Under the pieces are notes generated by a model, which was given only the letters and a program-made list of their open reading frames with translations, ran no database searches and was not told where the DNA came from. 64,000 nucleotides of DNA from Ascidia mentula. Its lineage: Eukaryota > Chordata > Ascidiacea > Phlebobranchia > Ascidiidae. The translations under genes and the position numbers were made by a program. Positions 1 through 64,000 of the stretch are shown piece by piece. Location of the stretch: assembly GCA_947561715.1 (NCBI GenBank), contig OX387197.1:11963001-12027000 (forward strand), given 5' to 3'. Position 1 is the stretch's first letter, and each line of letters starts with the position of its first letter.

Positions 1-79
1 GAATTTAATAGTACCAAGCAAATCCCTTATTCTCCTCGTTTGGCACCAAAAGCATGATAACTTTAATCCATACTTGTAG

Positions 80-443
80 GTGGAGTGTACGTATATGGTT
101 TGTTCCTGGAAGGAGCTGGGTGGGACAAAAGGCAAATGAAGCTGGTCGAGCCATTGCCGAAAGTACTTTTTACCGCCATGCCGGTGGTGCATGTTTACGC
201 GATTAACATTAACCAACCAAAAGACGACAAGAAACTGCAAGGTTTGCACCTTTACCCGTGTCCCATATACAAGAAACCGCGTCGCACGGGTAAGCATTCA
301 ACATACAAACACTTTCACCAACAATTCGAATCTTTGAATGTATTGCAGATTTGACCTTCATATTTTCTTTGCTGTTGAGAACTGTGCAGCAGCCCGACCA
401 TTGGGTTCTTAGAGGAGTAGCAATTTTGTGTGACACCAAATAG
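80..443 (+). CDS. Axonemal dynein heavy chain, C-terminal end (DNAH5/8 type), partial
   Basis: This is the last part of a dynein heavy chain, the ATPase motor of ciliary outer arms. Two exons are visible: 80-289 and 349-443, joined in phase 1, with the acceptor AG at 78-79. The first exon reads [14 protein letters not shown], then [14 protein letters not shown] and [12 protein letters not shown], all hallmarks of the dynein C-terminal domain. The second reads [13 protein letters not shown] and ends [16 protein letters not shown] before TAG. The terminal WxLRGVAxLCD pattern is typical of DNAH5/DNAH8. Upstream exons lie outside the window. A polyadenylation signal AATAAA lies near 683. The axonemal heavy chain assignment is firm; the exact paralogue is inferred. 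Confidence 0.9.
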
Positions 444-901
444 TAACTCAGATCTGTAGTTTAGGAATGCTTTAAATGTAGTGTTATGTATGGTTGTTTG
501 CTAAATATCGCTTTAGCGTTGACAGGTTGCGTAATTATTTTTGTGTGAAACATCCTATTTTGCATTTGAGTGGGCAAAAATTTAAGTTATTTTTTTTCAA
601 CATGCTCACGGCTTTGTAGTTAAAAAAGTATTAGCTTTCAAATGTAGTGTGAATTTTATTGCATATAAATATGTCTCGGATAAATAAACAAGCCAAAACG
701 GAGATGTGACTCTGATTCAGCTTCTTCAACGTAAAACAAGCGTGGCTATTATCGGAAACAATCAAAGGATGCAAAAGAAGTTTAATCATTGCCGTGCAAA
801 ATTACAAAATTTCACGTGAATCACAAACTAATCAAGGAATGTTGCAGTGAATAGTCATCAAGTTCCTGCTACGGAGGTTGTGCAGACAAATATATTCCAC
901 G
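444..901. other. Convergent 3' region between dynein and the MEST-like gene
   Basis: AT-rich untranslated or spacer sequence between two converging genes. The only signal I can support is an AATAAA near 683 that would serve the dynein transcript. No ORF of note and no repeat was recognised. Confidence 0.5.
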
Positions 902-2311
902 TTAAACGAGTGGTTTTATTACCTGTTCTATCCAAGCCAAAGGTTTTTCGAGCATGAAAAAGTGTCCTGCGCCCTCTACAAAGTCAAGTTCTGCGTGAGG
1001 TATCAGCTTTTCAAAATAGATGGGGATGCTGGTTGGGCTCACGGCATCCGAATCAGACCACACAAACCGCACTCTAATGTCCAGGTGCTGGAGAGCAGCA
1101 AACCATCGATATTCGAAATGTGCTCTGTCCCACAAGTAGTACATGGTTTTGTCTGAAATCGCTGCTCCACCCCCAAATTCAATAAGTTCCCACATCATAT
1201 CTATGTCTTTATCTCGCGTGACTAAATCGCCGCTTGGACCCCAGACAGTAAGAATTTGTTGTTTTGTAAATCGTTCTGCAATGCGAAATCTTCTTCCAAG
1301 TGCGGCAAAGTATGAACCCAAATATACGTTGCTGAGCAGAATTTGGGAGAGACGGAAGTTAATCTGAGAATACTTCATTCCGCCGTTGCTAAACGTAACG
1401 CTCAAAAAGAACTTCTCGAAATAATCTGGTAACATCCCTTCAAAAAATATGCACATCAGTTAAAGGTAAGTGTGCTTTTTTAATACAGTACTACACAAAA
1501 CCGATAAATTCTGGAACATGCCAAGCAAGTGGTATGTCTACAATATCGTGAAAAGTCACCAACCTAACTAGATTTTAAATTGTCAATTATTTTGCTACTA
1601 CCACAAGCCAATTTGTTACCTCTATAACGACGAGCCAATATTTCGGTAAGTACGGAGTCACCCATATCATGGGCAACGACGTGTGCGTCCTTAATTCCAG
1701 CCTTTCTCCATACAGCTAATGTATTTTCCGCGGCCTCTGACAAAGAATAGGTAAAATTGGACTCTGGCTTGTCTGACAAACCAAAACCAACATGATCATG
1801 CAAAATGACGTTTCCTTGCATTCGAAGATCGTCTATGACCTGGAAAAACAATAGAAACTTAACAATTGTTTAAAAAAAATACAGTGTGTGATGTTTGACA
1901 ACCTACTTTGTGGTACTCGAAAGATGATGAAGGAAACCCATGAATCAACGCAAATGTTGGAGGATTTTGAATTTTGGGATTGCTGCATTGTAACTTCAAG
2001 TAAAACATATTATGTCCGTTGACTTGCATTATTTGTCCCATATCAAACCAGTTCTTCAATGCGGTTGGCAGGTGACTAGGGCTTTGCAGAAACGGTGGAT
2101 TGGGCAAAAACCATGGAGCACATAATACCCCGACAAATACAGCAACTATAGATGCATACATCCATTTACAAGCCATTGTAGAATACCTTCCGATGTTTTG
2201 CGAAAATAAAATGTTAGCAGTCGATATTTTCAAAGTGAAACGGAATGTGGACAACAGGCCAATTGCCACAGAAGCAAAACAAAACATTGATACAAACTTT
2301 GATGAGACCAT
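902..2311 (-). CDS. MEST: MEST-like alpha/beta hydrolase
   Basis: Three exons on the minus strand: 2311-1907, 1839-1620 and 1425-902, giving 382 residues. Family features in order are an N-terminal hydrophobic segment, the oxyanion-hole motif ALIHGFPSSSFEYHKV, HDHVGFGLSDKP, the nucleophile-elbow region AHDMGDSV (MEST has SHDYGD), SVTFSNGGM (MEST has LCLSNGG) and a C-terminal catalytic-His motif GAGHFF. The region ALKNWFDMGQ before the catalytic domain also matches MEST. Starting instead at the Met codon at 2176 gives 337 residues, close to the usual MEST length, so the first 45 codons may be 5' UTR or an extra leader. MEST is thought to be an ER-membrane hydrolase of unsettled substrate. It could also be another epoxide-hydrolase-like paralogue. 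Confidence 0.82.
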
Positions 2312-3450
2312 TATTGCATAAATAAGCTTTTATCAACAACATATTCATGTAATAATTAGTAATATAGTGAGAAGCACAATTCTTTTAAACTAGGCCAGTT
2401 CAGTTGTGGCAATAATTCGATCGCCATCTTGCCTGAATAAGACCGACAAGAAGGTAAACCCGCGAGGCGCAGGAGAATGTTTACATCAATCAGCTGTTTT
2501 TCGTCATGCTCCAGCAGTCATCGAACCAGGCCTCGTGACGTTGCCCGAAGGGAACGTTGCTACGTTTTTCTTCCGAGCTCAGTTATGGCCCCTTTTTCGC
2601 ACTGTTGCGTCATACTCAGAGATAAACAGCTGATTGTTAAGTGACCGAAAAACTTACTGTCATGGCGTCAACTTATTTTTTCCTGCTTGTTTTAGGCTCG
2701 TCTATTTATTTAATCTAGCACATTGGAACTTGTGCCTGTAATGATACAAGCTTGAAATCTACAAAAATGGCAGATTAACCATACACTGGGATAAGAAATT
2801 GACTAAAAAACGTTTCGTAAAAGTCGTTACCCCGCTACAGAGTGACCTCAGCGCCAACCGAAGCACGCCGACCAATTACATTCTTCAAGAGAAAGAGCGA
2901 GTGAGGCGTTGTGGTACAACGTCGAACAACAGCCCAGCTAGCAAAGAGAAGAAGGCTACGGGTTACAGGTTATTCAATCTGACGTTTGCATCAGCTTTGT
3001 TGTCCGTAGAACGACTGCTGCGTGGAACTGTATTGAAATTGCATGCACTTTATGTCGACTTTTTGGACGTTATTGCTTGTAGAAGTTGTTCAAGATAGGT
3101 TACTTTGTCAAAAGTAAAGCTATGTGTAAAACCCATTATATTTGTTTGTCACCCAAACTATTTAATGTCATAGGTATTCCAATCTGTAAGTTTTGATTTC
3201 TGCTGATGTAAATATGTTTCTTCACATTTCTTTATCATTAACTGTATTGGTTGTTGGTGTTATTTGTTTGATCTCCTGAAAGAAGGTTGATGTTTTTCCT
3301 ATGTTGGACAGATATATTGGTTTTTAAGTAAACCTAATTTAGGAAAAAGTTTCAGCATCCATTAATTAATTTTTGTCTGGTTCAAACACCCATATTTTTT
3401 GTCTGGTTTGGTTAACATCTTCTTATCTTGGATAATTAACCAGATCAACA
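2312..3450. other. Divergent promoter region of MEST-like gene and UBE2H
   Basis: About 1.1 kb separates the two divergent start codons. It should hold both promoters and the UBE2H 5' UTR. An ORF at 2799-3098 is open but resembles nothing I know. I see no clear repeat. Confidence 0.5.
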
Positions 3451-6400
3451 ATGTCATCTCCAAGTCCAGGCAAACGAAGAATGGACACTGATGTCATAAA
3501 GCTGTATCCTTATGCAATTAGTAAATTAGATTCAGAATGTTGATAATTGGCATTCATAAGTGTGCAATATTTGCGTTCAATTTTTCTTAACTAATCATTA
3601 TTTAGTGAGCGGAAATATGATGTAACATTTCTGGGTGGTTTGCATGAATTTGTGGTCAAATTTAAAGGTCCCACAGGAAGTAAGTACAAAATAATTTTTA
3701 ACATATGTAGTTAAATAAAAATACACAAAGTAAATTAATTCCCATTGGTTTGTGTTTTTTATATCTTTAATTTTTCATTAGTTGTACTGTTTAACTATTT
3801 ACTGTTTCAAAAAATCAGTTTGTAGCTGGTGCCAGTGGTTATTATAATGTAAATTCCATCTAGTTACATATAAGTTTGCAACTTTGTATGTGTCATGTAT
3901 TCAACATTTTTTACCCCATTTTGATTCAACAAAACTCCCCAACACATTGTTGCTGAATTGCAATGTTACAAGGCGTAGTTGTACAATAAGTAACCCATGG
4001 AATAAAATATACTTAAAGCTATTTGGTCTTTGAAATCTTAATTATATCATGGTTTATCACAGCCCCCTATGAGGGTGGAGTGTGGAAAGTTCGTGTCGAT
4101 CTGCCGGAAAAATATCCTTTTAAATCCCCTTCAATTGGTAGGTTTAATACAACAACTGGTTTATTCACTGCATAATCTCATGCTTGTCAAATATATAAGT
4201 ATTGATTATTAAATTTTTGCTCACAGGTTAATCAATATATATGTTTGTTAACAATATGAAACTTTAAGCCAACATTTTCTTAAGCATGATGTTGTACAAA
4301 ATGTTTGTTGTAGATAATAGTTGTTAAATTAAATAAAGGGTGATGTTTTTATGTTTGCTGCACAGGGTTTGTCAACAGAATATTTCATCCCAACATTGAT
4401 GAAGGGTAAAGTTCTGATTTTTGTATTGCATCATTATTATCACTGATAGCATTTCCTCAGCATTTACATAGTATGCTCACATGTGATTATGATATCATAC
4501 ATTGTTGCATTACAACTGACAACCAGTCCAAAATTAGTAAGAAACCAAGTGTGTCTTTAAGTAATCTGTATGCTTTCCTTGTCTGTTGGAATTCAATGGT
4601 TGTTAATTTGTCATGTTTTTTTTGTGTTGGAAGCAAAAAAAAATATTTACAGTGTCTGTAATTTTCAGTGAAAATTTAATTTATTGTTTGGATTCAAATA
4701 TATTGTTAGCACAATCCAAAAAGTGTAAAACGACATTGTTTTGGTTATTGCAACCACAGGTAAGAAATTGTAACACAAGGTTAACTATTGCAAGCACAGT
4801 TTTTTTGATTGAAAATTCAATTAAATGCGCAAGTTTAGTTTCCACACCTTGATGATGCAGCTGTTTGGTTTGGTATTACCATCTGTCTGTGTTTGTCCTT
4901 TCTTAGTTTAATTAAGTCTGACTTTTCTCATGAACATTGGATATAGTAAATAATAATCAAAAAGAACTTTTTTTAGGTCTGGCACTGTATGTTTGGATGT
5001 GATCAACCAATCGTGGACATCATTGTATGGTAGGTAATTATCATACAAATATGTATTGAAAGTTAATTTGTGTTGTGGCTTGTTGTTGTTTACAAAGTGA
5101 GGAAGTTGGCTTTTGTGCCATCAACTAACATTAAAACAGAGTCTTGCAAAGATGCAAGATGAAAACACAACATGAAATTTTTGGTACATTTAGCATAACT
5201 TGAATTATGTACCCTCCTGAACAATACTCAGGCAGATAAATATTTATTCTTGGTGTAAACGTTGAATGACAGATCAGGTTCTGTTAAAATGTCGATTTAA
5301 AGGACAATCACATCATTGCAACTATGTGTAGTAGCTACACAAATTAACATGGACTATATCTCATGAAAACAAGGATGAGAAGGACTTATTCAATATGGAC
5401 TCAAGAATCCTACATGTTGTGCTTTAACTTTAAATGTTAACAGTAGCACAAAAATGGAATAAAAACTATCTCACTTACATAGAATAATGTCGTTACAGCA
5501 AAAACACAAATCATTGTTTGTGGAACTTACATTATAAAAGATAATAAATTTCTTGTTCAGATAAAAGATATAATTTAACTGAAAATTAAGTCAAGAAGGT
5601 TTTTTTTAAAACCAGTTGACACAACTCATTGGTATACTGGGGAAAAAACATCTTTTTCTTGTTGGAAACTTTTTGCTAAATAATTTGCCAAAGTAAAAAC
5701 TTTCACATCAGTTTGGTTTCTTTTTTATTTTCCCAAATGTGTCCATAATAATACATTTTCTTGAACCCCATGTTGGTGGTTAATAGAAATTACTGTTCAT
5801 TTATCATAGCTTCATTTTTTGTGTAGGTAACTCAATGGATTGACTGTGAGATTTTGTGTAAAAAGACATGTTATTTCCAAACTACATGTGATTTTTGAAA
5901 CATATTTGCTAAACCTATTCATCTTTATGTAATTTGTTCATGTCAGAAATGTTCGGAGAGTAGGTAATACTCTCAGTAAGTCTCAGACTTCAAGGTTCGG
6001 TTTCTGAAGAATGCAAATCTATAATGTGGCAGTCATAGCTATACAATCCATCAACAGTATTAAAGATAAATATGAATGAACAAGTGATACCTTATACTGT
6101 TTCCCTTTCCATATTATGTAAATGTGATTGAAGGCAAACCACTGATAACTTTACATGTGTGTGTTGCAAAAATAAGTTGTTCAGGACATTACACTGGCAG
6201 TGTAACTAAGTCCTGCCACTTAATACGAACCCAAGTAGCGTATGCAGTGGTTGGGTGATGACCCTTAGCTAGTCAGTTGCTCTTTAGAAATCATATATGA
6301 TGATCAAACACATTATGTCACAACCTTACTGTTCTTGTAGGTTTATCATTGTATCAGGATTATTGTCTGTGATTATCAACATAGATCAAAAACCAATAAC

Positions 6401-9400
6401 ATGCAAGGTTATTTAATTGTTGTAAACATAACTTTTGAAATATTTGCATTGATTGTCATATATCATGTCTACAACATCCTAAAAGAGGGAATGTTGGTGT
6501 AGAATGTAAAATACAAAAATACAACTAGTAATTTCAGCTTTCTTCCTTTTGGTACACATTATTAATAATTGTTGAACAAACTGTTGTGTTTCATTATGTC
6601 ATTTCTTGTTGCCTTGTCCCAAGCCAATTTAAAACAGGTTTACGATCAAATGCATAAGCTGATGGGTAGCAATAGGGTTCGTTAAAAACAAAGACACCAT
6701 TTGCAGCCATAACAAATTACACACCATGTCATAAAATTAAATCAAGCTGTATTTTAAATCAAGTTAAAAGCAGGTTATGTTCAATTATCAAGTAACATTA
6801 AGATTCACAGAAAGTACCATTTGTGTCTTGTGTAGTCATTTTATATGCACCTAAGTTAAATAACTGAACACTGCTTGGTCCGATGTTAAGCCATTGAAAT
6901 AACTGTATTTTCTACAATTTGATTTTTATTCTATATATCTATATATAAGGTTCACAGGCTTCGCAGCCAAGGCAAGTGGGGCGATCCTGCCTTGCTATGC
7001 GAAAGCATGGCATTACTTCTATTCTATATATATTTATGTTTCATTTAATTTCATGTTTCATATTCCAGCTTGTAAAACAACTAAAAAAGATTGATCGAAA
7101 TGCAATTGAGGTTGTAGATTCATTGTACATGTAGTGGTTGTGACTGGGGTCATTGTTTTAAAAATGTAAAACAAAAATTATCTTAATATGTTTTGATGCA
7201 ATTGGGCGCAATTTAGCACAAAATCACAACAATACTTCGCCGCCGGCCTAATTGCTCTCCTCGGGGTGCGTGCACTCGCCAAACTCACATTCACAATGAT
7301 TCACCAATATACAATCATGCGCTACAAAAAAACCAACCAACAAATTGTTGCTGTTATTGTACTTTTTTTGTTTCGTTACATGCACAGTGATTTTTGATTG
7401 TCCTTTCTTTTGTTTTGTCAAATCCACTCTGTAAAACAGGCAAAATTCTTTGCAACATCGACACACCCCAGGGCGGTTTCAGATAACCAATTGCGGTTTT
7501 TACCGTCCCCTTATGAGCCTTTTTTAGGAAGTAAGCAGAAGTTTCATTTGGTATTGTTTTTTTTACGCAGATTTGAGCAACATATTTGAGGCTTTTCTTC
7601 CCCAACTTCTATCATATCCAAACCCAGTAGATCCACTGAATGGAGATGCGGCTGCATTGTACTTGCATAAACGAGACGATTATGAGAAAAAGATCAAGGG
7701 TAACCAACAACTGTATTGTATTGTGTGCAAATTACAAAGAAGCACAAAAATTAACATTGGGAGCCCAAAGCAAGATAGGAGATTTGTGTTTGGTATTTTT
7801 CCATAGAACTGCCACACCCTTAAATTATTTCACTTCTGTGATAAAAACTCATTTTATGGTGGGAAAGTATTTGCATCTGAAATTTGCTATCAATCTTTTG
7901 GGAAAAGTTACCTTGATTTTACATTCGTTTTATGGTTAGCTTTTTGACACATTTAACTAGTGTGATTTACCAGGTAAAGATCTTTGCACTTAGGCTACCA
8001 TGCCCGTTTGTACAAAATTAGGCATGATTTCATTGAAATATGCCTTCTATTTAGAGTAGGTCACAAGGCATTTGTGTCTTTTTCTGTATTGCTACAAAGA
8101 GGCATTGCAGAGGCCACAAAATGCAATTGTTGAATATTATTTCAAACCTGATAAATGTATGAGCAGGGTTATACAAACACATAACACAAATCCCACCCAT
8201 ATGGAGGCCTGACACCAAATTTATCTGCAAGGAAATAAGCATAACATGGGTATATATGAAATTTTACCTAATTATTATGAGGTAGAAATGATTCATAATG
8301 TTTTTCTCAATCAAAAGAATTGGATAATTCGAACCATCACCAATTCCGGTTTATAGCTCTTTTGACATCTCGTATCCCGTATTTGGGCAAATTTTCCTGC
8401 TTTTACTTTGCATTCAAACCACAAAGTATGTTACTAAGAGCTGCAGACAGGTGAACACACTGTTTCGACCTGTAAGGTCTCATCAGTGCATCTTCGACTG
8501 TGGAACTGGGCTAGCTTTTACACTAGCAGGCATACAGATTTCCAGTTTGTGGCATTTTTCTGTCAAAGCTGATCCGTTTGGTACCCAACTGGGTATCCGA
8601 TAGTGATACCGGCTCAGGTTCACCCAATTCATTAAATCAACAGCTGCTGAGACCTTACAGGTCCAAACAGTATGTACACCTGTCTGCAGATCTCAAAAAC
8701 CATGTTACAGTTAAATGTTTATCCATTACAGTTACATTAAATTGTTACTTAACTGTAAAACATTGTAGCATCGAAAGAGTAACCACAATTTATATTGTGC
8801 ATTTGACGTAACAATCAATTCGCTTAATGTTTATTGGGTTATTAGTGGTTTAGAAACAGATATCTTTGGATGATCTGGAACTTTATCTGATCTGGAAAAA
8901 TCAAATCAGGATAACAAATTTCTACATGTACTTGGGCAATGACAACAAGATTTAATTTCAGCTTGAATATTTTGTAGTGTTTTGAATGGTATAAATGCCC
9001 ATTTACTTAATGTTGTCATATCTACAAAAGTGTGACTATCAACATTGCCATCGTTGTGGAAAACAGAAAAAGCCAGCATTTTACATTGTTTTGGGGCAAA
9101 ACACATTGAAAATAAGGACACTTGTGACTAAAAACACAAAACGCCTATAAACAAGGACTCAGTCACAAATATTTACAAATCTAAGAAATAAGGATGGTTG
9201 GTTTTTCTGAGATGTCGACTTTCAAAATTAGGTCAGTAACCCTGACTATGAACATGGAATGAAATCCATAATACCTGTTGGTTTCTATGTCAGACATTTA
9301 TAGTCGAAAACTGAGAAGCACTGATAGTCAGACTTATTGCAAACACAACTAACAAAGAGTAATTTTGTTCCTTCCAGAATATGTCAACCGGTATGCAACA

Positions 9401-9532
9401 GAAGAAGCATTGCTGGAGCATGAAAAAAAGAATGGTTTGCTTGGAAATGGTTCTGTTGAAGAATCCAGTGATTCTGAGGAGTCAACACTTAGTGATTTTT
9501 CTGAAAATGAGACTGAAACAATGGAATTGTGA
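3451..9532 (+). CDS. UBE2H: Ubiquitin-conjugating enzyme E2 H
   Basis: Seven exons: 3451-3503, 3606-3679, 4063-4137, 4366-4405, 4977-5029, 7571-7699 and 9378-9532, coding 192 residues. The N-terminus [18 protein letters not shown] is nearly identical to the vertebrate protein. The E2 fold shows [10 protein letters not shown], the HPN motif in [10 protein letters not shown] and the catalytic cysteine in [13 protein letters not shown]. The acidic Ser/Glu-rich tail ends [16 protein letters not shown], as in the family. It carries ubiquitin for the CTLH/GID E3 complex, which is known for the family and not shown here. The exon 1-2 joint is one residue shorter than human. Intron 5 (2.5 kb) holds a small hairpin insert, and intron 6 holds hammerhead-type repeats. 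A likely poly(A) signal is at 9999-10004. Confidence 0.97.
5030..7570 (+). other. Long UBE2H intron
   Basis: AT-rich intron of 2.5 kb. Apart from the hairpin insert near 6939-7019 I see no coding sequence or recognisable transposon. ORFs near 7248-7605 are intronic chance frames. Confidence 0.6.
6939..7019. repeat. Small hairpin-bearing insert flanked by 12-base direct repeats
   Basis: An 81-base block lies between two copies of TATTCTATATAT (6927-6938 and 7020-7031). Its core at about 6957-7008 can fold: GCTTCGCA pairs with TGCGAAAGC and AAGGCA pairs with TGCCTT. GC content is clearly higher than in the surrounding intron. The flanks are AT-rich, so the direct repeat could be a coincidence of simple sequence. 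Family unknown. Confidence 0.4.
8437..8519 (-). mobile_element. Hammerhead ribozyme repeat, core intact (copy 1)
   Basis: Read on the minus strand, this contains the full type I hammerhead core: CUGAUGA (complement of 8480-8486), stem II GACCU/AGGUC with loop UAC, GAAA (complement of 8463-8466), stem III CAG/CUG and the cleavage triplet GUC before UGCAG. Stem I pairs at 6 of 7 positions. The 5' part matches the bounded copy at 15781-15864. It lies in UBE2H intron 6, antisense to the gene. Activity is predicted, not shown. Confidence 0.8.
8644..8697 (+). mobile_element. Hammerhead repeat, decayed (copy 2), inverted relative to copy 1
   Basis: Plus-strand sequence retains stem II (GACCTTACAGGTC) and the 3' part ACCTGTCTGCAGATCTC. 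The CUGAUGA box is shortened and GAAA reads CAAA, so it should not cleave. With copy 1 it makes an inverted pair spanning about 260 bases. The heptamer ATGTTAC occurs just outside both ends (8428-8434 and 8702-8708) and may be a short target duplication. Confidence 0.7.
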
Positions 9533-10666
9533 CCTCAGCCTGTTGAAGAAACTGTGTACCTTGGTTGTCATCGCCCAAACATCTTAGAACTATTTTTGCA
9601 GTCAGACATTTCAGTAACTGACAGACATTTGTTGACTCGCTTTCAACAAAGGGTTTGGCTCCTGACAGCATGGGTGACAGCTGTGTTTGTTTTTACAACT
9701 TTTTATTTAGTATTTCAAGAGTCTATTTGTTATATTTTGTGTGTTGTTTTTGCATGTCAAGGGTTATGTGCCCCTATCTTTATACTCTTTGTAAAACTTG
9801 GCAGTTCTCAGTTTAAAGTATCCACAAACTATCATCAGGTTTATTCACTTTTGGTCGCACACAACCAAACCATGCTCTCTAATGTAGCGAGTCATTTTAT
9901 GTTTTAGTAGTTTTATATGTGCTGCATCAACCACTGGTGTAAACCTCACTTCTGGGCAATATTTTAAATTTTATATCAGTAACCTTCTGATCACAAAAAA
10001 TAAATGTCTGGTTAATGGGTTGCTTATTACACCCAAGTTCTTTCCTGTTCTCTATTCAAGTATCTCTCTTTCTACCTTTTTTCTCATCACCACTTTGTTG
10101 CTACTGTGATGCAGGAAATTTGTTACTTGGCAACATTAAGTGAAACGCATGATTTTCAAAAAGCGTTCTGCGGATATCAGACACATTCATGTTGGTCCTG
10201 AGACGGCAGCACAAAGGAATATGAGTGACTTGGACAGTTTGAAGTGCTACTTTGCCTTAGCGTCCTATGACTAATGGAATTTTTGTACATAGACGTGATA
10301 TTTTGCATTTGAATCAATAAAATCTCTAAACCACAGGAGTAGTGCTGCAAACTAAGTGTTAAAATAACGCTCACAAATTTTACAGTAACATCTTGAAGAA
10401 GACAGAATACAAGTTTTGGGATGGCGAAATAGCAAGTAACTTACTACCTTTTTATTAATTTAGATTTTACTTATCATTAAAAAGAAACTAATTAACTACT
10501 TCACCACATCAAAGAGACAATGCGGACTGTTTTGAAGTACTGAAAAATTTTCTACTGTCAATCACAACAATAGTCAACCAGTAAATTTTTAGAATGCAAA
10601 TAAAATTATCATTGGCACATGCAGTTTTTAGTGTTTAAGTTAAATTTTTTTTGTTATATTTGAAAG
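9533..10666. other. Convergent 3' region between UBE2H and RENBP
   Basis: UBE2H 3' UTR on the plus strand (AATAAA at 9999-10004) meets the RENBP 3' UTR on the minus strand (AATAAA as complement of 10451-10456). No gene recognised. Confidence 0.6.
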
Positions 10667-12961
10667 TTATGAATTTAAATGTTGTTCAATTATAGTTTTA
10701 CACATGTATAATGCACGTGGTACATGAAAGAACCCCTTCCATGGGCCGCCTTTAAAACTGCTTGAAACTTCTCCATTTGAACTAAGATATCCATACCACT
10801 CCCCGTTTTCTTTGTCTGGAAACTGTAAATTACTTTTTTAATCACACCTTCGCACTTGGCTTAGTGATCTGCAGATTACCTTAGAAAAAGTATACTGTGC
10901 AACTTGTACAAATTTTTCCAAGAATTTTGGATCGCCTTTATACTTATAGGCAAGAATATAAGCTATCATAGCCTCGCAATGCGGCCACCACAACTTCATG
11001 TTCCACTCAAGCTGAACTGGGCAATACCCATCAATGTCCAAAAAATAAAACAAACCACCATGTTTCACATCCCAACCTTTCCTGAAAAACAATAATTTTA
11101 AAATAAGTAAATTTCTGTTCTGCAGTTTAAGTTTAATTACAATATACATGCAAGTGAGTCATATTGACCTGCTATGTCAAAACAGTGTGCACTGTCTACG
11201 GCAGTGGTTCTCAACCGCCGGTCTGCGTCAACTTTCCTTCCGATCCGCCAAATATATTACAATTTTTTAAATCAATGTCGCCTTGCAGAAACTTCATTAG
11301 AACCACGTTTAACATGTATGATATCAAACAGACAGCAGCAAACTTCTCATTAAATTGAATTTTTTATACTTCTTTTGAATTGCATATTTTTGTCGTGATT
11401 TTGAAAAGCCACAGGTACGCAAAATTTGTTTTGAAAGTTTACTGGTTCGCAAACTTAAAAGGTTAAGAACCACTGGTATATAGCACACTAAAATATAATA
11501 CATTTATTGTTCTTAATTTTTTAGCATTTATATTTTGTGACTTACTGGAATGGACAATCAATAAAGAACTTGCAAGCCTTTTCAGCTAATTCAGAGTTGT
11601 TATGTTTGAGAGCATATTTGAGCAATAACCAACCACATTCAATAGCATGACCTATAAATTATCAATAGTTATGAAAAAGTGGGACATAACATTACAATAT
11701 TCTAATGACTCTAACAAATTGGTGGCAAGAAAAATCACACTACCACTCAAACTGAACCATTTTTACCATTACTTTTTCACTAAACATCCGCTGTTCATTT
11801 TTAATATTAATGTACCTGGTATGTACAACCTCCCTTTTGACCCTGCTATTTCATCGCCATTTGGAGTTACATTTTCTAAAATAACAGCTCCATCCCTCTT
11901 GAAATGTATTGATGAAAAGTTGTGCCCATTTAATGAAAAAATGACAAGGATTTTTATGTATATACCTTAACATGCAAAAGTAAATTTTTGATTGCCCAAT
12001 CAATTAGATGCAGTGAACCACTAGGTTTCTGTTCCCAATTAATGTTACATGTTTCCATTTGTTCACACACACACAAAGCCATCATTGGGACTGCAAGGGA
12101 TGAGATACCTTCACAACCAGACAACACATCATGACCAAGAGATGAATCATCAACCATGCACCAGTGTTTAATGTTCTGCATCATTTGTACAGCACTGTCC
12201 TGCATGTTAACACTGGTCCGTTGTAAATGCACAAAAAATCAGTGACTTGGATTAGGAATGAATACGTACCTTAAACTTACTGTTATTGGTGGCCCGCCAT
12301 GTTTCAGACATGGCTAACACATAAAAACATTCAGAAAATAACCCTCGCTGTATTTTGGTTGGTTTTCCATCTGCTGTCACAGTAAATGGACATCGGCTAT
12401 ATGATTTTTTTTGCACTAAGCAGTCATACAAGAAGTGAGCACCTAAAGTGAATCCCATTAAAGGGTGTTGCTTGTCATGGCATACAACATGGCTGGCAGT
12501 TATTGTCACCCCTTTCTTTACAAACGTAGAGCCTGCAAGTTTTATTCCCATGGCAAAAGTGTAACTTATAATATATTGTGCAACACTAACGTTTTGGATA
12601 AAGAATTTTTTTGATATTGTTTAATTTTTTTGTAAGATTTTAAAACCTTTGATAGCAGATTCCTTGATATCATATTTTCTCAATTGAGGAACATCATAAT
12701 AGAGTCTCAAATACATCCACACCTGTCTAGCTTGCAACCACATATACTTGGTTTTGTCATACACCTCCCCATCTTCAGCAAGGCAAGTAAAAAATCCTCT
12801 ATAATAAAATTGTGCACTTTAACAAAAATTGATTCCAAATTTAAACATTTGAAGTACCCATGTTTTAAATCATGTGAATGTTTGACCCAAAATGCAGTGA
12901 CTTGTTCTAGTTCCTCCTGAATCTCTTTTAACCATTTCTTTAACAGCTGCTGACTATCCAT
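10667..12961 (-). CDS. RENBP: N-acylglucosamine 2-epimerase (renin-binding protein)
   Basis: Eight minus-strand exons: 12961-12858, 12798-12647, 12532-12270, 12199-11966, 11897-11816, 11651-11546, 11081-10880 and 10822-10667, coding 432 residues (human about 427). The protein interconverts N-acetylglucosamine and N-acetylmannosamine in the cytosol. Conserved blocks are [96 protein letters not shown] and [14 protein letters not shown]. These include the His and aromatic residues lining the (alpha/alpha)6 barrel active site. Intron 6 carries a hAT-type transposon next to a hammerhead remnant. Confidence 0.96.
11158..11201 (+). mobile_element. Hammerhead repeat remnant (copy 3) beside a hAT element
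   Basis: The segment GTCAAAACAGTGTGCACTG followed by TCTAC matches the 3' half of the hammerhead repeat (GGTCGAAACAGTGTG...CTGTC). The upstream CUGAUGA box is degraded. The adjacent hAT-like element starts at 11202, directly inside the repeat, so the transposon probably landed in an older copy. Confidence 0.5.
11202..11475. mobile_element. Non-autonomous hAT-type DNA transposon (MITE)
   Basis: It begins CAGTGGTTCTCAACC and ends GGTTAAGAACCACTG, giving terminal inverted repeats of about 15 bp typical of hAT/Charlie-like MITEs. The 8-base flanks GTCTACGG and GTATATAG agree at 5 of 8 positions, as an aged hAT target duplication would. There is no transposase. It sits in RENBP intron 6. Confidence 0.75.
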
Positions 12962-13305
12962 TGTGTTCGACTGTAAACTGCAACCAATTGGAAATTGCAG
13001 ATTGCTGTGTTTGTCAAATTGTTAATATGTAACCAAACGACCTTTTGGTTTAGGCAGGAAGTTTCCACATCCAATAAAATCAAAATAAAACAGACTTCAT
13101 TTAATTATGGTTTATTTAGAGAATATTTTTATATCAAAGCTACAAATATTCAAAAAACATGAAACACTCAGTGAAATTGGACACAGCAGTGTAAACACAA
13201 CACAATAGAAGCAATATACCCTTTTAAAGCTCCTCACAGGAAAACACTACAAATTATAAGTATACAAATAAATTTTAAATGACAAACCTTCATTATTTAA
13301 TTTCT
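12962..13305. other. Spacer upstream of RENBP, 3' end of the SNRNP25 unit
   Basis: It holds the RENBP promoter or 5' UTR. A minus-strand AATAAA (complement of 13111-13116) would end the transcript of the small ORF at 13306-13509. Confidence 0.5.
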
Positions 13306-13509
13306 TCAATTTGCCATGTCCGTCTCTGGTCTATTGCCTATAATGCTTGCTGGTGCACTGCTTTTGTAAGAGGTTGACTGGTAAACGACTATTTTAGCAC
13401 GAGCTTGATCTCGCCTCTTCAGGTGCAGCAAATGGTGTGTCAAATAAAATGCGGTAATGGCGCTAAAAACAAGAAAGAAAAAAAGGAAAAACGCAGAAGA
13501 GGTGATCAT
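13306..13509 (-). CDS. Small one-pass membrane protein, unrecognised (67 aa)
   Basis: The ORF starts MITSSAFFLFFFLVFSA and has one strongly hydrophobic segment (about residues 4-25) followed by a basic patch (KRRDQARAK) and a polar tail. This suits a small single-pass protein. I do not recognise the family. It lies 129 bases downstream of the SNRNP25 stop on the same strand and 6 bases after a 35-codon ORF, and a poly(A) signal follows. It may be the downstream cistron of an SNRNP25 operon or a chance ORF. Its 3' part includes one arm of a 27-base inverted repeat. Confidence 0.4.
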   Translation of the reverse strand: MITSSAFFLFFFLVFSAITAFYLTHHLLHLKRRDQARAKIVVYQSTSYKSSAPASIIGNRPETDMAN

Positions 13510-13625
13510 TGTTGATCACATAGTGCCCGTGGCATATTGGTGCATGTAGTGACTCATGAAGCCCCAGTCTCTATTGAGACCGTGATTGACAGAGTCAAAC
13601 AAAAGCAGTGCACCAGCAAGCATTA
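13341..13625. repeat. 27-base perfect inverted repeat bracketing the small ORFs
   Basis: Plus-strand 13341-13367 (TAATGCTTGCTGGTGCACTG followed by CTTTTGT) is the exact reverse complement of 13599-13625. The arms are 231 bases apart, and similarity fades outside the 27 bases. Confidence 0.85.
13516..13623 (-). CDS. Tiny ORF between SNRNP25 and the small membrane ORF (35 aa)
   Basis: It begins MLAGALLLFDSVNHGL and stops TGA 6 bases before the ATG at 13509. Its ATG lies 15 bases after the SNRNP25 stop. No homologue recognised. Its first codons overlap one arm of a perfect 27-base inverted repeat, so it may be a by-product of that repeat, a leader ORF of the downstream cistron or a real microprotein. 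Confidence 0.25.
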   Translation of the reverse strand: MLAGALLLFDSVNHGLNRDWGFMSHYMHQYATGTM

Positions 13626-13638
13626 CAGGTATAAACTG

Positions 13639-14392
13639 TTATTTTACATTAAGACGCCTTGTAAATGTCAATTCACTTCTGTTCTTTATTCCATAGTCTT
13701 TCAGTCTTTTTGTACGATCCATTAATTTTTCATTCTCAAAATTGAGCCAAAATGAGCTCCACACATATTTCCAACTAACATTTTTGATATTTCCACTTCG
13801 TTTTTGTCTTAAACTAACATGTCTTTGAATTGAGCTCATTAGCTCATGTACAGTTGCTCCTTGACTAATAATGATAGGATATATTTCACCATCCATTTTA
13901 CGAACTTTTACTGTCATGGCTTGTCCTTGTTCAAGTGCAATAACGGACTTCACCTGATAAAAAAGAGTTCAACATAATTTTGGAGAAACCAAATAGGTTG
14001 ACAAGAGATTGCAATTACCGTCCTAAGCCTCCGAAAAGCACTAAGTACATTTCCACACTGCTATTGCAATATCAAAATTTGCCACATAGCAGGTTTTTTT
14101 ACTTGTTAAAATGTTAACTTGTAGGTGTATAAATACTAATAAACGATAGTTATATATAAAATTTGTAATAAAGCAGGCCTAATCTGAGTTGCCAGTGGGA
14201 CACGATATCAAACCTTAACGTAGTAGTTAATAAAGAAACAAATTTTTAGTTATTAAACATTTAAAAATGTACCTCATCAAGAGTTACTTCATTTGGCAAT
14301 TCACTCAGTAGAGGGTCACCCAACAATTCATCGAGTCCCTCATTATAAACTTTTGTAATACATTCATTCTCAAACTTATTTGAAACTGTCAT
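13639..14392 (-). CDS. SNRNP25: U11/U12 small nuclear ribonucleoprotein 25 kDa
   Basis: Two exons, 14392-14273 and 13953-13639, code 144 residues (human 132). This is a component of the minor-spliceosome U11/U12 di-snRNP with a ubiquitin-like fold. Conserved stretches are GLDELLGDPLLSELP, VTLDE, IALEQGQAMTVKVRKMDGE, ATVHELMSSIQRHV, SWKYVWSSFWL and RLKDYGIKNRSELTF. AATAAA overlaps the stop region and an AG follows at once, a layout expected at an ascidian operon junction. The divergent neighbour is a small membrane-protein gene 1.2 kb away. Confidence 0.95.
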
Positions 14393-15583
14393 GACAATGC
14401 AACTACACAAAAACGCAAACCGTTTTCAAACAGCAATTCATTTACTATTAGCATGAGCACTTACGCGCGTCAGGACACGCGGACCGGACAGGTCGCCCCC
14501 CTGCAAAAGGAGAAGCGCTGCAAATAACCAGTGGCGTCCATATTTGTTTTTGTTTTACGCGCGGTTTTCCCCGCCACCCACTGATCAAGTATCAGGAATG
14601 AGTTTCTTTTACCCAACGGAAACATTACCCCCCCTTTTGAACATTACATGGGTCTATCTACTTCAGTGTAGAATTGTACGTACGTACTGTTGTAAAAATC
14701 GGGGAAACCCCAAATTACGTAACAATGAGACCCCATGACAGGTAATTTCAACAAACATTGCAGCTAATGTGGTGCAGTCTTTGGGGTTTGAAAAGGCTTG
14801 CAAAAAATTCGTTCTTTTTGAAATGTTCTGGGATATTTTCCACGTATTTTCAGCAATAAAAACAAGTAGCCTATTGCACTAATTTACGCGATTAACTTAC
14901 GTTCGCAAACGTTCGTTTGTATCTCAACGAGATGTGGCGATAATTCACATCCCATTGCATATCATCCGATCATTAAAAACAATGTGCCGTGATAACGACG
15001 TCCAAAGCGTACCATACTTCTTTTTGTCTCAAACGGCTCGAATTGACATTCCTTAAATTCGGTCCACTACCGTCAAAGAACATAAAAACTGTTGCGAATT
15101 AGGAGCGTTTAAATATTACTCTATATTTGCAATAAACAGCACAAAATTGTAGTTCTGCCATGATGTTTACACAAACAGTAAACCTCATGGCAGAACTACA
15201 ATTTTGTGCTGTAGTTACAACAATATTTTTAACAGTCCCAAAGAACATAGAGGCAATGTAATTTCATTCAACCAACTGTCATTACGCATCCTTGGTTTTG
15301 AAGTACAAAAATTAAGTCTGCAACGATTATGTGACGTTGCAAAAATGCATTGTTTCGTAAATGACGTCAGTTTATAGATCAGTGGTCGCAAGCAGAGTCA
15401 AGAGGAATTGTGCGGACTTTGGTCTAATAATTGCATGGAAACATATTTACTAAACGTGGCGATGTAGCTTTTGGAAACATCGAGGAAATTTTTCAAGAAA
15501 TATCGACAGTCAAAACATTTTTGTGGCAGTTACTTTTCAAAAGATTTTTGTAGGCACATTGTAATAGGCTATAGGAATATAAT
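14393..15583. other. Divergent intergenic region with a near-perfect hairpin
   Basis: It should hold promoters for SNRNP25 (minus) and the 15584 gene (plus). It contains the hairpin at 15136-15212. A CAGTGGCGTCC near 14530 resembles a hAT end, but I found no partner end. Confidence 0.5.
15136..15212. repeat. Near-perfect 77-base hairpin
   Basis: Left arm ACAGCACAAAATTGTAGTTC continuing to 15169, and right arm from about 15176 to 15212. There are about 34 paired bases with one mismatched position and a loop of about 7 (ACAAACA). It could be a tiny palindromic MITE or a hairpin RNA precursor. No gene overlaps it. Confidence 0.85.
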
Positions 15584-16427
15584 ATGTCAAAAAATGAATT
15601 TGATCAATTCTTGACAGTAGCAGTGAATAAAACACTTCTGGTGGTCAAATATCTAATAGCAGAGGTAAAAACAATATTTTAAATTTTTATGTCATGTATA
15701 AACAGCCACTATCACTTAACCAAATATAGTTAATTTATTTTCGCCAGCCATTTTTAGCTTTCCAAGATTCTAAACCAAATGAGAGCTGCAGACAGGGTGT
15801 ATACACACACTGTTTCGACCTGTAAGGTCTCATCAGTGCAGCTGTTGATGTGGCACTGTGCTAGCTAAACCAAATATTTTTAAAAACTCCACAATAACAA
15901 AGTTTGGTAGTTATCAGCCCACAACCAAGAAGTTTGTAAATGGTTCATAAATGCATTCATTATTTGCAACCTGGCTTGTGTGCGGAGTAATCTAGATAAC
16001 TTGTGCTTCCTTAAGGTGATTAATACATGCACTCTTCTTTTATGACACAGACAAAAAACGCTTGGAATTCTGAAGATTGGCAGTTACATGTTCTTATCAC
16101 TGAAATTTTTTTTTGTGTGTCAATGATTTGTCTCATTTACCTTGCATGGAGAGTATATGGCAAATCAATAGAAGATTTGCTGTCCCAACGCTGTATCAAT
16201 TCAGGTTTGCACATATTTAAAGTACATCTATCTCATTTACAGTTGGCTAAATTGTTTTATCAAATAAGGCATTTTACTTTGTGATTGTTGTTTAGAAAAT
16301 TCAGACAGAAAAACAAACCTGAGCTTCATTGGGAGGTCTTTGTAAGTATAATAATTTTCAGTAACATTACAATTGGCAGAGATAGAGTTTTTTGTCTTTT
16401 GATAGGTTTGAAAAGAAGTTAAAATAG
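15584..16427 (+). CDS. Small one-pass membrane protein, first gene of the CHMP7 operon
   Basis: Four exons, 15584-15664, 16051-16204, 16296-16341 and 16406-16427, give about 100 residues. One transmembrane segment is clear (VLITEIFFCVSMICLIYLAW), followed by RVYGKSIEDLL. I do not recognise the family; similarity to SMIM-type small membrane proteins is only general. The stop TAG at 16425-16427 is 6 bases before the CHMP7 ATG. Without the last intron the protein would stop at 16342-16344, and the AG at 16404-16405 could then be a trans-splice acceptor for CHMP7. Intron 1 contains the bounded hammerhead element. Confidence 0.65.
15781..15864 (-). mobile_element. 84-base hammerhead ribozyme element with perfect 11-base target duplication
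   Basis: The direct repeat CTAAACCAAAT flanks it at 15770-15780 and 15865-15875. On the minus strand the element carries a complete type I hammerhead: stem I AGCUGCA/UGCAGCU (complements of 15837-15843 and 15784-15790), CUGAUGA (15830-15836), stem II GACCU/AGGUC (15825-15829 and 15817-15821), GAAA (15813-15816), and stem III CAG/CUG extended by GUGU/ACAC. The GUC triplet puts the cleavage site between the complements of 15791 and 15790. It lies in an intron, antisense to the host gene. There is no coding capacity. Confidence 0.9.
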
Positions 16428-16433
16428 AAGATC
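16404..16433 (+). promoter_or_regulatory. Operon junction / possible trans-splice acceptor for CHMP7
   Basis: A pyrimidine tract and AG (16404-16405) precede a 22-base stretch ending in TAG, then AAGATC and the CHMP7 ATG at 16434. Either this AG or the AG within the TAG stop could accept a spliced leader. Inference from spacing; no leader sequence is visible in the window. Confidence 0.45.
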
Positions 16434-17756
16434 ATGGCATCTCAATTTATAAAAACACCAGAAGAGCTGGTGAATTGTTGGACCGATGATGACAGAATGG
16501 ATTTTTTATTTTCTGCATTTCCAGCTGATGCACAAAGTAAACCAGAACACTGGACTGCAAAGATGAAATTTTGGACAAGCCTTATCATCAATTTGTTTTA
16601 TTCAAGCTCTGCTATTTCTGTTAGCAAAACAAATGTGCTGACTGTGGTTACACGTAATGGAAAGAGTCCCTTGGGCTTTGATACTGTTTGGCAGGAAATG
16701 CTTACAAAAGGAATGATAGTACCATCTACTGAATATCTTAAAAATTTAAATATGAACAGCACGTGGTTTGGATGGAGTGTTAACACCCTTGTAAGAAAAC
16801 CTTCACAGTGGCTAGCGGAAAAATTGTTAAGTCCAGTTAAAAACAAGAATTTTGATGTCAATTATATTTGTTGTGAATCACTGGTAAAAAAAACTGAAGA
16901 TGTTATCAAAACCATGCTGGAGTGTGATGAAACGTACAAGCTCAGTGGTGACTATTCTGCCATATCATATCAATCATTGGCCAGAGTTGTTAGTTCCATT
17001 GTTGAAAACAAGGAATGCTTGGATATCATTTTACTAACCTTGGAGAAGGAAAAGAGGATTTCTGTTTATGTTATAGAACAAACATGTGGATTGGAAATCC
17101 AAACGACAAAACACATTAAATTTTCAAAAGTGTGTGCAAATAATGTAAACCATTTTACTGACATTGACCAGGGTGTTGCTCATTTGCAACACACAAAATC
17201 TAGTCTTCTTGAAGAGATATCAGTCTTGTGCCTAAAACAGAAAAATATTTATAAAATGGCTCGGATCTATGTTCAGAAAAACCAAAAACTTCTTGCCAAG
17301 AGGGCCTTGGCTCAAAAACAGCTGATTACAAAAAATATTGATGAAAAAGAAAAGCATGTAAGTAAAGTTGATCAAATGCTAAACAGCATTGAGCAGAGTC
17401 AACTGGATAGTGTTATGTTTAACTCCTACAAAATTGGACTGTCTGCTTATAAGTCTTTTGTTGAAAAATCTGGCTTGAATGTTAAAAATGTTGCTGATAC
17501 CATGCATGAAGTTGCTGAAATGACGGAAGATGCAGATGAAATTTCATCTGTGTTAGGAGATCCCCTTTGGAACAATTCCAATCAAGAAGAGTTAGAAGTT
17601 GAATTGCAAAACATTTTAAAAGAAAACAATGAAGATAAACTTAATGTACTTGCTGCAGAACTCAGTAACCTTGATGTGGAAGATAGACTTCCAGACACAC
17701 ATCCTTTATCAAAAATTGAACATAAAGATAGTGTCAGTAAACTGCTGGCAACATAA
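16434..17756 (+). CDS. CHMP7: Charged multivesicular body protein 7 (ESCRT-III)
   Basis: Single-exon ORF of 440 residues (human 453). CHMP7 joins an ESCRT-II-like tandem winged-helix N-terminal half (roughly residues 1-225) to an ESCRT-III/Snf7 core (roughly 230-380), and recruits ESCRT to the reforming nuclear envelope. The start MASQFIKTPEELVNCWTDDD, the block MKFWTSLI and the Snf7-type helices (DIDQGVAHLQHTK, RALAQKQLITKNIDEKE) support this. The C-terminal part (EELEVELQNILKE) looks like the MIM-like tail. It has no introns, in contrast to most genes here. It is the second gene of a likely three-gene operon, 6 bases after the upstream stop and 97 bases before GLYCTK. Confidence 0.93.
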   Translation: MASQFIKTPEELVNCWTDDDRMDFLFSAFPADAQSKPEHWTAKMKFWTSLIINLFYSSSAISVSKTNVLTVVTRNGKSPLGFDTVWQEMLTKGMIVPSTEYLKNLNMNSTWFGWSVNTLVRKPSQWLAEKLLSPVKNKNFDVNYICCESLVKKTEDVIKTMLECDETYKLSGDYSAISYQSLARVVSSIVENKECLDIILLTLEKEKRISVYVIEQTCGLEIQTTKHIKFSKVCANNVNHFTDIDQGVAHLQHTKSSLLEEISVLCLKQKNIYKMARIYVQKNQKLLAKRALAQKQLITKNIDEKEKHVSKVDQMLNSIEQSQLDSVMFNSYKIGLSAYKSFVEKSGLNVKNVADTMHEVAEMTEDADEISSVLGDPLWNNSNQEELEVELQNILKENNEDKLNVLAAELSNLDVEDRLPDTHPLSKIEHKDSVSKLLAT

Positions 17757-17853
17757 AGAAAGACAATTTTGTTTTAATAATTGCTGGTGACTTGTGTATT
17801 ACATGCAGCAATTTTATTTTTCTTTAATTTGATTTTGTTGAATAGTTGAAATA
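17757..17853 (+). promoter_or_regulatory. CHMP7-GLYCTK intercistronic region with acceptor-like site
   Basis: Only 97 bases separate the two genes. A T-rich tract ends in GTTGAATAG at 17846, 7 bases before the GLYCTK ATG. This fits a trans-splice acceptor inside an operon; it could instead be the end of an unseen 5' UTR intron. Confidence 0.5.
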
Positions 17854-19843
17854 ATGTATAGAACCTTTTGTTTGAGTAAGCAAAAACTGAAAACAATTGG
17901 AATCCATTATTGTACCATACCATCTTCCATGGCACAACACATCTTCCTCAAGTCAGTTCTAGCTGTTGCACCTGATAGATTAGTTTTTCAGCACCTTCAT
18001 CGACATGAAACTGTGATGAATTTAGGTAATTACAAAAGAAATAATAGCTGGATGCCACAAGAACAATGCACTTATTGAAAATTGATTTATGTAGATGGAA
18101 ATTACCATAATTTGGACAAGAATGTGTATGTAATTGGATTTGGGAAAGCGGTTAGTGGTATGTGCAAAGCTGTCCAAGAACTTGCTGGTGAACATCTTGT
18201 ATCAGGTGTATTGAGTGTCCCATATGGTGTCACTAAAGACCTTAAGCTTCATAATCAAAGGTAGAAACTAAACTTGAATAAAATTTTTCAATGTACCAAT
18301 GAAAGTTTATTTACTGTAATGAATTTCATTTCTGTTAGTTGGTAATTAAATGCACATTGTAAAGCAGGAGAATCCTGGTTTATATTCATTGATAAAAAAA
18401 ATTGCATGTAACACAGTTTTTGCACATAACAAATGAATGCAAAACCCAGCATAAGTTGAATTAGAATTTTTCTGTGTTAACTATAGCTGGTAGATGTTGC
18501 TAAAACTCTGTTGGTTGTTTGACATTGTTTTGACATACTTCTAGTCATTTATTACCATTAGATGATGGAAAAGTTGAAGTTATTGAAGGAGCCTTTAATA
18601 ATTTACCAGACGAAAATTCACTGAAAGCTACTAAAAAAATAACTGAGCTTTGTAAATCAATTTCCAAAGAAGATTTACTCATAGTGCTTGTATCTGGAGG
18701 TTGGTGTTTGATATTTGTTTGAGTTTTGAATTTCTACCAAAGAGCTTTACTAGGTGGTTCCTCACTATTGCCTGCACCTATACCCCCAGTAACGATGGAT
18801 GACAAACTCTCCCTTGTAAAAGCACTCACAGGAAAAGGAGCAACCATACAGGAACTAAATGTAGTGCGCCAACAACTTTCTTTGGTAAAAGGCGGAAAAT
18901 TACTAAAATTCATTCAGCCTGCAAAGGTGTGTTTGGGTATTTTTTTGGTTTGTTTTTCTTTGTTCACCTATTTGTTATGTGTCAAAAGGTATGGAGCTTA
19001 GTTTTGTCTGATTTGATTGGTGATGAATTAGGTTTAGTAGCAAGTGGTCCAACTGTGAGGAGCAACTCCACCCATGCAGATGCACTCCGTATTCTTAAAG
19101 TTTATAATGTGGAAAATATTCCTTCATCTGTTTCAACTGTTTTAATGACTGCAGACAATGAATCTTACTTTCAAGCACACGAGGTAAACCATTTAGTAGG
19201 AAGCAATCTACAAGCTTTAAATGCGGGGCTTTTGGAGGCCAGTAAGATGGGGTTTGCCTCAGTTGCTCTAAGTAGGACACTTCATGGTGAAGCCAGGAAG
19301 TTGGGATATGTCTTAGCAAATCTGGTTGTGGATATAGCATGTTATATCAAGAATGGTGATCCTAAGATTACAACAATTATTAAAGATTCCCTGAACATTC
19401 TTGATACATTGTCCTGTACTCCAATAGAGTTTGAGTCTCTTAAAGCTGCACTAACTTCCAAAAATGACTTCAAGGGTCTATGTATGATTGGTGCTGGTGA
19501 AACATGCGTTACATTTCAAACTGAACCTGGCAAAGGTGGAAGAAATCAAGAAATGGTCCTGGCTGCAGCAATTCAACTTTATAAACGCCTCAAAAAAACA
19601 AGACTTGGTGATTTTGCTATTTCCATTCTTTCGGCTGGAACAGATGGCCAAGATGGTCCAACTACAGCGGCTGGAGCAGTAATTAACTCTAGTGACATCC
19701 CAACTATGGACATAGGTTTTGCAGAACAGTGCCTAAGAAACCACGATTCATTTATGTTTTTTGAAAATAATGGAGCAGTGGTGACAGGCCTTACAGGAAC
19801 GAATGTAATGGATATTCAAATACTTACTGTGACAAAAATGTGA
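17854..19843 (+). CDS. GLYCTK: Glycerate kinase
   Basis: Five exons, 17854-18025, 18095-18260, 18545-18699, 18754-18926 and 18989-19843, code 506 residues (human 523). It phosphorylates D-glycerate in serine and fructose breakdown. Recognisable motifs are VIGFGKAVSGM, GVLSVPYGV, IEGAFNNLPDENSL, VLVSGGGSSLLPAP, KGATIQELNVVRQQLS, LSDLIGDELGLVASGPTV, the MOFRL-type GRNQEMVLAAA, SAGTDGQDGPTTAAGAV and TGLTGTNVMDIQ. The N-terminus may act as a mitochondrial leader. The region before the ATG has a pyrimidine tract and AG at 17845-17846. A poly(A) signal is at 19961-19966. Confidence 0.96.
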
Positions 19844-20256
19844 TTTATTTGTGGTTTGAATCGGCTTGTTTATTATAATGGCTGCGTTGTTGTTAGTTTA
19901 ATCTTAAATGTTTTTAATAAGTGGGCAAATTTATCGATGGCTTGATTAATTCTGTCGTGCAATAAACAACGTGGCAGAAGCAGACCAGAAAATATAACGA
20001 TCAAGGCGTGATGTACAAAGGTTGCGAGAAAATATGTGTTGTGTATTGCTTTTTGCAATATGTTTTGGCATATGTAACAGTCATCTGTGGCACGAGATGC
20101 AATATCTTAGTAAAAAGAAAAAAACGTCATCACGTGTTTCTCTGTATTTTATTTTCAAAGAGCAAGTTTTGGGTTTTAAAACGAACTAAAAGTCATTTTG
20201 TTGCTGTATTTAAGTTAAATTCAAAACGAAAAGCACAGGATGCAAAGGTTATACAA
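19844..20256. other. Convergent 3' region of GLYCTK and AMN1
   Basis: It contains AATAAA for GLYCTK (19961-19966) and, on the minus strand, for AMN1 (complement of 20148-20153). Nothing else recognised. Confidence 0.6.
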
Positions 20257-21045
20257 TCAGTAAATGGTCCACGTTAAGTGCTTCATTTTGTTCCTTATTC
20301 CCAGCAAATTATTCTCCAAAATAATCTGCGCGCGACTGGTCATACTTGGGCAACCATGAAAGATAAAAACCTCCAAGTTATGACAGGAAGAAACGATTGC
20401 TTCAACAGATATATCGCTTGGTGACGAACAGTTGCTCAAATGAACTTCTTTCAACTTACAATTACAAACTCCATTAGCTAGGCAGAGGACACCAACATCA
20501 GTCACGCTTGTCCCGGACAAATTAATGTTGGTTAAGCAAACTGATTGTGATGCAAGCGCTCTTAAACTGTCATCTCCTATTAAAACACAACCAGATACGT
20601 TTAACTGCCGAAGAAATTTGCAATTTTCCGCCAAAGCAATAATTCCACGGTTTCCTATATTTTCACATCGCCGTAAAAACACAGTGTGGAGATATTTGCA
20701 ACCTTCCGCGCAACAAATAATTCCTTCCGACGTCGGTCCCTTTCGCATACCCTTTGGTGAATTCAAATCTATTTTTAAAAGTCTTTTGCAAGTTCTTGAA
20801 ACACTCAGTAAGGCTTTGTCGCTTACTTCGCACTCGCTTAAATCTAACTCTTGATGAGCAGGATCCAAAAATCGTGGCAGATTTGTGTCGTTTAACAATC
20901 CTCTCTTGCACAGAAGATAAATAACTCGATTTTTTACAACCAATGGAAGGTCTTGCAAATTCGATCCATACAAATAAAAATGATCTGCGACATAGTAAAT
21001 CGAGATATTCGCCAAGGAATGAACTCTTCCGCCAACAAAAGACAT
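20257..21045 (-). CDS. AMN1: AMN1 homologue, leucine-rich repeat protein
   Basis: Single-exon ORF of 262 residues (human 258). It is a repeat protein of the AMN1/F-box-LRR type; yeast Amn1 antagonises the mitotic exit network, while the animal role is little known. Cysteine-containing LRRs run from about residue 60 to the end (LDLSECEVSDKALLSVS, RQLNVSGCVLIGDDSLRALA, INLSGTSVTDVGVLCLA). The C-terminus HLTWTIY matches the family ending VTWTVY. No F-box is obvious. The lack of introns is notable among intron-rich neighbours. Confidence 0.92.
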   Translation of the reverse strand: MSFVGGRVHSLANISIYYVADHFYLYGSNLQDLPLVVKNRVIYLLCKRGLLNDTNLPRFLDPAHQELDLSECEVSDKALLSVSRTCKRLLKIDLNSPKGMRKGPTSEGIICCAEGCKYLHTVFLRRCENIGNRGIIALAENCKFLRQLNVSGCVLIGDDSLRALASQSVCLTNINLSGTSVTDVGVLCLANGVCNCKLKEVHLSNCSSPSDISVEAIVSSCHNLEVFIFHGCPSMTSRAQIILENNLLGIRNKMKHLTWTIY

Positions 21046-21521
21046 GACCAGAACGTGCTAATGTTAAGTTTTGAGTTTCTACAAAATATAAGTCAATTAC
21101 ACGTTTGCACAGTCATTGCAACGTACAAAGTAACAAAACCAATATAACGAAGTAACAAAACATTACAGCAGATGTAGTAAGCATTCTTTTTTGAATCAGT
21201 GATTTGTACGAGTCACATCTTGGGGAAAACAACACATTATAGGTTCGCAAATGCACACACACATATATTAATTTGAATATTCCAAGAACGAAAATACAAA
21301 AAATTGTTTCCGTGCATTAGGAATAGTACGGTTGTCAAAACTAATAAAAGTAGCCTATACCACTATATTTATGCGCACGCCTCAGATTATGTAGAAAATT
21401 GACCCAAGTACATTATACGTAAAAACTTATGTCACGACAAAAGGTTTGTGACATATTTACTTTTAATGCATATAGGTCTATCAACTTCCACGATGTCAGG
21501 CACAACAAAAGGCCAAGTGTT
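21046..21521. other. Spacer between TUBD1 and AMN1
   Basis: 476 bases of AT-rich sequence between two same-strand genes: TUBD1 3' UTR plus AMN1 promoter. No repeat recognised. Confidence 0.5.
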
Positions 21522-22850
21522 CTATTTTTTGAGTTGTTTATAATGACAAATCAAATTTTCCACTGTCGCGAATGCATTTATAAAATCACTTTCTTCGAGG
21601 CCATGCTTATAGTAGTGATGTAGATAAGCCTGCGAACCAAACATGTCCCATGCTCTTGCCACGTAATGATCTAAAGGATTTATACACGACGTACCATTGC
21701 TTAATAATGAAACGCTTTTTTCGTACTTACGGAAAGGTTCTTCAGTTTTCCAGACACTATTTCGCAGTGGCGGATTCATCCAGGCTGGATAAAAGCGACT
21801 GTCTTCAAATTGTGGAAGTTGGTCAAAAGTCGATGCTCCGTGTCCGCGCATAAATATCAACGTCGAAACATATTTTGGGTCAGTTTCTGTTTTTCTGTCC
21901 AACTTTGATAAACTCGCGCGCCAATTCAAACCTTCATCCATGTGATGATCTGTCAACATCATCTGGAACATTCTTTTTACAAGACCATCCCAGTGGAATG
22001 TGTTAAAATCAATCGTCTGCGGCGCCATGTAGGGAACACACTTCACGTCCAGCATTTTATAGTGATTGCTACAAGCCAGGGCGCTTGTCAAGTCCCCTAA
22101 AACATTTATAAACCGAGACCTGGGTTTTGTACTGTGGATATTGGGAAGAAGCACGGAAGCTAATTGGTGCGCTGCAACTATGTTCATGTCGTGGAAGGAT
22201 ACTTGCTTAATTCCAAGCAGTCGGTGACAAATTTCATGCAGTTGGTTGTTATGAAGGAGTATGTTCGCATCCGCCGCACCACATATGTGTTGAAGGGACA
22301 AAATTGCGTTAAAATTTTGAACGGCAACTTCACCACTTGTGTAGGGACACACAACAGGGTTTAACAAAACTGAACGTGGAAAATTGTCCCGAAGCAGACC
22401 GCCGACGAATGATCCCAACCCAGAACCTGTTCCACCAGCTAAGCTCATCAGCAGCACAAAACCGCCAAAGTAGTCGCATTTTTCAACTTCTTTGCGTATT
22501 ACATTCAATATCGCATCTCTACACTTTGGAGCATGCACTCTATAACCGTAAGACCAATTATTACCTGACCCACTTTTCCGCACCAACTGTTGTGATTTAG
22601 CGTACTTCCATTTTTTCTCCGTGGTTGCCTTTAATGCCCAGGACACTGCTTTCGGCTCCATGTCGATCATCACAGATCTAGCTTCATCCTTTCCACTCTC
22701 CGTTTCGTCAAAAAATGTGTTTAATATGTCACAGTTGGAATTATTCAACAGGTTTGCTTGGCCACTCGTAGCTTCCTCGTGAAGCACAGACAAAAGTTCG
22801 TGTCCAATTTGTGTTCCGCACTGTCCCAATTGAAGAGTGATGGTAGCCAT
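21522..22850 (-). CDS. TUBD1: Delta-tubulin
   Basis: Single-exon ORF of 442 residues (human 453). Delta-tubulin is needed for centriole triplet microtubules and basal bodies. The tubulin GTP-binding features are present: LQLGQCGTQIGHELL at the N-terminus and the T4 loop SLAGGTGSGLGSFVGG. Delta-type divergence is seen in the C-terminal half (DHYVARAWDMFGSQAYLHHYYKHGLEESDF) and in the absence of the acidic tail of alpha/beta tubulins. It is 168 bases downstream of CDC16 on the same strand. TTTTGCAG upstream of the ATG could be a cis or trans acceptor. Confidence 0.96.
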   Translation of the reverse strand: MATITLQLGQCGTQIGHELLSVLHEEATSGQANLLNNSNCDILNTFFDETESGKDEARSVMIDMEPKAVSWALKATTEKKWKYAKSQQLVRKSGSGNNWSYGYRVHAPKCRDAILNVIRKEVEKCDYFGGFVLLMSLAGGTGSGLGSFVGGLLRDNFPRSVLLNPVVCPYTSGEVAVQNFNAILSLQHICGAADANILLHNNQLHEICHRLLGIKQVSFHDMNIVAAHQLASVLLPNIHSTKPRSRFINVLGDLTSALACSNHYKMLDVKCVPYMAPQTIDFNTFHWDGLVKRMFQMMLTDHHMDEGLNWRASLSKLDRKTETDPKYVSTLIFMRGHGASTFDQLPQFEDSRFYPAWMNPPLRNSVWKTEEPFRKYEKSVSLLSNGTSCINPLDHYVARAWDMFGSQAYLHHYYKHGLEESDFINAFATVENLICHYKQLKK

Positions 22851-23018
22851 ACCTTTAAAATATCTCTACCTAATCCTAGTAACCCTGCAAAATATCAAAT
22901 ATAGGCGATTTCTATGTAAATTTATGCACTTTTTTACAACGCAAATTCAAACTAATTCGTTGTGACGCCCACAATTGTGTACTTGTAATAAAAAATTCTA
23001 CACAAAGTTTTTACAAGA

Positions 23019-26000
23019 TTATTTGTCCAAAGAATCGTCTAATTCCATGTCGTCGGCTGTGGAAAGTGCAAGATCGCCGCGGAACGACCTGGTTTGCGAA
23101 TCTTTGCTTGTGTCTAGAATTTGTGAGGTGCCCACAGGATGATCTCTCGGTAAACTTTCCTTATTTCCTTGATGTAACATATTATCATCTTCAAGCCACG
23201 CCATTCTGTGACCGTCCAAGCTAGTTTCGATCGCAGAGATTCCAATCGGTCGGGGTGACACAACGTCATCAAACTCACCGACCCCGGATAAGGGAGTGCT
23301 GAGATCCGGTGGCGGAATACGCTCAAATGATTGGACGCTACATGGTGTTAGGCTTTCTTCAGTTTTGTGCGACGAACTTATCCGGAAACCGGTATTAGTG
23401 TTAGGTGATGGAGTGTTTGTGCTATCCCCTGAATCATCACTAAACGTTGGTTGAACGAGAGACTGCGGATGGAGCTGCGCAAACCTTCCTTTTGCATTGT
23501 CATTAGAAAATTCCATCAAAGATTCTGCTGATATAAAATAACTTGGAAAAAAAGCTTAGTTTGTAAAAATTTGGTGTAGTCACCTTCCTGCTTGTAAAAA
23601 GAACTTGATGCAGGGTCATCCATTGAGCAATAGAAAGGGGCATCATTCGTCGCAAACTGCTCAACAACTGCATCAAGTAAACTAGATGTAAATGCATCAT
23701 CTCGTCGTAATCCCAGAGACTAAAAATTTGAAAATATGATAAAAATGTGCCCAACTAACTGAAACATGTGCAAGTGAACATTCCAACATTTACCTTGTGC
23801 AGACATTCAATAGCATCCATATGGTTACCCATAAAACTAAACACATATCCAATGGCTGTATATGTGTCAGCTGATTGTGGAACTAACATCAATGCTTGTT
23901 TATGAAATTCCAGTGATTGTGTGTAGTTTCCTAGTTTTCTGTACAAACACTGGTAAATAAGCATTCACAATTCACATACAGTATAAATCACATCCAATTT
24001 GGAGTGTAAGAACAACATTATTACCCTGATTGGAAAAAAAGGGTGAACATACCTGTGGACATGACCAAGGTTGTTTAGTAGTGGTTCCCATTCTTCAATC
24101 ATTACTTCATCACCAAGTTGTTTAACTTGCTTTAAAGCACTTGTAAAATATTTTAATGCTCTTTGATAACTGGAACAAAAAAACAACGATGTCGCTGAGC
24201 TGTGGCTGAAATATGTCAACATACTTATTGTTTGTGTATGAAGCAACGCCCATTTCATGCAACACATGTGGATCATCAGGACAAATATCAAGAGCAGTTG
24301 AAAAAAATTTTTCTGCTAGTTTTGTGTTGTTGGTGACGCTATACTCCAGTCCAATGTAGAGAAATGGAAGATGACAACTAAACAATTTTACCTGTCTAAA
24401 CACTGCACAAATGTAAGTCATAAATCCTACCCTTTCATAAGTTGTGATGCTGTAAAATATGCAGCCATTGCTTGGTCATGTTCATTTTCAGCGGCAAATG
24501 AATGACCATATGCCAACCATGCTGGGCCATACATCTAATAAAGTTTTAAAAATAAGTATTACATAACTGACACAAATTGTACAAATTTCTCTTGTGAACC
24601 TTGTCAAGTAAAGTGGTTTTAAGAAGGTACCTTCTTGCTAGATCTTGTTTTCTTTGTAAAAGATAGTAACACCCAACAGCATACCAAGATATCTTCAGAA
24701 CAAAATGAAATTAACATAAAATATTGGAAAAAGTTATGTCACTCACTTGAAGCTCTGGATAACTTCCAACCAATCTATGAGCCAAATAAAAAAGTTTATT
24801 TGGCTCACGCAATTCAACAAGGAGGGCAATATGTACTGTTAAGCAACTGCTATGAAAAGGATCCATTTTCAAAATCCTACAACATGTTTAAAATATTTCA
24901 ACATAGAAAAGACAAAGCAATAAATAAAAATATAAGTATATACAATACTTTTGTGAAATTGCATAGCTTGTTTGAAAATCACAGTTGTAATAATGTCGTT
25001 CAGCCCAACTGGTTGCAACATCCAGGTTGTCTTGAAATCCTTTCATGCTCTCAGGAATAATGAATTGACCCGGTTTATTGTACTACAGACAAACAAATGA
25101 AATGTGTATATTTGAATAAGCAGGCAGCTGCTATTTAGTGGGGAAACCTTCTTCAGTTTAATGTTATACAAAAATTCAACAAGCTTTTCATCCTCCGTGG
25201 TCTTGCACTGTTTGTGGAAAGGAAGCGAGTTAATGAGATCCTGTTCTTCATCAGCACGTAACATTTGGTGACCAATGAGGTGTTCAAAAGCTTCATAACA
25301 AAATACATCAGTCTTCAAGGCATCCTGTATAAATTTGTGTTATATCACATCTATTTTCTGCAATCTTTAGCTACATTAAATACCTTATAACAATCTGCTG
25401 CAATTTCTCTGATATCCATTGCCTCATATATGTCACCTTTTAGTAAGTGTATGGAAGCAATCATATCCTAAGCAATATTTAAAGAAAAATATTTTGAATT
25501 TTGTACAAAAAAATCAATTGTAACCTTGTCATCAGGTATCCCATCAATTTTGTCAGGATCTAAAGGCATACTTTTTGACAAGCCACTGGTGTGTTCATTA
25601 GGCTGCAAATCCAAAAGATCCAAAGCAATCTGCCAAGCTTTGCTAGATGCATAACATTTTGCAGCCAAATACCTAAAAGTAAAAATAACTATGAAATAGA
25701 ACATGTTTTTCATTGTGCAATAATTTACCTAAACGCATATTGTCTTAAATGTAGCTTTTTTCTTGTTATTAGAAGTGCTGCTCTTTCATACTGTCTCAAG
25801 AAGTACATGCACTGAGTAAGTCGATACACATCCGAAGCATGAACTGTCCAGGTAGTACATGTAATGCTATTGGGTTAAAATTATCTTTACAACATACTCA
25901 CAATTCGACAAAGATGCTGCCTTGTCTGCCCAAAATAATGCGGATTCATATTGATGCTGAAACATAATTTATATCTTGTTTGTATTTACATGTACAAATT

Positions 26001-26085
26001 ATATTCACACATGTACGGTAAATAGTACCTTATCAATATATTTAACCACAACGGCACGAATCCTTCCTAGCTGTGTCTCCTCCAT
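23019..26085 (-). CDS. CDC16: Anaphase-promoting complex subunit 6
   Basis: Fifteen exons: 26085-26029, 25956-25902, 25843-25729, 25672-25525, 25467-25384, 25324-25148, 25082-24949, 24876-24747, 24692-24600, 24534-24431, 24377-24225, 24169-24053, 23938-23794, 23719-23584 and 23527-23019, for 718 residues (human about 620). It is a TPR scaffold of the APC/C ubiquitin ligase. Family blocks include ESALFWADKAASLS, WAERHYYNCDF, SWYAVGCYYLL, LYIGLEYSVTNNTKLAEKFF, HEMGVASY, EWEPLLNNLGHVHRKLGNY, AIGYVFSFMGN and LGLRRDDAF. The C-terminal tail (about 170 residues, Ser/Asp-rich) is longer than in human. The last exon has tandem NAGNAG acceptors (start 23527 or 23524), so one Ala may be optional. Confidence 0.96.
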
Positions 26086-26794
26086 ACTTGAATTTGAAAA
26101 CATGATACTTCCAATTATATACCTTTTACGTCAAACCGCGCGTATTTTAAATGCTGCGACTGAAATATAAAACACAAATTTGAGGGGGTAATTGTAAATG
26201 TACCCACAAGTTTGCATTTTTACCAAAGAAAAAAATTTATGTTTGGGAACAGTTTCCACGTTGTGTAATGCAACAACCACGACTAATTTCGACTTTGTCA
26301 CATTTGTCTTCATTTATTTATCTCTTACCTCTCATCCAATATACTCTTTGTGGGGGTGGAGGGGGGAATTCCCAACAATGAAAATAGTGTGTCATGAACG
26401 ATGAATAAAAACGAATGCTGTAATAAGCATATTATATGGTAAACTGGTGATCAAAATACTCAACATTACATGGCGTGTAGGGTTGTGGATGCTGGTTTGC
26501 CATGTTTCTACCCCAAATAAAACACAAATTAGGTTTAAATGTCTTAAGGAATGATAAAAAGAACTGTTGCAGTTGATACATGCCCTAATAAAGGAATTTA
26601 CCACATGGCTGCTTTGCTTATTCAAAATGAAACACATGCACATACAAGTACAGATTAATCACCATTGTTAACACAATAGGCATCCTCATAATACTACATA
26701 TCCGCCAGATTGGAAAAAAGCTATCTGTTTTGTTTAAGTGTGTCTTGTTGTTACAGCCATAACTACATATTTGTAGATTTATATTAAGTAAAAA
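26086..26794. other. Bidirectional promoter region of CDC16 and LAP3
   Basis: About 700 bases between divergent start codons. No repeat or extra ORF that I can support. Confidence 0.5.
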
Positions 26795-29055
<2,261 letters not shown>

Positions 29056-29224
29056 CAACTATTTGGATACTACAACAATGTGTACGTTTTAGGCAAATAT
29101 TATTGCAATATGAGGAAAATCTAGTTTGGCCATGAAATTTTGCAATACAAAGATTAGAAAGCACCAGTAAAGATTTACACGCAAGTACGTTCAGGTAAAA
29201 ACAAGTGTAATAACATGCAAACTC

Positions 29225-32200
29225 TTATGCATCCAAACCAGCAGCAGCTCTAAAAACTAAAAATATCAATGCACTTAACCCACCACTGATAGGCACTGTT
29301 ATGAACCAGGCAACAACAATGTTTCGAAATATTTTCCAGTCCACTGCTTCCCTTGATCTAACCCATCCAACAGCCACAACAGCACCAACCTGCAATATGA
29401 GTTTATTAATTTCAATGTTTTCCCTAGAAAAAAGTTCATAAAAACAAACTTTGCAGTGTGTGGTGGAAACTGGAAGACCACTATTTGAAGCTGCTAGAAC
29501 GGTAATGGCACTCATTAGCTCAATCGCAAAACCTCTAAAATTCAAATAAAATGAAAATGGTATACATTTTTTCAACTAAAATGGTCATACCTAGATGGTG
29601 TAAGGTTTGTTAAATCCTTTCCCATAGTTTTTATTACCCTTCTACCCCAAACCCAAAGGCCACAGCAAATTCCAATACCACCATAAAACAAGATAAGTAA
29701 AGGTGTATATGACTTTTGATGCACTGTTCCTTCCTGGTATATTATCCATATTGCAATTAATGGACCGATGGCATTGCTGTGGTTTTTTACAAAGGAAAAT
29801 AAGTTAATAAAAAGTCTTTAAACTTAAGGAAAATAACACACCTCACATCATTGCCACCATGGGCAAATGCACCAAAACAGGCAGTTAATATTTGCAAAAA
29901 ACTGAATATTTTTCTAATTTCCATTCTACCTTCCTGGGCCTAAATAATTGTTCAATATTAGGGTCAATATATTAAATAAAGTCCAGTTATTGAACCTCCA
30001 TAATATCATCTTTTGTCATTTCTTTCGGTTTCTCAGTTTCATCTTCATTTCCAATCTGCAAAATAAAGGACGCATATTGGTATTTCTATGAAAATTAGTT
30101 TTGGTGCTGGGAAATGCCCAACGTGTAGACCTGTGTCACAATGCAAAGTCATGCATCAGCAAGCAAAGCAGTAACGCAATTAAGTTAAATTAACGGTTGA
30201 ATGAGCACACATGTGCGTGCTGTTGTCATGGCGAATTTTAGGGTGTTTGGGGCAGTTTTAGTGGGGTTTTGGGCTATTTTAATGAGGTAGTTACTTGATG
30301 GTGGGTGCTGCTGAAAATTATGGTGAAAATGGAGCAAAAAATTCAGGCTGTATTTGTGGAAAAATGAATCGTTTAAGTGTCCAATCATTTTTGATTCTAT
30401 GAAAGATTCATCTCATAACTACAAATTTTGATCAAAATTAGTGTGTGAAAAAATGGTTTAGCCGCCCCCCTAGGGTCATTTGCCACCCTGGTTACTAAAT
30501 TTTATTTTCTTGCACTTCCATGCATAATTCAGTGAGGTTTTGTGGCAGAACAAACATCATCAACTGTGCAAATTTTTAACAAGCACTGGATAGAGAATGA
30601 AAAAATGGAAGCTTTTTTGTCTGTTGCCAAAGGTTCGGTGCAAGAGCCAGTCTTTCTCAAAATAGAGTACAAAAGGTGTGTGAAAAAATGGTTTAGCCGC
30701 CCCCCTAGGGTCATTTGCCACCCTGGTTACTCAGTATTTTGGTAAAACAAGCAACAAAAAATGAAACCTAATTTTGCAGAAAATTGAATCGTTTAACTGC
30801 CCACTCATTTGCGTTTTTGTGTAAGTCCCAACTCTTCTCCATGCAATGGCATCAAAGTTAGTTGCTGAAAAAGTACCTAGGCAACCCTCCAGGGCTGGTT
30901 ATGACCCCCCCTGTTAGTGATATGATCTTCCAGGAGGCGTAACAAGTCCTTGCTCTGTACAGTTTCATCCAGGAGCAGCAATTTTTTTTTTAACCTTGAA
31001 GAATATTAGGTCCCTATGTAAGTCACAAGACCCATCAACGGTTGTTGGGAAACAAGTGAAAAAGTCACCAGGTGCATTATTGCAGAGGGCCTTGAAAACA
31101 GAATTTGCCCAATTTAATACCCATATAGGTCCTAAAGCAGCCTGTAGTTAGCCACATGAACTGCAATGTTAAGTTTAAATCAAGTTTTGCCTTAATTGCA
31201 ATGATGTCTTGTTGTGCTGTGGACAGACGACGAAAGCCTTCTTCTATTGCGCCACTATATATATTTGAATAAGTAGATGGAAGATGTTCTGATGACTGAA
31301 CTTCCTCCATCATCTTGAGGTACAAAATTTTGGAAAAATATTAATATAGGCCTATTATGCTAAATGTGTTCAAATACCAATCCTTCTTCATCACTATCTT
31401 CAAATGGTTCAACAAGCTTGGAAGCGGAAGCCCACACTGATGGTGACAAATGCTCTACTTCCAACCCACTTCCTTGACTTCCTTCTTTCTATTAATAATT
31501 ACTTTGCCGGTTTGGAAAACACAGTTTTAAACATTTAAAATTACAAACAAAGGATTACATTGTCGGTTGGGTCACATGAAGTAGATCTCTTTCTTTGAAT
31601 TGTAATCATTTTTCTCTGTCTGTTTATAAACACTTCATAGATATCAGCGTCCGATTTTTCAGTGAGTGTAACCATTGCTGGCTCAGAAAAGTTCCTTCTT
31701 ATTTCATCTTTAATGTCAACTATTGATTGGGTAGGAACAGATGTCTACACACAAAAAATACTTTACAAGTTTTATATTAAGTTGTACATTTTGCCTCACC
31801 TTCATGACACCTTTTTCAAGTTGCAGTAAAGGAGGAATCCGGACAGAGCTGTGGCTTTCTTGTCCAACAGACTTTGAGCGTTTAGAAAAATTTCGCCTCA
31901 GGTGTTTTGCTTCCTAAAGGTGTAAAATATAACAGCTGCAAAGTAGATAGCATGAAACACAAGATTTTAAATTTATGACTCACTTCAATAGTCCTGGGTG
32001 ATGTTACCTGGTCTGAATGTAATCGTACACGCTTAACTGGCTTGTCCAATTCTTTTTATCATAAGAACTTTTTTAATGACTGATTAAATTATAAGATGTT
32101 TTGGTGATTTACCACTTGGCATCTTTTCTTCGTTGTGCCTATTTTCATTTAATGCATCAAAACTTCCATTAGGCGAGTCCTTTTCTGCTATAGACTCCAT

Positions 32201-33488
32201 TACAGTGGGCAAAGTGCATGCTTTTTTATGCCCCGCCAATGGGGGAGTACATTTTTCAACTAGTAACTTCTGGTTGCTAATATCATTTTGTTCAGCTGCA
32301 AAAAATATATGTAGCTGATTATTTTAACTATTTCTATTGAACCCACATTAAATATAACAACCTTTAATTGCAGTTTTCATTTTCTTGACCATGACAAGTT
32401 GAACCAACAGAGCGACACCAAGGCCAACAATAAGAGCTATTATTACATCTACCCAGTGCGACAATTTATCAAGCCCAAGCACTGTAATAAAATTCAATGG
32501 TTTGGCTTGCGGTTGAAACATCAACATTGTTGAGCTTACATGGTGCTCCAGAAAATAAAACAGAAAAGCAGTTTATTGCTATGGTACAACCATACATGAT
32601 GGGCATCGCAATTAATCCTGGCTTTACTGGATCTTTCTGCAACATTTAGAATATCAGTACACTTTAGAAGTGGCTTGCGTTTTTTAAAAAAGAATACCTT
32701 CTGAAAGATCAACTTGCGCAGCATGTAATAAAACACTGCTGCCATTCCACCAGCTAATAATGGAGAACAAAACCATGATCCAACTAAAAACATTTGTTAA
32801 TGTAGTGAAATTAGGAAAACTAAAATGCATAGCTATAAATAGTATGTACCAATTAAACCCATTTTCTTCCAATTTACACCTTGAACACCTCTTGCAACCA
32901 AAGAAAATCCAACAGTAGCACCAACTATACTATGGGTTCCAGATACAGGAATTTTAAAAAATGTTGCAATTAACTGCCACAATCCTGAAGCTGAAAGAAA
33001 AAAGTTCTTAACATGTATAAATTTGAAACATTGTGTTGAACCATAAAATGATTTACCACACATTGCACTTATTTCTCCAATCATAAGCAGTGTTTCACTT
33101 CCTGTGTAGATGTTGACATCAATTATTCCTTTTCTAATTGTTGCACCAACTTTAGCACCAAGCAAGATTGCACCCAGTGTTTCAAAAATAGAAGCTAGTA
33201 TACATGCCTTACAGACAATAAAACGATTACATAACTAAGTTAACAAAATGTAAGGTAGTGACTTACCTGTTTCAGCGTTAATGTGCCTGCCCCCACAGTA
33301 GTCCCAAAACTGTTGGCTACATCATTTGCACCAACAGCAAATGCTAACACAAAAGCAACAAAAAATCCAGCTATGAGAATCCACAATACTGATGCTTGCC
33401 AAGCCTCTAGATTAAATTCTGGTGTGGATGTTACCACAGTTGAAACAACAGCAAAGGCACTGCTTAAAAATCCGGTTGTTGCTGACAT
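29225..33488 (-). CDS. SLC20A: Sodium-dependent phosphate transporter, SLC20/PiT family
   Basis: Seventeen exons: 33488-33267, 33207-33057, 32984-32850, 32783-32698, 32636-32540, 32481-32362, 32295-32113, 32051-31984, 31913-31800, 31744-31559, 31488-31378, 31313-31191, 30055-29996, 29939-29842, 29776-29591, 29534-29450 and 29389-29225, for 729 residues (PiT-1/2 about 650-680). It is a plasma-membrane Na/Pi cotransporter. Both inverted PiT signatures are present: [20 protein letters not shown] near the N-terminus and [16 protein letters not shown] in the C-terminal half. Other matches are [45 protein letters not shown] and [11 protein letters not shown]. The long hydrophilic loop (exons 6-13) is poorly conserved. 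Exon 12 ends in frame only with a GC donor (AAG|GCAAAA). Intron 12 holds the LAP3 exon copy. Confidence 0.95.
30441..30731 (+). repeat. 56-base direct repeats flanking a 185-base copy of LAP3 exon 5
   Basis: Direct repeats at 30441-30496 and 30676-30731 are identical (start GTGTGTGAAAAAATGG, end CACCCTGGTTACT). Between and slightly overlapping them, 30496-30680 is identical by eye, 185 of 185 bases, to 27762-27946 in LAP3: intron end, exon 5 (27815-27941) and the start of the next intron. The overlaps at the joints (T at the left, GTGTG at the right) are microhomologies. Confidence 0.95.
30549..30675 (+). pseudogene. Isolated duplicate of LAP3 exon 5
   Basis: The exon body (127 bases) with intact acceptor GGCAG and donor AG|GTGTG lies antisense inside SLC20 intron 12. 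No other LAP3 exons are near, so it cannot encode a peptidase. It could be spliced only into a plus-strand transcript reading past LAP3. Confidence 0.9.
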
Positions 33489-34722
33489 TTTGCAATGTGT
33501 TTATTAAGACCGTTAATCTACATCCACATTGCACAAAGGTAACTTTCTGCAATGATACTAAAATGTAACAAGCAAAAAAAAACAAACATAATGCACACAA
33601 AACAAAAGCACCTCTCCCTCACCAAGCGTTTTCCTCAGGTGCAAACATTTGTTTAACTTGTTCCATTCTCCCATAACAACTTCGCAGTACTTACTTACAC
33701 GGCTATCGCTTTCTATTTGCTACATCGTAACCACGTGCGAGACCATTTTACGCGCTAAAACATTAACTGTCACGTGACATAAGTCAATTGTTTCGAAAAA
33801 GTACACATAATTTCTATACATTGTATTCTTTGCACATCGTGCCGACCTGTATTCGTGCAATGCTCACTGCACTGGACGGTTGCGCAACTTCAGATCCAGA
33901 GTGTTAAAAGTTACAGCGATTTACAACTTTTAATTTGAATCTTTTATTGCACAAATGATTGTCGTGCTACTATCACAAAGGCAGGATGTGAAAACACAAG
34001 GATTTTATTGCACAAGTTGAAAACGCTGTTACTTAGTTTTTCTTACTGAATGATTAATTGAATGTACCTTTACGTAAAACAATAAACTTGGCAAAGCATT
34101 ACAAAAATTTATCAAGAGTAAAAAATAAACATAAAAAATGCGCACTACAAAGATAAGTCAATAATAAACACAAAGCAGTGCTACTCAGAAGAAATCACGC
34201 CAATAATCTTATTGCGCCCGTATCTGAACAAACAAGCATCTGTCGCTTAAGTGGCAAAATTGAAATCGAAGTTAAACTTCCACGAATGCAATCGGACCGC
34301 AGCTTGGTGGTTGCAATTGGTTTGTCAAGAACACTTCGCAGTGTTGAATCTGCAAAGTAGTTAGCCTTACATTACTGAGAAATTCAAAGGTGGCTACAGC
34401 GAGTAAAAATCAAATAGTGAAAAGTCCAGCATGTTTATTTTCACCAAGGAAGTTTTTATTTGTGTTTAGCTGACTTTTAACAAATGGTACAACGTTAGAA
34501 TCTAGATTTATGACAATTTATTTCATCAACACATTTTACACTTTAGTATTGTTTACCTAATAATTTATTTTTTATGTGCAATTGTTGTTTGGCAGAAATG
34601 TCAAATAGTATAAAAATATAGGGAAGACCATCAATGCGTAAAAAACTAATTTTAGTGCCCACATTGCTGGTCATTTACTGTAATGTGAAAAGAACAGAGA
34701 TAATAATTTGGGTCATCACTGA
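33489..34722. other. SLC20 upstream region and WDR81 3' region
   Basis: 1.2 kb. A minus-strand AATAAA (complement of 34517-34522) probably ends WDR81. The part near 33500-33900 should hold the SLC20 promoter. No element recognised. Confidence 0.5.
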
Positions 34723-37700
34723 TTAGATGATTGATGTACTTCCAGTGCACTGACCTGACAAGCTATTTCCTTGAGCAGGAAGAGCTAAAACTGATATGCG
34801 ATTTGAAGAAGCTGTGATCAATTCATTGTGAAAAAGTTTCACTGCCTGCAGAGGTTCAGCAACAGAACGATATACCATCTTGGCATTTGGATTGTTAAAT
34901 TCCCACATCTTAATGCATTTTACAAGCATTACTTAATAAATAAAGTATTGCATTAAGTAATGGTAAAACTTACAGCAATGCTTTGGTCCAGTGAAGTTGA
35001 TACAAACATTTTATCTGATACAGTTAATAAAGAGACAACATCATTATCATGTGCTTGCCATATTCTGAGGATTGGCCCCATTCTTAAATCACAAACTGAA
35101 ATAATGCCAGAAGAAAATCCAGAAACAATGGTGTTGCCATTTGAGCACAAAGTTCTAAAAAAGTCACAGTTGTTTGTAAAAGATCAACCATACCTGAATA
35201 TTATGTGAACAGAAGATACTATTTTAATGCAATTAGTAAAGCACTGTTTCTATTGATCCTACTAACAATGAAACTTTAGTTACCGAATAATACCAGCAGA
35301 GGGTCCAACTGCTGTTTTGTACTCATTTGAAATATGTTGTGTTCGCAAGTCGATCAGCTTTATTGTTTCTGAGTTGTTTATTAGGACTTGTCTGAGTGGA
35401 TCAGGTAAACACAATACTGATGTGATTCCAGGCTTGAATTCAATTGAATCATAACAAGCTACCTGACATTTTATAACAAAACATTATTCACTGTTTCTTT
35501 CAAACTAAATTTATAGGATCAAATTTAAATGACAAAATGAAGGAAACAACTTCATGCAATATACCTGATTTCCAGTGTAGGGGTCCCAGACATGAATATT
35601 GCCATCACAGCTCACAACTGAATGGTCAGCACCCACCAAACTGGCATAAAACACAGTTTTTTTGTGTTGTCGATAAACAAACAGTGGTTCAACTGTATCA
35701 GAGGTACTTCCATGTAGTGGCCAAAGTTTTACAGTTTTATCCTTGCCACTGCTCATGAACCAACTTTCACATTCACTTGAATGTAAACTTCTATATATGA
35801 CAAACAAGAATTAGGTAATTGACACAGCACAGAGATGGGGTAAAACGTTAATCATACTTAACTGCTGCTGAATGCCCAACAAAATTCTGGAGGGAAATTT
35901 GGTTAAAATGAATGTGCCCATCATCATCGGCCAAACCGATCTCATGTTCCCAATAAGCAAGCCAGTTTCCATTTAAGTGAGTGTAACCATTCTCTGTCAT
36001 AGTTAGACCAACATACAGTTTTATATGAAAAAGCTACTGCAGATTGCAAATAAAGTCCCCAAATTACCATTTAAGTCTTTTCCATAAATATCATTTGTGG
36101 GATTTGAACAAAGCAATGCATCAGACTTGTTAACCACAATTTTATTTCCAATGACTGTTGCCTTGGTAAATTTGTCAGATTTATCCTTATCTACCTACAA
36201 CCAAAATGTTTAAAAGAAAATCAAAACTGAAGGTAACAAATTTCAATTAACCTTGTCTGTTATGTCATCCCCTGTGTCTCCTTTCAGTGCAGTTTCATAT
36301 GTGGAGCTTAAACCCCATACAAAGTCATGATTGCCCAACAAAACTCTTTCCATGTGATAAACACCCACAAGTCTGGTAATTGGAACATATGCATGATAGG
36401 CAGTTTCAGGACAAAATGCCTCCTCAATCTCCCTCTTGATTGCTTCATATTTCAGTTTTTGTTCCTTAGACAAAAACGACTTGTCCTTGTGTTTTGCTTT
36501 CATCGATTTCTTTAAATAAGTTGTGAAAATAACAAAAAGGGAAAAACATATTTATCACATACATAGTTTTCTCCTCCTTTCCCCTCTGAGGAGTCTTTTG
36601 AAAATTGTCTATTTTTATCTCCCATTTGAACTGCAACAGCAATTGAATCTTCACTTGGAGACAAAAAATGTTTCACATCCAAATCATCAATCTAAGAAGG
36701 CAATGAATTGAGAAATTATAATTAACTGGAAAAGGCATGTACCTCAAACATAGGTTCTTCAGCAGGACATTCTTTTGCTAAACCTCCATGTTGTTGAACA
36801 ACAAAATTGCTGTAATATTATACAAGTAAAATATATGTTTATATTTAATACTGCAAAAAATCGTTACCTAAACAAAGATTGAAATAGTCCAGTTAAATGT
36901 TTTTGTGCTTGATCTCGACCAATGCAGATTGCCAATTGTACAAACAATTTTGTAATCTTCAAACAAAGTTGCTTTCTTTTTTCACCACCTCCAGGAAATC
37001 TAATTTCAAAAAATATTTTTTTAACACTGGTGCTAAGTTATTCAGAAATTTAGTGTTACTTGATTCTTTTGGAGGCCAGTGTTCCTATCAAAGGTTCAAA
37101 AATTTCCTTAGACAGTCTTGGTAATTGGTCCAAAATCAATTTGCCAGTTTGATCTTGCAAAAGATGTGTAAGCACAGTACAACTAGCCTCCAAAGCTGCC
37201 AATGATCGATCCGAAAATTGAGTCCCAGAAATGGCAGTTGAAACCTGTTTAATTGAAAGAGGCTAAGAGTATTTAAAAATACTGTATTTAACTGATTTGT
37301 TATAATCTGGAAATGGAAAGTAGTAACTTACTGTATATGAAATGTGTGGAATATATTGCAAAGTAAACAAGGATGGGCCATACATGGCAGAAGCAAACTG
37401 AAGACAATCAATTACTTGTAAGTAATTATTTGGCACAACATCTACAAAAAACATTATCGTTTGAGAAGTTGTTTGTGGACTTTTAACTAGTATTACCTGG
37501 ATCATCATAAAAACACAAATTAATTACCCACAATAATGGGCGAATAATGTGTTTTGATGTTAGTGTGGGCCCAACCTTCCTCATCATCCACTGAATACTA
37601 TCCATAAGAATCTCTAATGAAACAAAATATAAATGCTTGCACATAAAATCATTAATTTTGCCCACAATTTGTCTGACATTCAAACCTGTTTTTCTCTTCA

Positions 37701-40700
37701 TCCTTACAAGACATTCTGTTGCATGGCGTGGAATTGTTTCCAGAAACACAGTGAGACTAAATCGATTACACAACTGAACAAGCAGTGATTTGTCATACAA
37801 TATGTTGCAAATGTAATAAACTTCACCATTGTTATCTGAACCACTCTGCATCAGCAAATGGTTTACATTTTCATAAAGTCTATTTACTGGTTTCAAGTAC
37901 CATTGGCAGGTTTCCTTCACACCTAAAAGTTAACAACATTAGAAAGACCAAGTATGTGATGTTGTGTAAAAACTAACCTAACTCCTGCGCAAGTTGATTG
38001 AAGGTAATAACAAAGAATTTGGTGGCATAGAGAGATTCAAAATCAAACATGGATATAACATGAGGCATAAGAATTGAAAATCCATCTGAACAACCTTTTA
38101 GAGAAGTCAGCAAAGCAATAAATGATTTTTCAACCATTAGCAAGTCTTCATCTTTTGGTGGATTTCTGTATGTGTCAGTCACAATCTAAATAAATACACT
38201 TTAAAGCCCTCAAAAGTGATGATACTGTGATTAATTTTTTGTTTTCTATTTAATTTATCCACAAAATTTTAGTATATTTTTCAGGCCCCAGAGTAATTCA
38301 ATAGTCATGGCCTTGAATACATTATTGATCAACTCACTATCAACATTTCCAGAAAATCGTATAACTCCAGAAAATATTGCGGCAAGGAAAATACATCCAT
38401 TTCTTGGCATAACAACTGGTCAATAGTTGGTGGAGGAAAACATTCATTTTTTGATTCCAAGAGACGGCCAGACTCGTGCACATTATACTGATTTTGAACA
38501 TCATTGGAATTTTCATATTGATGCACTTTGGCCAATGTTCTGCAAATGATAATAACTCACTTTTGTACAAATATATTACATATAAATGAAAGGTTTGTAA
38601 AAAATATATAACCTTTGAAGAGGTTCCACAAAGTTCAACAAATATGACAAAGTGTGTTGGACATTAGTTGGTAAGGTGGACTTGTTGGCTTTAAAACATA
38701 TCACAGCAGCTTCTAATCGCTTCTCAAATTGACCACACAGAGCATAAGATTTAAGCTGAGAGGCAAAGTACAATTCCATGATCAAACAAAAAAATGTCAA
38801 AACATTATAATCAGAAATTATTTCTTCAATGCTTGCTGATGTCAATTCCTCATGCTTCTCTGTTACAATTGCTTGTAATGTGCTGGAAAGATCAGGCCTG
38901 AAAGTATTAAATAGAAGAAACTAGTAACACCCAAAGCAGTATAAAAGGGATGCAGGCATTGGTGTCTTTTAAATCTACTTAATATTTAATTAGCCTTTAC
39001 CTGCCATTTATTGATATTTTGAATTTGAACAGGTTCTCTAAATGGTCAAGGGTATCAAAAGGATCATATCCAGTAGGGAGTTGGATTTGGTTGGATTCTG
39101 ACTTTTCACCTGACTCTTCACTTTCATTTGTTAGATTTTCCATTCCAGTATTCTACAAAACAAGCATCTAGTCATAAGCTAGGTAAAGATAATGATGGCA
39201 CAGGGACAAAATAATAAGGGTAAAAAAAATCCTTTTTTTACAAAGGGAGAATAAGAGGTAAAAGAACAAAAGTTTTGCAACAATTATAACCACAAACACA
39301 ATTCAAGTAAACTTTCATGTAGGTAATAATTTACAGGTTTACATCTTTTTCAAAGAACATTTTACCTAAATATTATCAACAAGTTTTGTAGGATATTCAT
39401 TAGAATTACATAAAGTTTATATAGTTTTGAGCATTTTTTATGCGAAAAGAAAAGTTCCAGAGACATATATGTACAATTAAACATATAATCAGACACACAT
39501 ATGTAACTTACTGTGTATCCAGGTGTATCATAACTTCTAGCAGCAACTTTACCAACAATTGAATTCTGTAAAAATGAACAATTTTTTAACCTATTGCTAC
39601 ATAATTTAAAACAGCATTTACTTACATTAAAATGTGGTTGCAACGGAGAGCAGCATTTTCCTGGATGTGGGCTGTGAAAGATTTGTACGATTCCTTGCTT
39701 GAGATGGGTTTGATGTTGATCAACCAACTGCCGACAAACATTTAACTCCTCTACTGCACTTTTCCCAGATAGTTTGTAACCAAATGTGATGTCTATCCAG
39801 TTGTGTAAGTTTTCCGAAACATAATCACTTTCTAACATTTCCCTTCAATATCAGATTTAAATGTTACGTAAAACAACAGCATTCTCCAGTTCCAACTTTT
39901 AAGGGAAGTCAAAAACATAACTTAAAGAATGTGGGGCAGAAAATGATATAAAACAATTATTTGATGTTCAAAATCATAACAACAGCATATGATGTTAAAC
40001 TTGGAACTACAAAAATTACATGTGTTTGGAAACAAAGTCTTCGGGAGATTCACTCCATTCAGGATATCCAAGATTTGTCATGTCCTCATGCATTGAATAG
40101 AACACACTTGGATCGGTGTAAAACTCTGGAATACATTCATCAGGTGACCATGCCTGCATTCTTTGAATGCTGGCAGGATATTCATTTGGCTCCCAATAGG
40201 ATCTGATTAACAAAATACCCTCAATAATTAGTGTTCATACATAACATTAGTTTAGCAATAGAATAATTATTTTACCAACCTAACATATTTTTGTAATATC
40301 GTCTTAGGAATTTTACGGGCCAAATAAGCATAATATGTTATTTCTGATAGCATATCCGGGATATGATGAGGAACGTGTATCTTGTTCGCCCCTTGTTCTG
40401 CATTTTGACTGATAGCCATTGAATACTGTAAGTTTAGTTGGTCATCACCTTTGTTCAGTCTGCAAAACAAAATACTCATTTAGGAAAAACAATAATTACC
40501 ATTAACAATGATAACCTGCACGTTTTAGAAGATTTTTATAGTTTCAGTGCAGGAAACATTTATTGCATTGAACATTCAAAACAACCCTTGCTAATTTAGC
40601 TTTGTGACTCCAGGTATGTTTTAGTTCAGTGCAAATGTGGTTGAATTGGATCATTGTATGCTAAAGGTTGACAACCTATAGCCTATGACATACAACAAAC

Positions 40701-42771
40701 ACTTGCCTATATTTGGATTTTGATAAATCCCTCCATCCTTGTTGGAAAGTTGATAAGTCAGACACCCACGGTAAAATAGGATGATGATGGGGATCACCAA
40801 ATCTCCGACCTAAAATATGGTGTATTTTATTGCATAATTTTGTTTTTTATGGGCAACCTGTCTAGATTGCTTAATGAAGAATAAATTAGCACATATTCAA
40901 AGACATGCTATTATGCACTGTAAACCCTTACATTTAATATGTGACAAACATACCTGCCAGTTTATTGAGATACATCAGGTAATCGTAGTTTGAAATCTTA
41001 CCACAAATCTAAATATATGCACAAAGTTTGTTTAGTTATTTACCCACTTGCCAAACAATTAAAACTTTTAAAAAAGCATGACAAAATTCAAAATATTTTA
41101 TCACATTATAAAAAATTAATATCATAGTTGTACATTAAATATATGTTGAAAGAAACTTTAAGAAAAAAAAGTAATGAGTGAGATTAGCTCACTAAAAGAA
41201 TCTGGAACTCGCTTGGGCATTGTTTTTCTCTGCGATATAAAATTACTGCAAGTATTACATGTATATCAATGACACAACAAGCTTCGGTTCATATCGTTTT
41301 TATTTGAGTGTTTCTCTATATTTATATTTGCATAAAAATGATAATTAAACGAAGTAAGCAAAATTGATTTTTCCATTTAATATATCAGCTGACATTGTAC
41401 TGAAGCTTGTTGCTCCATTGATATACATGAAGTTATAAGTTATGTTAAGTCAAATGTCACTTTCTGGAATAATAAATGTTCTGAAATATTGTGCAAAAGA
41501 CCCACTTTTTGTGCTGGCATCAATATCGACCAACAAATAAATTACATACGCAAAAGAGTCATAATAATCATTGAGCTGCAATCAGTAGTGCACACATTAT
41601 TAGGATTCATCAGTGCAACTGGTGACTGTAAAACTTTTAAATTACCAATGTTGATCGAACAAACAACAGAGAGTTTGGTGCTACAGTTTTACTTTCTGCA
41701 CCAAATAGTTTCAAAGTTCTTCCAGTGCTACTTATCATCTGCACTGATGAGACCTTATTGGTCAAAACAGTGTGCACTACTGTTTACAGCTCTCACATTT
41801 ATTATCTTTGGGCTGCAGCTCAATGATTGTTACAGCTCTTTTGCTTCTATTTTATTATTTGTATATTTAATGATTCTATTTCAAAAAGCAACTGGCATTG
41901 AAAATGAACAAACCCATTTTTCCAAATTACTGCATATTTCCGTATCCTCATGGTGAGAACATAAATCCTTCTTATAAAGAAATTCTGCAGCTGTAGAATT
42001 TTTATTGATGAAAACATTTGAAGATGATATTATATCATAAAAATCGACTTGAAGCCACTGTCGTGTATCCAAATGTGCCCTTTTCCATGTTAATGGAGTT
42101 AGCTGTTGAAGTGGAAAGCTGTGGCTTACATAAACCATCATCTGTAATACTTGAAGAAGCATGAAGTGAAGCTTTGTTGCAGACTGAAAAAGCATTGCAG
42201 GACTGTACAACAAACCATCTTCAACACTGTAATCAATGTATGGTTTTACAAAATAACATTTCCCTTTAGAACAGAAGGTGGAAATGATAGGCAAGATATT
42301 GACATGGGACACTTCAACAGTGTTTGCTGACTTCAATTTGTCAATTGATGAGGAGTTGGTTTTGTTGTAAGTAATATAAGAATTATCATGTTTCATGTGC
42401 AATTTCAACAACAGCGTTCTCATGTCTTTTAAACACAGCGAATCAAAAAATGAAGAGGTTGACCAATTTTCATTTTTGGGTGCTTCACAAGGATTGTCAA
42501 TAAAAGTTTGTTTCACAAGGTCAATGTCACAAACTGAAATAGACACTTTGACAACTTGTTTTGGAAAAGATTGGCATGAATGATGCAGGAGACTTTGTAT
42601 TTGCAGAGTTGTAAAGTTTTCTAAACAACTACATAACATGACCTCCCCATGCTCAGTTATGCTTGTCAACCAATCATATGAAACAAGTGCAACTACTTCA
42701 TGGTCTGAAACATAACTTAGCAATCTTGGGTCCAATTTCAAGTCTTCTGAAATTTGTTCCATGGTTTGCAC
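34723..42771 (-). CDS. WDR81: WDR81, BEACH and WD40 protein
   Basis: Twenty-four exons: 42771-41914, 41008-40954, 40809-40707, 40459-40280, 40202-40020, 39842-39626, 39565-39512, 39152-39001, 38897-38613, 38539-38338, 38185-37978, 37922-37497, 37441-37332, 37244-37060, 36999-36868, 36809-36743, 36691-36563, 36509-36252, 36194-36068, 35993-35858, 35790-35565, 35462-35284, 35154-34974 and 34908-34723. They sum to 1612 residues (human about 1941). WDR81 acts with WDR91 on endosomal phosphoinositide and in aggregate clearance. The BEACH part shows [85 protein letters not shown] and [21 protein letters not shown]-terminal WD repeats include [24 protein letters not shown] and [13 protein letters not shown]. 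Intron 3 has a GC donor (ATAG|GCAAGT). Confidence 0.95.
41009..41913 (-). other. WDR81 intron 1
   Basis: 900-base intron with one decayed hammerhead repeat on the plus strand at about 41722-41784. The long plus-strand ORF here (41489-41956) has no family resemblance. Confidence 0.6.
41722..41784 (+). mobile_element. Hammerhead repeat, nearly intact core (copy 5)
   Basis: CTGATGA at 41744-41750 is intact. Stem II reads GACC...GGTC (4 bp), the GAAA box reads AAAA, and the 3' side CTGTTTACAGCTCTC differs from the consensus CTGTCTGCAGCTCTC. Probably inactive. Sense orientation is opposite to WDR81. Confidence 0.75.
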
Positions 42772-43263
42772 CCAGAAAATCTATTACCTATGGATTTTAG
42801 TAAAAGATTGTGTGAGCACACTCAACTGCATCCATTTATCATACAGGTATAAATAAAACTAGTTCAAATATTTCATAATTTTTTCAAAAAAATATTGTTT
42901 AAAATTAAACAACTATTTTCAGTCTTGCATGAGTTCAAGTGACAGACAAATTTAACAAAAGACAAAAAATTAAAATCAATAAAGTAAAAGAGCAAGAGCA
43001 GCCTTTTCAACAAATTTTGTGTTTTCTACTTTTTGTTGATATCATTGCATTGTTCATTTTCAACTAACTTTCACTTTACATGGGGGCCCCAGGCTTGATG
43101 ATATTTGGGGTCTGTGACTACAACAAATAGGTTGGCAACCACAGATCTAAGCTATAGAAGTGAGAATTAGAATCAAAAGGAATCTGCTACTATAAGGTAA
43201 TTATTTAATTATTACGTATATAAATACTTATTAATATTTAATTAAAACTTAATGGAAAGTGAC
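42772..43263. other. Spacer between TP53I3-like gene and WDR81
   Basis: 492 bases, AT-rich, same-strand neighbours. 3' UTR of the oxidoreductase plus WDR81 promoter; no repeat recognised. Confidence 0.5.
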
Positions 43264-44403
43264 TTAAAGTTCTTTCATAGCACGATAATCTTCAATTTTT
43301 AGAATTATTTTTCCTTTGTTTTTGTTTGATGCCATATAGAGATGAGCCTCCACCACATCATCAAGACTCATTACTCTGTCTATAACCGGCATGAGGTGAA
43401 CACTTCCCACGTTAGGAGTAAAGTAAGGTAAAGCCTCAGCTGAAAATTGTTTAATAAGCTGTGTTTTATATTCATTGCTTCGTGGTTTTAGTGTTGTTCC
43501 AGTAATAGACAGGCGTTTTCTGAGGACTTCCGATAATAGTGAACCATCAACACTACCACCTCCTAAAAGCCCATAAACCACCCATCTTCCATCCAGAGCA
43601 ATACATTTAGTGTTTTGTTTCCAAAATGAACCACCAACACAATCCAAAATTAAATTAACTCCTTTTCCATTTGTTACATCAAGTACCTTGTCAGCAAAGT
43701 CACCAGTTTTATAGTTAAATCCATATGTAGCCCCCAGTGACTTTGCCATATCAATTTTCTCTTCAGAACCAGCAGTTACAATTACAGTAGCCTGACATAG
43801 CTTTGTAAGTTGAATAGCTGCTGTCCCAACTCCACTTCCACCACCATGAATAAGAACAGTATCACTAGGAGCTATTTTTCCAACAAAGTGTAATAGTTGG
43901 AAAGCTGTAAGCCAAACTTCTGGTATTGCTGCAGCCTTATAGAGTTCTAATGAAGATGGGACAGGCATGACATGATCTTCATTAACAGCCACGAACCCTG
44001 CATATCCCCCACCAGATAATAATGCCATTACTTTGTCACCTTTTTCCCACTTTGTTGCATTGTTGCCAGTGGAGTGAACAACACCAGAAACTTCCAGACC
44101 GAGAGTTTGAGGAAACTTTAAACCAGGATATATACCCTGACGAATAAGTAAATCTGCACGATTTAATGCTGTTGCTTCTGTTTTTATCAAAATTTCATTG
44201 TCCTTTGGTTGCGGAATTTCCAGAACACTTTCAACGCGTAACTCATCAGCACCACCAAACTTATTCTGCTTTACCACTTTCATTGTTGAAACAGAAGCTA
44301 GTGACCGGTGTAATTGAAATGCAAAAAGGAACTTTACTGAAACACCAACAAATGAATTTGGAATAAACTTAAAGGCAACCATTTTATTTAGCTTTCTAGT
44401 CAC
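43264..44403 (-). CDS. TP53I3: Quinone oxidoreductase, TP53I3/PIG3-like
   Basis: Single-exon ORF of 379 residues in the zeta-crystallin branch of the MDR family, NADPH-dependent quinone reductases. Visible motifs are EATALNRADLLIRQGIYP, LGLEVSGVV, GDKVMALLSGGGYAG, the NADPH-binding HGGGSGVGTAAIQL, AGSEEKIDMAKSLGA and ILDCVGGSFW. The core begins at Met41 (MKVVKQNKFGG), which matches the usual start. The 40-residue extension before it is basic and lacks acidic residues, so it may be a mitochondrial presequence. No intron. Confidence 0.92.
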   Translation of the reverse strand: MTRKLNKMVAFKFIPNSFVGVSVKFLFAFQLHRSLASVSTMKVVKQNKFGGADELRVESVLEIPQPKDNEILIKTEATALNRADLLIRQGIYPGLKFPQTLGLEVSGVVHSTGNNATKWEKGDKVMALLSGGGYAGFVAVNEDHVMPVPSSLELYKAAAIPEVWLTAFQLLHFVGKIAPSDTVLIHGGGSGVGTAAIQLTKLCQATVIVTAGSEEKIDMAKSLGATYGFNYKTGDFADKVLDVTNGKGVNLILDCVGGSFWKQNTKCIALDGRWVVYGLLGGGSVDGSLLSEVLRKRLSITGTTLKPRSNEYKTQLIKQFSAEALPYFTPNVGSVHLMPVIDRVMSLDDVVEAHLYMASNKNKGKIILKIEDYRAMKEL

Positions 44404-45400
44404 CTATGAGATTCACACTTGAAATTTCATCGAGGGGTTTATACAAACAAAACATTACCTCTAAGTTCTCAAATGACGCCTCACGTTTGTAAACATGCGA
44501 GCATGATTTAGCGAGTATGCACGACACCTGGTGTCCTTGGTGTATACTTTCCAGGTCATGGGGCTACTTCGTCGAAAGACATTATTATCCCAGTAAATTA
44601 ATGTTTAACTGCTTTTTTGTCAACCTCGATCTATCCCCGCCAGAGCGGGAAGAAGTACTTTTTAAAATGCTTCGATGGCGCTTGTTTGCCATGGCCCACC
44701 TGTGTCATAATTCGTCATATTGTACGGGTCTGTTGTTTGCAGCCTGAGCCTGACCGTTGACTGATAGCATAATTAGCTATACTCTGATGATTGTCATGTT
44801 CTTAGGAAGAGCGGCACCATAAATATTGATAATTAACGTAAATGTTGTAAGTTGCATGTTCGCTATTAGTAGGCTCTAACACGCCCTACTACGACACGCG
44901 GCCAAAATGCGATGATCGGAACTACCCGTTCCAGAAAAAAGTACAAATTTGATTTACGTCGAATGCCGGACAAAAAGTTTTAAGCAATGCGGTTTTCTGT
45001 GTTAAATTATGTCCAACTAAGCAACAACGAAACACCACCTAGAAACCACCAAACACAAACCCTGATTCAGGCAAGCCGAATTACCGACAAACGATAATAT
45101 CACGTTGGCATTAACACATTCCGAATATCCTGTGGCAAAACGTCTTTACGTGCCACAACGCCAGTAGAAAATAAGTACAAACCTTGTGCGGGTCTATGAA
45201 TTCAGTCAGATCGCTTAGTATTTAGAGTAGACTTTCTACACAGGACATTGTTGAGTTCTTAGATTTTTTTGTTTCATTTTTGTCGTTTGCTTGCAATTTA
45301 GCCTAGGCCTACTCTATATTTTGACCACTTATTCGGCCAGTTAGCCAGCATACAGCTGACAAACCAATCGAAGGGCTTATATATTTGTACTCTGTATTCA

Positions 45401-45850
45401 TGGCTTCGACTTCGCGTCATCAATGGGTCTGACGTCACAATGCTGCAGGTAAAGATTGGCTGAAAATGCATTGGTTAGATAGCAGTTTTTCCTAAAACGC
45501 GTGTAGCGCTGCTGTAAATCATTTTGTGGCAATTTTTTTTGTTTAGGCAAAGCAGAAATTATTGAAGAATACGTAGAATATTCGAAGAATAAGTAGCAAG
45601 CACCAAAAACAAAAATTTACGTTTAGGCAAAGAAAAGCGTCTCGAATTAACGGCAACTAATTGGTTTTTGGTGCTTGTATTGTTCGACAATTTCTACTTT
45701 GCCTGAACGTAAAACTTTTCCCACAAAACAATTTAGGGCTGCTCTGCACACGTTTAAGTAAACAACTCCTATCTAAACCAATGCATTTTTACCCAATCTT
45801 TACCTACAGCATTGTGACGCCAGACGCATCAATGACGCGAAGTCGGAACC
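45401..45850. mobile_element. Foldback element with ~200-base inverted arms
   Basis: Arms at about 45401-45611 and 45661-45850 are inverted copies, roughly 80% alike by eye. For example, GACTTCGCGTCAT, GTCACAATGCTG, GGTAAAGATTGG, AATGCATTGGTT and AAGCACCAAAAAC recur in reverse complement. The middle is about 50 bases. There is no coding capacity. A target duplication was not identified. A transcript would form a long double-stranded RNA. Confidence 0.8.
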
Positions 45851-46710
45851 TTGATCGCCACACCTGAATTACTATTGTCTCATAGAATGTTGACATGGTT
45901 TTATTGTGAGTATTAAATGGTGTACTAATTTTCTCCAATTCACCATATACCACACGCTTAGTGAGGACGCGCAAAATTTATGGATTCTTGTCACGAATTT
46001 CCTATTCTTGACCCAACTGTTCGAGCAATTGTGTTCGCGAATGATGATTAACATTCCAATCGATTTGCAACTGCGCTGGATTGAAGTGGAAAATGTACAA
46101 TACAATGTTGTTTTTCTAAGAAACTTGATTATTTTGGGCCCGATTATTTAGTTTTCTCATCTAAACGTGTTTTTTTCATTAAATACGCACTATTAGTGAT
46201 GTTGCGTTTTGGTCGGACCAGCCTGGCTAAATAAACAAATTGGCATAAATTATCGCTGTCCGACCGAAAAAATACAATATTCTAATTCACACCACACATG
46301 GCCCCAAATTCTGATAAAGTTTCTCAAATAAATCCAATTTCGGGATCAAAATGCAGGTTTATTTTTTTTTTGTCCTGACCGATGTTGACCGGACCGTGTA
46401 AAGGGTCCAAATAAATTTTTTGCCATAGTTTTGATATACCTCACGACCCAAGCCCTCAGCATCGAATACAGGTTGCGGACATTTGATTCAGTTACCGACA
46501 CAACTCTTTCACATATGCCATTGTTTATCAGCTCTGTCCCACCTAGACTTGTCTGTGAAACGTAAAAGCTGTCGGAAGAGCAAAAACTATTGGGGACCTA
46601 TGTTGTAAAGTGTAGAACATGCATAAAGCGTTACATCAAAGCACGGGCAAGATGTTACATTTCAATTAAAATATAGGACTGCTCTTCTGGCATAAATTAA
46701 AGTGCTTTAT

Positions 46711-46760
46711 TTGTCCAACGTTTCGTTTGCCATGCAGCAAGACTTCATCAGGGTTCATAA
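46711..46760 (-). repeat. Hammerhead-like motif in a second repeat family
   Basis: On the minus strand, CUGAUGA (complement of 46745-46751) is followed by a possible stem II with a bulge (GU-UUGC/GCAAAC) and GAAAC (46721-46724), then GTTGGACAAATAAAG. I could not find a convincing stem III or cleavage triplet. It may be the 3' end of a retroposon. Confidence 0.35.
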
Positions 46761-47992
46761 CACCGCAATTTAAATGTTAACCACCCAACATTCAAAGGCA
46801 AAAACAAGGAAAAAGGACACGCTAACGCCGCTGCGGGAGGCAGTTTTAACAAGTTGTTGTATACTGCTGGAAACTATACACCCATTGTTCTTTATCATTA
46901 ACACAGCATCCGGTTGTGGATGTGGGACATTTCAAGAAAGAGCCGTTTGCCATGGTTCAACTCTTTTCCCAGGACTTGGGCCTTATCAACGAATGTTTGG
47001 TCAACGCGGTGTTGCTGGCATTTTTTGATGTGACGTCTCGGCGATGCATTTTTAATCGTCCCTTACATTTTGTCCTGGCGCTATATAATTGCATCATTTT
47101 ACTTGGTCATCTACACGAGCTTTGTTCATAATTATTTACAAAATTACCATGGAAATGTTACGTACACGCAATTGAACTATATCATTTAGGATCGCGACCC
47201 ACTTGAGCGTTTTGATGTTGAGTCGTCGTCATGGCAGAGTATGATTTGCAAAGAAATTTAATTATGCTTGTGCAAAACTGGTTTTTTGCACTTTTGTTTG
47301 ATGTGATCTGTTACAACAGTGTTTCTTGATTCGATAAATAAGAAGTGAATAAAAAAGTAATTTGTTAATGACAATTTGCAATATTTGTTATCACCTCTAA
47401 AAATGTCGACCATATTATCATAAACAAATATAAAACAGAAACAAAATCATTAAAATACAGTGCACAATATTGGGGTGAATGAAATGTTTTACTTCATTAG
47501 GGGTACCACAAAAGATTAAAAAGGGAGAGAGACCGCAAAAGAAGAGACTATGTGTGTCTTCATGACATTTTTACGGATGAGTGCGCCACCGCCGGTTTCA
47601 TGAAAACTGCGATTACACCTGTCCGCTTTACACTACTGCTCATAACATAGGACTAGTCACACCCACACTAGAGGTCCATATTTCATAGCAAACAGTGTCT
47701 TAATTGGATCAGAACAAACTATAACTTAATTGCGAATCAAGACAATTTCATACTGTTGTTGACGAGGAATTTGAATTCAACACACAAAAAAAACGATCTA
47801 TACAATCAACTTAAATATCACAGTCACTCAGATCATTGCACAAATATTTACTAAACATGCGTGGATTGCACCAGTTTAAAAAATCTTGCAAATATTGACA
47901 AGAAATAAACACAAACTAGTACCAGACGCAAAGCATAAATGTTTTCACTTTACATAGAAACAATTATTCTAACAAAAACACGATCGATAAGA

Positions 47993-50900
47993 TTACTGTA
48001 CACAACACTGTGCTTGTGAGGACGCTTCTGTGTTTAAATATTCCGAAGCTTTACTATAGGCGTAAGTGGCATCACGAACAGCTTGTGTGATAACATCTGT
48101 GTCATCGTAGTTTTCTTCAGATGTTTTAACATTGTTATTGTTGGGACATTCAACACGTCGCGATGACGTCGCAACACATTTCCTAGCCCCATATAAGTTT
48201 TGGGATTGTTCTTGGCTGTCGGTATCGAATTCACCGTTGGCCAAACGTTCGGGTTTCTCTTCAGCATTGTATTGTTTTAAACAGTCCACGGTCTTGAGAA
48301 TTATGTCTTTACTCTCTGATTGCGGAAGATTGAGTAAGTAGCTTTTTGGAACAATTTCAACAATCCTATAGTTTTCATATTTTTAGGCCATCAACACATT
48401 TTTGCTATCACAGGTACTTGATCAAACTTACCATTTGGCAGTAATTCCACTAACCACCGAAATATAACTGTTTTCGTCCAACTCAAACTTGTTAAAAATT
48501 ATCCATTCTGGGTGGCGACTGGAGTTTGAGTTCGGATGAATACGTGCCACATGTCGATCCCTTATGATGTGGTAATTTCCACAACCATCAGTGTGCCACG
48601 CAATCTGAGAATTTTAGATTCAGGTAAAACGTACCGTCTACTTTGTGTAAACAATTTTACAAAACATACCTCCATAAAATATCCTGCTAGAAGTGCTTTT
48701 TTAATGCTACTTTCCCGCAAATCTGGATCATTTATTGGCTCACTTATTGGCAATTCAAGGTTTTCCATTGTTGATAAAATGCTCTTCCGATTTTTCACAG
48801 CAATTTGGAGAGAGTTGTAATTCAAATAATGCTTATTGCACCATAACTCAGACTTATCATCTGTTTAATTGTTTTTAAAGAAATAGATTATCGTATGTCC
48901 ACGTGTAGCATAAACATGAACTCCATATCGAACAACAGAACGCGCGGACCATTTCCAAAAATATTGAGGACAAAGAAAAAAAGCACATATTTTTATATCT
49001 GTATTTTATGTAAACGAAGTAATTGAGTCGTCGGTTAATGCCAAGCGCTCCCGGGTTACGAAATGTTGCGATGCTGTTTAAACTTTCGTTTTGTTGGTTT
49101 TGATAACATAATGATCTTTTCCGAGATCTTTAGCGCAAATATCCACGTTTGGATTGGCCAAAGATCGTGCAGAAACATAAAGCATTACGTTAATATGTCC
49201 AAAATTATGTGTTAAATAATCTTAAGATAGTATATTTTTTTCGTTATTCGATAAACATTACTTTGCACAAACTGTTGATAGATGTGCAGCAACGTGAAAT
49301 GATCACCAGCTTCTTGTTGCAAGCGTTCGTGACATTTTCTTGCATCAATTTCGGCATTTCGTGGAATTACGAAGCATGATGGTGCCGTTAACATCGCAAC
49401 AACAGACAAAACCTCCTGGGTATTATAAAATACAAAATATTATAGAACTCGATTTCATATTTTCTTTGATAGAGGAATTTACTGACCTGCACACAATCTT
49501 CCCCGCAGCTTGAAATTACTGTTTTTGCTTGAGAAATTGTAAGACGTAACTCGCTTAACACCAGTCCTAAATCCGATAAGTTTCCGCTTTCATCCAAAGC
49601 GCCATGGTAGTCTAATTCTTCCAAAGCAAGCATGTACGCTTCTGTGTCTATACATGAACGTAATAATTGTCATATCGACAAGAGTGAAAACGATAATGGC
49701 AAAATCAATCAAACCAGGAGGTTCAATAAGTTGTAGTTGAGCAAAGGATATATTTAATCTCGGCAAAAGCCTTTTGATGAGGAGAATCTTCGATGTCAAT
49801 TCAGATTTGGTTATTGGGGAGGTTTTTTGCTCATCCATTTTCTGCATATTTAGCCTCCGAGTTTATAGCTGTATTGGGCAACAGTGATATCACGATCAGC
49901 TTTACAAACCTGGAATGTTTCCAGGGAATATAGGCGATAAACATTGCCCTGTAGAGAACATTTTTCAGTTCTTGTCATGGCACTGGAACGTGAAATAATT
50001 TCGTTGGAAGAAGAGTGCATGCGAACTCGGCAGTTGTAAACCTACAACAAAATTTACGTTTGGTTATAACTTAAAACAGAGTATATGAATTTATACCAGG
50101 TGACAGTGCAGCGATCGTATCATCCAACCTCTGACTTTAATTAAATAACATCGAGGTAATTCCATAATTTTATTGAGTAGGCTACATTACATGTTTGCAC
50201 TGAAGGAACCCTGATGTACGTAATCTCACCTGGGAGACATTATTGGCAAATTATAAGGTTGTTTAAGTGCTTGAATAATCAGTGAAAGAGCTGCAGGCAG
50301 TGCACACTGTTTGGATCTTTCAGTTCTTATATCATTACAGGACTGGCCTGCTAAGCAGGCGAAAATTAATCCACATTGTGGTGATTTGGCAGTTATTGTC
50401 AATTGGTTTGATATTTTCTTAGGTACTTCTAGCTTCCGGTGAACAACCAACGACGAAACCACTATTCCAAACAACTGCTTTGGAATTCAATAGTGTTTTA
50501 GTCGGTTCAATAGCGGCGCATATTCTGAAGTTCATGAACATTAAAACATTTACCACTTTTTGTTGCAGTCCGCTGTCGATAACAACGTCAATATTTTCTA
50601 CAGAAAACGAGGATTCAGCGATGCTGTCTGCTAAAATAATCCGACGATTTACCAGATTTTGATCGTTCGTTGAGCTTTTCAGCCTCTCATATAAAGCCTG
50701 AACGTTGTGAATGTCAGACAGAAAGATGATAATAGTAATTGCGGTATAGTAGATTCAGACCTGTTGCTTGCCGTAAGTAAGATTTCGATGGATAGTTACT
50801 ATGTCAACTTCCCCGCATTCTCCTCGCACAGACAAAATTGCTGTTTGACGCACAATTTCTTCACTAGTCTTTTCGATCTCCTATACCAAAAAGCAGATTT

Positions 50901-52715
50901 ATTAATTAAACATTACAAAAAAAACAATTTTATTCACCACTTTTGACGGCAAGAAGACGATGAAGTCACCTTTGATTTCTTGGTTTAGATGCAGTTTCAC
51001 CGCCAAATTCGCGGCTTGTACGCTTACTAGAGTGTTTTCATCTGGAACATAATTTATGTTTAGTTGTTTTAGTCGTTCCGTTTCGATTCGACTTCTTCTT
51101 CTTTTTTCTTCGTCGTCCCTGGTGATCATTTTTGAATCAACATTGGATACAAATGAGGTTTCTTCCTCAAGAAAAAACAAATCGACAATGGGTACACCCT
51201 CAAAATACTCCTCAAGTATTGGCATCGCATATGAAAGGCTGATAACGATTAGTTTCAAGTCTTCCCTTATCGTGGTAACAACCCTAAAACAGAAACTTAT
51301 TTAGTGGAAAACTTCCCAACGATGCGGACACGTGTATTTTGTATAGGAACTATTATACAATCGCCGTCCCCGTACATACTTTAAAACCGAGAGAAGAATG
51401 TCTGTGGCAACTGTCCTTTCCTGCGCTTCGTCAACAATAACAAAACTGTACTTTGTAAGCAATGGATCATCTCCCATTTCCTGTAGTAAAATATCATCCG
51501 TACAAAACCTATGGAAAGAAGGCGGTAATGCACATTTGGACGAGAACGACGGTACGAAAATTAACGACATAATTACTTTAGAATGGTGTCCTCACACGTG
51601 CAATTTATCTGCGGAACCTCGTATCCAACTTCGTTACCAACACTTGTAAAGTCCATTTCTTGAGCTACCTTTAAGGATACAAAAAAGTAAAACCACGGCT
51701 CAGATAACAGTATGAGGAATTTGTCCGTTTGATTTAAATTGAATTGGATATCTAATCAAACAACAAAATAAGAACTTATATATTTTAGAATGGAAAATAT
51801 TTGAAAAAATATAAAACCGCTGTACGAATAAACAAATACAATATGTTGAATTTTTCTTCCATGTGACCTTATAAATTATACATAAGGTCAATCGAGTCTA
51901 CATACCTGTGCCGCAAGGGATATCGCAGAGATTGCTTCTGGTTGACAACATACAACAGTTCCAAATTGAAAATTTGATTCCCTCGAAAACTGAGCACACC
52001 ATTGTGGTATCTGCGAGTTTCACCCAATATAAGATAAGGTTTCTACCGAACTGTTTAGGACAGGCAAAATTTATATATATTTTTTATCAATGGTAAAAAT
52101 ATGGATTATCTTGGTCAAAATAATCCAGTTCGTAGACATAAGACTGATACGGCACATTTCATAATTTGGTAAAAATATATTGTTGTTCTTTTAATCAGCC
52201 AACCTGTGTGCTCTTTCCACTTGCACACCGACCAGTTACGAGAACTGCAGGACTTTCATCAACAGCCAAAACAAAATCATCCTTGACTTTCCACACAGGT
52301 AAAGTTTTTCTTCTGTCTAGTAACTCGTAATACATTGTTGAGTAGGGCAAACCGTCGAAAGGGTTTATTTCCAAACTGTCTTGTTCGCTCAAGGAGTTGC
52401 ACAGTTCATCTTCATTTGCATCCGATTCGTCAAACGATTCATGTTCGTCGTCACGGTTGGTTATATTTGACAAAACATTCTCTTCGAGAACTGATAAACT
52501 ATTGTCTGCATGAAAATACAACTAACAGTGAGGACTGTAGTCAGACGTGATGTAGAGATAAGTGACAAGCGAACGCAACAGACATTGAAACCATTTACCT
52601 CAGATGTCTCAAAACGACAGTTATCATGCATGCTGCTAAATAAATAAACAGACAAACCTTGTTCTGGTTGAAAATTGTTGTCCTCCAATGACCAATCTTC
52701 TAATAATTCATCCAT
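47993..52715 (-). CDS. DHX32: DEAH/DEAQ-box helicase-like protein, DHX32/DQX1 group
   Basis: Fifteen exons: 52715-52658, 52505-52204, 52010-51906, 51668-51577, 51508-51380, 51283-50941, 50880-50761, 50697-50557, 50041-49910, 49841-49715, 49647-49487, 49415-49262, 48860-48670, 48604-48432 and 48365-47993; 866 residues (human DHX32 743). Group markers are LEINPFDGLPYSTMYYELL before the ATPase core, Walker A TGRCASGKSTQ, FCTDDILLQEM, motif II VDEAQERTVATDILL, LALEELDYHGALDESGNL, GDHFTLLHIYQQF, SIKKALLAGYFMEI, HPEWIIFNKF and SYLLNLPQSESKDII. The motif VI site reads ISRSSAMTRTEKC, without the QRxGRAGR arginines, as in DHX32. The protein ends CCVQ, a possible prenylation box. Intron 8 carries a decayed hammerhead repeat. 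Confidence 0.93.
50042..50556 (-). other. DHX32 intron 8
   Basis: 515-base intron. The ORF at 50226-50474 is intronic. Contains hammerhead remnant at 50288-50325. Confidence 0.6.
50288..50325 (-). mobile_element. Hammerhead repeat remnant (copy 6)
   Basis: Minus-strand sequence AAACAGTGTGCACTGCCTGC followed by AGCTCT matches the 3' half of the repeat. The ribozyme boxes are degraded. Confidence 0.6.
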
Positions 52716-55105
52716 ATGTAACTTACTAAATTAGCAATACTTGTTGTTAAAAGGCTCACTTGAGTATAAGAATGACGCTGAAAATCTAGTTACCCCCTTA
52801 TCAGGTATATAGCTCCTTCGTAAGTCTGTTCCGAAAGAATACAGTTGACGTGTCAATTGCTCTGGCGGCTGATGTAAGCCTACCATGAACTCTTACTTAA
52901 TTATATCCTGAAACGTCGACTTTAGACCGTTTTAAAATAAGTTTTTTTCAAAGCAGTAGCCACCATGCAGTCACATACAATTTGAATTTTCCATGAGTTA
53001 GTTCCAAGATTTACACAAATTCAATTACCCTATCCATCCAGTTTATTTCATCATCTGTATCAAAATACTCTCTTATTATGTTATAGCTGATTGTTATGGC
53101 TTTAGCTTCCAACACTTGAACACGACTGTACTGGCCGTACGTGGTATGAAAGCTATTGTTCGTACCATTCAACGAGCTTAATGTTTAACTGCGGTACACT
53201 CTCTTGTCAAGTCTTTCTAACCTTCTCGCTCCGAAACACGCCTCGCTTGTCTCTTTATAATCTCTTACTCTTTCTGCGGTCGCTTTGTGTTTTTCTTTCA
53301 TTTGAAAGACTTGGCCAGACAAAATAGCCTACTTTGTTAACAATAGACAAACAGGTGGGCTACTACGTTTTAATTTTCAATTCGGTTATAGCAGCTACGT
53401 GGAAACGTACCAATTACTCTCTATAGACTAGTACCACAACTCAAATGAGTTTGCATGCCAAAATACTTTCCAAATCTGGAAGCGCGCCACACTTTTTTGT
53501 TTCAATAAATGCTTCAAATGCTTGTATTTTGAAAAACACCCGCTAAAAACCTGAAAACGCATTGTAGGCCTATCAAGTTTCCAAAAAATGATTGGGTGCA
53601 TCGAAAAGAATATGATGTATGCTGTAATATTCCGAATATAGCGATTTATATACTTGCCATTATTCAAACGATAGTGTGACAAATTTTAGACTCGTTTGTG
53701 TCCAGTGTTGTGCACCCCGGACTAACTCATACCAAGTCTGTTGTCGAGCATAGGTGAAGCTTTTACCTCCTATATATTAGTTAAATTCTTTACAATTCTG
53801 TCATTCAAATTTATCTGAGGAAAAAATGGTATGGTTTCCCAATTATCTCATTTTTCGGGAATATGTTTATTGCGGTTGTTTCCGTTTATTGTTCACGAAT
53901 ACAGCTTGAAACAAAACAAATTGAACAATTTTTTTGCTTTTATTATTGCCAATTCAAAGTTGTTTCGTGGCCCAGCACTGAAGCAAGAACCAATTAGACA
54001 TACAGTTGACTAATTATGAAGACAAGAACGTTTCAATCTTACAAAAGAAACAACAGGACTTCCAGAATATACAATCATAGATGCAGACTAATTGCTTTTA
54101 TATATAGGGTGGTCGAACTTTTTTGCTTTAAATTGTTTAACTTTCATAGGTGGAATATCTTTGTTTTGTGATTATTTCCTAGTTTTATGAACGATGTCCC
54201 TTATTTTGTTATGGTGTCGCCTTCATTTGGCAATTATTCATAGAAATCTTACGTCTGTTTCTTCAAAGGACTAATGGACGAAGTTACAGTTGCACTGCTG
54301 AACCCGAAGGCAGTGGTGGATGCTGCTTGTTTTGTTTGCTACTTTTAGATTTTGTGTGCTCTATGTTGTATTATGCAAAAAAGTATCTGAATGTATTTTT
54401 GTTGAATTTGTTAAAAAATAGTGTTAAGTTAATAATAAAAGCACAAGGCAGAATGTACCCTATGTTTTTCAGTAGGAGTGTATGTATCAATATCCATCAC
54501 ATTGTTTTTTATTGGAATTAATGTGTAAACTTGCCGTTTTAAAATTCGTTAAACAAGCTGACATATAGGAATACCAATAATAGATTTGCTCATAATTCTA
54601 AGAATAAACAGACTGGCCTACGAAAACATTGACATGTTTTATTTAAAACAAACAATATAGCCCAAATAACTAAGTCTATAACATTTGCTAGTAAATACAG
54701 TCAAAACGTTTGCTAATGAATTTAAGAGCAGTGATTTGGGTTGTTTGTCTTGAAGGTTCATAAATATATTAGTTATGTTCCTATGTTTTAGTTAAAACTG
54801 ACTTGAACCTTTAATTGTTAATTTTTTGCAAAATTGGGCTACATTTACTAAAGTTTAAAACTGAATCTATGTAGCAAAGTAGGTAGACTATATGGTACCT
54901 TAAAGAGAACTGATGCTTTGTATATTTTTAATGATTGTTATGTGAATTTAGTCAAAATATATTTGTTAAGTGGTACATATTTGACTTGTGTAATTTGCAG
55001 ATGTTAAGGTTGACACAATTTAAGTTTGTTTGCTTTTTGTCAACTTGAGACATAACTTTATAAATGAATCAACAAACTACAAGGTTGTAGCCTGGTTTTA
55101 ATGAA
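52716..55105. other. Divergent intergenic region, DHX32 to R3H gene
   Basis: 2.4 kb holding both promoters. No ORF resembles a known family and no terminal repeats were found. Confidence 0.5.
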
Positions 55106-58100
55106 ATGGATCGTATTGAAAACATACTCGATACTGGCGGAAGATATCTGAGTTCATCTGACAGACAATTTGTCTCGACATTACTAAATGAATTGGAACA
55201 GTTCCAATACCAAGCCCCCAAAGACAGGTTCGTTTTATTTTATTTGATGCAAGTGGGAATTTAGATATATATACATTTTTTTTGCAAATACTACCCAACT
55301 TGTATCCGACTAAGTAAAAAAAGTAGTGTCTCAAATTTCTGGGTTGAATTGACTGATAATAAAATTAGTGAAATTGACAAATCAAAATAGGCGGTTATGC
55401 AATTGTTCCTGAATTTATATACATACATATTTGTTGGCAGTTTACAACAACAAATTAATGGAGTAACAGTGATATGTTTCCCAGTTTTCATGATAATTTT
55501 GCTATTTGTGTTCGTAGGGTTTTCTTCAAAAAGTTTGCCAAACTGTTTTATACTTACCACACAAAGATTTTTTTCGTCTGGTTGCTTCATAAACTAATGC
55601 ATCATTGTATTGTGTAAATTTTGGGCATCCAAGTTTAGTAGACAAGCAACATTATAATCAAAACTCATTTGGTTTGTTTTAGCCAGTTGGTATGTTGTAA
55701 ACTAAGCTGGTTTGATTTTAAACTATTTTTTGTTCTTTTGTTATTTGATGACATTGTGGCATAACATTTTATATGTTGTTTGCTTGAATGGGTGTGTTGC
55801 CTCTTTGTTTTACTCCTTTGCTGCTCCGAATAGTGATGCTTTCACAGTAACATGACCCTGCCATTTCTATAATACTTATTGTTGCCACATATCTTGAAAA
55901 ATCAACAATGAGGTTGTATGGTGATTAGTTTGTGTGACACGCCAAATAGAATTTTATTCAGGTATTGTGTCATGACATGTTATATGAACAGAAGCGCATT
56001 AAGTTATAAATTCAGGAAAATTTTGTAAAATATATTCTTGTTCAGAAACAGGAAAGCAGATTTAACATTCCTGACATAAATAAAAATTTTGTTTTGTCAT
56101 ATAAGAATGGTTTACTTTTTATGCCCCTGTACCTTGGCTGGTTAGTCAAGCACTACACGATGGCCCTATCGCAGCTTACTGCATTTTGTCCCGGCGACCT
56201 TTACCGACCTATATATTACACTCCTCCCTCTTGTTGGTCCTATCCAGATTATGCTTGTTGGTATGTCATGACTTGTTAATGTTTGACCGCGGTATAACGT
56301 TAGTTCCATGTTTAATCTCGCCCAATTCCCGTTCTTATCCACTCCAAATGTCGTTACTCGTTACATATTCTCCAAGGTCCTTTGCGTGCGTTAGAGATAT
56401 TAAAGCCGGTTTACCATGTAAAGTTGGGACAAAGGCACTGTTATTCCGCACTGTTCCCACTTCATTAAGCAAGATTGACTTAAATCTTTTTTTCTGGTGC
56501 ATCAATGGCGTGCATGTGAAATTCGCCTGATGCGAATTGTCTGATTTGTTTGATTTTAAAAAATGTTTTCTTCAAAACCACTATGTGATCTGAAATGTTG
56601 ATATCACTATATTGTTTGGCGCTGTGTGATGCTCATTGCTTGGGAGTGGTGGAGTTAATCAATGTCGAATTAATTAAAACTGTCTGGATCGCTACGGTGC
56701 AATCCCGTTTGTGCATCGTCATCGACCTACCAATTCTCGAGGGTCAACTTTGCTTTTACGATTATTTTCGTGTACACTGGATGATCACTTAAGCCTGTTT
56801 TCCTGGCAATGTCTGAAGGTTTTCCAAAAATGTTCTGTTTGGATATGCATGTTTTTTTATCGTATATAGGTCAATCACCTGTGCCAGTCTTTTTTTCCGA
56901 TTTGTTTTGCTTAACCTGCAATATGTTCACAATGTTTCAAACAAGGGAAGTTTATTGTGTGGGATAGCAGTGGCCCTTCGATAAGAAGAAATCCATGTCA
57001 ATAAGGATTCGCGCCGAAATATTTAAAATTATCTGGTGACGTGCCACACCTTATTGTTTCCTAAAGGAATTGTTGTTATATTTTAAACACCCTTCTTCCT
57101 CCCAAGAACTTGAAAGCACTTTCAAAAACTCGCAAATTTATGATCGGTGCAATGAAAAGGATATGAAAGAAACCATTAGAAAGTAACACAATATACAATG
57201 AACGTAATTCAGATTGTTCAAATGTTTATAAATTCGCGGTTGTTTCTGCGCAAGAGTGAGCGGTTGGTAGCTGAACAGAGGTAAGCTTTGACATTCAATT
57301 TGTTTAGTATTCGGTCGCACACACTATTGATCGCACGCAAATTCGATGTAACCGTTCCGTGCGCCGCCTCTTCAACCATTAAACGCCCCAATGCACTTAT
57401 ATATGGTAAGGCAGGTGCCGCTGGAAATTGAAGACAAACATTCTTTACCAACGTAAAACCCAAAGTTGACCTGCATAAAAAGTCGCCGCGATTTTTTACA
57501 TGAATGTACAGAATAATCAGTCGGAAACTACTTAAATTGCTAATCGACAAAAGATTTAAATTGACTTGTTTTGAGAAATATGAAATAACGTAAATAGGAT
57601 TTTCGGAAGTTTGTTGTCGCAAGGTGGCAAACGTTTGTGTATCCAAGGAGGTGGCGATGGTGAGGCAGCCGCAGTTGAATAATTTATTTCCGCTCCTGGC
57701 TAGCACACCTTCTCCTCATTTGTGCCGTGTCCCTAAGATCGTTTGTCAACAATTGGCAACTTTGGCAGTTATTCCCTGGTTGCAAACAGGCGAAAAAAAA
57801 CAGGTGAAAGTTCAACCTTGAACATGAAGATCATTGCAAATTTCGACAAGTCTGCATATAGTAGGGAAGGAAGTTTTCGGTATTTACTATGCGTGCGTTT
57901 CACGTTTGAAAGGAGGTTGTGCGTTTGCGCTCAGATTTGGTTGAATGATTTTTTGAGTGTATTATTCGTGGCGTGAGTTTTTGTGTTTAACTCACAACGG
58001 TTCGCACCTTTTCGTGTTTCCGCTTTTGATGTGCCTCATACTGTGTCACGTGGTCGAAGCTCCATATCAGAGAGCTGGCGCTGGCGGAACAGCGACAACG

Positions 58101-61100
58101 TCAGGTTGCATTAACGTATCTTTGGACCTTCCCCACTCAGTTGCAGTTAAGCACGTGCACTTTGTCGACACTCTCGATCGATTTCTTCCGTGTTTAGGCT
58201 TGTCAGCTAATGTTCGCACTTCGATTTCTTGAAACAACGTTTTGAGACCGATATCGTCACAGTCCTGATTACATATTTTTGGGGTATATACCAGCTATTG
58301 CTGTTGGCTTTGAATAATACGCTATATATGCATGGGCGTATCCAGGGGGGGGGGGGCGAGGGGTCCGGACCCCCCTTTAGTGAAATATTTTGGTCTTTTT
58401 TGATAACTAAACAAACGCCACTGTATTTTTTTGTCAAAATCCGCGTGAAAACCAGAAATTTTTTTTGACTATGACCTGAAAACCGCAACGTGCTTGCATT
58501 TGCCATTGTTTCCAAGCAGGGAGCATGGTTACCCAACACTTGGCATTGTTACCAAACATGTTGCATTGTTACGAAACAAAGGTAATTTTTCGTCAGTTTA
58601 CGGACGAAACGTCGTTTTTCAGTGGCCACGTTGTAATGACAAGCGGTTTACTTGCGTGAAAGTCAATTAGTTAAGTTGTTAAACTTTGAAAGCAGTAGTA
58701 ATAAAATTACGGCGCAAGTACTATACGGCAAACCTCGCATCGAGTGTCCCACAGCATTACACAATTACGCAAGCCACAAAGCCACCGTTTATATGACGAT
58801 TGGCGCGAACACCGGCGTTCGTAATTTGCGATTCTTGCCCACAATTAACCTTTGTTTATACCTGAAAATCGGGGAATTCCCTAACAAAATTGGACCCCCC
58901 CCATTAAAAATTCCGGGATACGCCCCTGGGTATATGTTTAAAATTTAATTGTAGTGTCAATGAACACTTTATTTTAGCATGCTTTGTTGTGAAACTGAAC
59001 TTGGGTGTGAGGTAATAGGTTGTTATCATTTTCTCCTGCATATTGCCTAAATTTTGTCCAGCGATGGCAAATCAATCGATAAAGTATCGATGGGCGTCCC
59101 GGGAAATTAGTGTGATTCAATACTGATATAATTACTGGAAATTTAAATTCTTTGAATGCAGAATACTTTGCAGCTTGACTAACCTGTGAATATCTTAAAA
59201 TTTAAGTCAAATTGAGGAAATGGCGAAATCGAACAGAGCAAATTCTCCCGTCTAGTTGAAATTGTGTGTCGTCTTATCATGAATAGTCGACGTGACTCGG
59301 CGGAGAGACAGTTTTGCGGTGAGACACGACTCAAGTCTGTTTGTACCAAAAAGCGATTTGTGCGATAGCCTTATCCTAACTTGACGTTGACTGTTGATTA
59401 CCACGATAGGCGTTTCCCGAGTTTTCACTCAACTTTCCTCAATTATGATGTTTATTTGAAGCAACCAGTACAAAGTTTGCTTTTAGGGAATGAATGTTTT
59501 CCCTTCTTTACGCAAACAAAGTATTTACGGCATTTGTGTCGATACTTTTGCGTGTACGTGAAGTTGACCATACTGTTTATTGTTTTTGTTAAATATCTTG
59601 AAAGACAAAAGATCGCTTGTGGCGACTTGATTGCGCGCGTTATCCTTGTCGACACGCGATAACGTCCAAGTGTCGACCCCTTCACTTTCAATTGGCCTTC
59701 GGCATTACCCAACTGTTTGCTTTTCCTGTTAAGTCCTCGTCCTTGAAGTAGACAGGCTTTGTCCGGGCGTGTCCCGCGTCACGCGTGTTTTATTGTTGAT
59801 TCGTTTCTTAAATCCCGAAGCTATCCACACAGCACCTTTTTTAAGAACTAACGTATGTGACATAATTTTCATTTGCTTTTTGTTTTTCTGAAGGGCGTTG
59901 ATGTTTCATCCACTTGGTGGATTTCAAAGATATTTGATACACAAGGTTACCGAAGTCTTCCCGAAGTTAACCAGTTTCAGTATCGGAGATGATAATAATC
60001 GAAGAACTGTTGTTTGTTTTAAAAGCAAAAAGTAAGTCTCAAGTTACACATAACTTCCCTTATCGACATGATATTTTTCACTTATTGTGCTTTTTAAGTA
60101 AGACAAGTATTGTGCCTTAAAGGAAAGATCAACAGCAAGGTCTACAAAGCGGCGGCTCAAGAACTCTGCCAACACCGAAGTCGGATTTTAGTTCGTCTCC
60201 ACAACACACCAGAGATGAGGGAAGACGATCTCTACCTGGCACTAGAAGCAGAGATTCTTCTCGAAACAGAAAAAAACAAGATACACCCGATTATTCGCAA
60301 GGAAGGTAATTCAACTTGAATGTAATTCGTGGACTCGAGAAAACATTTGTGTTTGTTAATTAAAGACCAGCAAAAGCGGATTCCATGTCGCACCTTCCCA
60401 AGCCACTGAGAAAAAAGACAGCTACAAAGCGAGACCAATTAAAACGCTCAAGATCACTTCAATCATCCCCTGTACACTTGGATGATCACGAATATTACAT
60501 GACCGACCAAGATGACAAACGGGGCAGAAAGCATCGCGATAATGATTCCAAACGACATCAAAGAAGCGCAAGTTTAAAACCTCTTAACCGCAGGAGGTAA
60601 TTTACCAACTTCAGCAATGATGACTTGGTTATTAAAAATTAAATTAAACTGTAAATAATTGTTTCTATATTTTCTGAAAAATATATTCAACTGATTAAGG
60701 AAATATCCTTGATGTTGTAGTTTTTGACAATATTCACTGTTATCGGTCGGAATATTTGTCATAGGTGTTCTATCATTTGACCAATATTTGGATACTGTTA
60801 TCCTTTTGTGTTTTCGTGTAACCTACATACATACACCCTAACAATGGAGCAACAGTTTACTTGTAAACTAAAATTGCTGCCAGTCGTACAATTGCCGCAA
60901 CTACCGAGAGAAAGTAGGGCGGTCGTATTTATTCGCTGTCACTACTTTTCTTCACCTTCGTGCCCCTACATTGAAAAAGGCCTTTGTAATGGGTTTTGTC
61001 AAATAATAAAATTACCTGTTTTGCCACCGCTTGGTCACATTTGATCCATTACCACATCTACTCAATCCAGTATTGGGCAAACTGTCAGCCAAAGTCCCTA

Positions 61101-62729
61101 CGCTAAATTAAATTTTGAAAGGAAATTACCGGTCTCCATATGAATAACAAAGTGATGGAATGCGACCATGTCAAATTCTGACCATGTCTGTTTTCCATTT
61201 CAGAGACCGTTACAACGACGAAGATGAATACAAGGCAAAAACGCCGGGCTTGCGTCACAACGTATCTGAGATGAGTTTAAATCGGCGTGCACAAGGCTTG
61301 CGCATGGAAGGCAGGGTCAGTCAGTCTGTTATTAAGAGCACGTTATCAATCGCGCAATTATCGCAATTCTGGCCTGGGGCAATCGTTAATCCAGATTTAA
61401 TATTGCCTTGTAGCATAGACAGCTTTTAATGACATCATAACCTAAGTTTCGTTATCAAGTACACTCGTATAGAATTTATAACTAATATTATGAAAAGTGT
61501 ATGCTGTTACTCATGCCAATACACGTGACAGGTGATAAATGGCGATATTGAAGATCCATATTCACGCGGAGATGAGGATCATAAGCATGGCAGGGTCGAC
61601 CAACAGGCCATACGAAAAGAGAAAGAGCGACACCACGGAAAACACTCTAAGAAGCAAGATCGCAGTCAGAAATCTCAACCTCGCAGTGATGAGAGTGACA
61701 CCCGTTCAGAGATTTCTCGTGACACCGACGATATTTCACAGAGCGGACGGCAAATGAACGGCCACGTTAGTGAATACAAGGATGAAAGTGACGAGGAAGT
61801 GGTGGACGGACTCAGTGACGCTAGAGGTCGATCAAGCGATGATGAAATATCAACGGAAAACGATGAAGAAATTTCGTCTGCTGATACAGATGAAAGGCCT
61901 CCCAGTTACAACTCGATTAAACACACGGCCTCTTTAAAAAAAGCAGAACGTAATTTGCATCGAATTCAACGAGTCGATTCCCAACGATCGAGCGGCAAAT
62001 CTGAACAAGAGCAGAAAGGTAGAGACAGCAGCAGCAGTGGCGGAAGTCTTCGGCGACCCTCCTCAAAATCCGCTAATCGTTCAACAAAAGTTGAATCCTC
62101 GCACAAAGGCAAATCTTCGACAATGCCACGTTCTGCAAATAGCGAAAAAGGGAACACGAAACAACAGGGAGGCGTCGGAAAACGTTCCCATACACTGAAG
62201 CATGCGTCTAACGACAAACGCCCTGCCAAAGAAAAAGTCGCACATGTCGAATCACCCAAGTCGGAAACGAAGGAATCGATCAAGCGCGGTCACGCTTCTG
62301 GTTCGAAAAAGCCAAAACAACGCACCAGTGCGAGGATCCCTAAAGTAAGTGCAGGCGACCTTGCTGTGTCTACCGACGATCTCCTGGAAGCATCAAACAG
62401 CACTTTGTATATGCCGCTACCAGAAGGTAAATCAAGTGGAAAAGATGGAACGCGTTCGACAAAAAAAGAAAAGAAACAGCCAAAGAGCGTCGATTCGTCC
62501 CCTGTTCACCACAAAAATGCACATCCTGTTAGAAAAACACAAAAAGAGTCGTTTAGGAGGTGCGATGGAGAAGCCCAGACCGAGATCACGGGTACTCTGT
62601 CACGTAAGAAGGATAAACAATCCCCAGCGGAAAGCGCGCCGCCAAGTCAACCAGAAACCCCGAGTACGTGGGGTAATAAAAATCCAACTGAGGTTTTAAC
62701 GTCGATGATGCAATATCTAGGGATGAATC

Positions 62730-62772
<43 letters not shown>

Positions 62773-64000
62773 TGGTTTTCAGGCGCCATCGCTCCCAAGT
62801 ATTACGCCCAGTACATTCCAACAGTTTCTCCAGCAGCAGCAACAGCAGAGCGCTTCACAAAGCGCAATGACATCCTTTCCTCCGTTGCCGCCCCATTTGG
62901 CACACCAGCTCTACTTGTCTTGGCTGGGTGCATATTACGCTGGTGCGGCTGGAACTTGGCCGCCGCCTGCGCCGCCTGCCTTCATAATGCCCCAATTGTC
63001 ATCGGGAAGCGGTAATAACCAAATCCCCCCCTTTGAAATGTCATCATACATGAATCCCAGCAATTTTGGACAATTCCAGAGACCACACGGATCGGAAGTT
63101 CCACGTCAGCGCAATGGCAGTCATGACGAGGATAGTCAGTTTTACGAGCAGTTTTTTAATTCCAATGCTCCTGGAGAATACCATCCCATTGATTCTTACG
63201 TGGAGATGGAAAATCAGATCGAAGATCCGAAGTATACATACCCTGCATTCTCGACCAATGACAACATGTCTAGTGTGAGTGTTGCTGGAAGCACTGAAGG
63301 TGAATCCAAACGTCAAAACTTCAACCAACAAACCAGCGACGTCGATGATTTTAGTAATTCCGTTCATGTCAGGGATGAAAGTCGTCGATCGCACAAAGAT
63401 GACCCCACCAAGGAGAAGTCACAAATTCAGACCTGCACAAAAAATGATCACCGTGCAAGTTCTATCGTGTATTCTGATGCGGAAACTGATGGTTCGTCTG
63501 TGGTAAGCTCCAACGCCAAGGGCGAAGTTGCCGTCTCCAGTTCCAAGAAGAGCGGATTGGTAGTTTACGTACGTAGTCACTCAAACAGCCGCGCAAGCAG
63601 CACTGCCGGTACGCACGAAAGCGTTGAGAGTCTTAACACAAGCGATAACATCCAGTCGCTGAGCAGCACACCTCGCACAAGTGACCACAGCTGTCAATCT
63701 AATCAGTCTGATCGGAAAAAGTCGCCCATTCGTCCCAACAAACGCAAAGGAACGGCTTCAAAACACGAGCAAGGCTCCAGGAAGAGTGATCGCAAAGCAG
63801 GTGAGAAAACGACATTGGAAGATACTAATACAACTAATTTCGAGGTACTGTCCACTAATGTTAATAACAACCACTCCCTTTCAACGTTTACTGCTGACGC
63901 TGAAAACCCGCATGCTGCTGACATCTCGATGGAGCCGTATTTGCCCTCTTTTGATCCTATTGTACGTAATAGGGATGCGCTTAAAAACAATCAAAGTACC
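55106..64000 (+). CDS. R3H-domain protein, R3HCC1-like, with very long Ser/Arg/Gln-rich region (3' incomplete)
   Basis: Exons 55106-55227, 59894-60031, 60123-60305, 60366-60596, 61204-61315 and 61532 to beyond 64000, all in phase. The first two exons give YLSSSDRQFVSTLLNELEQF, ALMFHPLGGFQRYLIHKVTE and FSIGDDNNRRTVVCF. This is an R3H domain (single-stranded nucleic-acid binding; the R...H pair is in FQRYLIHK) closest to the N-terminus of R3HCC1/R3HCC1L. After it the protein is low-complexity: basic Ser/Arg-rich stretches, acidic runs, 14 Gln (62729-62770) and Pro-rich text. The last exon stays open for at least 2469 bases to the window edge, with no ATG needed at its start. R3HCC1 lacks such a region, so orthology beyond the R3H part is uncertain. 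Confidence 0.75.
55228..59893 (+). other. 4.7 kb first intron of the R3H gene
   Basis: It contains a hAT-type non-autonomous transposon at 58332-58928. A minus-strand ORF at 57218-57706 is open for 162 codons but resembles no family. Otherwise nothing recognised. Confidence 0.6.
58332..58928. mobile_element. Non-autonomous hAT-like transposon, ~597 bp
   Basis: Left end CATGGGCGTATCCAGG followed by a G run; right end C run then ATTCCGGGATACGCCCCTG, together forming imperfect terminal inverted repeats of the CAGGGGCGTATCC type. Flanking octamers TATATATG (58324-58331) and GGTATATG (58929-58936) agree at 6 of 8, as expected for hAT. No transposase ORF. Confidence 0.75.
62729..62770 (+). repeat. 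(CAA)14 trinucleotide repeat coding polyglutamine
   Basis: Fourteen uninterrupted CAA codons in the reading frame of the R3H gene, followed 60 bases later by a shorter mixed CAG/CAA run (about 62829-62848). Pure CAA tracts are length-variable. Confidence 0.95.

Follow-up and report, generated by a model that had tools for sequence, protein, structure and literature searches.

What kind of sequence is the 84-base unit that lies at positions 15781-15864 between two exact 11-bp copies of CTAAACCAAAT, and how did a unit holding a hammerhead ribozyme come to be inserted there? The window, that is the whole stretch of 64,000 nucleotides analysed here (C1:11963001-12027000), belongs to a genome of 195.8 Mb in 79 contigs. 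The first-pass annotation had supposed a tunicate-like host, and indeed a delta-tubulin frame in the window is nearest to that of Phallusia mammillata (72% identity over 90% of the query), with 58% identity to Ciona, 54% to Clavelina and 46% to Styela. A bounded insertion with a perfect duplication had also been claimed, and this is what the locus contains. Its features are as follows.

15770-15780, no strand: target-site duplication (TSD), left copy, CTAAACCAAAT, exact repeat
15865-15875, no strand: TSD, right copy, exact repeat of CTAAACCAAAT
15781-15864, minus strand: truncated single-arm retrozyme copy, with its 3' end (15781) at site A (see below) and its 5' end (15864) at about monomer position 218-220
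15784-15843, minus strand: type I hammerhead ribozyme, bounded by the two strands of stem I (sequence motif)
15837-15843 and 15784-15790, minus strand: the stem I strands, AGCTGCA/TGCAGCT, 7 bp
15830-15836, minus strand: CTGATGA (sequence motif)
15817-15829, minus strand: stem II, GACCT/AGGTC, 5 bp
15813-15816, minus strand: GAAA (sequence motif)
15792-15813, minus strand: stem III hairpin, ACAG..CTGT with an inner GTGT/ACAC, then GTC
15790..15791, minus strand: predicted self-cleavage site, after C 15791 and before T 15790 (hammerhead GUC rule applied to the sequence)

The minus-strand type I hammerhead of the first-pass annotation is thus present with every core letter (core match 15813-15836) and with both stems I and II; the class is assigned by these core letters, whereas canonical hammerheads are defined by stem I loop (loop 1-loop 2) contacts. 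Folded alone, the 84 nucleotides take the hammerhead as their minimum-energy structure, with a folding energy no better than that of shuffled sequences (z -0.29; 70 of 200 shuffles at least as stable), and when the copy is folded with its flanks a competing minimum-energy fold appears. An Rfam search of the window gave nothing at gathering score. With positions 15700-15950 alone, the best covariance match was RAGATH-1-hammerhead (RF03152; 33 bits, E 5e-4, gathering score 56.3), followed by Hammerhead_3 (23.5 bits, gathering score 48.5), so that a covariance search of the region, as the first-pass annotation had proposed, does give hits, in each case below gathering. The 25-base ribozyme core, with at most 2 mismatches, was found at 2569 places in the 196-Mb genome and its reversed pattern at none; the hammerhead is therefore not a chance motif. 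In a sample biased to exact cores, the core was intact in 33 of 42 distinct rows, and among these 42 rows the stems were conserved and no compensatory pair changes were seen. Judged by eye, other subfamilies have a weak outer stem.

We then looked at the family to which these places belong. A 27-base segment lying downstream of the ribozyme in longer copies occurs at 358 places (control, 0), and a 106-base query gave at least 45 matches, from the best 40 of 1799 candidates. Tandem arrays define a unit of about 293 nt (293-299 nt in L071 and L073, 287 in L070), in which no coding capacity was seen and whose GC content, calculated for one unit, is 47%. Relative to this unit, the 84-base piece is a shortened, 5'-truncated copy, running from about position 218-220 round to site A, and not an element of its own. 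The first-pass annotation had treated the 84 bases as a class of element; this must be abandoned because copies bounded by TSDs come in many lengths, from 27 to 685 bp.

The window holds further members of the family.

8437-8695, no strand: older inverted-pair copy, both outer ends near site A, with only a 7-bp flanking match
8437-8594, minus strand: arm of this copy, with an intact core at 8463-8487
8636-8695, plus strand: arm of this copy, with a degraded core
41534-41580, minus strand: decayed family arm, 84% identity
41723-41805, plus strand: decayed family arm, 76% identity

The older copy matches Hammerhead_3 with 28.2 bits (gathering score 48.5), and the arm at 41723-41805 is probably the partner of that at 41534-41580. 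Elsewhere on the contig (C1:3.57-3.62 Mb, L081-L083), repeated blocks of about 4-5 kb with protease-like frames each contain one retrozyme copy, which means that copies have also spread through segmental duplication of the host. Similarly, the retrozyme copies of L010, L011 and L012 have a common flank and so represent one insertion copied within a larger segment. We also considered whether ribozymes spaced about 4-5 kb from each other (L081-L084) enclose a longer autonomous element. This found no support, no reverse transcriptase being among the listed frames; the frames in the L081-L083 repeats resemble serine proteases by eye, and L084 contains two of 90 aa or more.

To describe how copies end, one real monomer was mapped onto 90 loci (L002-L091, L001 being a duplicate of the window) and onto the window, positions being numbered from the base that follows the predicted cut. 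The matches were merged into 95 insertions, and the 67 that were unique and away from locus ends were kept; some of these have flanks in common through segmental duplication, and the loci had been picked by an exact core or an exact tail, which biases the counts of ends and TSDs given below. Exact flanking repeats of at least 10 bp were found for 22 of the 67 insertions, compared with 0.6% in a mismatched-flank control that joined flanks of different insertions. The flanking repeats of L012 and L073 proved to be element sequence and were dropped as artefacts, leaving 20 of 67 at this length. With a threshold of 9 bp and the same two removed, TSDs bound 22 of the 67 insertions (control, 1.6%), and it is to these that we refer as TSD-defined insertions; they supply the other bounded copies that the first-pass annotation had proposed to collect, and whose absence it had named as a refutation. 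The other 45 are without a clean TSD of at least 9 bp, some of them through age, nesting or chaining errors. The TSDs measure 9-14 bp (12 bp in 9 of the 22) and contain 78% AT, against 63% in the window.

The 3'-sense junctions of the 22 TSD-defined insertions fall at two places downstream of the predicted cut, site A (about 5-14) and site B (about 35-43). An A end most often reads ..GCAGCTCTC, with or without AT, and a B end ..TTTGCGCATA; the spread of positions is due to bases shared with the TSD and to a subfamily of slightly different sequence. In the window copy, which extends 10 nt beyond the predicted cut, the flanking repeat starts with ATT, which is also how the element's own sequence continues, and the junction is therefore uncertain by up to 3 nt; ATT is the motif that an anole Penelope-like element (PLE) is described as cutting most often (PMC11167929). 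When a real copy that includes the tail (L073:1186-1302) is folded, the hammerhead forms with a stem I that is longer and interrupted, and site A falls inside the interruption.

All 13 inverted pairs with a TSD of at least 9 bp have one A end and one B end, and the 9 remaining TSD-defined insertions are single arms, 6 ending at B and 3, including the window copy, at A. The window copy shows the product in its simplest form, a single arm from A that halted near position 218-220. A wider and less certain set of 29 inverted-type insertions comprised 18 A-B pairs, 2 B-B, 1 A-A (the older window copy at 8437-8695) and 8 with an unclassified end; 18 A-B among 21 fully classified pairs differs from one half with a one-sided p of 7e-4. 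Counts made independently of the choice of loci by core or tail also show both ends: genome-wide, 120 of 163 exact sequences reaching B had no exact or one-mismatch continuation over the next 13 nt, and on C1 and C2 25 of 45 exact sequences reaching A had no exact continuation into the tail (here only exact continuations were scored). No poly-A or simple-repeat 3' end was seen at the junctions of the 22 TSD-defined insertions. These two fixed end sites, the inverted pairs and the PLE signature that they form had no place in the first-pass annotation.

In 20 of the 22 TSD-defined insertions an arm extends back across the ribozyme cut, whereas L045, with 27 bp, and L046, with 38 bp, are not long enough to do so. 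Both end sites are downstream of the cut and the cDNA crosses it, so a monomer severed at this point was not the template; this agrees with the first-pass remark that, with the cut 10 nt inside the end, the inserted RNA is not simply a product cleaved at both ends. The template is possibly a circle or an uncut multimer; L072, a multi-unit copy of 685 bp within one 12-bp TSD, fits either (mir-50 and MIR2680 matches in L072 sit on the inverted-repeat junction and were disregarded). Monomers diverge by 2.4% within one insertion (17 comparisons) and by 2.5% between insertions (916 comparisons, among copies of at least 93% identity), and 50 of the 73 within-insertion differences are private to their insertion. 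Later mutation can therefore explain the divergence, and the comparison leaves circle and multimer undecided.

The way the copies end suggests insertion by Penelope-like machinery. PLEs have inverted pseudo-LTRs, one of them with a 31-bp tail, and TSDs of 9-10 bp (PMC3846280); their reverse transcription starts at two internal sites, the tail being the stretch between them, and both DNA strands are cut and extended, the hammerhead cut being dispensable in vitro (PMC11167929). Such elements are plentiful in the same genome, with at least 150 GIY-YIG places from the best 150 of 382 candidates. At L091 we found an RT domain, with a GIY-YIG domain in the adjoining tandem copy, in a unit of 2870 bp, and on C72 an inverted copy belonging to this PLE family has its two ends at unit positions 1418 and 1450, 32 nt apart, within a 10-bp TSD, GTATAAAATA. 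A PLE of the same genome thus has an insertion anatomy like that of the retrozyme. Its hammerhead-like motif is different and, by eye, minimal, and has no Rfam match.

Several observations accompany these elements. Four more PLE families (L093-L096) have, by eye, minimal hammerhead-like motifs after the EN domain, with no Rfam match, and three of the four have in common a GTGCCAGAAGA stretch downstream of the motif. In L002 (C72:15019584-15022672) a retrozyme inverted pair, which has a 12-bp TSD of its own, and a PLE end with the 10-bp TSD GTATAAAATA are separated by about 0.4 kb; these are two separate insertions. RVT_1 matches were also obtained on the small contigs C15, C21, C49 and C51, in open frames whose lengths range from 3977 to 19197 aa; runs of N or tandem arrays may lie behind these frames.

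We consider it likely that the family is a non-autonomous, non-LTR metazoan retrozyme and that its copies were inserted through reverse transcription of the PLE type, the template being RNA still unbroken where the ribozyme would cut. Tandem copies would be transcribed, and the ribozyme may cut the multimers into monomers. RNA unbroken at the ribozyme site, either uncut or presumably circularised, would be bound in trans by the RT-endonuclease of a PLE, which would nick both strands of AT-rich DNA 9-14 bp apart. Reverse transcription would begin inside the RNA at two places that are separated by about 25-30 nt and lie immediately downstream of the ribozyme, site A giving one cDNA and site B the other. 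If both were kept, the result would be an inverted pair ending at A on one side and at B on the other; if only one were kept, a single arm such as that at 15781-15864. Internal initiation at two sites and cutting of both strands have been demonstrated in vitro for the anole PLE (PMC11167929). Somewhat more tentatively, we lean towards the broader view that animal retrozymes stand in the same relation to PLEs as SINEs to LINEs: PLE enzymes acting in trans from two start sites just 3' of the cut, on intact and probably circular RNA, would have left the A and B ends as their footprint, and the cDNA on one DNA strand would start at a different site from that on the other. Against the trans reading counts the fact that no PLE was found with the start-site sequence of the retrozyme.

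In a different reading of the unit, the 293 nt or so are the pseudo-LTR of an autonomous PLE family and the copies are solo or truncated PLE ends instead of an independent retrozyme. PLE pseudo-LTRs have a similar length, tandem and inverted order, hammerheads and tails, and PLEs abound in this genome; nevertheless, none of the 16 listed GIY-YIG places on C1 lies within 30 kb of a ribozyme-core place on C1 (exact cores only), and the junctions of the five PLE families (L091 and L093-L096, out of an unknown total) have the other, minimal motifs that Rfam does not match as hammerheads. We regard this reading as unlikely.

A SINE-like element moved by a LINE through target-primed reverse transcription, with inverted copies arising by twin priming, would account for the 5' truncation and the TSDs, which are both characteristic of copies made by LINEs, and the genome is rich in other kinds of RT-bearing elements. 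Such a process is hard to reconcile with two fixed 3' ends instead of one, with A paired to B in all the clean pairs, with one outer end of each class in the inverted pairs and with junctions devoid of poly-A or simple repeats, and we hold it to be very improbable. Still less credible is a palindromic DNA transposon (MITE) with a hammerhead that lies by chance in its terminal inverted repeats: many copies are indeed inverted pairs with TSDs, but their outer ends are different positions of one unit, their arm lengths vary, single arms and even the 27-bp tail-only copy have TSDs, and direct tandem arrays exist. Insertion of a retrozyme by PLE-type reverse transcription remains the reading that we prefer.

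How animal retrozymes move has been an open question. PLEs had already been proposed as their movers, mainly from co-occurrence in genomes (PMC7229834, PMC7761336), and PLE-type ends make this proposal testable from sequence, as any retrozyme-bearing genome can be re-read for A and B ends. The rule of one A and one B end also bears on how a PLE insertion is completed, a step that the 2024 in vitro work leaves for validation (PMC11167929).

Animal retrozymes are known from coral, mussel and salamander (PMC7229834), and nine type I hammerhead loci are listed for Didemnum in a tunicate genome paper (PMC8704543). The open-licence literature, for the most part without subscription papers and supplements, contained no report of an ascidian retrozyme and none of a retrozyme with a PLE-type tail or with A/B ends. 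The plant LTR retrozymes are likewise non-autonomous elements with hammerheads (PMC7229834; PMC4918200), but they differ by their LTRs, type III hammerheads, circles of 600-800 nt and 4-bp TSDs (PMC7229834). The metazoan non-LTR retrozymes come much closer, with a small non-coding unit (170-400 nt there), a type I hammerhead, less than 50% GC, tandem copies, TSDs of more than 4 bp and PLEs in the host genome (PMC7229834); of their traits, tandem repeats within 150-450 bp, GC below 50%, TSDs above 4 bp and a type I core are all found here. Circular RNA and cleavage were shown for those elements, whereas the ascidian family is known from sequence alone; the available text of PMC7229834 mentions neither fixed A/B ends nor a tail nor inverted pairs, and the ascidian family has A/B ends. 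The PLEs with tails resemble it in their inverted copies, a tail of about 30 bp between two start sites, TSDs of 9-10 bp, AT-rich targets, partial tandems and a type I hammerhead (PMC11167929, PMC3846280). They encode RT and GIY-YIG, however, whereas the retrozyme unit is without visible coding capacity, and stem III of the retrozyme hammerhead is longer than that of the PLE motifs in this genome. Altogether, the family is a genuine mobile element with a ribozyme, of a kind already known, and its Penelope-type ends are its more interesting feature.
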